This document shows, piece after piece, positions 1-64,000 of a stretch of DNA of 64,000 nt (position 1 is the first letter of the stretch; each line of letters starts with the position of its first letter). Location of the stretch: positions 1-64,000 of the forward strand of contig CAIKMJ010000058.1 of NCBI GenBank assembly GCA_903828455.1. The letters are read 5' to 3'. The DNA comes from an uncultured Acidobacteriia bacterium (GTDB lineage: Bacteria; Acidobacteriota; Terriglobia; Bryobacterales; Bryobacteraceae). A model generated the notes under the pieces. That model saw only the letters and a list, made by a program, of their open reading frames with translations. It did no database searches and was not told the DNA's origin. The position numbers and the translations under genes were made by a program.

Positions 1-54
1 CGCAAACCAGCCCGCTAAACAACCCGCAAGCCAGCCCCCTAAACAAACCGCAAA
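1..54. repeat. 24-bp tandem repeat, two copies plus a partial third
   Basis: Bases 1-24 and 25-48 match at all but three positions, and a third copy begins at 49. The period is a multiple of three, as expected for a repeat inside a coding region. It may continue to the left of the window. Confidence 0.5.
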
Positions 55-170
55 TCGTTGAAGCCGCAGCCCCGCCCGCCAAAATTGGCTTTGATTTTGC
101 GAGCGCCCCCGCCGAACCCACTCCACCACCCGCATCAGCCCTCACGACGCCCGAAAATATGGCCGCCTGA
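3..170 (+). CDS. Possible C-terminal fragment of an unidentified Pro/Ala-rich protein
   Basis: An open frame runs from the window edge to a TGA at 168-170 and would give a Pro/Ala/Asn-rich tail. It begins with a two-fold eight-residue repeat (QTSPLNNP, QASPLNKP) because the underlying DNA repeats every 24 bases. A second frame (2-61) also reads an eight-residue repeat before stopping sooner, so the frame is not certain. The start lies outside the window and no family is recognisable. Confidence 0.3.
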   Translation, partial: QTSPLNNPQASPLNKPQIVEAAAPPAKIGFDFASAPAEPTPPPASALTTPENMAA

Positions 171-308
171 CCCCGCTTCCCCATGCTCCGGCCCCTCGCC
201 GCGAGCCCCGCCTCCACCAGGCACACGACACGTGTCTCCGCCCCGCCGCCGACTCCGCGCCCCCGCCCGTTGGAAAATAGAATCAGCGTCCTCCATCCTC
301 CTCAACCC

Positions 309-1940
<1,632 letters not shown>

Positions 1941-1946
<6 letters not shown>

Positions 1947-2507
1947 CGAATGCAGCGCCAGCGCCCGGTACTTCCGCAACAGCTCGTACATCACGATGCT
2001 CCCGGCGCTCGCCACATTCAGGGAATGTTTGCGGCCCAGCATCGGGATGCGCACGTGCGTATCGGCCAGCGCCGCCGCGGCCGGCGTGAGTCCGTCCGTC
2101 TCGTGCCCGAACAGCACGCACACCGGGAAGCGCGGCTGCCAGTCGAACAGATCCACCGCGTGAACGCTGGTCTCGATGGCCGCAATCTCCCAGCCCTCTT
2201 CGCGCAGCTCGCGGATCTTACCCTCCGCCTCGCGCGTGTGCTCCCACGGCACCGTCTCCTCCGCGCCGAGTGCCGTCTTCGAGATCATGTTCTGCGGCGG
2301 ATAGCCGGTGATCCCCGCCAGGTACAGCTTGCGCAGTGCCGCGCCGTCGGCCGTTCGGAAGAACGCCCCCACGTTGTAGAGGCTCCGCACATTCTCCAGC
2401 AGCACCGCCGCCGGCAACTGCCGGATGTGTTCGTACTCCGATGCCCCCGTGGTCGCTCGCCACGGCAGCCGCGTGTCGTCACTCTGTGGGTCTTGACTCG
2501 GTGCCAT
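1941..2507 (-). CDS. SpoU/TrmH-family RNA 2'-O-methyltransferase
   Basis: Predicted SAM-dependent RNA 2'-O-ribose methyltransferase of the SPOUT (knotted) class, 188 residues. All three SpoU motifs are visible: motif 1 ENVRSLYNVGAFFRTADG, motif 2 VCVLFGHETDGLTP and motif 3 IPMLGRKHSLNVASAGSIV. The N-terminal domain of larger TrmH enzymes is absent, so it is a minimal catalytic domain. Its start lies inside the 3' end of the Cas6-like gene (29-base overlap), so the two are probably co-transcribed. The RNA substrate cannot be told from sequence. Confidence 0.88.
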
Positions 2508-3312
2508 CGACCTCGATCACTCCGTTCCCCCATACCGTGTGCCGCCCCACGCCCGTCCACCACGCCGCCCGCAGCCACGGCAGAAACTCGCCCAGCTCGC
2601 CGGTATACTCAACCGTTCCCGTCATGCCGCCGATGCCGTGCGTCTGCCCGGTCCGCGAACTCTTCCGCGACACGCTGGTGGCCACAAGCGACGACGATAC
2701 CGTCTCGATCAGCGCCGCCCGCGCCCCCATCCCGGCGTAGTCGATATCGGGCGTTGCGCCGCCATACAACCGGCTCAGCGTCGCTACGCGGTCGCGCACG
2801 CGGGCAAAGAGCAGCCCGAATGGAATCTCACCCTCGGGCGCCTCGCCTTTCAGCTCAATCGGCGTCACGAACCGCACCCGCGCCCGCTGCTCGGTGCCCG
2901 CGAGCGACAGATCGACCGCTTCGATCTCTCCGCCGCGGTCTTCGTCGAGCAGTTGCACGCGGCCTCGCGTTATCCCGAGTCCGGCCGTTGCCAGCCCGCC
3001 CAGCGCCCTTTCGAACAGCGCCGCCATCGGCCGTTCGATGTCGAACTCATGCACGCCGAGCCGGAACTCTTCGCCCCGCTGCACACGCCTGCCGTCCAGA
3101 TGCCCCGCGCGCAGCACGAACGGCCGCGGCGGATCGGCCAGGCCCGACGGCCCGCCTTCGCTGCGCCCGCGGAACCACGTGTCGCTCAGTCCCTCCTCGC
3201 GCAACATGTGGCCGATGGCGCCGCGCAGCGTGTTGCCCGCCGTCGCGCGCGGAAACACAACGGAATCGAGGGCGCGGAAGTGGTACCGGTAGGTTCGGGT
3301 TCGGAAGATCAA
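2479..3312 (-). CDS. Orphan Cas6-like RAMP protein (putative CRISPR RNA endoribonuclease fold)
   Basis: Cas6 proteins are two-ferredoxin-fold RAMP endoribonucleases that cut pre-crRNA in CRISPR repeats. Seen: an N-terminal strand/helix with the RAMP pattern (FRALDSVVFP followed by GNTLRGAIGHMLRE, about residues 12-38) and a C-terminal glycine-rich loop (WTGVGRHTVWGNGVIEV, about 249-265), the diagnostic Cas6 G-loop. Length is 277 residues, within the Cas6 range. There is no other cas gene and no CRISPR array in the window, and the neighbours are an RNA methyltransferase (overlapping, downstream) and divergent fdhD. It may serve a remote array or a non-CRISPR RNA role. A catalytic residue cannot be assigned with confidence. 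Confidence 0.72.
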   Translation of the reverse strand: MIFRTRTYRYHFRALDSVVFPRATAGNTLRGAIGHMLREEGLSDTWFRGRSEGGPSGLADPPRPFVLRAGHLDGRRVQRGEEFRLGVHEFDIERPMAALFERALGGLATAGLGITRGRVQLLDEDRGGEIEAVDLSLAGTEQRARVRFVTPIELKGEAPEGEIPFGLLFARVRDRVATLSRLYGGATPDIDYAGMGARAALIETVSSSLVATSVSRKSSRTGQTHGIGGMTGTVEYTGELGEFLPWLRAAWWTGVGRHTVWGNGVIEVDGTESRPTE

Positions 3313-3359
3313 TCTGCGATCCTAGCACTCGCCCGAACAATGCCACCGGCGGCACCATA

Positions 3360-4172
3360 ATGAAGACTGCCGTCCACGCCATGAAAAGGGACACACTCAT
3401 CACGCCCGTCCTGACCTTCGAGGGCGCAATCTCGCACGTCCGCCAGGAGATGCTCGCCGTCGAAGAACCTCTCGAAATCCGCATCGGCGGCGTCACCATC
3501 TCCATCACGATGCGCACGCCGGGCCACGACGCCGATCTCGCCCGCGGCTTCCTGCTGACCGAAGGCATCGTCGCAGCCGCCGCCGACATCGTCTCGCTGC
3601 GCGAAGACGGCAACTCAATCGACGTGGAACTTCGGCCCGGCCTCTCCATCGACGCCGAACGCCACCGCCGCAACTTCTACGCGGCCTCGGGCTGCGGCAT
3701 CTGCGGCAAAGCTTCTATCGCCGCCATCGAAACACTGCCGCGCCGCTCCATGCCGGCAGCGCTGCCCCTGGTGCCGGCCGCCACGCTCCACCTCCTGCCG
3801 GAGTTGCTGCGGCAGGCCCAGCCCGTGTACGGCCGCACGGGCGGGCTTCACGCCGCGGCGCTCTTCTCGCCCGATGGCCGGCTGCTGGCTCTGCGCGAAG
3901 ACATCGGCCGCCACAACGCGCTCGATAAGCTGATCGGCCACGCGCTGGGGGAAAGCCCCGCGCTGCCCGGCGAGTCGCTGGTGCTGGTCAGCGGACGCGC
4001 CGGCTTCGAGCTGGTGCAGAAGTGCGTCATGGCGGGCGTCCCGTTGCTGGCGGCCGTCGGCGCGCCCTCCAGCCTCGCTGTCGAAACCGCGCGCCGCTTC
4101 GGCATGACACTTGCAGGCTTTGTTCGCGACAACAGGTTCAACATCTATTCCGGAAGGGAGAGAATCGTTTGA
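3360..4172 (+). CDS. fdhD: Formate dehydrogenase accessory sulfurtransferase FdhD
   Basis: FdhD moves sulfur from the cysteine desulfurase IscS to the bis-MGD molybdenum cofactor, which formate dehydrogenases need for activity. Seen: the conserved Cys pair in SGCGICGK (Cys112 and Cys115), the FdhD signatures GFLLTEGI, GGLHAAALF and EDIGRHNALDKLIG, and the C-terminal SGRAGFELVQK. The 270-residue length fits the family. ATG 3360 is used; an in-frame ATG at 3381 is also possible. No formate dehydrogenase subunit lies in the window, so its client must be elsewhere. The stop overlaps a TTG start of the next gene. Confidence 0.93.
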   Translation: MKTAVHAMKRDTLITPVLTFEGAISHVRQEMLAVEEPLEIRIGGVTISITMRTPGHDADLARGFLLTEGIVAAAADIVSLREDGNSIDVELRPGLSIDAERHRRNFYAASGCGICGKASIAAIETLPRRSMPAALPLVPAATLHLLPELLRQAQPVYGRTGGLHAAALFSPDGRLLALREDIGRHNALDKLIGHALGESPALPGESLVLVSGRAGFELVQKCVMAGVPLLAAVGAPSSLAVETARRFGMTLAGFVRDNRFNIYSGRERIV

Positions 4173-4537
4173 AGATCCGCATGCAGGGCAATTCCATCCG
4201 CCTTCGTCTCAGCCAGAGCGAGGTGGCGCGCTTCCACGCTGAGGGCCGCGTGGAGGATGCGATCGCGTTCCCGGGCGCGGCGCGCCTCGCGTGGATGCTC
4301 GAAGCCAGCGGCGCGGTGCTGACGCCGGAGGCGGCCTTCGGCGAGGGCGTGATCCGCGTCCTGCTGCCGGCGGCCGTCGCCGCCCGGTGGGCCGCGAGCA
4401 ACGAGGTCGGAATTTACACGCAGGGGGGCGCTCCCGGCCTTGCCATCACGGTGGAAAAGGACTTCCAGTGCCTGCACCCCGACCCGCATACCGGGCAGCG
4501 CGATGCCGACGCCTTTCCCAACCCCGCTGCCGGATGA
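4169..4537 (+). CDS. Conserved small protein downstream of fdhD, function unknown
   Basis: A 122-residue soluble protein. The TTG at 4169, overlapping the fdhD stop, is chosen over the internal ATG at 4181 because it gives an N-terminus LKIRMQGNSIRLRLSQSEV that looks complete. The protein is mixed alpha/beta with no signal peptide, no membrane segment and no cysteine cluster. A late Cys-Leu-His (FQCLHPDP) could bind metal but is a single occurrence. The tight overlap suggests translational coupling with fdhD. I do not assign a function. Confidence 0.7.
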   Translation: MKIRMQGNSIRLRLSQSEVARFHAEGRVEDAIAFPGAARLAWMLEASGAVLTPEAAFGEGVIRVLLPAAVAARWAASNEVGIYTQGGAPGLAITVEKDFQCLHPDPHTGQRDADAFPNPAAG

Positions 4538-4648
4538 CGGGCCGCGTTAAAATCAGGGGTTACCGTTACGTTTGGGAATCTGCCTGTCCGGATTGGGGTT
4601 CGGAACGAACCCGAAGCTGGCTGCTGGTCTTGGTCTCGTTGTTTAGAA

Positions 4649-4996
4649 ATGTCCGCTGAACCGAACAGTAAACCCGACGAAAAGAACGCCGCCGACAAAC
4701 CGACGGTAAAGATATCTTTTCGTAATCCCGACCCGCCGCTGCAGGCGGACCGGACAGTGGCCTGCAAGTACTGCCGGCGCACCACGGAAGTCTGCCGTTC
4801 CCGTTTCCAGAATCCGGCGGAATGGCTGCTTGCGCCGCTGATGGTGCCGTACCGGTGTCTCTATTGCGGCTACCGCGGCTTTGCGCTTCGCTCTCAGGTG
4901 CCCGAAACGCCGGCCAACGAAGAAATTCTGCACGAACTCGATCCGATGCCCGCGCCGCCGCGCCAGCGGGGCCGGCCGCGCCAGCAGCCCAAATAG
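4649..4996 (+). CDS. Small zinc-ribbon-like protein, function unknown
   Basis: 115 residues with two CxxC knuckles (CKYC near residue 39 and CLYC near 70) spaced as in a four-Cys zinc ribbon, and a short hydrophobic stretch between them (EWLLAPLMVPYRC). The tail is basic and proline-rich, and the N-terminus is polar and disordered. It is followed by a strong hairpin terminator. A role in nucleic-acid or protein binding is possible but only inferred. Confidence 0.6.
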   Translation: MSAEPNSKPDEKNAADKPTVKISFRNPDPPLQADRTVACKYCRRTTEVCRSRFQNPAEWLLAPLMVPYRCLYCGYRGFALRSQVPETPANEEILHELDPMPAPPRQRGRPRQQPK

Positions 4997-5011
4997 TACC
5001 CGCCAAATCAA

Positions 5012-5056
5012 AACCGCCGGACTGCGCTGCGAAGCGCGTCCGGCGGTTGTTGTTTT
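5012..5056. terminator. Strong, probably bidirectional rho-independent terminator
   Basis: AACCGCCGGAC (5012-5022) pairs perfectly with GTCCGGCGGTT (5038-5048), and the loop can pair further (GCGCT/AGCGC). A T-rich run follows on the plus strand (to 5056), and the minus strand reads TTTTGATTT after its own stem. It sits between two convergent genes. Confidence 0.85.
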
Positions 5057-5080
5057 CGGCAGTAGAAACTTCGTCCGGGC

Positions 5081-5392
5081 CTAGACGACCTTAACGAAGA
5101 TGATGACGAGCACGTACAGCGCGAGCGATTCGATCAGCGCCAGACCGAAGATCAGCGCGAAACGGATGGACGGAAACGCGCTCGGGTTACGGGCGATGCC
5201 TTCCGCGGCAGCCTTGATCGCGTTGCCCTGCGCCAGAGCGCAGAGGCCCGAGGCAATGGCCATGGCGAAACCGGCGGTCACCGGAACCCAGATATTGCCG
5301 CCGCCGGCAGCAGCTGCGCCGCCGCCCTGTGCGAACATCGGCACTGCGCAGAACATGAGCGCGAGCGCCAGGAAAAACAGTTTCGATTTCAT
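5081..5392 (-). CDS. atpE: ATP synthase F0 subunit c with signal-peptide-like extension
   Basis: The proton- or sodium-carrying rotor subunit. After a hydrophobic leader with an Ala-Gln cleavage-like site (residues 1-22) and a Gly/Ala linker come the two hairpin helices (about 34-60 and 75-103) joined by the polar loop ARNPSA. The ion-binding carboxylate is Glu88 in LALIESLALY, with Gln55 in helix 1, Ser89 and Tyr93: the set found in sodium-binding rings. ATG 5392 is preceded by GAAGGAG. An in-frame upstream ATG at 5470 is rejected because that extension is polar and the ribosome site favours 5392. Lies downstream of atpB; no F1 genes follow. Confidence 0.92.
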   Translation of the reverse strand: MKSKLFFLALALMFCAVPMFAQGGGAAAAGGGNIWVPVTAGFAMAIASGLCALAQGNAIKAAAEGIARNPSAFPSIRFALIFGLALIESLALYVLVIIFVKVV

Positions 5393-5508
5393 TGTTGTGT
5401 TGCTCCTTCGTTTATTAAATTCGTCTTCCGGAGGTGGTTGCGTTCCGCGCCTGGGGGCGGGAGGCCTCACACGTAAGACAGCTTTGATGCCTTTACTTCG
5501 ATAAAAAT

Positions 5509-6246
5509 CTAGTGCTCTTCCGCCACCGCGCCGGCCACGTAAATCATGGTGAGCAGCACGAAGATGTAGGACTGCAGCATGGAAACGAAAACGTGCAGCC
5601 CCATGAACACGGCCGGGAACAGCAGGTAGGTCATGCTCAGAAACACCAGCGTCACCTGCTCGCCCGCGTACATGTTGGCAAACAGACGGACGCTGAGCGA
5701 CATGGGCCGGGCGATGTGGCTGATGATTTCGATCGGGATCATCAGCGGGGCCATGGCTGGAATCGGCCCGGCAAAGTGCGCCAGATACTTGCCCACGCCC
5801 TGCTTCTTGAATCCCGCGTAGTTGTAATAGAGGAAAGCGATGATCGCGCAGCCCACCGGAACGTAGATCACCTGCGTCGGGCTCACAAAGCCCGGGATGA
5901 TGCCGATCAGGTTGCCCGCCAGGATGAACAGAAACAGCACTTCGAAGATCGACGCGTGATGGTGTCCGTCGTGCCCGATCTGGTCTTCCGCCGTGTCGCC
6001 GATGAAGCCGTGGATCAGCTCGAAGATGTGCTGCATTTTACCCGGCTTGTCCACCGAGAGGCGACCGCGCAACACCGCGAACAGCAGCAGCAGAATGAGC
6101 GCCACCAGCACCTGCATGACGATGAAATCCGCCCACGGCGCATTCGGATGATCCGTAGTCTGGCCGAACATCGCCAGAAGGGAATTGCCAACGCCGGCAA
6201 AGTGGGCGTTGAGGAACTGCGTTAACCAGGCTTCACGAGTGACCAT
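5509..6246 (-). CDS. atpB: ATP synthase F0 subunit a
   Basis: The stator membrane subunit forming the ion half-channels beside the c ring. The essential arginine is seen in SLSVRLFANMYAGEQV, together with the histidine-rich loop IGHDGHHHAS and five to six hydrophobic segments. The 245-residue length is normal. Its start overlaps the atpI-like gene by 14 bases, and atpE follows after a gap of about 116 bases. The order atpZ-atpI-atpB-atpE matches the front of a typical atp operon, but atpF, H, A, G, D and C are missing here. Confidence 0.95.
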   Translation of the reverse strand: MVTREAWLTQFLNAHFAGVGNSLLAMFGQTTDHPNAPWADFIVMQVLVALILLLLFAVLRGRLSVDKPGKMQHIFELIHGFIGDTAEDQIGHDGHHHASIFEVLFLFILAGNLIGIIPGFVSPTQVIYVPVGCAIIAFLYYNYAGFKKQGVGKYLAHFAGPIPAMAPLMIPIEIISHIARPMSLSVRLFANMYAGEQVTLVFLSMTYLLFPAVFMGLHVFVSMLQSYIFVLLTMIYVAGAVAEEH

Positions 6247-6637
6247 ATGTCAGTAATTCGTACAGGATTTCCAGGAGAACGGCGGCCGGACACACGAGGA
6301 ATCCACACATCGCGGCCACTACATTCAATTGGGAAACCTTCAGTATAACAACGGCCCCTGCGACCAGCCCGAGGAACTGGAAAAACAGGCCGCCGCCACG
6401 AGTCGCACGGGCCGAAGCGGGGTCGCCCGTGGCGAGTTGACCGAGGCGGTCGGCAAACCGTTCGATCAGGCGAAAGTTCAGGTACGCGCAGCCGGCCCCG
6501 AGCAGAAAGCCGAGAGCGGCCGGAACGCCGTACCAGCGGCCGGCGACGGGCGCGCCGAGCAGGCCGAGCCAGAAAATCCATTTGGGCAGACGCGCGATGC
6601 CTTCGTCATAACCCTTGAAGACGGGAGGCGGAGTCAC
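6233..6637 (-). CDS. ATP synthase I-like membrane protein
   Basis: 134 residues with four predicted hydrophobic segments, rich in Gly and Ala (WIFWLGLLGAPVAG, GFLLGAGCAYLNFRLIERF, QFLGLVAGAVVILKV, AMCGFLVCPAAVLLEI). The position between atpZ and atpB and the pattern FLLGAxxAYLNFRL match the ATP synthase I/AtpI family, which assists assembly of the c ring. Assignment relies on context more than on residues. Four-base overlap with atpZ upstream and 14 bases with atpB downstream. Confidence 0.75.
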   Translation of the reverse strand: MTPPPVFKGYDEGIARLPKWIFWLGLLGAPVAGRWYGVPAALGFLLGAGCAYLNFRLIERFADRLGQLATGDPASARATRGGGLFFQFLGLVAGAVVILKVSQLNVVAAMCGFLVCPAAVLLEILYELLTYGHS

Positions 6638-6849
6638 TTGTCGGAATCGAGCTCCCGGATCATTTCTTTAAATCCGGCCACGGTACCGAGCACCAGAAAC
6701 ACGTAGCGGATCCAGCCGGTGTGGAAGATCCAGTCGATGCCGTAGCCCATCGCGTAGCCGACGACCGTGGAGATGGGCAGCAGCATCCCGAGACTGAGGT
6801 ATTTGCCCAGCTCGCTGTTGGACGATGGATTGGTGCCGCGCCGGGCCAT
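6634..6849 (-). CDS. AtpZ/AtpI-family small F0-associated protein
   Basis: 71 residues with two transmembrane helices separated by GYGIDWIFHTG, a pattern typical of the small AtpZ-type proteins found at the head of atp operons and proposed to aid F0 assembly or Mg/Ca handling. It ends GTVAGFKEMIRELD, also characteristic. First gene of the minus-strand atp cluster; the 165 bases before it are shared with the divergent sigma-factor gene. Confidence 0.82.
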   Translation of the reverse strand: MARRGTNPSSNSELGKYLSLGMLLPISTVVGYAMGYGIDWIFHTGWIRYVFLVLGTVAGFKEMIRELDSDK

Positions 6850-7014
6850 TGGTGCCTATTAGCTTAGCGCTTTGCGCCGCAAGGGAGTGGCCATACGACT
6901 CTGTCCATACGACATTAATAGAGTCGCAGACACCGCTGCAAACTAACGCTAGACTGAAAATATCGCAACCGACTTTTTTGCCGTCTCCGGCGTCTTGGTA
7001 AATGGAGCCAGAGT

Positions 7015-7578
7015 TTGATCTTCCGGGCCGTTGAAGACGCGGACCTGATTGCACGCGCCCGCCGCGGCGACGTGGAGGCGTTTAACGCCCTCGTGTCGCG
7101 TTGGGAGAAGCGTGTCTTCAACTATCTGCTGCGATTGACGGCGAGCCGCGAAGACGCTCTGGATCTGAGTCAGGATGCTTTTCTGAAGGCTTATCAGAAT
7201 CTTCGCAAGCTGGACGATCCGGCGCGTTTCGGTCCCTGGTTGTACCGGATCGCGCACAACGAAGCCTACTCCCATTTCCGCCGGCGCAGGCCCGAAACCG
7301 CGCTGCCGGAAACTGCGGATTTCGAGCGTGCGGCGGCGGCAGCGGCGGGTCCGGTCTTCTCCCCGGACCTTTCGCTGGCCGTTACCGCCGCGCTCGACCG
7401 GCTGACGCCGGAGCAGCGCGAAGCAGTGGTTCTGAAGGTCTACGAGGGCTTCAAGTTCGACGAGATGGCGGAAGTGCTCGATGCTCCGGTGTCGACGGTG
7501 AAATCCCGCCTCTACTCGGCGCTGGAAGTGCTCAAGGGCGAACTGGCTCCCGTGAAGACGGCCAGAGGTGCGAGATGA
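7015..7578 (+). CDS. RNA polymerase ECF-type sigma-70 factor
   Basis: 187 residues with sigma region 2 (FNYLLRLTASREDALDLSQDAFLKAY in pieces, about 37-62, then FGPWLYRIAHNEAYSHFRRRR) and region 4.2 (LTPEQREAVVLKVYEGF, then helix-turn-helix VSTVKSRLYSALEVLK). Region 3 is absent, as in ECF factors. Start is TTG 7015, with TGGAG seven bases before it; the ATG at 7002 is in another frame and is part of the ribosome site. Its stop overlaps the start of a zinc-finger protein, the usual sigma/anti-sigma arrangement. It may control the secretion operon that follows; that is inference from position. Confidence 0.92.
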   Translation: MIFRAVEDADLIARARRGDVEAFNALVSRWEKRVFNYLLRLTASREDALDLSQDAFLKAYQNLRKLDDPARFGPWLYRIAHNEAYSHFRRRRPETALPETADFERAAAAAAGPVFSPDLSLAVTAALDRLTPEQREAVVLKVYEGFKFDEMAEVLDAPVSTVKSRLYSALEVLKGELAPVKTARGAR

Positions 7579-8216
7579 GTACGTGCAGCAGAGTCGACGA
7601 AATCCGCGATTACGCGATGGGCGAGGGGCCGGCGGAAGCGCGCGGGGCGATCGAAAATCACGCGGCATCCTGCGAGGAGTGCGCCGGGGAACTGCAGAGG
7701 ATGCGGCTCGTCACGGCGGCACTGCGGTCGATGCCGGAGGAAGAGGTTCCGCAGCGCATCGCGTTCGTCTCCGATAAGATCTTCGAACCGTCGCCCGTGA
7801 CGCGCTTCTTTCAGGGATTCTGGAATTCAACGGCACGTCTGGGCTTTGCATCGGCCTGCCTGCTGACTGTAGCGATCACAACCTTCGCATTGCGGCAGCC
7901 CGCGGCCGCGCCGGTTGCGCCATCGCCGGCTGCTGCAAATGCAACCGCCACGCAGGCCAGTTACACGCCCGCGCTTTCGCAGCGGGAGATCGCCAGACAA
8001 ATCGATGAAGCGGTTGCCAAAGCGGTGACGCAGGTGCGGGAGCAGGATGCGCGGCTGACGAAAGCGGCGCTGGAATCCGCCGAGGCGCGGCATCAGAAAG
8101 AACATCAGGCGCTGATGGTGGCGATGCAGGAGAGCATGACGGTTCTGCAGAAGCGGCTGAGCACTTACACGATGCTGGCGTCGAATTACCAGCCGCGAGA
8201 GGCGGCCGGGCAATGA
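7575..8216 (+). CDS. Putative anti-sigma factor, zinc-finger (zf-HC2-like) membrane protein
   Basis: 213 residues. The N-terminus carries a HxxxCxxC zinc-binding anti-sigma motif (HAASCEEC, about residues 29-36) preceded by an acidic helix. One transmembrane helix follows (about 95-112, LGFASACLLTVAITTFAL), then an Ala/Pro-rich spacer and a long Gln/Glu/Lys-rich helix that looks coiled (about 140-205) outside the membrane. Architecture and ATGA overlap with the sigma gene support an anti-sigma role: sigma held at the membrane until a signal arrives. The coiled outer domain is unusual for simple anti-sigmas and may be the sensor. Confidence 0.82.
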   Translation: MSTCSRVDEIRDYAMGEGPAEARGAIENHAASCEECAGELQRMRLVTAALRSMPEEEVPQRIAFVSDKIFEPSPVTRFFQGFWNSTARLGFASACLLTVAITTFALRQPAAAPVAPSPAAANATATQASYTPALSQREIARQIDEAVAKAVTQVREQDARLTKAALESAEARHQKEHQALMVAMQESMTVLQKRLSTYTMLASNYQPREAAGQ

Positions 8217-8758
8217 GGGCGACGGGCTGGGCTGGCAAGTCGCTGCTGCTGGTTGCGGCGGCTACGGCGTGCTTCGCATCCGCGGAATCGCGGCTCTCGC
8301 GCGCCTCCATTGCCGCCATGGAAGATGCCATCAATGCGAAGTTCCGGGTGAATTCGCCCGATCCGTACGACCTGCTCGGCACCGCGCGGGGGACTTATCT
8401 GGAAGGCTACGGAGTGGTCTTTACGGTTGAACTGCAGCTGGTGAATGTTTCGCCGCCCTCGCCGTTCAATCCAAAAATTTCCGATGCCGAAGTGGCGCAG
8501 ATCCGCGACCGCAAGCTGAAGAAGCTGCCGCAGCTGAAGGAAGCAATGCGCAGTCTGATGGCGACGGCGGGCAGCTCGCTGGCGAATCTGCCACCGGAAG
8601 AGAAGATCTCCATGGAAGCTATTTTGTGGAGCTACAGCTGGGAAAGCACGCGGGGCATGCCGCACCGCGTCTTCCTGTCGGTGCAGAAGCAGAAGTTGCT
8701 GGAGGCGCTGGCGGCGCATACCGATCCGGCGCTGGTTATCGAAGAGCAGGAGCGCTAG
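8213..8758 (+). CDS. Secreted protein of unknown function
   Basis: 181 residues with a clear signal peptide (positive start, hydrophobic core to about residue 24, cleavage near ASAES). The mature part has no recognisable motif, but a regular alpha/beta pattern and a conserved-looking DPYDLLGTARGTYLEGYG. It overlaps the anti-sigma gene by four bases and ends eight bases before gspE, so it is likely the third member of the sigma/anti-sigma unit. A role as target or co-sensor is speculation. Confidence 0.7.
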   Translation: MRATGWAGKSLLLVAAATACFASAESRLSRASIAAMEDAINAKFRVNSPDPYDLLGTARGTYLEGYGVVFTVELQLVNVSPPSPFNPKISDAEVAQIRDRKLKKLPQLKEAMRSLMATAGSSLANLPPEEKISMEAILWSYSWESTRGMPHRVFLSVQKQKLLEALAAHTDPALVIEEQER

Positions 8759-8765
8759 GCGCCGG

Positions 8766-10427
8766 ATGACTGCTTCCGCACCCGCCACTGCCGCGCCGCT
8801 CGGCCAGATTCTGATCGAGCGCGGACTGATCGCCGCCGAAGATCTGGAACGCGCGCTCGAACTGCAGCGCGAACGCCGCGGCGACAAGCTCGGCCGCATT
8901 CTGCTCGACATGGGCTTTCTGGCCCAGCGCGACCTGCTCGCGGCGCTTTCGGCGCAGCTCGGGCTGGCGGTGGCGCAACTGGGCGAGCCGCCGGCCGCGC
9001 CCGAACTCGAAGGGCTGTCGGCGCGCTTCCTGCGGCAGGCCTGCATCTTTCCCGTGGCGGTGGACGAAGGCACGCTCACGCTGGCGATGGCCGATCCGCT
9101 GGACTTCGAAACCATCAATGCGGTGCAGGGCTTTTCGCGGCTGGAAGTGACGCCGCAGATCGCCGCCGAGCAGGACATCCTCGAAGCGGTCAGCCGCTAT
9201 TACAGCGACGAGGAACGCCAGACCAGCGCGGTGGGTTCGACCACCGGCGACGAAGACGATCTCGAGCAGCTTCGCGATATGGCGAGCGAGGCGCCTGTGA
9301 TCCGGCTCGTGAATTCGATGATTGCGCAGGCGATTGAACAGCGCGCCAGTGACATCCACATTGAGCCGTTCGATAAAGAATTCCGCATACGCTTCCGCAT
9401 CGATGGCGTGCTGTTCAATCAGGACACGCCGCCGCGCGAGCTGAAGGCCGCTATCACGTCTAGGCTGAAGCTGATGGCGAAGCTGAACATTGCCGAGCGC
9501 CGGCTGCCGCAGGACGGACGTATCAAGATCCGCATCCTGGGCCGCGAGGTCGATCTGCGCGTTTCGACGCTGCCCACGCTGTTCGGCGAAAGCGTCGTCA
9601 TGCGTTTGCTGGACCGTTCGGCGGGCGATTTTTACGATCTGCGGCGGCTCGGCTTCGACGAGCACATGCTGTCGCGGATGGAGCATTACACGTCGCTGCC
9701 GCACGGCATCTTTCTGGTGACGGGACCAACGGGCAGCGGCAAATCGACGACGCTCTATTCGGCGCTGAAGCGCATTAATCTGCCGGACAAGAAGATCATC
9801 ACGATTGAAGATCCGGTGGAGTATCAGATGGACGGGATCAATCAGATCCATGTGAATCCGCAGATCGGGCTGACGTTCGCATCGGGGCTGCGGCATATTG
9901 TGCGGCAGGATCCGGATGTGATCATGGTCGGCGAAATTCGTGACCGTGAGACGGCTGACGTGGCGATCCGCGCCGCGCTGACCGGGCATTTCGTCTTCTC
10001 CACGCTGCACACGAACGATGCGCCGAGCGCGGTGACGCGGCTGTGCGACATGGGCGTGGAAAATTATCTGATCACGTCCTCGGTGGTGGCGATTCTCGCG
10101 CAGCGCCTGGTGCGGCTGATCTGTCCGAACTGCAAGGCGCCGGCGGAGCGCGTGATGACGCCCACGGGCGAATCCATCGAAACGTTCCGCGGCAGGGGCT
10201 GCGAGGCGTGCAACGGTTCGGGGTATCGCGGGCGCGCCGGCATCTTCGAGTTGATGGAGATGAACGACGAACTGCGGACGCTTGTGATGGCGAATGCGGA
10301 TGCTTCACGGCTGACCGAAGCGGCGCGCCGGACCGGCATGCGCAATCTGCGCGAAGACGGCTGGATGAAGGTCGCGACGGGCGTGACCACGGCGGACGAA
10401 GTGACGCGGGTGACGCAGGAATTCTAA
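8766..10427 (+). CDS. gspE: Type II secretion / pilus assembly ATPase GspE (PilB-like)
   Basis: Hexameric cytoplasmic ATPase that drives pseudopilus assembly. Seen: N-terminal MshEN-like repeats (LIERGLIAAEDLERAL and GFLAQRDLLAAL), Walker A GPTGSGKSTT near residue 320, Asp box EDPVEYQ, Walker B DPDVIMVGEIRDRETADVA and the His box HFVFSTLHTNDA. A four-Cys zinc site (CPNC and CEAC, about 455-485) is typical of GspE/PilB. 553 residues, normal. ATG 8766 begins the secretion operon and the next gene starts directly after the stop. Confidence 0.95.
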   Translation: MTASAPATAAPLGQILIERGLIAAEDLERALELQRERRGDKLGRILLDMGFLAQRDLLAALSAQLGLAVAQLGEPPAAPELEGLSARFLRQACIFPVAVDEGTLTLAMADPLDFETINAVQGFSRLEVTPQIAAEQDILEAVSRYYSDEERQTSAVGSTTGDEDDLEQLRDMASEAPVIRLVNSMIAQAIEQRASDIHIEPFDKEFRIRFRIDGVLFNQDTPPRELKAAITSRLKLMAKLNIAERRLPQDGRIKIRILGREVDLRVSTLPTLFGESVVMRLLDRSAGDFYDLRRLGFDEHMLSRMEHYTSLPHGIFLVTGPTGSGKSTTLYSALKRINLPDKKIITIEDPVEYQMDGINQIHVNPQIGLTFASGLRHIVRQDPDVIMVGEIRDRETADVAIRAALTGHFVFSTLHTNDAPSAVTRLCDMGVENYLITSSVVAILAQRLVRLICPNCKAPAERVMTPTGESIETFRGRGCEACNGSGYRGRAGIFELMEMNDELRTLVMANADASRLTEAARRTGMRNLREDGWMKVATGVTTADEVTRVTQEF

Positions 10428-11639
10428 ATGGCGACCGCGACGTTCCACTATCGCGCCGTGGCCGCGGATGGCAAGCTGCGGAGCGGCGTCATCACGGCGG
10501 AAAACACGAAGCACGTGGCGCGCGAACTGATTCGTCAGGGGCTGACGCCGCTGTACGTCGGGGCGGAGGAGCAGAAGAGCGGCGGGCTGAAGCTGCCTTC
10601 GTTCAGCTCCGGGCGCGGCGACGTTCTTTTTTTTACGCAGGAGCTTTCCACCCTGCTGAACTCGGGCGTGCCGCTTGACCGCGCGCTCAACATCACGAGC
10701 GAACTGACGGTGCGGCCGCAGTTTCGCGGCATCGTGCTGGATATCCTGCGGTCCATCAAAGGCGGCAAGTCGCTGGCGGATTCGCTGGCGGCGCATCCGT
10801 CGCTGTTCTCCGATCTGTTTGTGAATATGGTGCGGGCCGGGGAGGCGTCTGGAAGCCTGGGGCAGATTTTCGAGCGGCTGGCGATATTCGAACGGTCGCG
10901 CGATGAGCTGCGCAGCTACATCATTTCGTCGATGATTTATCCGGTGCTGCTGGCGTGCGTCGGGGTGGGCGCAATCACGGTAATTCTGGAGTTCGTGGTG
11001 CCGCGCTTCGCCAGCATTTTCGACGACGGGCGCATGAAGATTCCGCTGCCGACGCTGATCATGCTGGAAGTCAGCAAAGTCGTGCAGGACTGGTGGTGGG
11101 TGGTTGCGCTGGTGGTGACAGGCTCGATTGCCGCGTTCCGCCTTTATGTGAGCCGCCCCGCGGGAAGGCTGTGGTGGGATGAGCGCCGGCTGCGGTTGCC
11201 GCTGCTGGGCGATGCGCTGCGTAAGGCGGAGACTTCACGGTTCGCGCGCGCGATGTCGACGCTGGTGGGAAATAATGTGCCGCTGGTGCAGTCGCTGACG
11301 ATTTCCGCGGGGATTCTCAACAACCGCCGGATGGCGAATTCGCTGCGCGACGTTGCGCAGGGAGTGAAGCGCGGCGAAGGCATTGCGCAGCCGCTGGCAC
11401 GAACGAAAATGTTTCCGCCGCTGGCGTCGCATCTGCTTACGGTGGGCGAAGAGACCGGCAAGCTGGATCAGATGTTTGCCCGCATGGCGGACATCTACGA
11501 GGAAGAAACGCGCGCCGGGATCAAGCGCTTCACTTCGATTTTCGAACCCGTGGTGATTCTGATCATGGGTATTGTGGTTGGCGCGCTGATTCTGAGCATG
11601 CTGATCGCGATCACGAGTATCAACGATATTGCAATCTAG
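10428..11639 (+). CDS. gspF: Type II secretion inner-membrane platform protein GspF
   Basis: Polytopic platform protein that couples the ATPase to the growing pseudopilus. Two GspF domains are visible (about residues 68-190 and 270-395), each with helices such as FFTQELSTLLNSGVPLDRAL and FARAMSTLVGNNVPLVQSL, and three membrane segments (about 170-190, 220-240 and 375-400). 403 residues, normal. Starts immediately after the gspE stop, so translation is coupled. Confidence 0.95.
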   Translation: MATATFHYRAVAADGKLRSGVITAENTKHVARELIRQGLTPLYVGAEEQKSGGLKLPSFSSGRGDVLFFTQELSTLLNSGVPLDRALNITSELTVRPQFRGIVLDILRSIKGGKSLADSLAAHPSLFSDLFVNMVRAGEASGSLGQIFERLAIFERSRDELRSYIISSMIYPVLLACVGVGAITVILEFVVPRFASIFDDGRMKIPLPTLIMLEVSKVVQDWWWVVALVVTGSIAAFRLYVSRPAGRLWWDERRLRLPLLGDALRKAETSRFARAMSTLVGNNVPLVQSLTISAGILNNRRMANSLRDVAQGVKRGEGIAQPLARTKMFPPLASHLLTVGEETGKLDQMFARMADIYEEETRAGIKRFTSIFEPVVILIMGIVVGALILSMLIAITSINDIAI

Positions 11640-11655
11640 TACAGAGGAAACAGAA

Positions 11656-12099
11656 ATGAATCGTCGAATCCGTCGCAATGCCCGCAACAGTGCCAGGGCC
11701 GGCGTCACGCTCATCGAAATGCTTGTGGTGGTGGTGATCATCGCCGTGTTCGCGGCGGTGGTGGGGCCGCGGCTGCTGAATCAGGGGGACAAGGCGCGGG
11801 TGGTGGCAGCGAAGCAGCAGATCGAAAATCTGCAGCTCGCGCTTGGCCAGTATCATCTCGACACGGGCGCGTATCCCACGACCGAGCAGGGGCTGCAGGC
11901 GCTGCGGACGCAGCCGGGCGGCGTGAATCAGTGGCACGGGCCGTATCTGCAGAAGGATCTGGCGAGCGACCCGTGGGGCCACGCGTACGTGTACAAGTAT
12001 CCCGGCGAGCACGGCGATGAGCCCGACATCATTTCGTACGGCGCCGACGGGCAGCCCGGCGGCACAGATCTGAACGCCGACGTCGTCAGCTGGAAGTAA
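11656..12099 (+). CDS. gspG: Major pseudopilin GspG
   Basis: Main subunit of the pseudopilus. N-terminal prepilin leader ends GVTLIEMLVVVVIIAVF, with cleavage expected after the Gly at 17 and Glu at mature position 5; Val replaces the usual Phe at +1. The C-terminal half has the GspG features DTGAYPTTEQGLQAL and DPWGHAYVYKYPGEHG with an Asp-rich calcium-binding-like end (SYGADGQPGGTDLNADV). ATG 11656 follows AGAGGAAA. 147 residues after this start. A prepilin peptidase gene is not in the window. Confidence 0.95.
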   Translation: MNRRIRRNARNSARAGVTLIEMLVVVVIIAVFAAVVGPRLLNQGDKARVVAAKQQIENLQLALGQYHLDTGAYPTTEQGLQALRTQPGGVNQWHGPYLQKDLASDPWGHAYVYKYPGEHGDEPDIISYGADGQPGGTDLNADVVSWK

Positions 12100-12106
12100 C
12101 CGCGCA

Positions 12107-12583
12107 GTGAAACGGAAGGGGCAGCGCGGCGTAACGCTCATCGAGATGATGATCGTTGCGACCATCATCGCGGTGATTGCGGGCGTTGCGGCGCCGGCGC
12201 TGACCAGCGGCCTCGATTCGATCCGGCTCAGCACGGCGGCCAGCAATGCGTCGAGCTTCCTCACTTCGGCGATGAACCGCGTGGAACGACGTGAAGAAGC
12301 GGCGGCCATCGTGGTAACGCCGGCGGAGAATTCACTGGCGGTCTACACGGCGAAGTCCGGCGACAAGGCGGCGAGCCGGCTGGAGTTGCCGCAGGGGATC
12401 CACATTGACGGGCTTCCGGATGAGCCGGCTCGCCGATACCTGTTGTTCCCTGGCGGCACGATGCCGGCGATTGCGCTGGTGCTGCGGAACGACAAGGGCG
12501 CGCGGCGGTGGATTCGCGTGGATCCGATCACGGCGATTCCGGAGGTTCTCCGCGAGGAGCCGCAGGCGGCGGCGACGCAATGA
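12107..12583 (+). CDS. gspH: Minor pseudopilin GspH-like
   Basis: 158 residues with a prepilin leader GVTLIEMMIVATIIAVIAG and a mostly beta C-terminal domain, as in GspH/FimT minor pseudopilins that form the tip complex. GTG start at 12107, seven bases after the gspG stop region. The position between gspG and gspI supports the name; sequence outside the leader is poorly conserved. Confidence 0.8.
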   Translation: MKRKGQRGVTLIEMMIVATIIAVIAGVAAPALTSGLDSIRLSTAASNASSFLTSAMNRVERREEAAAIVVTPAENSLAVYTAKSGDKAASRLELPQGIHIDGLPDEPARRYLLFPGGTMPAIALVLRNDKGARRWIRVDPITAIPEVLREEPQAAATQ

Positions 12584-13032
12584 GAACGCGCGGGATGAGA
12601 CAGCGTTCCGGAAGACAGCGGGCTGGCTTCACGCTGCTCGAAGTGCTGGTGGCGACAGTGATCATGGGGATCGCGGTGGCGGGTCTGATTGCGGGGCTGT
12701 CGCAGTCCGTGAAGAACGCCGCGCGGCTGGCCGATTACGACCGCACGGCGATGCTGGCGCGCACGAAGATGAACGATCTGCTGCTGGAAGCGGGACTGCC
12801 GTTCGAAGGACAGATTTCCGGCGAGTTTCCGGCTGCCGAAACGGGCGGGATGAAGAGCGGATGGAGGGCGGAACTGCGGCCATTCGATTTGCCGCCTCGC
12901 GCGGGGGCGGGCACGCCGATTCTGCAGCGCATCGGGCTCGAAGTGTGGTGGCAGCCGGCCAGCGGCACGCGGCGCACGATCACGCTGGAGGGCTACCGGC
13001 AGGCACGCATTCCGGAGGCGGGCTTGCAATGA
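12580..13032 (+). CDS. gspI: Minor pseudopilin GspI-like
   Basis: 150 residues, leader AGFTLLEVLVATVIMGIAVAG with the typical Phe at +1 and Glu at +5. The rest is a small alpha/beta domain with a Trp pair near the end (LEVWWQPASG). ATG 12580 overlaps the gspH stop by four bases. Family by leader and gene order. Confidence 0.82.
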   Translation: MRTRGMRQRSGRQRAGFTLLEVLVATVIMGIAVAGLIAGLSQSVKNAARLADYDRTAMLARTKMNDLLLEAGLPFEGQISGEFPAAETGGMKSGWRAELRPFDLPPRAGAGTPILQRIGLEVWWQPASGTRRTITLEGYRQARIPEAGLQ

Positions 13033-13796
13033 GCGGACGCCGTGGTTGTGTCAGAGGCGCCCGCGCGGGCGTGACGCTGATCGAAATCCTTGTTGCGATT
13101 ACGCTGCTGAGTCTGCTTGCGACGGGCGTGCTGATCGCCATGCGCCTCGGGTTCGGCACGATGGACAAGACGAATACTTATCTTTCGCAGAACCGCCGGG
13201 TGGTGAATGCGCGGCGCATTGTGGAGAGCGAGATTGGCGGATTTGTGCTGACCTTCGCCACCTTCTATCCGCAGCCCCTTTTCCCGACGAACGTGGTTTT
13301 CTTTCAGGCGGAGCCGCAGAGTATGCGCTTTGTTACGACGTACTCGCTCAACGAGGGACTGCGCGGCAGACCGCAGATCGCGGAGTTGCAGGTCATTGCC
13401 GGGGAGAGAGGCGAGGGCGCGCGACTGATCCTCAACGAGACGCCTTACACGGGGCCGCTGCAGGCCGGGTTGCGCGTGGCCGGCGTCGAACCCGATCCGA
13501 CGGGGCGGGCGATTACGAATTTCCAGCCGATCCGCGCAGGCGCCGGTTCGTTCGTTCTTGCCGATCGACTGGCTTATTGCCGGTTCTCCTATCTGGAAGT
13601 TCAGCCGCGGGCGCCGTTCCAGCTGTGGCAGCAGGCCTGGGTGCTGAAGGAACGGCTGCCGCTCGGGGTGCGGATCGAAATGGCGCCGCTCGACAGCGCA
13701 CGGAATGCGGCCGGTGCGCAGCTGCATGTGACCTCAGTGACGGTGCCGCTGCGAGTGGACCGGATTCCGGCGCCAGGAATTATTTATGCGGATTAG
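13029..13796 (+). CDS. gspJ: Minor pseudopilin GspJ-like
   Basis: 255 residues with the leader GVTLIEILVAITLLSLLATG and a larger beta-rich domain ending RIEMAPL...VTVPLRVDRIPAPG, consistent with GspJ, part of the pseudopilus tip with GspI and GspK. ATG 13029 overlaps gspI by four bases and its 3' end overlaps gspK by 11. Confidence 0.82.
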   Translation: MSGRRGCVRGARAGVTLIEILVAITLLSLLATGVLIAMRLGFGTMDKTNTYLSQNRRVVNARRIVESEIGGFVLTFATFYPQPLFPTNVVFFQAEPQSMRFVTTYSLNEGLRGRPQIAELQVIAGERGEGARLILNETPYTGPLQAGLRVAGVEPDPTGRAITNFQPIRAGAGSFVLADRLAYCRFSYLEVQPRAPFQLWQQAWVLKERLPLGVRIEMAPLDSARNAAGAQLHVTSVTVPLRVDRIPAPGIIYAD

Positions 13797-14775
13797 CAGG
13801 CGGCGTGAGCGCGGATCGGCGCTCCTCACGGTGCTGTGGCTCAGCGCGGCGCTGGCGGCGATCGGCATGTCGGTGGCGAGCACGGTTCGCTCGGAAACCG
13901 AGCGCACGGAGACGAACGTCGACGACACGAAAGCGTACTTTCTGGCGAGAGGCGGCATCGAGAGGGCGGCGATGCACGTGTTCTGGAGCCGTATGTATTC
14001 GTCGGAAACGGGGGAGCCGCTCTACTACGGGCCGGGCATGCCCGCGATGGATCTGGCGTTTCCGGGCGGAGAGGTGCGGGTGGAGATCATTCCGGAAAAT
14101 TCCAGGCTGAGCCTGAATGGCTCGTTGCCGGTGACGCTGCTGAGGCTGCTGGAAGCGCTGGGTGTGGCTCCGGATCGTGCAACGCAAATTACGGCGGCTA
14201 TTGTTGACTGGCGATCGCCGGCCGACCCGATGCACCCGAGCCCCTTCGATGCGTTTTATTCGGCGCAGCGGCCGACTTTTTTGGCCCGCCATGCGTCTTT
14301 TCAGGAGAACGAGGAATTGCTGCTGGTGCAGGGGATGACGCCCGACATTTATTACGGAACATCGCTCGCGGGAGAACACGCGGGCCTGCGCGACTGCGTG
14401 TCCGTTTACGGCAGCTTCGGCGGGGTGGAGATCAACACGGCGCAATCGGCGACGATGATTGCGGCGGGGCTTACTCCCGACGACGCGGCCGCTATTGTGC
14501 GGCTGCGCCGGGAACATCCGATTGCCAATGCAACTGAATTTGCCCGAATTGGCGAATCGCTTGGCCCTTCGGCAAGAGCGCTGGTGTTGGGCGGAAGAAC
14601 GATGTACACGCTGCGCGCCACGGCCCGGTTGCGAGGGGCGGATGGCAAGCTTTCCGATATGCGGCGCACGGCGGCCGCGCTGGTGAAAGTGACGTGGCCC
14701 GGGCCGGCGGATCCGAATACGGGCAGGTCGCCGATTCCCGGCGTTGAATTTCTCCGGTGGTACGACCGCCAATGA
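13786..14775 (+). CDS. gspK: Minor pseudopilin GspK
   Basis: 329 residues, the large tip pseudopilin that caps the I-J-K complex. It lacks Glu at +5 as GspK does: the leader reads RGSALLTVLWLSAALAAIG. Seen: the GspK pattern FLARGGIERA, the helical domain with IVDWRSPADPM, and a C-terminal helix-hairpin-helix-like stretch (AAGLTPDDAAAIVRLRREHP). Overlaps gspJ by 11 bases. Confidence 0.88.
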   Translation: MRISRRRERGSALLTVLWLSAALAAIGMSVASTVRSETERTETNVDDTKAYFLARGGIERAAMHVFWSRMYSSETGEPLYYGPGMPAMDLAFPGGEVRVEIIPENSRLSLNGSLPVTLLRLLEALGVAPDRATQITAAIVDWRSPADPMHPSPFDAFYSAQRPTFLARHASFQENEELLLVQGMTPDIYYGTSLAGEHAGLRDCVSVYGSFGGVEINTAQSATMIAAGLTPDDAAAIVRLRREHPIANATEFARIGESLGPSARALVLGGRTMYTLRATARLRGADGKLSDMRRTAAALVKVTWPGPADPNTGRSPIPGVEFLRWYDRQ

Positions 14776-16118
14776 GCACTGCCACATTACAGGCCCCGAT
14801 CGGGGCATTCGTGCGGCCGCCACGGCGGCGTGCGGCGATCTTCGGCGCAGGATTCGGCATCGCGGTGGGGGCGGGCTCGCTGGAAGCCGTCGTGGTGCGC
14901 GCGCGTCCCGGCGGAGCGGCGCTGCTGGGATCGCGCACGATTCGCGACTTCCGCATCCGCCCGGCGGCGGAGTGGGGCGCGGAGCTCGCGGCGCTGCTGG
15001 CTGAGGCGGGCGAAACGGGACTGGCGGCCACGGTAGTGCTGCCGCGCGAGGAAGTAATCGTGCGCGTGCTGGAACTGCCGGGGGTTGCGGATAAAGACCT
15101 GCAGGCGGCAGTTGAACTACAGGTGGAGACGCTGCATCCGTGGGGCGATGAGGAAGTGGCGTGGAGTTTCATGCGCGTTCGCGGGGCCGGAGTGCTGGTG
15201 GGGCTGGTGCGCAAGACGGCGCTGGACGCCTGCGAAACGCTGTTCGCCGAAGCCGGCATTCAGCTGGCTGCGGTGACGTTTTCTCCATCGGTGGTCTACG
15301 CCGCTTTGCGGTTCTGGAATTCGGCGCCGGCGGCGGTGCTGTGCTTTGCGACCAACGACCGGGGCCGCACCGAAATATACGGTGAGAGTGAGGCGCGCGG
15401 AATTTTTTCCGCCGAGATGCCGGCGCACGCGGCGCGACCTTTCGCAATTGCGCGGGCTGAGCTGAGACTGGCGGCCGACTTCGCCGAAACGGAACTTGCC
15501 GCGGTGCTGCCGGCACTCAGTGACGGCTCGTCCGCGGCTTCACCGCTGGCCTGGGCGGCTGCACTGTGCGGGGCCGCACCGCGCGCGGCGCGCATCGCCA
15601 ATCTGCTGCCGGCAGAACGCCGGGTGTCGCACAAGAGGGGGCAGTACATCCTTCCCGCGGTGCTGGGCGGGCTGCTGGCACTGGCGGTGATCGGGGTATT
15701 TCTTGTTTTTCCGGAACTCGATGCCCGGCGGTACCGTGCTGAGCTGGACGCCGCTGCAAGACGGCTCGAGCCGAGCGTGCTGCGGGCGCAATCGCTGGAG
15801 AAGAAGGCGACTGCCGAGCGCGACCGGACGGCGCAGCTGGACGATCTGCGCGGCCGTTCACAGGCCGATCTCGACATCCTGAACGAACTGACACGGCTGC
15901 TGGCACCGCCGGCGTGGAGCAGCAGCGTGGAGATCTATCCGGACTCCGTGGTGATTACCGGCGAAGCGGAGCAGGCTGCACCGCTGCTGCGCTTGCTGGA
16001 TTCTTCGCCGCTCTTCCAGAATTCCGAATTCGTGCTGCCGGTGGCGCGCGCGACGCAGGGTGAGCAGTTCCGCATCCGGACGATGAGGCGCGGCCGCGCG
16101 GGGAGGACGACGCCGTGA
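14772..16118 (+). CDS. PilM/GspL-like assembly protein
   Basis: 448 residues. The first part (about 1-275) resembles the actin-like PilM/GspL fold (IAVGAGSLEAVVVRA, VVLPREEVIVRVLELPGV, FSPSVVYAALRFW). One membrane helix near 300 (YILPAVLGGLLALAVIGVFLVF) is followed by a coiled periplasmic part and a GspL-like domain. It thus joins the PilM and PilN roles, as GspL does. The ATG at 14772 overlapping the gspK stop is preferred to a GTG at 14757. Confidence 0.8.
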   Translation: MSTATLQAPIGAFVRPPRRRAAIFGAGFGIAVGAGSLEAVVVRARPGGAALLGSRTIRDFRIRPAAEWGAELAALLAEAGETGLAATVVLPREEVIVRVLELPGVADKDLQAAVELQVETLHPWGDEEVAWSFMRVRGAGVLVGLVRKTALDACETLFAEAGIQLAAVTFSPSVVYAALRFWNSAPAAVLCFATNDRGRTEIYGESEARGIFSAEMPAHAARPFAIARAELRLAADFAETELAAVLPALSDGSSAASPLAWAAALCGAAPRAARIANLLPAERRVSHKRGQYILPAVLGGLLALAVIGVFLVFPELDARRYRAELDAAARRLEPSVLRAQSLEKKATAERDRTAQLDDLRGRSQADLDILNELTRLLAPPAWSSSVEIYPDSVVITGEAEQAAPLLRLLDSSPLFQNSEFVLPVARATQGEQFRIRTMRRGRAGRTTP

Positions 16119-16696
16119 AACTAACCGAACGCGATCGCCGCGCACTGGTAATTCTGGCAGCCGCACTGGTGGTGGCCGTTCTCCTGCGCTTCACCGTATT
16201 CGCCGATCCTTCGGCGGTTGTGGCTCCCGCCGCGGACAGCACCGCACTCGCGCAGCAGCGATTGTTGAGGCTGCGCCAGATCAGCGCGACGCTGCCGGTA
16301 CGTGAAGCGGCGGAGAAGCAGGCGGCCGCCGCACTCGCCGACCGGGAACGCGGCATGCTGCAGGCCGATACCGCGGCACAGGCTCAGGCGGCGCTGCTGC
16401 AACTGGCGCGCAGCGTGGGCAAGGACAATCAGATCGACGTGCGAAGCGGAGAGCTGGGTACGCCGCGCGCGTTCGGAGAATACGGTCTGGTTTACGCAAC
16501 CATCACATTCGATTGCCGGGTTGAGCAACTGGTCAATTTTCTGGCCGATCTTTCGCGCCAGCCGCAACTGGTGGCGCCCTCGGAAGAGCGCTTTACGGTG
16601 CTCAATCCCAAAGAGAAGACGATGTCCGTGCGGATTGTGCTGACGGGTCTGGTGGAGAAGAAGCTGGTGCCGGAGAAGAAAGGCCTCGCATTTTGA
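16115..16696 (+). CDS. PilO/GspM-like inner-membrane protein
   Basis: 193 residues: short cytoplasmic start, one membrane helix (about 9-28), a heptad-rich helix (about 45-110) and a small alpha/beta end domain (TITFDCRVEQLVNFLADLSR), the architecture of GspM/PilO. GTG start overlaps the upstream stop by four bases. Function (bridging the platform to the periplasm) inferred from architecture and position. Confidence 0.75.
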   Translation: MKLTERDRRALVILAAALVVAVLLRFTVFADPSAVVAPAADSTALAQQRLLRLRQISATLPVREAAEKQAAAALADRERGMLQADTAAQAQAALLQLARSVGKDNQIDVRSGELGTPRAFGEYGLVYATITFDCRVEQLVNFLADLSRQPQLVAPSEERFTVLNPKEKTMSVRIVLTGLVEKKLVPEKKGLAF

Positions 16697-17487
16697 AGAC
16701 GAAACTGGTGGCGCTGAATCTTCTGCTGCTGGCCGGAATATCGGCGGTGGCGTGGCAGGCAAAGCTGCGCATGGACGAAGCGCAGGCGAAGCGCCGCGCC
16801 AATCTGAATGTGAAGGCGGCCGCGGCGCCCGCGGCATCTGTCGCGGGGGCAGCGACGCCGAAGCCCGATGCCGCGGCGCCGGCGAAGTATGCGGACGTGG
16901 CGCAGAAGAATCTGTTTTCGCGGGACCGCAATCCGAATATCGTCATCGAACCGCCGGCGGAGAAGCCGAAGCCGATGCCGGCGCTGCCGGTGCTTTACGG
17001 GGTGATGGGGCTGCCGAGCGGCATGCGGGCGCTGATGAGCGAGAAGCCGAATTCGGGCACGCGGCCGGTGAAGGCCGGCGAGAAGGTGGGCGAATTCAAA
17101 GTCGTCTCGCTCGACGCGCAGAATGTGGTGTTCGAGTGGGAAGGGCAGACGGTGGCGCGCAGGGTGGATGAGCTGATCGACCGTTCGGCGCGGGATGCGT
17201 CGGCAGCGCCGCAGTCGAACGGGCCGGCGGCGGTTGTTGTGAACAGCGCGGCTTCGGCAACGTCATCGCAGCAGAATCAGCAGAACCAACAGGGCGGCAC
17301 GCAGCAGACGTCCCAGAATATGTCGGGTCCGAAGGGGCCCGGCGTCGAGATGGGTGCGCCGGGGAGATCGGAGCGGGCCTGCGCGCCGGGCGACAGTTCG
17401 CCGGACGGGGCGGTTTCAGGCGGCTACCGGAAACAGACGCTGGTGACGCCATTCGGGTCCAGATGCAGCTGGGTTCCGGCACAGTAA
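16693..17487 (+). CDS. GspC/PilP-like periplasmic connector
   Basis: 264 residues. TTG start overlapping the upstream stop, one membrane helix (about 4-22), then the type II HR-like domain (YADVAQKNLFSRDRNP, LPVLYGVMGLPSG, KAGEKVGEFKVVSLDAQNVVFEWEG) that in GspC/PilP contacts the secretin. The last 75 residues are low-complexity Gln/Gly/Ser-rich and end in a short motif TPFGSRCSW, similar to the one in the next protein. Confidence 0.78.
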   Translation: MKTKLVALNLLLLAGISAVAWQAKLRMDEAQAKRRANLNVKAAAAPAASVAGAATPKPDAAAPAKYADVAQKNLFSRDRNPNIVIEPPAEKPKPMPALPVLYGVMGLPSGMRALMSEKPNSGTRPVKAGEKVGEFKVVSLDAQNVVFEWEGQTVARRVDELIDRSARDASAAPQSNGPAAVVVNSAASATSSQQNQQNQQGGTQQTSQNMSGPKGPGVEMGAPGRSERACAPGDSSPDGAVSGGYRKQTLVTPFGSRCSWVPAQ

Positions 17488-17515
17488 CGGGATTTGATAC
17501 ACGGAGACAACGATT

Positions 17516-18004
17516 ATGAAAACGCTTCTGACCTTTTTCGCCGCCGCCACGCTGACGATGGCCGCGACTGCTGATACGGCTGCGACGGCTCCGGCCAAGA
17601 GCAGCGCCGCGACGGCCACGACCAAAGCCGCGGCGAAACCCGCGTATCAGCCGCTCACCGTGCCGAAAGAGGCCGTGGCGAACGGCAATGGCGGCTTCGA
17701 TTACACCGATGCGGCGGGCAAAAAATGGGTCTACACGAATACGCCGTTCGGGGTCACGCGCGCCGCGGCGACCGATTCCGGCGTGGCGGGCGGCGGACTC
17801 AGCGCCAGGGCGACCGACCTTGGCGATACGGTCCGCTTCGAACAGAGCACGCCGTTTGGCTCCAGGACCTGGACCAGGAAGAAGGCCGAACTGACCGATG
17901 ACGAGCGGCGAATTGTGGAGAGCCAGGCGGCGCCGAACGCGACACCGCCGAGTGCGGCATCGCCCAATGCGGCTCCGCAGACCCAGGCTGCCGGACAAAA
18001 CTAA
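17516..18004 (+). CDS. Secreted protein with TPFG motifs, function unknown
   Basis: 162 residues with signal peptide (MKTLLTFFAAATLTMAATA) and Ala/Thr/Lys-rich linker. The core holds the pattern DAAGKKWVYTNTPFGVTR (about 62-80) and a second TPFGSRTW (about 112-119). The tail is Ala/Pro/Asn-rich. Lying between the connector and the secretin it may be a pilotin-like or accessory secretion component. That is inferred from position only. Confidence 0.65.
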   Translation: MKTLLTFFAAATLTMAATADTAATAPAKSSAATATTKAAAKPAYQPLTVPKEAVANGNGGFDYTDAAGKKWVYTNTPFGVTRAAATDSGVAGGGLSARATDLGDTVRFEQSTPFGSRTWTRKKAELTDDERRIVESQAAPNATPPSAASPNAAPQTQAAGQN

Positions 18005-18005
18005 A

Positions 18006-20243
18006 ATGAACAGACTGAAATTCGCTTCCGCCTGGCTGGTACTGATTTCGACAGCGATGTTCGGGCAGCAGGCGCCGACAGCGCCCGCTCCGGCCGCGGC
18101 TCCCGCGCCGGCGCCAGTCCCGGCGCAGACGCAGCCGGCTCAGCCGCCGCCTACGGTCCCTGGCGGGCTGAATCTGAACAATGCTTCGCTGCTCGAGGTC
18201 ATCAATCTTCTCGCGCAGGACCTTCACATCAACTACATCCTCGACGCTTCGGTAAAGGGCGGGACGGTCACGATCAATACTTACGGCGCGGTGCGGGATG
18301 TGGATTTGAGGCCGCTGCTCGAGACGATTCTGCGGATGAACGGGCTGGCGATGGTGCAGGTGGGCAACATGTACCGCATTATTCCGGCTGCGAATATCGG
18401 ACGGCAGCCGGTGAGCCCGATTTCGGAAGCCGATGGAGCGAAGTTGCCGGACGACGAGCGTGTGGTGCTCAATCTGGTGTTCCTGCGCTATATGACGTCG
18501 GCTGAAATGTCGAAGGTGCTGACGCCGTTTCTGGGTGACGGCGCGCAGATGACAAGCTACGATCCGGCCAATCTGCTGATCCTGCTGGATAACAGCCGCA
18601 ACATGCGCCGCACGCTCGACCTCATCGCGATGTTCGACAGCGAAGGCTTTGCCGGCCAGCGGGTGCGCGCTTATACGGTGAAGAACGGGCGGCCCACCGA
18701 TATGGCCAAAGAGCTCGACGAGGTTTTTAAGGCGTACTCGTTTGGCAATGAAAAGGGCGGCGCGGTGCGCTTTATTGCGCTGGACCGGATCAATACGATT
18801 CTTTCCGTGGCGCCCAATCCGGGAGCGTTCGCTGAAGTGGACAAATGGATTGAGAAGCTGGACGCGCCGGCAAAGATCGTGGCGGGTTCAGTGGATAACT
18901 ACGTTTATAAGCTCAAATACGCACGAGCGGAGAACGTGGGGATCGTGGTGATGCAGTTGTACGGGATGCCGGTTTCGGCCGCCATGAATTATGGAGCGGG
19001 CGGTTACGGCGGCTACAGCGGCATGGGTGGCGCAGGCGGCGTGGGCGGCTACGGAGCCGGCGGCTATGGGGCGGGTGGCTATGGCGCTGCGGGCTACGGA
19101 GGTGGAAATTACAGCGGCGGCGCTTACGGCAACGGCGGTTATGGCGCGAATGCTTATGGCGGCTACGGCGCGAATACTTACGGTGGCGCAGGTTATTCGA
19201 CGATGAACACCGCGCCCGCGGCGACGGGCGGCGGAGTCGCAACGACGGCGACTGCGACCACCGCAGGCGTGGCGGGAACGGCGACTCGCGACCAGACCGG
19301 GACGTACCTGGTGGCCGGCTCCGGCTACGGATATTCGGGGCCGCGCATCATTCCCAACCAGTTCGACAACACTCTGCTCGTGCAGGGCTCCCCGCAGCAG
19401 TGGGAGCAGATCAAGCATCTGCTCGACCAGCTCGATATTCCGCCGCGACAGGTTCTGATCGACGCCAAGATTTACGAAGTTGACCTCACCGGGGAGTTTT
19501 CGCTCGGCGTGGAATCGTACCTGCAGGCCAAGACCACGGCGGGTTCGAGACAGCTTACGGGATCCTCCAACGCCGGGAACAGCGCCCAGCTTGCGCTTTC
19601 GGCCGGGACGCTGGTGGGACAAAGCCGTCAGCTGCTGGCGCTGCTTTCTGCGAACGAATCGAGGACCAGAGCCAAGGTTTTGTCGGCGCCGAGCGTGGTG
19701 GCAACAGACAGCATCCCGGCATCGATTACGGTGGGGGATTCGGTTCCGACGCTGACGTCGCAGGCTGTGGCCGGCGGGATTCAGCAGGCGGGCAGTTCTT
19801 TGTTCACGAATACGATTTCGAATACGAGCACGGGCATTGGCCTGAATATTCTGGCGCGGGTGAATCCCAGTGGCGTGGTGACGATGGTGATTAACCAGAA
19901 CGTGACGGCGCCGGTTCCCACGACGACCAGCAACATCGATTCGCCTTCATTTTCCCAGCGGAACGTGAGCACGCAGGTGACGGTGGAAGACGGCGATACG
20001 GTGGCGATCGGGGGCATCATCACGGAATCGACGACGGAAGCTTCGACGGGAATTCCGCTGCTGCACCGGCTGCCGTACATCGGCGCGGCGTTCGGTTCGA
20101 AGAATAATACGACCCAGCGAACCGAGCTGATTATCTTCCTGACGCCGCGGGTGATTTACGACACGACCCAGATGGCGGACGCAACGGAAGAGCTGAAGGA
20201 AAAAGTGAAGGGGCTGCGAAAGGTGATCGGCCAGAACCAGTAA
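18006..20243 (+). CDS. gspD: Type II secretion outer-membrane secretin GspD
   Basis: Forms the gated outer-membrane channel. 745 residues: signal peptide ending FGQQ, Ala/Pro-rich linker, N0/N1-type domain (NASLLEVINLLAQDLHINYILD), further N domains (VFLRYMTSAEMSKVLTPF, YKLKYARAENVGIVVMQL), then the secretin C domain with LIDAKIYEVDLTGEFSLGV, VLSAPSVVATDSIPASITVGD, VTVEDGDTVAIGGI and RTELIIFLTPRVI. A Gly/Tyr/Ala repeat insert of about 75 residues interrupts the last N domain. ATG 18006 begins a proper signal peptide and is chosen over a farther upstream in-frame start. Confidence 0.95.
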   Translation: MNRLKFASAWLVLISTAMFGQQAPTAPAPAAAPAPAPVPAQTQPAQPPPTVPGGLNLNNASLLEVINLLAQDLHINYILDASVKGGTVTINTYGAVRDVDLRPLLETILRMNGLAMVQVGNMYRIIPAANIGRQPVSPISEADGAKLPDDERVVLNLVFLRYMTSAEMSKVLTPFLGDGAQMTSYDPANLLILLDNSRNMRRTLDLIAMFDSEGFAGQRVRAYTVKNGRPTDMAKELDEVFKAYSFGNEKGGAVRFIALDRINTILSVAPNPGAFAEVDKWIEKLDAPAKIVAGSVDNYVYKLKYARAENVGIVVMQLYGMPVSAAMNYGAGGYGGYSGMGGAGGVGGYGAGGYGAGGYGAAGYGGGNYSGGAYGNGGYGANAYGGYGANTYGGAGYSTMNTAPAATGGGVATTATATTAGVAGTATRDQTGTYLVAGSGYGYSGPRIIPNQFDNTLLVQGSPQQWEQIKHLLDQLDIPPRQVLIDAKIYEVDLTGEFSLGVESYLQAKTTAGSRQLTGSSNAGNSAQLALSAGTLVGQSRQLLALLSANESRTRAKVLSAPSVVATDSIPASITVGDSVPTLTSQAVAGGIQQAGSSLFTNTISNTSTGIGLNILARVNPSGVVTMVINQNVTAPVPTTTSNIDSPSFSQRNVSTQVTVEDGDTVAIGGIITESTTEASTGIPLLHRLPYIGAAFGSKNNTTQRTELIIFLTPRVIYDTTQMADATEELKEKVKGLRKVIGQNQ
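18984..19206 (+). repeat. GGY-rich low-complexity insert in gspD
   Basis: Codons for repeated GGYGAGGY-type units (residues about 327-401 of GspD) rich in Gly, Tyr, Ala, Asn and Ser. The DNA shows recurrent ggcggctacgg/ggcggttatgg blocks. Confidence 0.9.
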
Positions 20244-20245
20244 GG

Positions 20246-20371
20246 CTAGCGGAGCCGGCCGCCGCCGAGTATTACGACGGCGACAACCAGCACGACGCCG
20301 ATGATGAGGGCGGCCACGTATAAGACCAGGCCCCGCATGCGCTGCCGGAACATGTATTGTTCCTTGCTCAT
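20246..20371 (-). CDS. 41-residue single-pass membrane protein
   Basis: Reading from ATG at 20371 to TAG at 20246 gives a Lys/Arg/Gln-rich cytoplasmic start (MSKEQYMFRQRMRG) followed by one strong membrane helix (LVLYVAALIIGVVLVVAVVIL) and a GGGRLR tail, a classic positive-inside small membrane protein. It fills the gap between gspD and the next gene and ends two bases from the gspD stop. No family recognised; the ribosome site is weak. Confidence 0.6.
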   Translation of the reverse strand: MSKEQYMFRQRMRGLVLYVAALIIGVVLVVAVVILGGGRLR

Positions 20372-20495
20372 GTGCCGACGCTTTCGTTTCCGCAAGTTCC
20401 TAAAGTAGCCGGATATTTCGTGTAAATCAAGACGAATTTACCGGCGAGCGGGCAAAACCACATCGCCATTCCGGTCTTTTCCATATAGACTGAGA

Positions 20496-21764
20496 ATGTC
20501 CGTGCCACCCAGTGGACCGGAGGCGGCCGCACGCACAGAGTGGACGCTGATCCGGAATGCCCGGCAGTTGCTCACGCTGCAGGGGCCAAGCGGCGTCCGG
20601 CGAGGCGCCGCCCTGTGCGATCCTGGTTTAATTTCCAACGGCTCGATTCTGGTTCGCAACGGGATCGTGCATGAGGTCGGGCCGGCGCGGCGCGTGGAGA
20701 ATCTGCAGGGTGCGCGGCGCGCGCGGGAGGTCGATGCCGGCGGATGGATTGTGATGCCGGCGTTTGTCGATGCGGCGACGTCGCTGATATTTCCGCCCGG
20801 GCGGCAGGGGGAAGACCGGCCGCGAGAGGCGGTTCGCACGGAATCCGCCGCGATTCGCATCATGTCAAAGCGGGCAGCGCTGGGCCACGCACAGGCGACA
20901 GCTTCAGCAATGGGCAACCGCGGGTGTCTCACCGCCGGCGCACGGACGCCCTGTATCGATTCGTCCCGGGCGGCGCTGCGGACGATTGCAAAAGTGCTGC
21001 GGGTGCATCAGGCGTTGCAGGGAAGGCCGCTGCGAATCCGCTCGGTTGTTACGCCGGGCCTTGCCGTGGACGTGGCTTCGGACCATGCGCCGGACGTGGA
21101 AGCGCGAGGCGCGCCCGCGGAAGACGTGCTGATCGACAAATGGCTGCCTTTCGTGCGGACACACAAGCTGGCGACAATACTTGAGCTGGATCTCAACGTT
21201 TTCGACGTTACGGCGGCGGCACGAATTGCGCGCGCGGCCGCCGGGTTGGGGTTTGCGATTCGTTTTCGGTGCGCCGCAGCGCCGGCCAACGCGGTAACGG
21301 CGCTCGCAATGGAATCGGCGGCCATCTCGCTGCTGGCTCCATGCGAGGCCGGCGGAGACAGGCCTGCGGAAGACCATGCGCTGGCAATGGCGGGGTGCGT
21401 GCGAATGTATCCGGCGCGGGAGGCGTTCAACGATGCTGCTGCCGGTCCGATCCGCACGGCTGTCTCGGGTGGCGCTGCTATAGCCTTCACATCCGATTCG
21501 CAACCCGGAGACTCGCCTCCCGGGGGCCTGCTGTCGGTTGCGGTCGGCGCGGTGCAGCAGCTCGGGCTGCGCATCGAGGAAGCGCTCACAGCCATCACGT
21601 GGAACCCCGCGGCGGCTTTGCGGCTGACGGGCGCGGCCGGATCGATCGAGGCTGGAAAGCCGGCCGACTTGGTGGCGGTGGCCCTCGATGATTACCGCGA
21701 TCTTGCGATGGCGGCCGGTGCTCCCGAGATCAGTCTGGTGATGAGGGCGGGAAGGGTCGTTTAG
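20496..21764 (+). CDS. Imidazolonepropionase-like amidohydrolase lacking metal ligands
   Basis: 422 residues aligning along its length with the amidohydrolase HutI, which opens imidazolonepropionate in histidine breakdown. Shared landmarks: ISNGSILVRNGIVHEVG, VMPAFVDAATSLIF (HutI: GFVDxHTHLVF), FTSDSQPGDSP (HutI: ATDFNPGSSP), ITWNPAAALRLTGAAGSIEAGKPADLV. The HxH pair is replaced by Ala94 and Ser96, and the later His positions appear as FRCAAAP and ISLLAP, so zinc/iron binding looks lost, while the late Asp remains. The frame is intact, so this looks like a pseudoenzyme rather than a decayed gene. No other hut gene is nearby. Confidence 0.8.
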   Translation: MSVPPSGPEAAARTEWTLIRNARQLLTLQGPSGVRRGAALCDPGLISNGSILVRNGIVHEVGPARRVENLQGARRAREVDAGGWIVMPAFVDAATSLIFPPGRQGEDRPREAVRTESAAIRIMSKRAALGHAQATASAMGNRGCLTAGARTPCIDSSRAALRTIAKVLRVHQALQGRPLRIRSVVTPGLAVDVASDHAPDVEARGAPAEDVLIDKWLPFVRTHKLATILELDLNVFDVTAAARIARAAAGLGFAIRFRCAAAPANAVTALAMESAAISLLAPCEAGGDRPAEDHALAMAGCVRMYPAREAFNDAAAGPIRTAVSGGAAIAFTSDSQPGDSPPGGLLSVAVGAVQQLGLRIEEALTAITWNPAAALRLTGAAGSIEAGKPADLVAVALDDYRDLAMAAGAPEISLVMRAGRVV

Positions 21765-21853
21765 AGTTACCGTGCGGCCGGGCCGATGAACGAGCCGTTA
21801 AAGCGGCAACGTGCTTCCGGAGCCGGCGTCCATCGCGACGAGAGGCGGTTCAC

Positions 21854-22197
21854 TTGAGCCGAAAAATGCACACGGCCGCGCTTGCGGCGGTGGCCGTCTC
21901 GACGCCGGCGGGCCGCGCACTCGCTCAGCAGTATCCTTCGTATTCGAACGATTCGTACCGCGGGGGCAATTTTGTCTCCGGCGGCGGGATTAACAGACAG
22001 CGATCCGACCGCGCGCTGTTCGATCATGTCCGGATGGATCTGGATCGCGCGGCCACGTATCCTGTGTCGGGGTCGGACCGCAAGCGCATTGACGAGGCGC
22101 GGCGCCGGGCGAGGCCGTGCGGCAAATACGTGAGCACCGTGAATTACAGACGCACATCGAGCGCTATCGGGACGGCGCTTTTTCGTGCCGGCGCTGA
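21854..22197 (+). pseudogene. Probable frameshifted small secreted protein
   Basis: Begins with TTG 21854 (or ATG 21866), a signal peptide (AALAAVAVSTPAGRALAQQ) and a helical domain (DHVRMDLDRAATYPVSGSDRKRIDEAR). Near 22100 the frame turns into a Cys/Arg-rich tail running to 22252, whereas the -1 frame continues as EAVRQIREHRELQTHIERYRDGAFS and stops at 22195-22197. The second reading continues the amphipathic helix far better, so a one-base indel is likely. If no frameshift exists the protein is 132 residues ending at 22252. Confidence 0.45.
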
Positions 22198-22292
22198 CCG
22201 CCGCCGAGCCGGGCGAGATCCGGAACAAGCGTGCAATTTGGTCGTATCATGAAGAGGACCCGTTTAGAACCAGAGTCGTTCGGAACGGGCAA

Positions 22293-22952
22293 ATGAGAGG
22301 TAAAATGCGCAACAGGATTTTCCGGCTGGCGACGAGTGTGTTTGCGGTTTCGATGGGCCTGATGGCGGCGGATGCGTTCCCGGATCCACCGAAAATGGCG
22401 GCAGTGGCGTCGAAAGGAGCAACGCAGACGGCGGTACTGGCCGGTGGCTGCTTCTGGGGCATGGAAGGTATTTTCGAACACGTCAAGGGCGTGGTGGATA
22501 CCAAGGTTGGCTACTCCGGCGGTGAGGCGAGTACGGCGCATTACGAACAAGTAGGCGACGGGGGCACCGGGCACGCGGAATCGATCAAGATAGTTTTCGA
22601 TCCGTCGAAGGTCACTTACGGCGACCTGCTGAAAATATTTTTCGGCGCCGCGCACGATCCGACGACGCTGAACCGGCAGCACAATGACGTCGGCACGCAG
22701 TACCGGTCTGTCATTTTTTATGCCGATGAACAGCAGAAGCGCCTGGCGGAAGCCTACATTAAAGATCTGGATGCGGCGCACGTGTTTAAGAGCAAGATTG
22801 TGACGCAGGTGGTTCCGCTGAAGGCCTTCTTCAACGCGGAAGATTATCACCAGCACTATCTGGACCAGAATCCGACGCAGCCCTATATCGCGCACGTGGA
22901 TATTCCGCTGCTGAATGCCTATAAAGCGAAGTTTCCGGAGTATTACAAGTAA
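22293..22952 (+). CDS. msrA: Exported peptide methionine-(S)-S-oxide reductase MsrA
   Basis: Reduces the S epimer of methionine sulfoxide in oxidised proteins. Seen: catalytic GCFWGMEG, KVGYSGGEAS, YGDLLKIFFGAAHDPTTLNRQHNDVGTQYRS (in pieces) and EDYHQHYLDQNP. The N-terminus is a signal peptide, placing it outside the cytoplasm. The protein has a single cysteine, the catalytic one, so the usual recycling cysteines are missing and reduction must come from another thiol or protein. Start may be 22293 or 22305; both retain the signal peptide. msrB follows after about 30 bases. Confidence 0.92.
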   Translation: MRGKMRNRIFRLATSVFAVSMGLMAADAFPDPPKMAAVASKGATQTAVLAGGCFWGMEGIFEHVKGVVDTKVGYSGGEASTAHYEQVGDGGTGHAESIKIVFDPSKVTYGDLLKIFFGAAHDPTTLNRQHNDVGTQYRSVIFYADEQQKRLAEAYIKDLDAAHVFKSKIVTQVVPLKAFFNAEDYHQHYLDQNPTQPYIAHVDIPLLNAYKAKFPEYYK

Positions 22953-22982
22953 TTCGCCGGCGGATCGATTCACAGGAGACCA

Positions 22983-23558
22983 ATGAGCGCAACAAACGGA
23001 TTTGGCAGAGCAGCCGGGCGAAGGAAGTTCCTCGGGAGGCTGGCGGGAGCGATCGGATTGGCGGCGGGCGCGGTGAAACTGCGTGCAGCGGAGGGTGCCG
23101 GGAAAGTCTCCATTGCAACGTTCGATGCCACCGGGAAGCGGACGGGCACGACTGAGATGGCGAAGGTTGTGAAGACCGATGACGACTGGAAGAAGCAACT
23201 GACTCCGGAACAGTTCAACGTGACGCGCAAGGAAGGTACGGAGCGCGCCGGGACGGGCAAATACGCGTACAATCACGCCGACGGCCTTTATGAGTGCATC
23301 TGCTGCGGCACGATGCTGTTCGATTCGGCGACGAAATTCGAATCGGGCACGGGATGGCCGAGCTTCTATCAGCCCATCGCGAAGGAAAACGTAGCGGAGG
23401 ATACCGACCGCGCGTACGGCATGGTGCGGACGAAGTGCAGTTGCCGGCGGTGCGATGCACACCTCGGGCATGTTTTCGACGACGGCCCGAAGCCGACGGG
23501 TCTGCGCTATTGCATGAATTCGGCGTCGCTGAATTTCTCGCCGCGCGGCAAGGCGTAA
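22983..23558 (+). CDS. msrB: Exported peptide methionine-(R)-S-oxide reductase MsrB
   Basis: Reduces the R epimer of methionine sulfoxide. Seen: zinc pairs in YECICCG and [12 protein letters not shown], the substrate loop SGTGWPSFY and the catalytic Cys in RYCMNSASL. The N-terminus is Tat-like: twin arginine in GRRKFLG followed by a hydrophobic stretch to about residue 36. ATG 22983 follows AGGAGA. Together with exported MsrA this forms an extracytoplasmic methionine repair pair. Confidence 0.93.
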
Positions 23559-23635
23559 ATCGGACGGCTGGCCGCGGCGGGGTGATGTCGTCGGGCGGTA
23601 GCTGCGGCGTAGCCTCGCTGACAGAGCAGCAGTGG

Positions 23636-23893
23636 CTAAGCGTCGCTGCGCGGGTCCTCCGTAGGGAAACCGTTATTGGCCTGCAGGATCACCCACAAAC
23701 CCGTGTATGCGAGGTACACGAGCACGCAGCTCGTGGAAAATACAGCGAATGCCCGCAAAATCGCCTCCCGGAAGCGCCGGTACCGCTCCCTCCGAAGAGA
23801 AGCGGATCTCGATCCCAGCTGAGTGCGTTTGCCGGAGAACTTCCGCAATGCGCCTGGCACGGGCACTAACCGTTCCTGTCGCGACAAAGCCAC
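23636..23893 (-). CDS. Possible small membrane protein
   Basis: 85-residue open frame with a basic N-terminal half (many Arg) and one membrane helix (AFAVFSTSCVLVYLAYTGLWVIL), ending in a polar acidic tail. Positive-inside topology is plausible and a shorter start within the frame is possible. No homology recognised, so it could be spurious. Confidence 0.35.
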   Translation of the reverse strand: MALSRQERLVPVPGALRKFSGKRTQLGSRSASLRRERYRRFREAILRAFAVFSTSCVLVYLAYTGLWVILQANNGFPTEDPRSDA

Positions 23894-24284
23894 AGCAACG
23901 CAGTGCCAAACATTTTGGCTGAGCGGCGCGACAGCTTTACGGCTCAGCGATCTTACACCGCACAGCGCACAGCTCCGCGGAGATCACAGCATCCAATATT
24001 TCTTGGAACTTCATCAGAATTTTCTATTGGCCCCCCAGCTTCGTCAGATGTTACAGTTCAATTCATACGTTAGCGCCATTCTGATCTGGAACAGTCCACT
24101 CGCCACCCCCTATTCGCTGGCGGCGCGGGCAAGTATACCCGCACTTTGCGCCTGCACTCTTATTCGGCGCCAGGCATTTCATAACTGCCAAACCGGCAGT
24201 TAGACCCCGTCGTCCGTTCTTATTTCGCAACAGAAAGTCCACACCACAACAGGTGCCATGCGCACCAGAGGAGAGCCGTCCCAT
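23894..24284. other. Intergenic stretch, nothing recognised
   Basis: Region upstream of the porin and urea-transport genes. No credible frame, repeat or RNA fold was seen. It should contain the promoter for the urt module, but I could not assign boxes; a sigma-54-like GG/GC pair on the minus strand near 24170-24195 has the wrong spacing. Confidence 0.4.
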
Positions 24285-25373
24285 ATGACCAGACTACGTG
24301 CCCGTTTCGAGCGGGCTTCTATTTCCCCATGCCGTGTTTCCGCGCTGCTGCTCGCGTCAGGCCTTCTCGCCATGGCGCCCGCATCATGGGCGCAGGTTGA
24401 TTTGGGTCCCGTCACCGTTGGCGCCGGACTGCAGACCAGTTTCACTCACGCGCAGCCTAATGGTGGCACTTCCACTGATTCCTTTGCCGCCGATCACGTC
24501 CGGCTTTACGTCAGCGGGCCGGTAATTGACGGGATTAAGTTCATGCTGAATACCGACTATGACAGCACGACGAACAAGATCGGTGTGATGGACGCAGCGG
24601 CGCAATTTAGTATCGCCCCGCAAGTCAACATCTGGGCCGGGCGCTTCCTGCCTCCCAGCGACCGCGCGAATATGTACGGCCCCTTCTATTCGCACGAATG
24701 GAAAGTTTATACCGACGGAATTCAGGATGGCTATCCGTTCATATTTCAGGGTCGCGATAACGGCGTGCTCTACTGGGGCGACTTCATGAAAAAAGTGAAG
24801 GTCTCGGCCGGTGTGTTCGATGGCAAATCCGCAACCGGAAATGCAAAAATTCTCGGCGCCGCCCGCGTGCAGATCGACTTCTGGGACCCGGAAGATGGCT
24901 ACTACCTGAACGGAACCTACTACGGTGACAAGAACCTCCTCTCCATTGGTGGCGCAACGCAGGTACAGGACGGTCATACGGCGACCACGCTCGACTTCCT
25001 CATGGAAAAGAAACTGCCGAACAAAGGCGTGATCTCCATCGAAAGCGAATTTTCTGACTACAACCGGCTGGGTGGATACTCCTCCGCTTACGCCAAAAGC
25101 ATTGGCGTTTACGGCCTCGGTAGCTACCTTTTCCCGATGGAAGTAAAAATGGGCAAGTATTCCGGAAAGTTCGAAATCCTCGGCAAGTATGCCAAGGCCG
25201 AGTACACGCACGGACGAACCCCGAGCTACGACCAGAAGACCACGGAAATCAATTTCAACTACGTCATGAAGCAATTCAAGGCGCGCCTCATGTCGTTCTA
25301 TCTCGATCAGAGATACAACAGACTGGTGACGAATACGTGGCAGGTTGGTCTCGGCCTTCAGATTCAGATGTAA
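24285..25373 (+). CDS. Outer-membrane porin, likely for urea/short solutes
   Basis: 362 residues: signal peptide (ALLLASGLLAMAPASWAQ) then a beta-barrel pattern of alternating hydrophobic strands with aromatic girdles (ADHVRLYVSGPVIDGIKFMLNTDYD, INFNYVMKQFKARLMSFYLDQRYN read in parts), ending in QVGLGLQIQM, a barrel-closing strand although the last residue is Met. Resembles phosphate-selective-porin-type barrels. ATG 24285 has GAGGAG 11 bases upstream; ATG 24258 is an alternative. Placement directly before urtA suggests it admits urea or amides through the outer membrane (inference). Confidence 0.78.
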   Translation: MTRLRARFERASISPCRVSALLLASGLLAMAPASWAQVDLGPVTVGAGLQTSFTHAQPNGGTSTDSFAADHVRLYVSGPVIDGIKFMLNTDYDSTTNKIGVMDAAAQFSIAPQVNIWAGRFLPPSDRANMYGPFYSHEWKVYTDGIQDGYPFIFQGRDNGVLYWGDFMKKVKVSAGVFDGKSATGNAKILGAARVQIDFWDPEDGYYLNGTYYGDKNLLSIGGATQVQDGHTATTLDFLMEKKLPNKGVISIESEFSDYNRLGGYSSAYAKSIGVYGLGSYLFPMEVKMGKYSGKFEILGKYAKAEYTHGRTPSYDQKTTEINFNYVMKQFKARLMSFYLDQRYNRLVTNTWQVGLGLQIQM

Positions 25374-25422
25374 AGCGGAATATCCTACGCCCACAACGAC
25401 TAAGAGTTAAGGAGACATATTC

Positions 25423-26709
25423 ATGAAGCGCAGAAATTTTGTAACGACAGCCTCGCTGTTGACTGCAGGGCTGGCCTTCTCCGGGATAGCCGCGGCCCAG
25501 GACGTCATCAAAGTCGGTGTCCTGCATTCGCTCTCGGGCACGATGGCGATCAGCGAAACGACGCTGAAAGACACGATCCTGATGATGATCGACGAGCAGA
25601 ACAAGAAGGGGGGAGTACTCGGCAAGAAACTGGTGCCGGTTGTTGTCGATCCCGCCTCGAACTGGCCTCTGTTTGCCGAAAAAGCGGCCCAGTTGCTGGA
25701 AAAAGATAAAGTGTCCGTCGTGTTCGGATGCTGGACGTCTGTGTCCAGAAAGTCCGTGCTTCCGGTCTTCGAAAAAGACAACGGTCTGCTGTTTTACCCT
25801 GTTCAGTACGAGGGCGAAGAATCGTCGAAGAATGTTATCTACACGGGTGCTGCGCCCAACCAGCAGGCTATTCCGGCCGTCGACTACCTGATGAAGGAAG
25901 TCGGCGTGAAGCGCTGGGTCCTGGAAGGCACGGACTATGTTTACCCGCGCACCACGAATAAGATCCTGGAAGCTTATCTGCTGGCGAAGGGCGTGAAGTC
26001 GGAAGATATCTCGATCAATTACACCCCGTTTGGCTTCTCTGACTGGCAGACCCGGGTGGCCGCGATTAAGAAGTTCGGTTCGGCCGGCAAGAAAACCGCG
26101 GTGGTCTCCACCATTAACGGTGACGCCAACGTTCCGTTTTACAAAGAGCTTGGCAACCAGAAGATCTCCGCGGAGCAGATCCCCGTGGTGGCGTTCTCGG
26201 TCGGTGAAGAAGAACTTTCCGGCCTCGACACCAAGCCGCTTCTTGGTCATCTGGCTGCCTGGAACTACTTCGAAAGCATCAACACGCCGGCCAACAAGGC
26301 GTTTATCGATAAATGGCACGCTTTCATCAAGAATCCGAAGCGGACCACTAACGATCCTATGGAAGCCAGTTACATCGGCTTCAACCTGTGGGTGAAGGCG
26401 GTGGAAAAAGCCAAATCGACCGATGTGGAAAAAGTGCTCGCGGCTCTGCCCGGTACCGAAACTCCCAACCTGACTGGTGGCGTCGCGAAGGTCCTGCCGA
26501 ACCATCACATCACCAAGCCGGTACTGATTGGGGAAGTGAAGGCTGACGGTCAGTTCAACGTAGTGTGGAAGTCGACCGGCCTGGTCCCCGGCGATGCATG
26601 GTCCGACTATCTGCCGGGCAGCAAAGATATCGATGCGGACTGGGTGACGTTGAAGTGTGGTAACTATAACAAAGTCACCAAGACATGCTCGGGACAAAAC
26701 TACAAATAA
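25423..26709 (+). CDS. urtA: Urea ABC transporter substrate-binding protein
   Basis: Periplasmic receptor of the UrtABCDE importer (HAAT family). 428 residues with signal peptide (MKRRNFVTTASLLTAGLAF, cleavage after AAA) and the UrtA hallmarks IKVGVLHSLSGTMAISE, VVFGCWTSVSRKSVLPVFE, NGLLFYPVQYEGEESSKNV and WVLEGTDYVYPRTTN, which distinguish it from amino-acid receptors. AAGGAG lies nine bases before ATG. The stop overlaps the urtB start by one base (TAATG). Confidence 0.96.
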   Translation: MKRRNFVTTASLLTAGLAFSGIAAAQDVIKVGVLHSLSGTMAISETTLKDTILMMIDEQNKKGGVLGKKLVPVVVDPASNWPLFAEKAAQLLEKDKVSVVFGCWTSVSRKSVLPVFEKDNGLLFYPVQYEGEESSKNVIYTGAAPNQQAIPAVDYLMKEVGVKRWVLEGTDYVYPRTTNKILEAYLLAKGVKSEDISINYTPFGFSDWQTRVAAIKKFGSAGKKTAVVSTINGDANVPFYKELGNQKISAEQIPVVAFSVGEEELSGLDTKPLLGHLAAWNYFESINTPANKAFIDKWHAFIKNPKRTTNDPMEASYIGFNLWVKAVEKAKSTDVEKVLAALPGTETPNLTGGVAKVLPNHHITKPVLIGEVKADGQFNVVWKSTGLVPGDAWSDYLPGSKDIDADWVTLKCGNYNKVTKTCSGQNYK

Positions 26710-28358
26710 TGAAACGGGCCCTTCCGGGCGGGCGGTGGCTGATTCTGCCACTGCTCGCCCTCCGGGCCGTAACTCCGGTTGCGGCCCAGTCGGTAGATAA
26801 CTCAACCTTCTTAGCTACTCTCGGAGAACTCCGCGAGGCCTCCTACTCCGACAAAGAAGCTATTGTCGAACGCCTGAGTAAGACCGGCCATCCGAGCGTT
26901 CGCGCGGTTCTTACAGCCTTCCTCGATGATCGTCTGTACTTTCGGAACAGCGATCAGCAAGTCTTTGTCGTCAAATCGGCCGACGCCGATCCCCTGACAT
27001 TAGTGGATCCTCTGTCGCTGAAAGAAACGGGCTCGGCCCCGGCGGACGGTCTCACCAAAATTGGCACAAATAACGGGTTACGCAGTGTCCTGCGCTCAAC
27101 AGTGGCACGCTTTGCGTTGTCAAGCCCGGAAGTCAGCGTACGTCTGGATGCGGTTCGCGAAATGTCGAAGTCGCTCGACGATGCTACTGCCGCGCTGCTT
27201 CGACAGCGCCTGACCGCCGAGACCGATTCCTCCGTAAAAAACGAAATTGCCACGGCACTCGCTCTGTCTGCCCTCGACGGAGCAAATCCTGCGGACCGGC
27301 TTGGAGCCGTCCAGACGCTCAGCCATAGTCTTAGTCAGGATGTCAGAAACCGACTGGCGCTTCTGCTGGACAAAGCTCCCGACGGAAGCTTCGCCGAAAA
27401 GGATGAGAACGTCCGCAGAGCCGCCACCGCCGCCGTCGGAACTATTGACGGCTGGCGCACCTTTTATTCCGGAATTGAGACGCTGTTCTTTGGTCTCAGT
27501 CTGGGCTCGGTTCTGGTGCTGGTTGCTATCGGCTTAGCCGTCACTTTTGGCGTGATGGGCGTCATCAACATGGCTCATGGCGAACTGATGATGCTGGGCG
27601 CCTACACGACGTACGTCGTCCAGTTGGTGATGCCGAATCATATCGGGATGTCGATTCTGGTAGCTATTCCTGCCGCATTCCTTGTTGCTGGGCTGACCGG
27701 AGTGGTTATGGAACGCACTATTATTCGGTTGCTGTACGGGCGGCCGCTCGAAACTCTGCTGGCCACGTTCGGCGTGAGCCTCATTCTGCAACAGGCAGTA
27801 CGTTCCATTTTTTCTGCGAATAACAGGTCCGTAATTACGCCCGAATGGATGAGCGGATCGATGCGACTCAATGATGCTCTGTCCATTACTTATAACCGTC
27901 TCTATATCGTTGTTTTCACGCTGATCGTATTCCTGCTGATTTTGCTTGTGATGAAGCGAACCCGCATTGGGCTCGATATTCGGGCGGTATCGCAGAATCG
28001 CACCATGGCAAAGGCCATGGGCATCCGAACCGAATGGGTGGATGCGGCAACGTTTGGTCTTGGGTCGGGCATCGCGGGCGTTGCCGGGGTCGCGCTGAGC
28101 CAGTTGACGAACGTGGGCCCGAATCTGGGGCAGTCTTACATTATCGATTCGTTCATGGTTGTGGTGTTCGGTGGCGTCGGAAATTTGTGGGGATCGCTGA
28201 TTGGCGGAATGTCCATGGGCGCAGTAAGTGAATTGCTCGAACCGTATGCCGGAGCTGTGCTGGCCAAGATCTTCGTACTGGTCGGTCTGATTCTGTTTAT
28301 TCAGCGGCGCCCGCGGGGACTGTTCCCGCAAACCGGTCGCGCTGTGGACGACAAGTAA
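26709..28358 (+). CDS. urtB: Urea ABC transporter permease UrtB
   Basis: 549 residues. An exported N-terminal domain with HEAT-like helices (about 30-240; signal peptide ends VAAQS) is followed by the LivH-type permease (GLSLGSVLVLVAIGLAVTFGVMGVINMAHGELMMLG and further helices to the end). This long N-terminal extension is typical of UrtB. Final part RPRGLFPQTGR matches the family. Confidence 0.95.
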   Translation: MKRALPGGRWLILPLLALRAVTPVAAQSVDNSTFLATLGELREASYSDKEAIVERLSKTGHPSVRAVLTAFLDDRLYFRNSDQQVFVVKSADADPLTLVDPLSLKETGSAPADGLTKIGTNNGLRSVLRSTVARFALSSPEVSVRLDAVREMSKSLDDATAALLRQRLTAETDSSVKNEIATALALSALDGANPADRLGAVQTLSHSLSQDVRNRLALLLDKAPDGSFAEKDENVRRAATAAVGTIDGWRTFYSGIETLFFGLSLGSVLVLVAIGLAVTFGVMGVINMAHGELMMLGAYTTYVVQLVMPNHIGMSILVAIPAAFLVAGLTGVVMERTIIRLLYGRPLETLLATFGVSLILQQAVRSIFSANNRSVITPEWMSGSMRLNDALSITYNRLYIVVFTLIVFLLILLVMKRTRIGLDIRAVSQNRTMAKAMGIRTEWVDAATFGLGSGIAGVAGVALSQLTNVGPNLGQSYIIDSFMVVVFGGVGNLWGSLIGGMSMGAVSELLEPYAGAVLAKIFVLVGLILFIQRRPRGLFPQTGRAVDDK

Positions 28359-28382
28359 TCCTGGAAGTCGACGAAATAACAC

Positions 28383-29545
<1,163 letters not shown>

Positions 29546-29549
<4 letters not shown>

Positions 29550-30337
29550 GCGGCACTCCTGCGGTCAGCGGCGCGGCGCACGGGTCTCACAAGCCGATTC
29601 GCAACAAGCGTCTGTATCTGGAAGATCTGACCGTTAGCTTCGACGGTTTCAAGGCACTGAACAACCTGACCCTGTACGTCGATCCCGGCGAAATGCTGTG
29701 TATCATCGGCCCCAACGGGGCGGGCAAGACCACGATGATGGACGTAATCACCGGTAAGACGAAGCCCGATTCGGGATCGGCCTGGTTTGGCGATGGAGTC
29801 AATCTGTTGGAAATGTCGGAACCGGAGATCGTCGCCGCGGGCATCGGACGTAAGTTTCAGAAGCCGACTGTATTTGAGCAATTAACCGTCTTTGAAAATC
29901 TGGAACTTGCGCTGGCGGGAACGCGGTCGTTTCTCAAGACGATGCGTGCCCGGATCTCACCGAAACAAAATGAGCGGATCTTTGATGTCCTCGAGATCAT
30001 TGGATTGACGGATCAGCGTGATTCATACGGCAGAATCCTCGCGCACGGCCAGAAGCAATGGCTCGAAATCGGCATGTTGCTGATGCAAAATCCCGAGTTG
30101 CTTCTTGTCGATGAACCAGTGGCCGGCATGACGCCGCATGAAATCGAACGCACGGCGCAACTGTTGACATCGCTGGCCGGGGAGCATTCGATCGTGGTCG
30201 TGGAACACGACATGTCGTTTGTGCGATCGATTGCGCGGCGTGTAACAGTACTGCATGAAGGTCAGGTGATTGCAGAAGGCGACATGGATAAGGTGCAGAA
30301 CGATCCCCGCGTGATCGAGGTCTATCTTGGGGTTTGA
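29546..30337 (+). CDS. urtD: Urea ABC transporter ATP-binding protein UrtD
   Basis: 263 residues, LivG-like ATPase: Walker A GPNGAGKTT, Q-loop region IGRKFQKPTVFEQLTV, the degenerate signature LAHGQKQWLEIGMLL instead of LSGGQ, Walker B LLLVDEPVAGMT and the H-loop VVVEHDMSFV. The variant signature is typical of UrtD. Four-base overlap with urtC. Confidence 0.95.
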
Positions 30338-30339
30338 GC

Positions 30340-31035
30340 ATGCTGGAAATTAAGGGTCTTAATCATTTTTACGGAGGCAGCCACACGCTGTGGGACGTTG
30401 ATCTCGTCGTACCTGCGGGCTCACGTATGTGCCTCATGGGCCGCAACGGGATGGGCAAAACCACCCTGCTCAAGTGCATCATGGGTCTCCAGCCGACCCG
30501 TTCCGGAGGTGCAATCTTCGATGGCGGCGATCTGCTGACGCACCACGCCGAGCACCGCGCGCGGCTTGGTATCGGTTACGTTCCGCAGGGCCGCGAAATT
30601 TTCCCCCAGCTTACCGTGGAGGAAAACCTGCGCATCGGCCTCGGCATACGGAAGAACGGCGTCAAATCGATTCCACCCAGAATCTTCGACCTGTTCCCCG
30701 TGCTGAAAAAGATGCTCAACCGCCGCGGTGGCGACTTATCGGGTGGCCAGCAGCAGCAGCTCGCCATCGGCCGCGCGCTCGTGCTCGAGCCAAAGCTGCT
30801 CATCCTGGATGAGCCGACCGAGGGCATTCAGCCGAACGTGGTGCACGAAATTGGCGACATCGTGCTGCGTCTCAACAAGGAGGAAGGACTCACCGTCCTG
30901 CTTGTCGAGCAGAAGCTGCCGTTCGCGCGCAGAGTTGCGAGCGAGTTCTGCATTCTCGACAAAGGCCGGCGAGTTGCCTCCGGGAATATCGACGCGCTGA
31001 CCGACGAAGTCGTGCGCGCCCATCTCAGCGTTTAG
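30340..31035 (+). CDS. urtE: Urea ABC transporter ATP-binding protein UrtE
   Basis: 231 residues, LivF-like ATPase: Walker A GRNGMGKTT, signature LSGGQQQQLAIGRAL, Walker B LLILDEPTEGIQPN and switch VEQKLPF. ATG 30340 gives the typical MLEIKGLNHFYGGSHTLWDV N-terminus; a TTG at 30334 overlapping the urtD stop is also possible. Last gene of the importer, converging on ureG. Confidence 0.94.
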   Translation: MLEIKGLNHFYGGSHTLWDVDLVVPAGSRMCLMGRNGMGKTTLLKCIMGLQPTRSGGAIFDGGDLLTHHAEHRARLGIGYVPQGREIFPQLTVEENLRIGLGIRKNGVKSIPPRIFDLFPVLKKMLNRRGGDLSGGQQQQLAIGRALVLEPKLLILDEPTEGIQPNVVHEIGDIVLRLNKEEGLTVLLVEQKLPFARRVASEFCILDKGRRVASGNIDALTDEVVRAHLSV

Positions 31036-31059
31036 CGAGCGCCCTCGCTGACGCAATCG

Positions 31060-31776
31060 CTAGTGCGAATGATCCGCCGCATGGGCGTGATCGTGGTGGT
31101 GATGATCGTGGTCGTGATCATCATGGTCATGATCGTGACTGTGCGGGACGATCGGGGGCCGTCCCGATGCGGTCAGCCCGCGCGCGCGCTGTTCTTTCAG
31201 CCACGCAATCACCTGGTCGAGGCCTTCGCCGGACTTCAGATTCGTAAAGACGAACGGCCGCTCTCCGCGCTGGCGCCGGGCATCGCGGTCCATCACTTCA
31301 AGTGAGGCACCCACATAAGGCGCGAGGTCGATCTTGTTGATCACCAGCAGTCCGCTGCGTTTGATGCCAGGGCCTCCTTTGCGCGGAATTTTGTCGCCGC
31401 CGGAGACGTCGATCACGTAAATAAACGCATCCACCAATTCCGGGCTGAAAGCCGCCGCCAGATTATCGCCGCCGCTTTCGACCAAAATCAGCTCCAGTCC
31501 GGGATGCGCGGCTTCTAATTCATCGATGGCGTCGAGATTCATCGACGCGTCTTCCCGAATCGCGGCATGCGGGCACCCGCCGGTCTCCACGCCGATTACG
31601 CGGTCGGCAGGAAGCGTTCCTTGCCGCAGCAGAAATTCGGCGTCTTCTTTGGTGTAGATGTCGTTGGTGACCACGCTCAGGTTGATCTCAGGCCACAGGT
31701 GTTTGCTCAACTGGTCCACCAGCGCGGTTTTGCCGCACCCCACCGGTCCGGCAATGCCAACGCGATACGCTCTCAT
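31060..31776 (-). CDS. ureG: Urease accessory GTPase UreG with His-rich C-terminal tail
   Basis: Nickel-delivery GTPase of urease maturation. 238 residues: P-loop GPVGCGKT at 10-17, [17 protein letters not shown] with the metal-binding [14 protein letters not shown] and the guanine-specificity [14 protein letters not shown]. After the normal core, residues from about 212 on alternate His and Asp ([19 protein letters not shown], then HAHAADHSH). Such tails bind nickel; ureE, the usual His-rich chaperone, is absent. Last gene of the minus-strand urease operon. Confidence 0.95.
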
Positions 31777-31790
31777 CGTCAGTCTTCTCC

Positions 31791-33499
<1,709 letters not shown>

Positions 33500-33503
<4 letters not shown>

Positions 33504-33838
33504 TGATTCCCCTTTCCCTGATGGCCCAGAACCACGCGATGGCCAGCGAACTCCACCAGTTCGACTTCCTTTTCCTCGCCCGGTTCGAAGCGCACCGACG
33601 TCCCTGCCGCAATATTCAGCCGCATTCCGCGGGCTGCCGCGCGGTCGAATGAAAGCGCATTGTTGACTTCAAAAAAATGGTAATGGCTGCCGACCTGAAC
33701 CGGCCGGTCGCCGGTCTGCTTTACTGTGACGCGTGCGGTCTTTCGTCCCGCGTTGGCTTCGATGAAGCCGTCTTCGAGAAGATACTCGCCCGGAGTTATA
33801 CCGCCGGTGCCGGTTGCGCGTGTGCTCATTGTTTCCAT
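33500..33838 (-). CDS. ureB: Urease beta subunit
   Basis: 112 residues with the beta-subunit marks [63 protein letters not shown] (in parts) and HRVVLG. Separate from ureA and ureC, as in most bacteria with three-subunit enzymes. Four bases from ureA. Confidence 0.95.
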
Positions 33839-33842
33839 CGCC

Positions 33843-34145
33843 TCACTGAATCGGATCGTGGACAGTTACCAGTTTGGTGCCGTCGGGAAATGTGGCTTCC
33901 ACCTGTACTTCGTGGATCATCTCGGCGATGCCCGGCATAACATCGGCGCGTGTCAGCACGTTCGCGCCCAGCGTCATGATCTCAGCAACGGTCTTGCCGT
34001 CCCGGGCCCACTCGAGAATGTCCGCGGTGAGCAGCGCCAACGCCTCCGGATAGTTCAGCTGCAGACCCCGGGCGCGGCGTTTGCGCGCCACTTCGGCGGC
34101 AACGTAAATCAAGAGCCGCTCCTGTTCACGGGCGGTGAGGTGCAT
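33843..34145 (-). CDS. ureA: Urease gamma subunit
   Basis: 100 residues, complete: [23 protein letters not shown] at the start (read in parts), [21 protein letters not shown], and the C-terminal [21 protein letters not shown]. Standard length. Follows ureD and precedes ureB. Confidence 0.96.
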
Positions 34146-34151
34146 AGGTTC

Positions 34152-35060
34152 CTAATAAACCTTTCTGGGCGGTATAGCTTCTTCGCCGGTCAGAAAACGG
34201 CGGGCGATTTTCCAGCAGGAAGTGAGCGTTGCGGGTAGTTCGCGAGCCGAAACACTCAAACCCCGTACGGCAATGCCGTCGGCGACGAGCGTGGTCGCTC
34301 CCCATATAGTAACTCCGGGCCGCGAGTGCGCACAACAAAACTGATTCAGCGCGGATTCCAGTTCGCGCCATGTCGCGGCGGGCATTCCCACCCGGCAGGC
34401 ATAAAAGTTCGCCATGTGCGTATAAGGGCCGAGACGCGCCGCGGAAGACAAGAGCCGCTGCGCTGGTTCCAGCGCGAAATTTTCCAGCAAAAGCGGGCGT
34501 GAGGGCGACTGCAGTTCTGTGCGGATGCGCAGCGTATTGAAGCCGAAAACTTCGCCCATCGCCTGGCGACCGGGCGCCAGCGTTTCCCACCAGAACAGCG
34601 TGGCATCGTTTGCCAGCGTGATTGCCGTATGTTGCGAGTGCCGGGATCCGGCGAAAGGAATCAGCGCATCGGGAAGATATTCCAGCAATCCTCCTTCGGC
34701 AACGCTGATTTTAGTGGTCTGTTCCGATGGCCGCGAACCCTCGCGGTGTCGATAGAGCCGGGTTGCGCCCGCGGTCGTGACCTGGACTCGGCAATCGCGT
34801 TCCACATCCATCGCGAGTGAAAGCCGGTCGCCGGCGAGCACTCCGCCCGAGACGTTATGCAGGTGAACGAGGCAACTGCCGTCCGCGCCCGGGAAGGCGC
34901 GAATCACACGCCACGGGGGTTGCTGGGCGTTCACGCGCATCCGCGTCCGTCCGTTCAGCAGTTCAAAGCGCAGCGCGAGTTGCGACTCTAGCTGATGAAG
35001 AGGCGCGTTTCGAGCATCGGGTGGCGTGCTGACGCCAGTTCCGGCAGCGGTGTGAAGCAC
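34152..35060 (-). CDS. ureD: Urease accessory protein UreD/UreH
   Basis: Scaffold that binds apo-urease with UreF and UreG. Seen: LVHLHNVSGGVLAGDRLSL, QVTTAGATRLYR, LLEYLPDALIPFAGSRH and LFWWETLAPGRQAMGE, clear UreD motifs. The start is unsettled: family similarity begins about 34975, just after the ureF stop at 34988, but no ATG/GTG/TTG lies there. In-frame choices are GTG 35060 (used here, overlapping ureF), an ATG much farther up, or ATG 34940, which would clip the first strand. Confidence 0.88.
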   Translation of the reverse strand: MLHTAAGTGVSTPPDARNAPLHQLESQLALRFELLNGRTRMRVNAQQPPWRVIRAFPGADGSCLVHLHNVSGGVLAGDRLSLAMDVERDCRVQVTTAGATRLYRHREGSRPSEQTTKISVAEGGLLEYLPDALIPFAGSRHSQHTAITLANDATLFWWETLAPGRQAMGEVFGFNTLRIRTELQSPSRPLLLENFALEPAQRLLSSAARLGPYTHMANFYACRVGMPAATWRELESALNQFCCAHSRPGVTIWGATTLVADGIAVRGLSVSARELPATLTSCWKIARRFLTGEEAIPPRKVY

Positions 35061-35602
35061 CTGATCTCCTCCATGCCCGAAGCGCGGACCGCCTGAGCAA
35101 TAAATGGCCGCAGGTCCCAGATGAGGCAACTCGCCTCGACCTGCCCGATCGGCATGAGCCGCTGACATGCCGAAACCAGTCCGGCAACCGACTGGCTCAG
35201 ATACGCCAGTCCCGCTTCCTCTTCGGCAATATTCATTCGCGCGGCCGCAATACCGAATGCGACCGGGTAGCAGAGGTTTTCCGCGATCGCCGGCGCATGT
35301 AAGAGAGCATTTACCAATCGCGCCAGCCGACGGCCCAGCTTCAGCGCAGCTTCCCGCGATTCCCGTGCCGGCCGCCGCGCGCCGAATTCATCGCTTAAGG
35401 TCTGCGGATCATCCCCACGCCAGGCCCGACGAACGAATTGGGCTTCCAGCGCCCCTGCTTCCGCCAGATATTCGCGCAGAAACGGACCGATGCTCGCGCA
35501 ATCCAGCGTCCCTTCTTCGACAAGCGTTTCGAGTCCGAACGAGTGCGCCGCCGAACCTACGGGAAGGGCCGAGTCGGCGAGATGAAGGAGTTCGAGCAGC
35601 AT
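34988..35602 (-). CDS. ureF: Urease accessory protein UreF
   Basis: 204 residues, all-alpha GTPase partner of UreG in nickel loading. Motifs: LHLADSALPVGSAAHSFGLE, AFGIAAARMNI, and the tail with TRLFIS. Length is short of the usual ~225 but complete. First gene of the minus-strand urease operon ureF-ureD-ureA-ureB-ureC-ureG. Confidence 0.92.
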   Translation of the reverse strand: MLLELLHLADSALPVGSAAHSFGLETLVEEGTLDCASIGPFLREYLAEAGALEAQFVRRAWRGDDPQTLSDEFGARRPARESREAALKLGRRLARLVNALLHAPAIAENLCYPVAFGIAAARMNIAEEEAGLAYLSQSVAGLVSACQRLMPIGQVEASCLIWDLRPFIAQAVRASGMEEIRCFTPLPELASARHPMLETRLFIS

Positions 35603-36128
35603 GCAGGATGAACTTCTAACGAGACTGGCCGAGCGGGGCCGGGCGCGACGTGGCGCGGTCTGAATCGATATAGAAAGAAGAGTAGCATTACCACGAATTC
35701 AAATGGACAGCGCGCGATAGCGCCGGGTCCGCACCTGCTGCGGCTGAGCCAGGCCGCTGCGGATGGAAAATTCGATGGCGTTCTTGCCGGTGTGATGCCC
35801 GGGGACGGACCCGGTGCGGCCACCCACGTTAGGCCCCGCAGCGTCCCCGCGTTTTCAGGTTCGACTTGAACTCGCGCTAAGTGTGCGGAAAGAAATGGCG
35901 TCCCTAATCGCTGAAAGTTGGAACCCGCTGATCGCAGAGCTGCGAAACCTCAGCAATCTTCGACATCTGTGGGCTTCGGGGGCTAATCAGATGAAAACTA
36001 AACGCTGAATCCGCTCTTTTTAAATTCTCAGTGTTGCTTGGAATCTAAAGACACTATGGTATTGAGTGTATCCCTATGCTAGGTTCTCTTAGAGATGCAG
36101 GTCAGCCGAGGAATTGCTGGGAGCCAAA
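35603..36128. other. Gene-free stretch, nothing recognised
   Basis: Upstream of ureF and of the next plus-strand gene. The frames present are short, lack ribosome sites and show no motif; a stretch around 35715-35870 on the plus strand has coding-like composition but no start. Composition becomes AT-richer from about 35.9 kb. A urease promoter is expected but not assigned. Confidence 0.4.
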
Positions 36129-36482
36129 ATGATTGAAGTGAAGTGTAAAGTCTGTGACACCGGAGTCCTCCACAATATCAAGCGGTATCGCATGAGTGGA
36201 GTTGTAGTGGTGATCGGGTATCTCCTCCTCGTGCCTTCCGTTTTAGGCATAGTGTCCACCGTACTTTTTCAGATCGCGATCGTCGTGGGCTCCGTCCTTG
36301 GCTCCTCGGAAACGAAGGGTTCGACAGCTTACGCCACGCTGATGCCTAATGCCGCTGTGGGTATCTTTTCTATGGTCTTAGGGTTCTCGTTCCTGGTCGC
36401 CGGGCTTCTCGGATGGCTGCTCGTTATGAAGAAAAAAATTCTCCAATGCAATTACTGCGGAGCAGTGGTGGCCGCGTCGTGA
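36129..36482 (+). CDS. Small membrane protein with two CxxC knuckles
   Basis: 117 residues. CKVC at the start (about residue 6) and CNYC near the end (about 108), with two hydrophobic spans between (VVVVIGYLLLVPSVLGIVSTV and IFSMVLGFSFLVAGLLGWLLV). The two knuckles would meet on the cytoplasmic side to form one zinc ribbon. ATG 36129 follows GGGAG by five bases. Codon use is less GC-rich than neighbours. Function unknown. Confidence 0.72.
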   Translation: MIEVKCKVCDTGVLHNIKRYRMSGVVVVIGYLLLVPSVLGIVSTVLFQIAIVVGSVLGSSETKGSTAYATLMPNAAVGIFSMVLGFSFLVAGLLGWLLVMKKKILQCNYCGAVVAAS

Positions 36483-36788
36483 GGATGTTCCGGGGCAGTT
36501 ACGGCGTCTGCTCGCCATACCGCTCCGGCGCACAATCTTGGTCACACCGATTCGCCGCTTCCGGTGCCGCAATAGCGTGTTTAGTCACTCCATCCCCAAT
36601 CTAAGACTTTCATTTCAGGTATTTACGCTTATACGAAGAGTTGCCTAGGGGGAAGCGTGCGTGCCCAAATAAGTCGCTTTGGCGTTAGTTGTACATCATA
36701 TAGAAAAATTAGTTGACGAGGCACTATGTCTTGGGGCAACATTGCAGTTGTCCCTGCCGCAGGATGGTCGAAGTGGGCGATGTAGCGA

Positions 36789-36807
36789 AGGATTCTCGTA
36801 GAATCCT
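36789..36807. repeat. Perfect 8-bp inverted repeat (hairpin)
   Basis: AGGATTCT and AGAATCCT separated by three bases. No T-run follows, so it is not an evident terminator. Confidence 0.6.
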
Positions 36808-36852
36808 ACTCCGGGCGCCTTGGCTTTTAGGTGTTTGGGTGGTTTAAATTTT

Positions 36853-36887
36853 GGGGCTGTTTCTGTTTAAGGGACAGACGCAGCCCC
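36853..36887. repeat. Two-helix stem-loop just before the tRNA-like element
   Basis: GGGGCTG (36853-36859) pairs with CAGCCCC (36881-36887), then a 2x2 internal loop, then TCTGT (36662+200 i.e. 36862-36866) pairs with ACAGA (36874-36878) around a seven-base loop. It ends seven bases before the tRNA-like start. Confidence 0.6.
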
Positions 36888-36894
36888 AGTTGTG

Positions 36895-36970
36895 GCGTCG
36901 GTCAGCCGATGGTTAGGCTGTGCGCTTGGAGAGCGTTACACAATGGGTTCAATTCCCAGCCGACGCCCCA
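36895..36970 (+). tRNA. tRNA-like gene, anticodon GGA, atypical
   Basis: Seventy-six bases fold by eye as a cloverleaf: acceptor GCGTCGG/CCGACGC (7 bp), D stem AGCC/GGCT with loop GATGGTTA (holds GG and A21), anticodon stem TGCGC/GCGTT (four pairs, first mismatched), loop TTGGAGA with T33 and anticodon GGA, five-base variable loop, T stem TGGG/CCCA, T loop TTCAATT, and an encoded CCA. GGA would be serine, but serine tRNAs have a long variable arm and this one does not; base 14 is G instead of A and the discriminator is C. Could be a decayed or specialised tRNA. Confidence 0.55.
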
Positions 36971-37215
36971 CAACTATCTTACGAAACAAGTCTGCTTCGT
37001 TAGCTATCCTTACAGGTTCGCTACAATCTGCTCGACTCCATTCACATGCATTCGTCGAACTAAACAAAATGAGTATTACACTATGTCTGTGTAATCGCAA
37101 TACTAAATATTCAGTTTTCAACAGCGAATCTAGGGTCAGAGTTCATTTTTCGCAAGCGCACATTGCCGGGCGAGGTGCTTGCTCACCCAATTCCGTGCAG
37201 TCTGATTCAGAGAAA

Positions 37216-37291
37216 TGGCGTCCCCAGAGGGATTCGAACCCTCGTTACCGCCGTGAAAGGGCGATGTCCTGGGCCTCTAGACGATGGGGAC
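37216..37291 (-). tRNA. tRNA-Glu (TTC)
   Basis: Complete 76-base cloverleaf on the minus strand: acceptor GTCCCCA/TGGGGAC, D arm TCGTCTAGAGGCCCAGGA, anticodon stem CGCC/GGCG with loop CTTTCAC (anticodon TTC), T arm GAGGGTTCGAATCCCTC, discriminator G and encoded CCA. All invariant bases present. Confidence 0.95.
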
Positions 37292-37443
37292 TAAAGGAAG
37301 GCTAATCTTCTAATTTACTCCCTGGAAGGCCTCCGCGTCAATCGATGCAGCAGTTCTTGTGCAGTTCTGACGAGGGTAGTTCCCGGAGCTCCGGCTGCTT
37401 TACGCACACGGAGGCTCGGGAGGCTTTAAACTGGAATTTCATC

Positions 37444-38682
37444 ATGTCCCCGAACGACCAGAATTTTTATCGCATCCAGAAACTGCCGCCCTATGTATTT
37501 GCCGTCATCAATGAGATGAAGGCAAAGGCACGCGCAGCAGGCCAGGATGTGGTCGATCTGGGGATGGGTAACCCGGACGGCGAAACGCCCACCATTGTTG
37601 TCGATAAGCTGATCGAGGCGGCGCGGAATCCGAAGAATCACCGGTACTCGGTATCGCGCGGGATCCAGAAGCTGAGGGAAGAGATCTGCAAGCGCTACAA
37701 GCGCAACTACAACGTCGATCTGGATCCCGAGAAGGAAGCCATCGTGACGATGGGCGCGAAGGACGCGCTGGCGCACCTGTTGTTCGCGACAATCGGCCCC
37801 GGCGACGTCGTGGTCTCGCCGAATCCGGCTTATCCGATTCATCAGTACGGCGTCATCATGTCGGAAGGGCATGCGCAGATGCTGCCCATGCCGGATCCGG
37901 AGACGTTCATGGGCCGGCTGGAAGAGCTCTACAAAGAGTCTCCAAAGCCGCCGAAGATGCTGCTGATTTCGTTCCCGCATAATCCGACAACCACGTGCGT
38001 GGATCTGGCTTATATGACGCGGCTCGTGGAACTGGCCAAACAGCACGGCACACTGATTGTTCACGATTTCGCGTACGCCGATCTGGGTTTCGACGGCTAC
38101 AGGCCGCCGAGCATCCTCGAAGTGCCCGGCGCGAAGGACTGTGCCGTGGAAATTTACTCCATGTCGAAGAGCTACAACATGGCGGGATGGCGCGTGGGCT
38201 TCTGCCTTGGCAACGCGAAGATGATCGCGGCGCTGGCGCGCATCAAGAGCTATCTGGATTACGGCGTGTTCCAGCCGATTCAGATTGCGGCCATTGTGGC
38301 GCTGCGCGAGTGCGAAGAAGAAACGCACAAGATTCGCGAGTTCTACAAAAAACGCCGGGACTGTCTGGTGGACGGCCTGTGTCGCGCCGGCTGGCCTGTT
38401 GCGCCGCCGCAGGGGACCATGTTCCTGTGGGCCGCGCTGCCGGAGCGATATGCGCCGCTGGGCTCACTGGAATTTTCCAAGCTGCTGATGGAGAAAGCTC
38501 TGGTGGCGGTTTCGCCGGGCATCGGCTTCGGGCCGATGGGCGAGGGCCACGTGCGCTTTGCGCTGATCGAAAACGAGCACCGCACGCGCCAGGCTACGCG
38601 CGCGATCGGGCACTTCCTGCGCAAAGAGGGGTCGGACGAGGTTCCGGCGCCGGCCGAAGTTATTGCTTCAGCGCCGCGATAA
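37444..38682 (+). CDS. PLP-dependent class I/II aminotransferase (AlaC-like)
   Basis: 412 residues, fold type I aminotransferase. Seen: N-terminal [20 protein letters not shown] and [11 protein letters not shown], the PLP-binding Asn/Tyr region [12 protein letters not shown], the Asp-Tyr [13 protein letters not shown], the Schiff-base lysine in [16 protein letters not shown], and the Arg near the end [12 protein letters not shown]. It most resembles the AlaC alanine/glutamate-pyruvate type, though methionine- and aspartate-type relatives share this core. ATG 37444 gives the family N-terminus; an upstream in-frame start adds an unrelated tail. Its 3' end overlaps etfA by 23 bases convergently. 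Confidence 0.88.
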
Positions 38683-39631
38683 GAGCGGGCACCACTTCGA
38701 ACAGATCGCCGACGATGCCGTAGTCGGCGACTTCGAAGATCGGGGCTTCCCGGTCTTTGTTGATCGCCACAATGGTCTTTGAGCCTTTCATCCCGACAAG
38801 GTGCTGAATGGCGCCGGAGATTCCGACCGCCACGTACATTTTCGGGGCGACGGTCTGGCCGGAACTGCCGACCTGGCGTTCCATGGGCAGCCAGCCGGCA
38901 TCGCAGATGGGGCGCGAAGCCGCCAGCTCGGCGCCAAGCGCGTCGGCGAGGGACTGGACGACCGGAATATTCTCAGCCTCTTTGATTCCGCGACCTACCG
39001 AGACGATGATTGGCGCGGCGGTGAGATCGACGGCGCGGGCCGATTCGCGGAAGGGCTCGAGGGGGCGGGTGCGGATCTGCGCAGCATCGAGCGAAGGCTG
39101 GAATGTTTCGACGGAGGCGGAGCCGGCTTCGATAGAGTCGGCGCGAAAAGCACCGGCCTGCACGGAGGCGAAGTACGGCGGTTCGCCTTCGAAGCAGACG
39201 TCGGCGTTGATCTTGCCCTGAAACAGCTGGCGGACGAGCGTGATGGCGCCGTTGTCAACGCGGTGTGCGATGACGTCGCTGACCAGAACGCGGTTCATCG
39301 CGGTGGCGAGGCGTGGAGCGAAGTCGCGAACCTGATAGGTGTGCGGGAACAGGACCAGGGCAGGCTTGTGCGCTTCGATGAGCTGCCGGAGCGCGGCGGT
39401 GTAAGCATCCGGAGTGTAGGCCGAAAGCAGCGCGTGGTCCACAGCATGAATGCGCTTCAGGTTGTACGTTGCCAGCGTCTGCGCCAGCGGTTCGACGCCA
39501 GAGCCGAGCACCGCGGCGTAAGCGGGGACACCGAGTTGCCCGCCAATCTGCTGCGCAGCCGCGACCGCTTCGAGGGCCGATTTGTGGAACTGGCCGTTGT
39601 GCTGCTCCAGAACCGCGAGAACGCCGCTCAT
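38660..39631 (-). CDS. etfA: Electron transfer flavoprotein alpha subunit
   Basis: Carries FAD and with EtfB passes electrons from acyl-CoA and similar dehydrogenases to the quinone pool. 323 residues; the FAD motif is [34 protein letters not shown] (in pieces) with [15 protein letters not shown] before it and [25 protein letters not shown] at the end. Overlaps etfB by four bases, usual pairing. Confidence 0.95.
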
Positions 39632-40398
39632 ATGACCCTCGCTTCGAAACGGAGCTTTTCGACCAGTTGCGCGGCGGCCTGTGCGGGCGGGCCGTCGAAG
39701 ATGACTGAATTTTTCGATTTCACCGGCGTGTAGATACGAGCAATGCGGATGGCGGGTGCGGCGGCGGGTGCGAGGTCGCTCACCGGGATCACGCGAACCT
39801 CTTTTGTCTTCGCTTTCTTGATGCCCATCAGCGTGGCGTAGCGCAGCTTCGTTGCGCCGGACTGAATGGTGAGCAGCGCGGGAAGGGGCATTGCGACCTG
39901 CTGGAACCAGCCGTCTTCGAGTTCACGTTTGACGCGAATTCCGCCTTCCGCCACTTCCACGTTCATCACGATCGTGGCGTGCGGCACACCCATCACCTCG
40001 GCCAGGATGACGCCGGTCTGCCCGTAGCCTAGATCGTCGGACTGCAGTCCGGTCAGGATCAGGTCGGCATTCTCCGCAGCCAGCGCGGCGGCGAGCGTGC
40101 GGGCCAGCGTCAGCGGATCGGAAGGCGCGGCTGCACCGGTATCGATGTGAATCGCGCGATCGGCACCTTTGGCGAGCGCTTCGCGGATAGTCTGGGATGC
40201 GCCTTCGGGGCCGGCGCAGAGTACGACGACCTCGCCACCGGCTGAGTCGCGCAGTTGCAGGGCCGCTTCAAGGGCGTAGGCGTCAGGCTCGTTAATTTCG
40301 CGGGTGAGATCGGACTCGTCAATCCAGATGCCGGACGCAGCGATGCGAAACTGGCTGTCCCGCGCGGGAACCTGCCGGATCGCCACAACGATTTTCAT
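39628..40398 (-). CDS. etfB: Electron transfer flavoprotein beta subunit
   Basis: 256 residues, complete. Marks: MKIVVAIRQVPARDSQFRI, DEINEPDAYALEAAL-type stretch (REINEPDAYALEAALQLRD), ADLILTGLQSDDLGYGQTG (AMP/FAD-side loop) and LPALLTIQSGATKLRYATLMGIKKAKTKEV in parts. First gene of etfBA on the minus strand; fabF lies 42 bases upstream. Confidence 0.95.
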   Translation of the reverse strand: MKIVVAIRQVPARDSQFRIAASGIWIDESDLTREINEPDAYALEAALQLRDSAGGEVVVLCAGPEGASQTIREALAKGADRAIHIDTGAAAPSDPLTLARTLAAALAAENADLILTGLQSDDLGYGQTGVILAEVMGVPHATIVMNVEVAEGGIRVKRELEDGWFQQVAMPLPALLTIQSGATKLRYATLMGIKKAKTKEVRVIPVSDLAPAAAPAIRIARIYTPVKSKNSVIFDGPPAQAAAQLVEKLRFEARVI

Positions 40399-40440
40399 GG
40401 GAATTGCTCGATTCTGCCCCTGGCCTGCGCCCGTGAGGCG

Positions 40441-41685
40441 TCAGCCGATGAAGCGTTTGAAGATGAGCGCGCCGTTGGTGCCGCCGAAGCCGAACGAATT
40501 GCTCAGCGCGTAGTCGATCTTCATGGGGCGCGCCACGTTCGGGATGTAATCGAGGTCGCACGCCGGGTCGGGATTTTCGTAGTTGGCCGTGGGGGGCGCA
40601 ACCTGATCGCGAATCGCGCAGATGACGATGCCGGCTTCCAGTCCGCCGGCGCCGCCCAGCAGATGGCCGGTCATCGACTTCGTGGAACTGACAGAAAGTT
40701 TCTTCGCATGATCGCCGAAGGCGCGCTTGATGGCGTTCGTTTCCGCCATATCGCCCAGCGGCGTGGAGGTGCCGTGCGCGTTGATGTAGTCCACCTGCTC
40801 CGGATTCAGCTTCGCGTCGTTCAGCGCATTCCGCATCACGCGGTAGGCGCCCTCGCCATCTTCCGGAGGAGCGGTGAAGTGGTGAGCGTCGCCGCTCATG
40901 CCGTAGCCAACGACTTCAGCCAGAATGTTCGCGCCCCGCTTACGGGCGAATTCCAGTTCTTCGAGCACCAGGACGCCCGCGCCTTCACCGACCACAAAGC
41001 CATCGCGGTCGCGATCGAATGGCCGCGAGGCGCGCGTCGGTTCATCGTTGCGCTGAGAGAGCGCCCGCATGGCGGCAAAGCCGCCCACGCCCAGCGGGGT
41101 GATGCAGGCTTCGGCGCCGCCGCAGATCATAGCGTCGGCGTAGCCGTGCTGGATCAGGCGGAAGGAATCGCCGATAGAGTGCGCGCTTGTGGTGCAGGCC
41201 GTGGCCGTTGCCGAGTTGGGGCCCTTGGCGCCGTTGCGGATCGAGATATAGCCGGAGGCGAGATTGATGATCGTGGCCGGGATGAAGAACGGCGAAATGC
41301 GGCGCGGGCCATGGGCCAGCAGATTCTTGTGTTCGCGTTCGATCACTTCGAAACCGCCGATGCCGCTGCCGACATAGACACCGACGCGCTCATCGTTTTC
41401 TGGAGTTACCTTCAGGCCGGAAGAATCCATGGCGTCCACCGAGGCCGCGACGGCCATCTGGATGAAGCGCCCCATCTTCTTCACTTCCTTCTTTTCAATG
41501 AAGCGGGAAGGGTCGAAATGCTTGATTTCACCCGCGATCTGGCTGTTGAACTCTGTCGGATCGAACGCTTCAATCCGGGCGATGCCGCTGCGGGATTCGA
41601 GCAGGGCCTGCCAGGTGGCAGCAGCAGTATCGCCAATCGCACTGAGCAGACCGACGCCGGTGACTACGACTCTGCGGGAAATAAT
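40441..41685 (-). CDS. fabF: Beta-ketoacyl-ACP synthase II FabF, apparent AUU start
   Basis: Condensing enzyme of fatty-acid elongation. Seen: active-site Cys in TATACTTSAHSIGDS, the His pairs in INAHGTSTPLGD and KSMTGHLLGGAGG, and FGFGGTNGALIFK. The conserved N-terminus ISRRVVVTGVGLLSAIGDT continues in frame above the first standard start (GTG 41484) without any ATG, GTG or TTG up to a TAA at 41697-41695. TAAGGAG lies five bases before an ATT at 41685, giving 414 residues, the normal FabF size. Start is therefore probably ATT 41685 or 41682. Follows acpP, with a hairpin between. Confidence 0.9.
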   Translation of the reverse strand: MISRRVVVTGVGLLSAIGDTAAATWQALLESRSGIARIEAFDPTEFNSQIAGEIKHFDPSRFIEKKEVKKMGRFIQMAVAASVDAMDSSGLKVTPENDERVGVYVGSGIGGFEVIEREHKNLLAHGPRRISPFFIPATIINLASGYISIRNGAKGPNSATATACTTSAHSIGDSFRLIQHGYADAMICGGAEACITPLGVGGFAAMRALSQRNDEPTRASRPFDRDRDGFVVGEGAGVLVLEELEFARKRGANILAEVVGYGMSGDAHHFTAPPEDGEGAYRVMRNALNDAKLNPEQVDYINAHGTSTPLGDMAETNAIKRAFGDHAKKLSVSSTKSMTGHLLGGAGGLEAGIVICAIRDQVAPPTANYENPDPACDLDYIPNVARPMKIDYALSNSFGFGGTNGALIFKRFIG

Positions 41686-41690
41686 CGTCT

Positions 41691-41697
41691 CTCCTTA
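41691..41697 (-). promoter_or_regulatory. Ribosome-binding site deciding the fabF start
   Basis: TAAGGAG read on the minus strand, followed by AGACG and then ATT ATT. The in-frame TAA overlaps the site, so initiation must be downstream of it; spacing of five (or eight) bases suits the ATT codons. Confidence 0.7.
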
Positions 41698-41763
41698 CAA
41701 AATGACCGGGGCGCGGTCAGCGCCGACGATATCCGCCGCCGCGAGGCCGCAACATTCAGCCCG

Positions 41764-41788
41764 CCCCGGGACCGATGAGAACCCGGGG
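41764..41788. promoter_or_regulatory. GC-rich hairpin between acpP and fabF
   Basis: CCCCGGG (41764-41770) pairs with CCCGGGG (41782-41788) over an 11-base loop in the 160-base gap. No T-run, so it could slow transcription or stabilise the acpP message rather than terminate. Confidence 0.4.
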
Positions 41789-41854
41789 TCCGGCGGAGCA
41801 GGCTCCGGTTATTCGATGCACCGGACCGGCCGCGCGCGGCAAGTCCGGGCAGAA

Positions 41855-42094
41855 TTATTTTTTCTTACCTTCGATGTAGGTGACCGCATCGCCAACGGTG
41901 GCGATCTTTTCGGCGTCCTCATCGGGAATTTCCAGTTCGAACGCTTCCTCGAAGGCCATAACCAGCTCGACAATATCGAGCGAATCGGCGCCCAGGTCGT
42001 CCACGAACGAAGCCTTGTTGTCTACCTGGCCTTCATCGACGCCGAGTTGTTCGACAATGATCTGCTTAACTTTCTGCTCTACAGGCGATGCCAT
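41855..42094 (-). CDS. acpP: Acyl carrier protein
   Basis: 79 residues. The phosphopantetheine serine is in [19 protein letters not shown], the canonical ACP motif; the acidic four-helix pattern and the ending [13 protein letters not shown] match. ATG 42094 follows GGAGGA. Upstream of fabF, as in many bacteria. It shares an intergenic region of about 190 bases with the divergent methyltransferase gene. Confidence 0.97.
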
Positions 42095-42284
42095 GATTCC
42101 TCCACTATAACGTGCGCACGATGGCGGGCGGACAGGATCCGGCCCGGAAAACACCGACCCCGTAAACTGACGGTGCCGGTCCGAATCGTGTGTGCAAAAG
42201 TCTGATTCTACACCAAACCCGGCGGCGGAGCGGATTTGCCGGCCTGTTTGCCGCTCAGGCGGTAGTTCGTGCCAGGATTGATAC

Positions 42285-43013
42285 ATCTCTACGGAACTCA
42301 CACGCGACCCCGTTGTCGTCCTCGTAAACGCGCGAAATCCGCTGAATATCGGTGCGGCCGCGCGCGCCATGGCGAACTTCGGCCTTGATGATTTGCGCGT
42401 TGTGAAGCCATATGAGGCGGCTTTTCGCGAGGCGGTGTCGGCGGTGGGCGGGGCGCACGTGCTGCAGAAGGCTCGGGTGTTTGAGACAGTGGCGGAGGCG
42501 GTGGGAGATTGTTCCCTCGTGCTGGGGACGACGGCGGCGCAGCGGCGCGACCTGCAGCAGCCGATTGAACCGCTGCAGACCGGCATGCGGCGCGTGGTGG
42601 AACACAGGGGCCGGACGGCGCTGCTGTTCGGTTCGGAGAAGTTCGGCCTGTCCAACGACGACATGAGCTTCTGCCACGCGTTGCTGCGCATCGAAACCGC
42701 GGCCGGCACACCGTCGATGAATCTGGGTCAGGCAGTGGCCGTGTGCCTTTACGAGTGGTCGCGCGGCACGTCTGGCGAAGTGGCTGCGTGCGCGGTGCAG
42801 GACGGCGCGATTCCCGGCAGCGATTCCGAACAACTGACCCGGATGCTTCTGGAGTTGCTGGAACAATCGGGCTACACCAACCGGATTACTTCGGTATCCA
42901 CCGAACAGAAGGTTCGCCGCTGGGTGCGCCGGGTGAAGCTTGGAAAGCGCGATGTGCCGCTGCTGATGGGCGTGCTGCGTCAGGTGCTCTGGAAGATTCG
43001 GGAAAAAAATTAA
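42285..43013 (+). CDS. TrmJ-like SpoU RNA methyltransferase, apparent AUC start
   Basis: SPOUT methyltransferase related to TrmJ (tRNA nucleotide 32 2'-O-methylation). Motifs: [42 protein letters not shown] and [15 protein letters not shown]; the C-terminal helical domain has the family's [30 protein letters not shown] in parts. The first standard codon, ATG 42369, would delete motif 1. The frame is open back to a TGA at 42279 without ATG, GTG or TTG. AGGA seven bases before ATC 42285 suggests initiation there, giving MSTELTRDP-like N-terminus and 242 residues. Confidence 0.85.
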
Positions 43014-43022
43014 CGCTGCCGG

Positions 43023-46000
43023 CTACTGTTTGCTGAGCCGCTTGTAGTATTCGGCAACGGCGTCGGCATACCCGGTCGGCGTGTTGCGCGGGTTGACGCT
43101 GCGGACGCTGCCGTCCTTCGCATCGAGCTTGCGGCGCAGCAGCAGTTCAACCTCGTCGACCTCCGCCAGCACCTGGGAACCGATGACGGAGCTGAGGCGC
43201 GGATCGTTGCCGGGGTTCCGCGGATCGAGTTGCTGGACGCGGCGCTGCAGGTCGCCGATTTCGCGGCTCAGGTCTTTATCGTCCGAGACGCTGCTGCGGA
43301 GCCGGCCGAGATCGCGAACGATTTCGCCAAAGGCAGCCTCGGCATTTGCCGGTTGTCCGCCGGGCTCGCCGAAGCCGGGCGTCGGGCTGCCGGAAATCGC
43401 GCCGCCAGACGGGCTGTAGCTCGTGCCGTTGCCGCCGCCGGACTGGCTACCGCCGCGCGGGCTCATGCCGGCCTGCTGGCCTCCCGGTTGTTGTCCGGCC
43501 TGCTGGCTCTGTTGTCCTCCCTGCTGCCCACCGCCCTGCTGTCCGCCACCCTGCTGTCCACCGCCCTGCTGTCCGCCACCCTGCGGTTGGCCCGGTTGTC
43601 CTTTGCCTGCCTGTTGCTGGCCGCTTTGTGCCGATTGCTGTTGTCCATTTTGGCCACGCTGACCGTTGCCCGGGTGATTTCCCGCCTGCTGGCCGTTCTT
43701 GCTCTGCTGCTGAGACTGGCTGAGTTGTTCTACCTCGCGCCGCAGGCGTTCCGCCTGGCTGAGCGCCTGCTGCATGGCGATCTGGCTCTTATCGTCGCCG
43801 CCCTGTCCGCCAGGCGCACCATTTCCTGCCGCGGCCTCAAGTTTCTTCAGCTGATCTTTCAGCTCGTTGAGCGCCTGAGTGATGGGAGCCTCGCGCATGA
43901 TGGCGTACTGCCCAAGCCCGCGCCGCAGCGCCTCCATAGTCCATTCCATGCGAGTGCCGACTTCGGCCTGCTGGCTCTTCCCCATGGCATCGCGGAGATC
44001 CTTCGCCACGTTTGGCTGTGTGCCGCCAACGTCTCGCGCGGCCTGCTGCATGTCTTTCTGGATCTGGTTGTAGGAATCCAGCATCTTCTGCTTCTCTTCG
44101 GCCATCTGCGTTGCGATGCGCGGGTCGGCCGCACCCTGGCCGAAATTCCTGCGCAGCGCCTGTTCGAACTCCTGCTGGCGGGCGGCGAGTTGCTCTGCCT
44201 TGTTCGCGATATCGCCCAGTTCCGAGCCAGTCTGCTGGTGACGCAGCGACTCCAGTTGCTGACTGGCTTCGTTGAGGCGCTGCGCGGCGCGCTGGGCGTC
44301 GGTCTGACCCTGCTGTCCGGCCTGCTGCTGGCCCTGCTGGCGCGCGGAGGCGGATGCACTCATATCGCGCTCCGCCTGTTCGAGATCACGAATGGCGCGG
44401 TCCAGTTGCTCCTTCTGCGCGCGCGCAAGGCCATTTTGCAGGGGATTCTGCTGCTGGCCTTGTTGTGTCTGGCCTTGTTGTGTCTGGCCGGGCTGATTCT
44501 GCTGATTTCCCTGCTGCCGGGCGTTCTGCGCCGATTGCGGTTGGCCAGCCTGCCCCGGTTGGCCGTTCTTCTGCCCGCTTTGTTGCGAACTTTGTTGTCC
44601 GCTCTGCTGGCCGGACTGACCTCCCTGTCCGCTTTGCTGTCCCTGCTGCTGACCTTGTTGCCCCTGCTGCTGGCTTTGCTGACCGGAGTCGCCGCGTTCC
44701 AGTGATTCCATCTGCCGCTTCAGCTCTTCGGCCTCGCGACGAAGCATCTCCTGCTGGTAGCGCTGCTGCGCCAGTTGCTGGGCGTTCTGGGGCTGCTGCG
44801 CCAGTTCCTGCTGGCGTCGCGCCAGATCGGCCAGTTTCTTCAGTGTCTCGTCGATCTGTTGTTGTTTCTGTTCGGCCGCCGAACTGGCACTCGTTTCGAA
44901 CTGATTCTTGTCTTTATCGAGTTCTAGGTCGAACAGATTGGCGAGGTCGCGCCCGGCCCCGCCGCCTCCGCCGCCACCGCCGCCGCCGCGGCTGATCTGC
45001 ACCTGAATCTGGCGGAAGGTGGCTTCGGCGCGAAGCAGATGCTGCAGCGCCTGTTGCTCGGCCGGAAGCGCGTTCTGGAAGGCAAGCTCCTTCAGTTTGT
45101 CCGCGGCGGGCGACATAAACTGCACCGCCGCCTCCATTTCCTTTACGAATTGCGAGAATGCCGCGCCGGAGCCATCCAGTTGTCGCGCCTTCATGCGGTT
45201 CGCCAGCGACTGCGCCTGATCCCGCAACTTCGCCTGCACCTCGGCGAGATACTTGCCGTTCTCTGCCGCGGCTGCCTTCGCCTTTGCGTCGCCCTTCAAC
45301 TGATTGAAAGTGGCCGCGATGATTTCCTTTTCGCGCTCGGAAAGCTGCTGATCCTGTTCCTGCTGGCCCCCCGCACCTCCTCCGCCACCCTCCTGCTGGG
45401 ATTGCGAGTATTCGAACTCGAACGGCACGGCCTGGATGAAGTACATATCGGTCTTCGCCGGACTCCGGCCGTCGCGCGCCGTAGCGTAAATGCTGACGAT
45501 GTCGCCCGGCACGAGCTTGAAATCTTCCAGCGAAAACAGCGCGGAGCCTTCCGCCTGTTTGGCGCCTTTCTGCTTCAGAAGCGGGATCACCTTTTCCGCC
45601 GCGCCATTCACGGAGTAATGCAGATCGAGTTCCTGCAGTGGATACTCACTCTCGGCCGTGACCGCCACAGGAACTTCCTCGATCGGGCTGACTCTGGCGT
45701 CCTTGCCGGGGCGCGTGATGGAGATTTTCGGATCGCCGGGGCGGCGCGCCTCAATGAAGTAATCGTCGGTGAGGCGGACCGACTCGCCATGATCCATCAC
45801 CGCGATGTGATACGTCCCGTCCTTTTCGATCGGCACGGAAGCGGTCAGGCGGTTCTCGCCGTCCGCCACGAGATCGATCGGCTTGCCCTGCTCGAATACG
45901 ATTTGCGCATCGTGCAGCGGCTTATCTGTCGTGATGACCAGTTTCGCCACGGTGCCTTCCGCCGCCCGCAGGTCGCCGCCCGGATCTTCGGTAACCGGCG

Positions 46001-46886
46001 CCATCCCTGTCCACGCCGGATACCGGAAAGTCACGCTGATGTTCTTCACTGCCGGCAGATCGATGGCATGCAGTTTAAAAACGCCTGACTTTACGCCGCT
46101 GGCTTCCACGTAATACTGCAGATCTTCCTGCACGCCGATGAAGAGAAAATCGAAGCCGGCGCCACCCGGCTGCGGGGCCATGGGCGCTTCTTCCCACTTG
46201 CTGGTGCTGGCGTATTGGACCCACACGCTGGCCTTCGATGCGGAAAATCCGCTGAGCTGCGCGGTCAGCGCCTGATCGGATTTGCGGCGAATTGTCTTAT
46301 TGCCAGGTTGCACCGCGATGCTGTAGAACGGCTTGGCAGCCGCACTGTTCGCGTATGAACCCCACAGCAGTGAAGTGCCGTAGCCCATCACTCCGGGCCC
46401 CCAGAATACGAGCCAGAGGAGAAGGCCCGCGGCCGCTGCGGCGAGCGAGCCGAAGCGGATGAGCCGTCCGCCGGCGATGATCTTCTCTGGTTCGGCGTCC
46501 CGCGCAATCACGAGTGCGTCTTCGGCGATCAGGGAGAGGAAAGGGTCGGCGGCATTCTGCTTCGAGCGCTCGGTGAACGTAAGCAGACGCTGATCGAAAC
46601 CCGGATGCAGGTGCTCCACTTCCTGGGCGGCCTTGCGGCGATTCATGCGGAGGAGCGGAACCACGAGACCCGCCGCGATCGCCACGCCAACGCCCAAAAA
46701 CAGAATGAAGCGTCCCGCGAGAAGACTGGCCGGTGAGAAGGCAAGCAGAATGAGGCCGCCGACAATGAGCAGCGTCAGCAACAGAGCAGCGACGATAATC
46801 GCCGCGGCGCCGCGCGTCCACGCGAACAGCCGGAGACGGCCTTCCAGCCGGTCCAGGTATCGCCCGAGGCCTTCCAGTGGATTCAC
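43023..46886 (-). CDS. Very long membrane-anchored Gln-rich coiled-coil protein of the MoxR/vWA cluster
   Basis: 1287 residues from GTG 46886, which overlaps the BatA-like stop. N-terminus has two membrane helices (about 27-50 and 58-80) and a third near 145-170, then a large beta-rich extracytoplasmic part with Ig-like repeats (about 200-520), then long Gln/Ala/Glu helices with coiled-coil character broken by Gln/Gly/Ser/Pro low-complexity tracts, including ten Gly in a row and GGGQQ repeats, and a conserved-looking C-terminal helical domain. Overall it resembles DUF4175-type proteins found next to Bat genes. Likely a structural or sensor scaffold; role unknown. Confidence 0.82.
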   Translation of the reverse strand: MNPLEGLGRYLDRLEGRLRLFAWTRGAAAIIVAALLLTLLIVGGLILLAFSPASLLAGRFILFLGVGVAIAAGLVVPLLRMNRRKAAQEVEHLHPGFDQRLLTFTERSKQNAADPFLSLIAEDALVIARDAEPEKIIAGGRLIRFGSLAAAAAGLLLWLVFWGPGVMGYGTSLLWGSYANSAAAKPFYSIAVQPGNKTIRRKSDQALTAQLSGFSASKASVWVQYASTSKWEEAPMAPQPGGAGFDFLFIGVQEDLQYYVEASGVKSGVFKLHAIDLPAVKNISVTFRYPAWTGMAPVTEDPGGDLRAAEGTVAKLVITTDKPLHDAQIVFEQGKPIDLVADGENRLTASVPIEKDGTYHIAVMDHGESVRLTDDYFIEARRPGDPKISITRPGKDARVSPIEEVPVAVTAESEYPLQELDLHYSVNGAAEKVIPLLKQKGAKQAEGSALFSLEDFKLVPGDIVSIYATARDGRSPAKTDMYFIQAVPFEFEYSQSQQEGGGGGAGGQQEQDQQLSEREKEIIAATFNQLKGDAKAKAAAAENGKYLAEVQAKLRDQAQSLANRMKARQLDGSGAAFSQFVKEMEAAVQFMSPAADKLKELAFQNALPAEQQALQHLLRAEATFRQIQVQISRGGGGGGGGGGAGRDLANLFDLELDKDKNQFETSASSAAEQKQQQIDETLKKLADLARRQQELAQQPQNAQQLAQQRYQQEMLRREAEELKRQMESLERGDSGQQSQQQGQQGQQQGQQSGQGGQSGQQSGQQSSQQSGQKNGQPGQAGQPQSAQNARQQGNQQNQPGQTQQGQTQQGQQQNPLQNGLARAQKEQLDRAIRDLEQAERDMSASASARQQGQQQAGQQGQTDAQRAAQRLNEASQQLESLRHQQTGSELGDIANKAEQLAARQQEFEQALRRNFGQGAADPRIATQMAEEKQKMLDSYNQIQKDMQQAARDVGGTQPNVAKDLRDAMGKSQQAEVGTRMEWTMEALRRGLGQYAIMREAPITQALNELKDQLKKLEAAAGNGAPGGQGGDDKSQIAMQQALSQAERLRREVEQLSQSQQQSKNGQQAGNHPGNGQRGQNGQQQSAQSGQQQAGKGQPGQPQGGGQQGGGQQGGGQQGGGQQGGQQSQQAGQQPGGQQAGMSPRGGSQSGGGNGTSYSPSGGAISGSPTPGFGEPGGQPANAEAAFGEIVRDLGRLRSSVSDDKDLSREIGDLQRRVQQLDPRNPGNDPRLSSVIGSQVLAEVDEVELLLRRKLDAKDGSVRSVNPRNTPTGYADAVAEYYKRLSKQ
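43519..43585. repeat. 15-bp coding tandem repeat (GGGQQ units)
   Basis: Four to five copies of a unit like ccctgctgtccgcca, encoding GGGQQ on the minus strand. It lies within the Gln/Gly-rich region of the long protein, and longer Gln-rich tracts continue on both sides. Confidence 0.85.
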
Positions 46887-48928
46887 GCTACCTCTTTCGC
46901 GCCAGTCATTTGTTTCGGGTCGGTCATGTGCCGGTTTCCGAGTACTGACTCCGCGACCGCTAAAACGGCGAGCATCGCCAGCACCCACCACCAGAGTTCC
47001 GCTTTATCGCCCTGGGCTGCCGCGGACTGAGCCGGTCCCGAAGACGCGTTCGGGGCCATGCCCGTATTTTTCCACAGTTCGAGGGTCTCCTGCGGGACGA
47101 GCGAGAAGTCGGATTCGCGCCGGTCCGCGTTGACAGCGGCCAGCTCCTCGCGGCCGTTGGCCCGCCGCACGTCGAAGAAGCCCTGCGACGGGAACTGGAA
47201 GGTGGTTGCCTTCGTTGATTCAGCCAGCGAGAGGAGCCGTTTGTTGTCCGGTCCGGTGATTTCGACCGCCACACCCTTTTCCTTTTCGGTGCGCAGTTCC
47301 ACGAAGGAGCCTACCTTGTAGTTCGCATGTGCCGCGCCGATGCCGCCCATCTCGTGAGCCGTCTGATCCACGAAGGGCAGCCATACCGGCTCCAGTGGCA
47401 GATTGTTCGCGATATTGTCGAAGGCCGAAGCGAATACCAGCACGTGGCCGCTGCCGATGCGGCGGTCAACCAGGAGCGGTGAGCCATCGGAGAGCTTCGC
47501 CGCAACGCGAATATCTGCGAGCGATTGCGGCAATTGCAGTTTCGCCACCTGGAAGAACTCCACGCCGCCCCAGTTCTGCGCGCTCGAAAAAGACGGATAG
47601 GACGCGTCCACCGATGCCACAGTCAGGGGCGACTCGCGATCCGGAAAGACGGTGTGGAGACCGAGGAACTGGAGTTCAGCCAGCGGCAAATGCCGTCCCG
47701 GAGCGGCATTCTTGCCGACAGTCAGCAGCACGGATCCGCCGTTCTGCACGTACTTCGCGAGAGCATCGGTCAGCTTGTCGGGCAGCGGGCCGGGATCGGC
47801 CAGGACCACGAACGAAAATTTGGAAACGTCCGCCGCGGCGGCCTGCAACGGCCCCATCGATTGCAGCGTGAATGCCGCTTCCGCGGACGATTCCAGCGCC
47901 GTTCGAACATAAAGAGGGCTGGCGGTGTCGCTGTCGGCGCGAACAATCAGCGCCGGCTTTGGATCGGTCCGCTCTACCGAGAATAGCCATTGGTCGTCCT
48001 GCGGAAAGGAATCGGCACCATCGATGCGGATTTCGCAGCGGGTCAGTCCGTACGGCGCATCGAGCGCGAGGAACTCCACCGAGGCCCGACCGCCGGCCGG
48101 AACCTTGACGTCCTTCGACGCGAGCACTTTACCGTTGGCCAGCAGTGAGACTTTGCGCGTCGCCTCCTGCGTGTTGAAGCCGGCGATGGTGGCTACGGTA
48201 CGGACCTTCTTTGTGTCGAACACGCGCCGAGGGGCGTCGACACTTTCCACCGTCCAGTTCGGGATGGCTTTATCGGCGACCGCATGCATTTCGAACTTCG
48301 TGCCGGCATCGAGCCGCAGATCGGCGAATGCAGCCGGCAGGGAAGACTTCTGCGCATCGGTAAAAACGTGCGCCTCGATATTCGTCTTCAGGCTTTCGGA
48401 TGTGGATCGCAGGACTCGCGAGAGTTCAGCATAGGAACTGGCGTCGTCGCCGGCCGGCAGGGCATCGAGCGCCGAGCGCAATGCCGCGCGGTCAGTTGTC
48501 ATATCCGACAGCAGCCGCGCCGGGCCGCCGAACGATACAAGCTGCGCCCGGTCATTCGCGGACATGGCGTTGATCTGTTCCAGGGCCGCCTTCTTCGCAT
48601 TGGCGAAGCGTTCGTCCTGCCGCATGCTGAACGAGTTATCGACCGCGAAAACCAGAGTTCGCGCACCGCCTGCCCGCGCGATGGAGGACGAATGAATATA
48701 CGGGCGCGCAAAGGCGAGCAGGAGCAGCAGGATGAACAGGCAGCGCAGAGCAAACAGCAGCAGGTATTTCAGCTTCCGGTGTTTGATGGAGCTTTGCGTG
48801 CGCCGCTCGAAGAACATGAGCGAGCTGAACGGAATCGGCGTCTGCTTGTACTGTCGCAGCAGATGTACGTAAACGGGCAGCCCGAGCAGCGCGACGCCTG
48901 CAAAAAACCATGGCGCGAGGAACCCCAA
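46883..48928 (-). CDS. BatA-like protein with vWA domain
   Basis: 681 residues. BatA N-terminal domain with two membrane helices (FFAGVALLGLPVYVHLLR and KYLLLFALRCLFILLLLLAFARP), then a vWA domain with MIDAS residues D97, S99, S101 (VDNSFSM), a glutamine-amidotransferase-like Rossmann part (about 330-520) and a last membrane helix (WWWVLAMLAVLAVAESVLG). TTG start at 48928, directly after the DUF58 stop, with AGGAGG six bases before. Such proteins work with MoxR ATPases in assembling or activating envelope complexes. Confidence 0.88.
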   Translation of the reverse strand: MGFLAPWFFAGVALLGLPVYVHLLRQYKQTPIPFSSLMFFERRTQSSIKHRKLKYLLLFALRCLFILLLLLAFARPYIHSSSIARAGGARTLVFAVDNSFSMRQDERFANAKKAALEQINAMSANDRAQLVSFGGPARLLSDMTTDRAALRSALDALPAGDDASSYAELSRVLRSTSESLKTNIEAHVFTDAQKSSLPAAFADLRLDAGTKFEMHAVADKAIPNWTVESVDAPRRVFDTKKVRTVATIAGFNTQEATRKVSLLANGKVLASKDVKVPAGGRASVEFLALDAPYGLTRCEIRIDGADSFPQDDQWLFSVERTDPKPALIVRADSDTASPLYVRTALESSAEAAFTLQSMGPLQAAAADVSKFSFVVLADPGPLPDKLTDALAKYVQNGGSVLLTVGKNAAPGRHLPLAELQFLGLHTVFPDRESPLTVASVDASYPSFSSAQNWGGVEFFQVAKLQLPQSLADIRVAAKLSDGSPLLVDRRIGSGHVLVFASAFDNIANNLPLEPVWLPFVDQTAHEMGGIGAAHANYKVGSFVELRTEKEKGVAVEITGPDNKRLLSLAESTKATTFQFPSQGFFDVRRANGREELAAVNADRRESDFSLVPQETLELWKNTGMAPNASSGPAQSAAAQGDKAELWWWVLAMLAVLAVAESVLGNRHMTDPKQMTGAKEVA

Positions 48929-49831
48929 CTACATCCTCCTCTGCCGGATGGCCAGAAAATGCCGCAGCGCATCGTCGAGCGGCTTCGATGTATCCATGAA
49001 GAAATAATCCAGCCCGGCCGAGCGAGCTTTGTCCGCGAGTACGCGAATATGCTCATCGAGCTTCGCCCGGTACTCGTGACGCGCGTAATCCGGCGTCACT
49101 TCGAGCGAGGTGGAATCTTCCACATCGAGCAGCACGACGGGATCGCGGAAGGTTGGCGCGACCTCTTCCGGGTCGAGCACGTGAAACAGAATCACTTCAT
49201 TGCCGCGGTAGCGCAGCGGCTCCACGACTTTGACAATTTCGGCCGGATCGCTGTAGAAATCCGAGATTACCACCACAATGCCGCGTCGTTTCAGGTACTG
49301 CTGGAAATGGAAAAACGGACTCGCGAAATCGGTGCGCGCACCGCCCTCGGCTTTTTCAACGGCATGCAGAAGGCGCATCAGTTGGCCCTGGCGCGTCGAC
49401 GGCGGAATGTATTCCGAGACCTTTTCGTCGAACACGATCAGCCCTGCGGCGTCGCGCTGCTGCGACGACATGTAAATCAGCGACGCCGCGATGAAGCGCG
49501 CATAATCCAGTTTGCGCAGCTTACCGGATCCGTAAGTGGCGGAACCATATGTCATAGACGCGCTGGAATCGAGCAGGACCAGCAACTGCATGTTGGTCTC
49601 GCCCTTGAAGCGCTTCAGGTAGATGCGGTCGGTGCGCGCGAAGACGTTCCAGTCGACGTGGCGCAGGTCGTCACCTTCGTTGTACTGCTGGTACTCGGCG
49701 AACTCCTGGCTGAAGCCGAATTTCGGCGAACGGTGCAGGCCGGCGACGAAGCCATCCACAACCGTTTTCGCGACCAGGTCGAGAGACGAGATCGACGCCA
49801 GCACCGAGGGATCAAGGAACCGTTGGAGCAT
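48929..49831 (-). CDS. DUF58 protein (vWA-like) of MoxR system
   Basis: 300 residues with the DUF58 core GLHRSPKFGFSQEFAEYQQY, then NEGDDLRHVDWNVFARTD, and a vWA-like MIDAS at D88, S90, S92 (LLDSSASM), ending PLDDALRHFLAIRQRRM. No membrane segment. Sits between the MoxR ATPase and the BatA-like protein as in Bat operons, where DUF58 couples the ATPase to vWA partners. Confidence 0.93.
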   Translation of the reverse strand: MLQRFLDPSVLASISSLDLVAKTVVDGFVAGLHRSPKFGFSQEFAEYQQYNEGDDLRHVDWNVFARTDRIYLKRFKGETNMQLLVLLDSSASMTYGSATYGSGKLRKLDYARFIAASLIYMSSQQRDAAGLIVFDEKVSEYIPPSTRQGQLMRLLHAVEKAEGGARTDFASPFFHFQQYLKRRGIVVVISDFYSDPAEIVKVVEPLRYRGNEVILFHVLDPEEVAPTFRDPVVLLDVEDSTSLEVTPDYARHEYRAKLDEHIRVLADKARSAGLDYFFMDTSKPLDDALRHFLAIRQRRM

Positions 49832-49871
49832 GGAATTTCAGACTGCGCCCGGGCGCGGGCCCGGCAGTTCG

Positions 49872-50897
<1,026 letters not shown>

Positions 50898-50906
50898 GAG
50901 TTCCTT

Positions 50907-53048
50907 TTAGTTTTTGCCGTCGCCCGATAATTCGAGCAGGATCTTCTGGGCGGGCCGGAAATTCGGCGCCGCTTCGAGCGATGCCACGGCTTCCTCTCTG
51001 GCCTCGTCGTTCCGGCCGTTGGCTTTTAATGCCCTTGCAAGATTGTAGTGCGCGCCGGCCTGATCGATGGGATTCATTCCGATCAGCGCGCGATATTCGC
51101 GCACGGCGGAGGCAGGGTCGCCGTTTTCGAGCGACAGCGCGCCGAGCCGCTCGTGCAGTTCAGCGTCCTGCGGATAGATATAGGTCAGGCGCTGCAGCGT
51201 GGCCGCGGCTTCCTTCTTCCTGCTTGCTTCGTCCTGCAGTTTCGCCAGTTGCTTCACGCGCTCCGGATCGCGCCCGCCGATTTTCGAATAGCGGCCCAGT
51301 TCTTCCATGGCGCACGTTTTATCGCCCTTCGCAAGACAGGCATCGGCCACAAACGAATAGACGTTGCCGGCTTCCACGTAATCGGGATAGATGGCTTCCA
51401 CCGCCTTGCCCTTTTCGATCACTTCGTCGGACTTGCCGTCCTTGGCGAGCGCGGCGATCTCGCGAATCTGCTTCGTCCAGTCGCCAAATCCGGCGACGGC
51501 CTTGCCGAGTTCCTTATCGAGCGCCGCCATGAAATCCTTATCGAAAGCTTCCGGCTCCATTCCAAGCTGTTCGCGAATCACATCCACTGTCGGACGGTTC
51601 TTCGCGAATTCGTGGATCATATCAAGCAGCTTCTGCTCGCCCCAGCGCTGGCCGATGTAATCGCAGATCCGGCCTGCTTCGAAATACGAGACGATCACCT
51701 GCGCTTCATAAGTCGGATGCACGAAGCCGCGGTCGATCTCCGCCACGGGCAGAAGCTTCTTATCCCGCATCGCCGCCAGGATTTCCGGCGTGACGCGGTC
51801 GCCCCAGTCCGGCGCGGCGGCGGTTTCTTCATGCACTGCCAGACCTTCGGTAAACCAGCGGGGCACGCGCTCATTCGTAATATTGAGGACGTAAACGTGG
51901 CTCATTTCGTGCCACAGCGTGCTGGCCCAGTGGAAGGTGCCGGGCGGCCGGCCCGACGGGCTGTCCATCGCGATCACGCTGTTGAACGTCACGCCCAGCG
52001 CGCCGAGACCCGGCATGCCCATCGTGCGCACGGCGAAGTCTTCGTGATCCGGATAGACTTCGATCTGTACCGGCGTCTTCAGCTTCGTTTGATATTTCTT
52101 GTCGTACGTCTCCAGGACGCGCGTCATTTCGATTTCGAAATACGGCTTCAGGACGGCGGCTTCTTTTTTATTGAAGCGCAGAATGAAATTCGGATAGTGG
52201 AACGTATCGAACTTCGAGTAGCTTTCCATCAGGCGCAGCGAGTTCACGGTCTGCGCATCGCGGAAGTGATTTTCGTAGGCGAATTCCAGCTCTTTCAGCG
52301 CCTCTTCTTCGCGTCCGAGCCGCATCAGATTGATGCCGAGCTGCGAGTGCGCGCTGTAGAGGTCCGGAGCTACTGCAATTGCCTTGCGATACAGCTCAAT
52401 GCCCTCTTCGTAGCGCCGGTTGATCACGTAGAAATGCGCCACCGTCTCATATCCCACGCCGCGACTGCCGATCTTCGGGAGCCATGTGGACTGTTTATCG
52501 GCCAGCAGATCCATGGCCGCGTGGATCGAAATCGCTTCGAGCGCATCCGGGTTGATGGCGAGCGCCGCATCGGCCTGCTCGGTGGCTTTCTTCGGGTTGT
52601 CATCTTCAAGCGCGATCCGCGCCATCAGTTCGTGGGCTTCGTACAGCTTCGGGTCGGCTTCGAGAGCCTTCTGTGCCGCCTCGTCGGCTTTGCCGCCGAA
52701 TTGATCGGCGATGATCCGGGCGATTCCCAGCAGCGCGCGCGCCTGCTTCGGATTGAGCTCCAGCGCCTCCTCGTACAGCTTTTGCGCATCGGCCGGATTG
52801 AAGCGTTCATAGAACAAGTCGCCCCAGCGGACCCGATAGTCCGCGTTCTTCGGCTGGGCGGCAACCAGCGCCTTGAACTCGCCATTGGCGCCGTCGTAGT
52901 CCCGCGCCTTCCAGAGCGCTTCGGCCCGCGCAATGGTCTGCGCCTGCAGCGCCCCTCCGGCAAGCAGCGCTGCGCAGGTCAGGGCGACCGCTGTCATCAC
53001 TGGCCGGCGGCGGCTGACAAGGTCGGGGCTGTTGGCGCGCCGCATCAT
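50907..53048 (-). CDS. Exported TPR protein with gluzincin metallopeptidase domain
   Basis: 713 residues: signal peptide (to about 37), TPR repeats (about 40-265), a peptidase domain of the MA/gluzincin type with HEMSH at 380-384 and the downstream Glu in RWFTEGLAVHEE (E401), then more TPRs to the C-terminus (about 560-710). The zinc ligands and catalytic Glu are all present, so it is probably active outside the cytoplasm. ATG 53048 overlaps the upstream caspase-fold gene by four bases. Confidence 0.9.
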   Translation of the reverse strand: MMRRANSPDLVSRRRPVMTAVALTCAALLAGGALQAQTIARAEALWKARDYDGANGEFKALVAAQPKNADYRVRWGDLFYERFNPADAQKLYEEALELNPKQARALLGIARIIADQFGGKADEAAQKALEADPKLYEAHELMARIALEDDNPKKATEQADAALAINPDALEAISIHAAMDLLADKQSTWLPKIGSRGVGYETVAHFYVINRRYEEGIELYRKAIAVAPDLYSAHSQLGINLMRLGREEEALKELEFAYENHFRDAQTVNSLRLMESYSKFDTFHYPNFILRFNKKEAAVLKPYFEIEMTRVLETYDKKYQTKLKTPVQIEVYPDHEDFAVRTMGMPGLGALGVTFNSVIAMDSPSGRPPGTFHWASTLWHEMSHVYVLNITNERVPRWFTEGLAVHEETAAAPDWGDRVTPEILAAMRDKKLLPVAEIDRGFVHPTYEAQVIVSYFEAGRICDYIGQRWGEQKLLDMIHEFAKNRPTVDVIREQLGMEPEAFDKDFMAALDKELGKAVAGFGDWTKQIREIAALAKDGKSDEVIEKGKAVEAIYPDYVEAGNVYSFVADACLAKGDKTCAMEELGRYSKIGGRDPERVKQLAKLQDEASRKKEAAATLQRLTYIYPQDAELHERLGALSLENGDPASAVREYRALIGMNPIDQAGAHYNLARALKANGRNDEAREEAVASLEAAPNFRPAQKILLELSGDGKN

Positions 53049-53935
53049 TTATCGATCTGATCCTGCAGCTTCGACAGTTCCAGCAGCAACGCGGTCAGCT
53101 GCTTCTTATAATCATCGGGAGCCAGCAGTGACTTCTGATACTTGAGCTCGTCGATCTTGCCCTCGATCTCTTCCTTCTTTGTGATCAGCGCACGCTTCGC
53201 CGGATCCGTCACCACGGCCGCGGCAGAGCCGAAGCGCAACAGCGCAAATGCCGATGCCCGCTGCTGTTCATCGATCTGGGGATGTTCCGTCGCGATGCGC
53301 TTCTGTTCGGTATAGAACTCCGCGGTCTTCTTCTGCGCGTAGTTAAAGGCTTCGAGCGCGGAGATGGTCTCGTTCTTATCGACATCCGCTGCCGGATCCC
53401 GCAACGCTTCCACCCAGTAGCGCGCAAACACGGTGGCGTTCTTCTCGGTCCCCGACTTGGTGGCCGTGACGATGACGCGATTATCCTTCTTCAGCGCTTC
53501 CACCGAGCCGCCGCTGCAGCTCGTCATGTTGACGACCAGTTGCCGCCCTGCCGGAATCTTATTGAGCAGAGTCGCCAGTTCTTTGGCAGACACGTCCGGG
53601 CCGGGCAGGTTGAACTTGTACTCCACGCCGTCGTAGGTGCCGTGGCCGATCATCATCAGCACGAAAGCATCGGCCGGCCTGGCGGAAGCCGCGAACTTTG
53701 CCAGCACCGCTTCCATCTTCGCTTTGGTGGCGTCGGCGCCTTTGAGCGTTTCCACCACACGGTCGGTCTGGCCGGTGCGAAGGATCTTGTCCGTTTCGGT
53801 TGCGAGGCCGGTGAAGCGCTGTTCATAGTCCGGCTCGCCGCCGAGGCCGGCCACGGTCAGGACGTAGGTGGCCGCTGGCGCGTTCAGCGCGGCCGCGCAG
53901 AGCAGAATCGGCAACAGCGTCTTCGTACAGCGCAT
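53045..53935 (-). CDS. Exported caspase-fold (C13-like) cysteine peptidase
   Basis: 296 residues with a signal peptide (MRCTKTLLPILLCAAALNAPA) and the clan CD catalytic pair: His98 in MMIGHGTYDG and Cys140 in VNMTSCSGGS, each after a hydrophobic strand, as in legumain/caspase-type peptidases. An EF-like ADVDKNETISALEAF (about 203-217) could bind calcium. The C-terminal quarter is a charged helix (KKEEIEGKIDELKYQK). ATG 53935 overlaps the upstream vWA stop by one base; a start 33 bases farther up is not preferred. Confidence 0.85.
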   Translation of the reverse strand: MRCTKTLLPILLCAAALNAPAATYVLTVAGLGGEPDYEQRFTGLATETDKILRTGQTDRVVETLKGADATKAKMEAVLAKFAASARPADAFVLMMIGHGTYDGVEYKFNLPGPDVSAKELATLLNKIPAGRQLVVNMTSCSGGSVEALKKDNRVIVTATKSGTEKNATVFARYWVEALRDPAADVDKNETISALEAFNYAQKKTAEFYTEQKRIATEHPQIDEQQRASAFALLRFGSAAAVVTDPAKRALITKKEEIEGKIDELKYQKSLLAPDDYKKQLTALLLELSKLQDQIDK

Positions 53936-56208
53936 TAAACAACACCCCACTTGCGGCGAAGAATCCATTCCCCGCCGCGAATCAGAATGACCAGCAGGAA
54001 CAAAACCGGCATGTCCCAGATATCGAGGTTATCGTGACCTGTAATTCCGGCCTCCGAGACAGCCACCTCTTCGGCGAGGCGTTTCGCCGTGGAAGGCGTG
54101 TAATAGTTGCCGCCCGTGTCACCTGCCAGCTTTTCCAGCAGATCTTTATTCTGCGCCGCGCCGAAGTTTTCCGCAACGCCGTCTTCCCGGCGGAAGGTCA
54201 GCGTGTCACTTCCGAGCTCGGTTTTGGCGCCGTTCAGCGTCTGGTGCGCGGCGGTCTCCGCCACGTAGGTGCCGGCCTTTTCCGCTGTGTAGTCGCCCGT
54301 ATAAGTGCCCGGCTCCAGCGGATCCGGTTTCAGCTCCATCACTTCGGCGTTGCCGTCCGGACGCGTGATCGTAGCCTGTACGGCGGCGTCAGAAACCGGT
54401 TCGAAATTGCGGTCCCGCACGTTCACTCGCAGCGGCACGTGCATGTCGTCGGAAAGTACCTGGTGGGGGGTGGACGAAATCACCTCGCCCGGGGTTTCCG
54501 TCACCAGCCAGCGCAGCAGTTGCGACCAATACGTCGCATGGCTGCGATCGTTGTGGTCCTGCAGCATCTTCCACCGCCAGCTGCCCGCCGTGGCGAAGAG
54601 GCCAACGCGCCCCCGTCCGTAGTTCTGAATTGTGAGCAGCGGCGTGGGGCGATGTCCCGGTTCGGCCACGTTCATCAGGACCACTGCCCCCGGCTTCGGC
54701 GCGCCCATCGCAGCGTAGTTTGCCACCTGCGGCATTTTCTTCCAGCGCTCCGCGTTCTTCGCGCGGTCGTCTTCAATCTGGCAGATGGGGTTGTCGCGTC
54801 CGGCCTCGGTCAGGGTGACGTCGGCAAAGTTGCGGCTCCAGCTCTTCTCGGGCGGCGTTTTGTCGCCGGCGAACTTCAGGGGCATCATTTCGGCCATCGG
54901 CGTCGCTGCATAACCGCCATCCGCAAGTGCGAAACGGCCGGCGAGGAACAACACGCCGCCGCCGCGCTTGTCGGCAAAATCGCGAATCATGCGCTGCTGG
55001 TCGTTACTAAAATAGCTGGCCTCGACGCTGCCGATGATCAGCCCGTCGTATTTGAACAGTTCCTCGGCCTTCGCAGGAAATCCCGCCTCGAGTTCGCCGG
55101 GCGTCGCAATCCCCTGCCGGTATATCTTATTTTGCGTGGTCCTCAGCATGCTGACGATCTCTATAGAAGGGTCGTCCTCCAGCGCACGGCGGATGAACTT
55201 GTACTCCCAGCGCGGCTCGCCTTCCATATAGAGGACGCGCATCTTCTTCCGGCCCACGTTCACCAGCCGCACCACGGAATTGTTCTGCGTGTTCTGCTCG
55301 CCAGCCAGCGGTGTGATGCCGATCTGAAAGCTATGCGCGCCTGCTTCGCCGACGCTGAACATCACAGACTCGCTCTGCTCCGCATCCGGCCGCAGTTCCA
55401 GTGTCTGGCCGGAAATCAGCTTGCCGTTTTCGCGAACAGTCAGGGTGGCTTTCTGCCCGGCGTAGCCATGCTGGCGGATTGCCACACGCGCCGTGACCCG
55501 CGATTGCGCCAGCGCCCGGGCCGGCGCTGCCACGTCCACTACTTCAATGTCTCTGTCGAAATGGTCGGGTCCGTAGCCGACCGTATGCACCGGCACGTGC
55601 AGCTGCCGGAGCTGAGAAATTGTGTCGCGGTCGATGCCGCCCGTGTTGTCGCCGCCATCGGAAAGGAGCACGACAGCGCCCAGCGGCATAGTCCCGGCTT
55701 CGGCTGCGATGTGCTTCAGGCTGTCGCCGATGCGCGTGGCGTTGTCGTCGGCCGCCAGCGCCTGCGGCTGGTCGATGCGCACCGCATCCCGGCCCAAACC
55801 GTAAAGGCGTACCTGAAATTTCTTCGAAAGCTCGGGCAGCAGTTGCTTGTCAAGCGTCTCCTGCGCCTGCGCCAGGCGCGTCTTGCCGTCGTCGGCGATC
55901 CCCATGCTGCGCGAATGGTCAATGAGGACTGCTATTACGTTTTGCTGCGGCCGGAGGCGCGCCACACTGATCGCCGGATGCCACAGCATAAACAGCAGCA
56001 GCGCGAGCAGCGCCGTCTGCGCCAGCCAGATGGCCAGCGAGCGTGCGTTCGAGAGTACGGTCTTCCGCTCCCGCATGATGTTCCGGTACAGACCGGCCGC
56101 CGCCAGCAGGACCAGCACCGCGTACAGCCATACCGGCCACGGCGCCAGCATGACCAGCTTCCCTTTCGCGAAGATCGCGGGCGGATATTTGAACAGGAAC
56201 TCAAACAT
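53935..56208 (-). CDS. Membrane protein with vWA and glutamine-amidotransferase-like domains
   Basis: 757 residues. Two N-terminal membrane helices (about 20-40 and 58-78), a vWA domain with MIDAS D97, S99, S101 (LIDHSRSMG), Ig-like beta repeats (about 225-320), an amidotransferase-like Rossmann domain beginning MRVLYMEGEPRWEYKFIRRAL, further beta domains and a C-terminal membrane helix (MPVLFLLVILIRGGEWILRRK). The amidotransferase Cys is not evident, so the domain may be structural. First gene of the seven-gene cluster. Confidence 0.88.
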   Translation of the reverse strand: MFEFLFKYPPAIFAKGKLVMLAPWPVWLYAVLVLLAAAGLYRNIMRERKTVLSNARSLAIWLAQTALLALLLFMLWHPAISVARLRPQQNVIAVLIDHSRSMGIADDGKTRLAQAQETLDKQLLPELSKKFQVRLYGLGRDAVRIDQPQALAADDNATRIGDSLKHIAAEAGTMPLGAVVLLSDGGDNTGGIDRDTISQLRQLHVPVHTVGYGPDHFDRDIEVVDVAAPARALAQSRVTARVAIRQHGYAGQKATLTVRENGKLISGQTLELRPDAEQSESVMFSVGEAGAHSFQIGITPLAGEQNTQNNSVVRLVNVGRKKMRVLYMEGEPRWEYKFIRRALEDDPSIEIVSMLRTTQNKIYRQGIATPGELEAGFPAKAEELFKYDGLIIGSVEASYFSNDQQRMIRDFADKRGGGVLFLAGRFALADGGYAATPMAEMMPLKFAGDKTPPEKSWSRNFADVTLTEAGRDNPICQIEDDRAKNAERWKKMPQVANYAAMGAPKPGAVVLMNVAEPGHRPTPLLTIQNYGRGRVGLFATAGSWRWKMLQDHNDRSHATYWSQLLRWLVTETPGEVISSTPHQVLSDDMHVPLRVNVRDRNFEPVSDAAVQATITRPDGNAEVMELKPDPLEPGTYTGDYTAEKAGTYVAETAAHQTLNGAKTELGSDTLTFRREDGVAENFGAAQNKDLLEKLAGDTGGNYYTPSTAKRLAEEVAVSEAGITGHDNLDIWDMPVLFLLVILIRGGEWILRRKWGVV

Positions 56209-56395
56209 GAGCGCGGACGGCCCTGTCGCCAGCGCGCCGTCCCTCAGGATGACGCGCCGGACACTCTTTCGGTGTCCTCAATGTTTGTAAATTGCCGGAA
56301 TTGGTGTAGTTGCTGGTCTCCTGCGCCACAAACCGGCGGTTGCACATGGTGTCCAAAATCATACACCGGATAGTGCCGGTGGGTCGAATATGCCG

Positions 56396-57850
56396 CTACT
56401 TCAGTCCCAGATAAGCCGGCACTGTCTCTTCCGCCGTGCCAAGGGCGGTCGCGAGGGCGATTTTTGCCGAATTGTGCTGGCCGAGGCTCGCGATGTAATT
56501 TTCGTTCGCCAGTGCCAGCGCCTGCTGGGCTTCGATGACCTCGATGTTGTCCGTGACGCCCGCGCTGAAACGGTCCCGCGCCTGGCTGAGCGTTTCAGTC
56601 GCCAGCCCGACGCTCTCCTTCGCCACATCCACCTGCTGCGCCGCCGATTCCAGATCGAGCAGGGCGCTTCGCACCTCGAAATCGATCCGTCCCCGCAGGC
56701 CTTCGACCTCATTGCGGCGATTCCGAAGGACCGCTTCGGCCTGATCCACATCCGTCTTCGTCCGGCCGCCCGCATAGATCGGCACCTTCACGCCCGCCGT
56801 GAAATCGTACGTACCGTGCGAATGCGCGAAGTTCGATCCGATGTCGCCGTAATCCGCCTGCACCACCACCGAGGGCCAGTGCTGCGACTGTGCGGACTGC
56901 AGTGCGAACTCGGCCGCCCGCACATTCGCCTCCGCCGCGCGGAAATCCGGCCGCTGCGAGGTCGCCTGTTTGACCAGGCTCTCCCGCGACGTCTCCAGCG
57001 GTGCGAACGGAAAAGCGTCCGTCACGTTGAAAGTCTGACCGGTGGGCAGGCCGATCGCCCGCGCCAGCGACAGCTTATCTTTCTCGATCTGGCTGTTCTG
57101 CGCTACCAGTCGCTGCTGCTCGGTACGCAACTGAAGTCGCGCTCGCAGGACGTCGATCCCCGCCACTGTCCCCGCGTTCTTCTGGTCGTTCGCCCGGTCA
57201 TACAAAGCCTGCGCGGTGGTAATTTCGGCCTGAATCGCCTGCGCCCGCGCCGTGTCCGTGATCACCGCCAGGTAAGCGTTGCTCACTGCTTCCACGACAA
57301 GATTGCGCGCGTCGTCCGCCGAAAGGGCTGCCGCTTTCTGGCTCTCGGACGCTGATTTCAGATTCCGCAGCGAGGGGCGGTCGTAAACCGTCTGCTGAGC
57401 GTATACTCGGATGTTTTCCGTTCCGAACGGACCCACCACCGCCGGAAAGCCGGGCACGCCGCCGAATCCGAACGCCGCCAGATCGTTCTGCCCGGAGGTT
57501 TGGATCGCCGCGGCGGAAATACCAGGCAGCAGCGTACTCAAAGTCCGTTGACGTTCGGCCTTCGCCACGTCTGCCAGATCGTGACTGGTCAGAATGCCGA
57601 GGTTGTACTTCAAACCCCGCCGGATGGCGTCGCGCAGGGTAAGGTCGAGCGGAGTTGCCGTCGCCGGCCCGGTTGGCAGACTGCCGCTGAAGCGAATTTC
57701 GGGCCGGGACTGGAGCACGGGTGCCGGGCCATTGGGTGGCGCGGCGGGCGGTGGTCCGAACTGCGCCATCGCGCCGGATGTGGCAAAGCCGCAAAGACCT
57801 ATAGCGAACAGGACGGGGGATTTCAGTCGCAACGGATTTATCTTCCTCAC
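56396..57850 (-). CDS. TolC-family outer-membrane efflux protein
   Basis: 484 residues with signal peptide (FAIGLCGFATSGAMAQ) and two OEP repeats of long helices (DLTLRDAIRRGLKYNLGILT, ARNLVVEAVSNAYLAVITDTARAQA read in part, and ESLVKQATSQRPDFRAAEANVRAAEFAL). Trimers form the outer channel of tripartite pumps or type I secretion; no inner-membrane partner lies in the window. 187 bases separate it from the vWA cluster, so co-transcription is uncertain. Confidence 0.92.
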   Translation of the reverse strand: MRKINPLRLKSPVLFAIGLCGFATSGAMAQFGPPPAAPPNGPAPVLQSRPEIRFSGSLPTGPATATPLDLTLRDAIRRGLKYNLGILTSHDLADVAKAERQRTLSTLLPGISAAAIQTSGQNDLAAFGFGGVPGFPAVVGPFGTENIRVYAQQTVYDRPSLRNLKSASESQKAAALSADDARNLVVEAVSNAYLAVITDTARAQAIQAEITTAQALYDRANDQKNAGTVAGIDVLRARLQLRTEQQRLVAQNSQIEKDKLSLARAIGLPTGQTFNVTDAFPFAPLETSRESLVKQATSQRPDFRAAEANVRAAEFALQSAQSQHWPSVVVQADYGDIGSNFAHSHGTYDFTAGVKVPIYAGGRTKTDVDQAEAVLRNRRNEVEGLRGRIDFEVRSALLDLESAAQQVDVAKESVGLATETLSQARDRFSAGVTDNIEVIEAQQALALANENYIASLGQHNSAKIALATALGTAEETVPAYLGLK

Positions 57851-58127
57851 TTGTATTCTCCCAACCGGGCCACGCGGAGGAAAGTGAACATCTGCATCAT
57901 CGGGCCGCTACCATTTCCAGATGCCCAAATTTTCAATCGGTTGCGCTGGAGTCTTCCTCCGCCGCGCCCATGCTTTTGGGCCGCTGCCCGGCCGCTCGTC
58001 CCGGGTTCGGCAACGGAATTGTGACTTGCGTCCCGGCGGGCGGACGCGCCAAAGTGGTAGTTGGCTCAGCGCACCGTCTGCGCGGAATCCTGAAACTTAA
58101 TTTCGCTTTACCCGAGGAGCTCGATCG

Positions 58128-59816
58128 ATGAAGCAAAGTCTTCCCAACGAACTCGCTGTCGCCGTACATGCAGCCACCGGGGACTGGACGGCAAACGCCA
58201 AAGTAGCCCGCCTGTGGAGCCGCGACAAGTCCCTCTGGACCAACGCCGATGAAGATAAGTGGCTTGGCTGGATGGACATAGCGGACAAACAACTGGCCGA
58301 TCGCGCGCGTTTCGAGCAGATCTCCGCCGACGTCCGCGCGGGCAAATTCGAAGACGCCGTCCTGCTCGGCATGGGCGGGTCGAGCCTGTGTCCGGAAGTC
58401 CTGGCCCTCACCTTTGGTCGCCAGCCCGGTTTTCCACAGCTCCACATCCTTGATTCCACCGATCCCGCCCAGGTCCTTGCGGTTCAGGCCGCTGCCGACC
58501 CGACGAAAGCTCTCTTTGTGGTCGCCAGCAAGTCCGGCAGCACACTCGAACCCAATGTCTTCAAGCAGTATTTCTTTGAACAAGCCGGCGGCTCTGCTTC
58601 CGATGCCGGCAGCCGCTTCATTGCCATCACCGACCCGGGCTCGAAAATGGAGGCCGTCGCCCGCGCCGATGGCTTCAGCCGCATCTGCTACGGTCTGCCG
58701 TCGATCGGCGGCCGGTATTCGGCGCTGTCCGACTTCGGGATGGTCGCCGGCGCTGTCATGGGCATCGATGTCGGCCGGTTTCTCGAAGGCGCCGTTAAGA
58801 TGGCCGCGGCCTGCAGGGGAAATGACGCCGCCGTCAATCCAGGCGTCTCGCTTGGGCTGGCCCTCGGAACCCTCGCCAACGCCGGCCGCGACAAGCTCAC
58901 GCTGGTGACCTCGCCCGCTATCCATGACCTCGGCGCCTGGCTCGAACAACTGGTGGCCGAATCCACCGGCAAGAACGGTAAAGCGATTATTCCAGTGGAT
59001 CGCGAACCGCTGGCATCGCCCGCTGCCTACGGGACGGACCGCGTCTTCGCCTACATCCGCTACGCGCCGGCACCCGATGCCGCGCAGGACGCCGCCGTCG
59101 CCGTGCTCGAAGCTGCCGGTCAGCCGGTGCTGCGCATCGACCTCGCCGATATTTACGACCTTGGTGCCGAATTCTTCCGCTGGGAGATCGCCACGGCCGT
59201 CGCCGGCGCGCTGCTCGGAATCAATCCTTTCGATCAGCCAGACGTGGAAGCCAGCAAGATCGAAACCCGCAAGCTCACCAATGAGTTCGAAGCCACCGGC
59301 CACCTGCCTCCGGAAGCGCCAATCCTCGAAGCAGACGGTTTCCGGTTCTTTACCGACGCGCGTAATGCCGCGCAACTGGCCGGCAGCACCGCGGTGGAAC
59401 TCCTGCGATCTCACTTCAGCCGCATTCACGCCGGCGATTACTTCGGGCTGCTCGGCTATATCCGGATGAATCCCGAACACGAAGCGGTGCTGCAGTCGAT
59501 CCGCCTCGCCGTGCGCGATCGAAAACGTGTTGCGACGTGTCTCGGCTTCGGCCCGCGCTTCCTTCACTCGACGGGCCAGGCTTATAAGGGTGGCCCGGAT
59601 TCCGGCGTTTTCCTGCAAATCACCTGCGACGATGCCTGGGATGTTGCGATCCCGGGGCAGAAATTTACGTTTGGGGTCGTCAAAGCCGCGCAGGCTCGTG
59701 GCGATTTCGATGTTCTGGCGGAACGAGGCCGGCGCGCCCTTCGCGTTCATCTCAGCAGCGACGTCCACGGCGGACTGGCAAACTTACAGAAAGCAATCCT
59801 GGAGGCAATCGCGTAA
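58128..59816 (+). CDS. pgi: Glucose-6-phosphate isomerase of the Tal-Pgi type, stand-alone
   Basis: 562 residues. SIS-fold isomerase interconverting glucose-6-P and fructose-6-P. Seen: [53 protein letters not shown] and [22 protein letters not shown]. The N-terminus ([22 protein letters not shown]) is that of the C-terminal half of bifunctional transaldolase/isomerases; here the transaldolase part is missing and translation starts at ATG 58128 after GAGGAG. First of pgi-gnd-zwf. Confidence 0.92.
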
Positions 59817-60814
59817 TGCAAATCGGAATGGTTGGACTCGGCCGCATGGGCGGCAATATGGCAAAGCGCCTGACGCGCGGCGGTCATGAAATGGTGGTGT
59901 TCGATCTCGACGCCGCCCGCGTGGCGGAATTCGAGCAGGAAGGAATGAAGGGCGCCACGGAACTGGAGAAGTTCGTGGATCAATTGGCGAAGCCCCGCGT
60001 GGCCTGGCTCATGGTTCCGGCCGGCGATGCCACCGAAGGCATGGTCAACCGCCTCGCCGCCATGTTCGAACCCGGCGACATCCTGATCGACGGCGGCAAT
60101 TCGTACTTCAAGGACGACGCCCGCAGAGCCGCTGCGCTTCGTGAAAAGGGTATCCACTATGTGGATGTCGGCACGAGCGGCGGTGTATGGGGACTCGAGC
60201 GCGGCTATTGCCTGATGGTCGGGGCCGACGAAGCCGTTTTTAAACATCTGGAACCGATCTTCAAGACGCTGGCGCCGGGGCAAGGCGACGTTGCCCCCTC
60301 GCCGGGACGCTCGTCTGAAGGCAAGACTGCTCATCTGGGCTATCTGCATTGCGGGCCCAGCGGTGCCGGGCACTTCGTCAAGATGGTGCACAACGGCATC
60401 GAATATGGCCTGATGCAGGCGTACGGCGAAGGCTTCGACATCATGAAGAACGCCGTTTCGAAGGAACTGCCGGAAGCGCTTCGATATAACCTCGACCTCG
60501 GCGAAATCGCCGAACTCTGGCGTCGCGGCAGCGTGGTGAGTTCCTGGCTGCTCGATCTCACGGCCATTGCTCTCGCCCAGGAGCCGGGCCTTGAAAGCTA
60601 CACAGGCTTTGTTCAGGATTCGGGCGAAGGCCGCTGGACCATCCAGGCCGCGATTGAAGAAGCCGTGCCCGCGGACGTCCTGACCGCAGCGCTCTACGTG
60701 CGATTCCGCTCGCGGCAGGATCACACCTTCGCGGAAAAGATGCTTTCGGCCATGCGCAAGCAGTTTGGCGGCCACGTGGAGCAAGGCGCGCCCGCAAAAG
60801 GCGGCAAGTCATGA
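59816..60814 (+). CDS. gnd: 6-phosphogluconate dehydrogenase, decarboxylating, short (NAD-type) form
   Basis: 332 residues. Rossmann [17 protein letters not shown], an Asp at the end of beta-2 (VVFDLDAAR) suggesting NAD rather than NADP, the substrate loop [22 protein letters not shown]-like stretch, the catalytic Lys/Asn in [22 protein letters not shown]. The short length matches NAD-preferring enzymes. ATG overlaps the pgi stop by one base and the end overlaps zwf by four. Confidence 0.93.
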
Positions 60815-62355
60815 GCGCGGGCGGCAACGGCAAACGCCATCTTTCTCAGGAAAGTGCGCGCACGGCCGACCGGTGCGTGATGACCGTTTTCGGCGCTTCC
60901 GGCGATCTCACCAAGCGCAAGCTGCTGCCGGCCATCTACAACCTCGGCCGCAATAACCTGTTGCCTCGCGAATTCGCCATCCTCGGCTTCGCGAAGGACG
61001 TATTTACCGAGGAAGACTTCCGTAAGACGATCCGCGCCGAGCTCAAGGAGTACAGCGGCAGCACCGGTTCCCAGTCCGACGAAGCGCTCTGCGACTGGAT
61101 CGCCGAACACACTTACTACCTTTGCGGCGACTTCGCCAACCCCGCCGATTACGCGCTCCTGAAGCAACGGATCGACGAACTCACCGAGCGCCATCACACC
61201 GGCGGCAACGTCTTCTACTACATGGCGACGCTGCCGCAGTTTTTTCCGGAAATCATCCGGCAACTGGGTGCGGTGGGCCTCACCCACGAAGAAAAGGACA
61301 CCTGGCGCCGCGTGATCGTCGAAAAGCCGTTCGGCAGCGACGTGGAATCGGCGCGGGCGCTGAACCGCGAAATCGGCGAAGTGCTGGACGAAAAGCAGAT
61401 CTACCGGATCGACCACTATCTCGGCAAGGAAACGGTTCAGAACATCTTGGTTTTCCGTTTTGCCAACGGCATTTTCGAACCCGTCTGGAATCGCCGGTAC
61501 ATTGACCACGTGCAGATCACGGTGGCCGAAAGCCTCGGGGTGGAGCGCCGCGGCGGCTACTACGAAAAGGCCGGCTGCCTGCGGGACATGATCCCGAACC
61601 ATATTTTGCAGCTCGTCACCCTCACCGCCATGGAGCCGCCGACCTCTTTCGAGGCCGATGCCGTGCGCGACGAGCAGGCCAAAGTGCTGAACGCGATGCA
61701 GCCGATCCTTCCCGAAGACGTGCTGACGCGCGCCGTGCGCGGCCAGTATGGCGAGGGCGACGTGGCGGGCGAACACGTGCCGGGCTACCGCGCCGAGCAG
61801 TTCGTCAGCCCGAAATCGAATACGGAAAGCTTCGTGGCGCTGAAGCTACAGGTTGACAACTGGCGCTGGGCCGACGTGCCGTTTTACGTCCGCACCGGCA
61901 AGCGGATGCCGAAGCGGCTCACCGAAATCGCGATTCAGTTCCGGCGTGCGCCATTCATGCTCTTCCGCGACACCACGGTGCAACATCTGGCGCCCAACAT
62001 GCTGGTGATGCATATCCAGCCCGACGAAGGAATCTCCCTGCAGTTCGGCGCCAAGATTCCCGGAGCGCACGTGCAGGTGGGCAGCGTCACTATGGACTTC
62101 AATTACGCCGATTATTTCGGCAGCGAGCCGAGCACCGGCTATGAGCGACTGCTGTATGACTGCATGATCGGCGATGCCACGCTCTTTCAGCGCGCCGATA
62201 TGGTGGAAGCCGGCTGGCGGGTGGTGGAACCGGTTCTGGACGTCTGGAAGGCGCTGCCGCCGCGCGCGTTTCCCAATTACGCCGCCGGATCCTGGGGCCC
62301 GAAGGACGCGGACGAACTGCTGCACCGCGATGGAAGAGCCTGGCGGGAAGAGTGA
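60811..62355 (+). CDS. zwf: Glucose-6-phosphate 1-dehydrogenase
   Basis: 514 residues. NADP-binding [15 protein letters not shown], the active-site [13 protein letters not shown] (Lys/His), and the EKPFGSD and [13 protein letters not shown] stretches are complete. With pgi and gnd it makes the oxidative pentose-phosphate branch; the lactonase gene is not here. Followed by a poly-C hairpin. Confidence 0.96.
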
Positions 62356-62378
62356 GGGGGGCCGTCAGCCCCCCCCCC
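62356..62378. repeat. G6/C10 inverted repeat after zwf
   Basis: GGGGGGC (62356-62362) pairs with GCCCCCC inside a run of ten C (62369-62378). No T-run. The homopolymer could be slippage-prone or a sequencing risk. Confidence 0.5.
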
Positions 62379-62440
62379 AAACGGCCTCGTTCCGGGCGGG
62401 ATAGTCGGCTGCGGGTCTCATTTGCTACGATAGTTGAGTT

Positions 62441-62650
62441 ATGGCAATTCCGAACATTAAGCGGTTCCGGCCGTTCTGCCCCACCTGCAACGAAAACTTC
62501 ACTCTGATGGCCGTGCTGCCCAAGGACGCCAACGTCGATGCCTACCTGACCGATGCGGTCTCGCGGCACGACCACAAGGCCTTCCAGGACGCCAAGGCGC
62601 AGATGAATAAGGTCCGCGTCGGCCAGCAGAAACAGCAGAAAAAGAAGTAG
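62441..62650 (+). CDS. Small CxxC protein, function unknown
   Basis: 69 residues, one CPTC pair near residue 13, a short helical middle and a Gln/Lys-rich basic tail (VGQQKQQKKK). No membrane segment. Ends in a strong terminator 20 bases downstream. Basic tail may bind RNA; that is a guess. Confidence 0.6.
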   Translation: MAIPNIKRFRPFCPTCNENFTLMAVLPKDANVDAYLTDAVSRHDHKAFQDAKAQMNKVRVGQQKQQKKK

Positions 62651-62670
62651 TTCCGGCCTTCGTCTTACGA

Positions 62671-62714
62671 AGCGGACCCGGCGGCCTTCGCGCTGCCGGG
62701 TCCGCTTTCTTTTT
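62671..62714 (+). terminator. Strong rho-independent terminator
   Basis: AGCGGACCCGGC (62671-62682) and GCCGGGTCCGCT (62695-62706) form a perfect 12-bp stem over a 12-base loop, followed by TTCTTTTT. Confidence 0.92.
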
Positions 62715-62739
62715 GCCGCGCGGTTTCCCGGTTCGCCGG

Positions 62740-64000
62740 TCAGTTCCCCAGCCGGGCGAGCAGGGAGCGCGAAGCGCGCAGCCCTTCGCGCTGCACTTCT
62801 TCATCCCGATCGCGGCTGACGCTGTCGAGTGGTGCCACCGACGTCGTGTCCCCGCTCTGCGCCAGCACGCGCGCCAGCTGAATCTTTTCGTCGCGCGTCC
62901 CCTGCCCGAGCGGCCCGTAGAGTGCCTGCAGGACCGACTTGCTGCGCGCCGCCTCCACCAGATACGCCCACGCCACCTCGCGGTACGCGGCCGAGTTCAG
63001 CGTGCTGATGAGATAACGAAGCGGAGCCGTCTCCGAGACGTCAGCATTGCCGCCCAGTACCAGCGCGAAGGCCGCGCCGAGCCGGGGCATCATCTTCTCC
63101 TCATCGTGCCAGGCCTTTTCAAGCGCCGCGCGGTCCCGCGGATCGCCCAGCCGACCGAGACCTTCCGCCGCCGCCGCGCGCAACCGGTCATCCTTCGCGG
63201 CGAGTTCGCGGAGCAGCAGATCGCGGTCGATCGCGGCGGGCATCGCGGCCAGCGCCAGCAGAGCGGCGCGTTCCATCTTCGTATTGCGCGGGTTGGCGAT
63301 TACTCCCCGCAGTGCAGGCAGCGCATCGGTGCTGCGCAGCAGGCCGGCGGTCTCGATGGCCGCATTCTGTACTTTGTCGTCGAGGTCGCGCAGTAAATAA
63401 GTGATTCGGGGGCCCGCAGAAGGGTCGCCGATCTTCTGCATCGCGATCAGCGCTTCATACAGGATGGCGTTGTCTTTCGTCCGCAGCGCCTCCAGCAGAT
63501 CGGGTAACGCGACCCTGCCCCGCAGGATGCCGACGGCGCGGCAGGCATTGGCCCGGGCATCGTAACTGGCCCCGCCGCGGGCGAGCAGCCCCAGCGCTGT
63601 GATGACGTCCGGCCGCACGGCAACGTAAGCATCGACGGTCTGGTCGTTGGAATCGGAAAGCTTCGCCCGTACGGCGGTGCCGGCGCGCACCAGCGTGGAG
63701 CCAGGGCCGGTCTTTACGTACCCGGGGAGATAGTAGTTCACGAGGCCGTCCGTGGCGCGGATCTGCATCTCGGGATCGGCGTCGCGGGTGGCCCGGATGA
63801 GCGGATCGATGATGTCCTTGCCGCCGACGGAGATCAGCTGTTTGACGGCTTCAACGCGCGTATCGAGCTCCGCGGCGTTCAGGTAGCCGGATATAGCGGG
63901 AATTCCCTGCTGTCCCTGTTTGGCCGCCCCGCGGACGTCTTTCGGCGTCTGCGCCGGCAGCGGAAGACTACCGAGTGAGGCGAGCAGAATCAGCGCGGGC
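62740..64000 (-). CDS. Exported HEAT-repeat protein, 5' end beyond the window
   Basis: The frame is open from the window edge; the visible N-terminal part (ALILLASLGSLPLPAQ) is the end of a signal peptide, so only a few residues are missing. The rest is HEAT-like helical repeats about 30-40 residues long (RTKDNAILYEALIAMQKIGDP, LLRDLDDKVQNAAIETAGLL, AKDDRLRAAAAEGLGRLGDP). Probably a periplasmic scaffold. Converges on the 69-residue gene across the terminator. Confidence 0.85.
   Translation of the reverse strand, partial: PALILLASLGSLPLPAQTPKDVRGAAKQGQQGIPAISGYLNAAELDTRVEAVKQLISVGGKDIIDPLIRATRDADPEMQIRATDGLVNYYLPGYVKTGPGSTLVRAGTAVRAKLSDSNDQTVDAYVAVRPDVITALGLLARGGASYDARANACRAVGILRGRVALPDLLEALRTKDNAILYEALIAMQKIGDPSAGPRITYLLRDLDDKVQNAAIETAGLLRSTDALPALRGVIANPRNTKMERAALLALAAMPAAIDRDLLLRELAAKDDRLRAAAAEGLGRLGDPRDRAALEKAWHDEEKMMPRLGAAFALVLGGNADVSETAPLRYLISTLNSAAYREVAWAYLVEAARSKSVLQALYGPLGQGTRDEKIQLARVLAQSGDTTSVAPLDSVSRDRDEEVQREGLRASRSLLARLGN

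Follow-up and report, generated by a model that had tools for sequence, protein, structure and literature searches.

The tRNA-like element described here, from the genome of an uncultured Acidobacteriia bacterium, is probably an orphaned tRNA gene that has decayed or diverged strongly, left behind by a small insertion of low-GC DNA at the 3' end of a tRNA-Glu(TTC) gene. It lies in a 64-kb stretch of contig CAIKMJ010000058.1, which is referred to as the window, and the features discussed are listed in Table 1. The element is read as decayed or diverged on several grounds: it has the lowest covariance score of the tRNAs in its genome, contacts of its tertiary core are broken, a complete set of canonical serine tRNAs, tRNA-Ser(GGA) among them, is encoded elsewhere and no homologue was found. 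A small integrative element would have entered by site-specific integration at the tRNA-Glu 3' end and would then have lost its integrase and its other genes. The tRNA-like element would have been unneeded and would have decayed after entry, its broken core being the mark of that decay. Most likely it plays no regular part in translation.

Table 1. Features in and around the tRNA-like element, in positions of the window.
Feature	Position	Strand	Basis or remark
Direct repeat of 14 bp, AGAAATGGCGTCCC, far copy (possible attachment-site scar)	35891..35904	+	
ORF of 122 aa, accessory	36114..36482	+	relatives in 2/60 genomes
Near-copy of 63 bp (55/63) of the genome's own nrdJ promoter/leader region	36692..36754	+	directed towards the tRNA-like element
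Strong hairpin directly before the tRNA-like element	36852..36888	+	inverted repeat, fold
Acceptor helix extendable by six pairs, 2-nt bulge	36888..36975	+	36888-36893 with 36970-36975, fold
G at position -1, can pair with C73 (36967)	36894	+	sequence, 45-gene comparison
tRNA-like element	36895..36970	+	class I body, GGA anticodon, C73, encoded CCA; ARAGORN, RF00005, core comparison with 44 tRNAs
Direct repeat of 14 bp, AGAAATGGCGTCCC, copy with the last nine bases of tRNA-Glu	37211..37224	+	
tRNA-Glu(TTC), ordinary	37216..37291	-	ARAGORN, Rfam

The ARAGORN program calls the element as a tRNA-Ser(GGA). It is 76 nt long with a short variable region, and a perfect 7-bp acceptor is formed between 36895-36901 and 36960-36966, followed by the discriminator C73 and an encoded CCA at 36968-36970. 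The anticodon loop, TTGGAGA, holds T33 and the GGA anticodon, the T loop reads TTCAATT with A58 in place, and the D loop holds GG, with G also at position 14. Most of these parts had been listed in the initial annotation, and its sequence, coordinates and assignments (acceptor, CCA, C73, G14, T33, A58, short variable region) all proved right. The Rfam tRNA model, RF00005, gives the element 36.3 bits, which is above the gathering score of 29 (901 bases searched), and a genome-wide E of 9.7e-6; a fast-filter Rfam scan of the whole window does not list it. The element folds with a z-score of -3.6, which was equalled by 0 of 200 shuffles. Given this E-value and these shuffles, the tRNA shape of the element exceeds chance.

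The genome has 44 other matches to RF00005, which score between 51.5 and 75.8 bits. The covariance score that the initial annotation had asked for thus makes the element the weakest of 45, trailing the next-lowest tRNA by 15 bits. For the comparison of tRNA cores, the same positions were read in all 45 genes by a fixed numbering and from sequence alone. A full acceptor was found in every gene (45/45), the element included, and the D stem of the element is intact. Its U27:U43 mismatch in the anticodon stem is of a kind also seen once each in 2 of the other 44 tRNAs. The remaining departures are rarer. Position 14, which makes the 8:14 contact, is A in 43 of the 44 and G in the element; the 15/48 combination is G-C or A-T in all 44 and A15/A48 in the element; the T stem is complete in all 44 and interrupted in the element by an A49:G65 mismatch. 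Thus the element lacks the tertiary-core contacts 8:14 and 15:48 and a full T stem, though it scores above the RF00005 cut-off. However, the parts that are intact, namely an acceptor of 8 bp when G-1:C73 is counted, the D stem and the CCA, would not be favoured by random decay and argue against decay of a plain kind.

The serine label of the element depends on its anticodon. Besides a large variable region, bacterial serine identity is reported to involve G73, C72, G2-C71, R4-Y69, C11-G24 and G30-C40 (PMC9976931). Of these features the element has just C72 and G30-C40; its 2-71 is C-G, its 4-69 is T-A and its 11-24 is G-C. In addition, the genome encodes four class II tRNA-Ser genes, one of which has a GGA anticodon and a long arm. 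The initial annotation had held that the element is no ordinary tRNA-Ser, and the lack of both the long variable arm and G73 agrees with that view; the element is not the cell's serine tRNA.

An origin from the genome's own tRNAs was considered and rejected. The best alignment scores of the element were 63.0 (with tRNA-Cys and tRNA-Ser-GGA) and 61.0 (with tRNA-His), against a partner scoring at least 73.0 for each real tRNA in the same test, which took in 43 of the 44 other tRNAs since two gene labels collided. Only one copy of the element is present in the genome at E<=0.001, and a repeat family within the genome was rejected as well.

Homologues were sought in other genomes, in phages and in plasmids. 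In 60 relatives a 77-nt query had no match at E<=0.001; its top match had E 0.05 over 20 nt. Among 398 further genomes of the class, with the top two candidates per genome scored, nine yielded matches at E<=0.05, of which the strongest covered 28 nt with E 0.001. A covariance model, R1, was also built from the element alone with a structure supplied by hand, and it gives the element itself 122.8 bits. Under stricter filters in the 60 relatives its best other match reached 43.7 bits, and matches at E<=0.01 occurred in 28 genomes. Eleven of 34 non-self matches were inspected; all eleven sit on tRNAs called by ARAGORN, ten of them ordinary. The eleventh is a 'Leu(GAG)' call with a short variable region in genome G042; it is one of two odd tRNA calls by a contig start (L146:161-327, contig G042:C49), the other being an Ala(TGC). 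Phages and plasmids held no homologue at E<=1e-5. Relaxing the threshold to E<=10 brought up four phage records and four plasmid records, each of which covers 45% of the query at most, and two of the four phage matches are 3'-end pieces of annotated tRNA genes (His and Asn). Exact-pattern scans gave 0 matches in both scans of the genome contig collection and 0 in four of five viral contig scans; such scans demand exact matches and distant homologues could escape them. The eight viral contigs from the remaining pattern scan were dropped, since they contained no ARAGORN tRNA and no R1 match at E<=10, and by eye they had no likeness to the element outside the scanned pattern. Missing homologues do not prove decay. 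Of the signs by which the initial annotation would have recognized a decayed tRNA (a low covariance score, no conservation and no transcript), the first two are borne out by the lowest score of 45 and by the lack of a homologue in these searches.

The setting of the element suggests an insertion scar, judging from its sequence features. First, a far-boundary repeat of the tRNA-Glu 3' end is present, in the form of the two 14-bp copies. Secondly, GC content between the repeats is about 0.50 over ~1.3 kb; the initial annotation had noted both the AT-richer DNA and the neighboring tRNA-Glu, and GC is indeed 0.49-0.52 at the element against 0.59-0.65 on either side. Third, the 5' side of tRNA-Glu is shared among relatives, since 11 of 15 loci from the same genus have the aminotransferase gene no more than 1.5 kb away, and on the 3' side sharing stops within 20 nt in the loci of 29 relatives. 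Lastly, the stretch carries an accessory ORF. Because of the repeat, the low GC content, the unshared 3' side and this ORF, an integration at the tRNA 3' end would account for the stretch.

Leaving aside the stretches of the tRNA-like element and of tRNA-Glu, the accessory ORF is the only one of at least 80 aa to fit entirely between the two repeats, and it is not an integrase. Its product is small and hydrophobic with a C-terminal CxxC, and one relative has an added N-terminal Cys motif. It was rejected as a known mobile-element gene, with no Pfam match above the cut-off and no NCBIfam match at 0.001; a single weak PHROG match, of unknown function, had E 0.07. No tRNA was found in the loci of its homologues. 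No empty site was seen: urease genes are absent beside tRNA-Glu in the 29 relatives' loci (up to 1.5 kb on each side), so that no empty site can be defined. The lack of an integrase remnant and of an empty site argues against the insertion-scar reading, and for the same reason integration is something that we infer. A partial second tRNA-Glu copy of 52 nt, which adjoins the full gene much as an integration scar would, was observed in one relative (L091, G024:C15).

The stretch between the ORF and the element contains the near-copy of the promoter and leader region of nrdJ, a gene identified with NCBIfam models for B12-dependent ribonucleotide reductase over 448 residues. The copy corresponds to bases 110 to 48 upstream of the nrdJ start codon. 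Ten of 40 relatives have this leader region at E<=0.01, in all 10 of which nrdJ follows downstream, and of the 18 columns invariant across 11 leaders, 17 are preserved in the copy. It contains TTGACG and, presumably, NrdR operator boxes. No nrdJ is present at the site of the copy; instead, the tRNA-like element begins 141 bases past its end. The tRNA-like part itself has no homology to the leaders in the 11 nrdJ loci. A promoter-like copy that is this well kept and is aimed at the element argues against plain decay. A short hairpin was also observed between the copy and the element, at 36787-36806.

The element may instead belong, as a tRNA-shaped domain, to a longer structured RNA that includes the preceding hairpin, is transcribed from the nrdJ-type promoter copy about 140 bp upstream and serves as a non-decoding mimic or processing signal. 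This is unlikely. The hairpin and element together (36845-36985) fold with a z-score of -5.97, but the opposite strand is nearly as foldable, with a z-score of -5.23. The acceptor helix can be continued across the bulge, and a six-pair extension of this kind arises in about 0.2% of random flanks, yet 6-bp extensions also occur at 2 of the 44 other, ordinary tRNA genes; the extended stem was therefore not accepted as proof of a function other than that of a tRNA. Besides tRNA, no Rfam family reaches its cut-off at the element, and the searches returned no relative in which covariation could support such an RNA.

A further alternative, which is also improbable, is a working tRNA of an odd kind from a mobile element. 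RNase P would retain G-1, HisRS would charge the RNA through the acceptor pair G-1:C73, and the tRNA would insert histidine in response to some of the UCC/UCU serine codons or perform another service to the element that carried it. The G-1, a detail absent from the initial annotation, is encoded together with C73 in only 1 of the other 44 tRNAs, the tRNA-His, and for this reason HisRS would be the first candidate for charging the element, if it is charged at all. Minihelices and microhelices that carry G-1:C73 are reported substrates of HisRS (PMC9976931), and a promoter copy of the nrdJ type lies upstream. In vivo, the anticodon is reported to matter too, the bacterial His determinants being G34, U35 and G36 (PMC9976931). 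The element shares G-1 and C73 with tRNA-His but differs from it in the GGA anticodon, in which only G34 agrees, and in its broken core. The odd working tRNA would moreover have to function with 15:48, 49:65 and A14 broken, and it was not found conserved in the searched genomes. If any synthetase charges the element, HisRS would be a likelier partner than SerRS, going by the acceptor end.

A chance cloverleaf in low-GC DNA is very unlikely, for the element occurs as one unconserved copy but combines the above E-value and folding z-score with an encoded CCA, the D-loop GG and TTC with A58. It would be equally far-fetched to join the separate observations into an insertion-borne hairpin and tRNA mimic that stands under a copied ribonucleotide-reductase promoter and is recognized by HisRS through G-1:C73 while bearing a serine anticodon. 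If this were true, the element would act either as a decoy that is histidylated or as a regulated tRNA that misreads serine codons as histidine.

As a decayed or diverged orphan gene, the element can be compared with several systems described before. Low-scoring and 'hybrid' tRNA predictions and tRNA pseudogenes have been described with tRNAscan-SE 2.0 as having a weak score and a disagreement between anticodon and body (PMC8450103). The element has the tRNA shape, the weak covariance score and the anticodon-body clash in common with those calls; however, it was scored with the Rfam model and not with isotype models, and the two score scales differ. It also differs from such predictions in its insertion-like setting and its upstream promoter copy. 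Phages, plasmids and integrative elements are reported to carry tRNA genes and tRNA arrays (PMC5966550, PMC6409571, PMC5468388). Like those tRNA genes, the element lies in accessory DNA and is redundant with the cell's set. Unlike an array, for which at least 20 clustered tRNA genes form the unit, this is a single gene, with two tRNA genes in the window and no phage, plasmid or conjugation gene recognized alongside. Allo-tRNAs are unusual tRNAs known in Acidobacteria among others; as far as one account of them (PMC7609411) describes, their 12-bp acceptor domain is split 8/4 or 9/3, their variable arm is longer and some have G-1. In contrast, the element has a short variable region and an ordinary layout save for the optional -1:73 pair. 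If the element is decayed, it makes a small case against counting tRNA calls with discordant body and anticodon as decoding tRNAs. Elsewhere in the window, the Rfam family 5_ureB_sRNA matched at 33055-33348 with 82.1 bits, on the opposite strand to the ORF of the urease alpha subunit, a match that may merely reflect conserved coding sequence.
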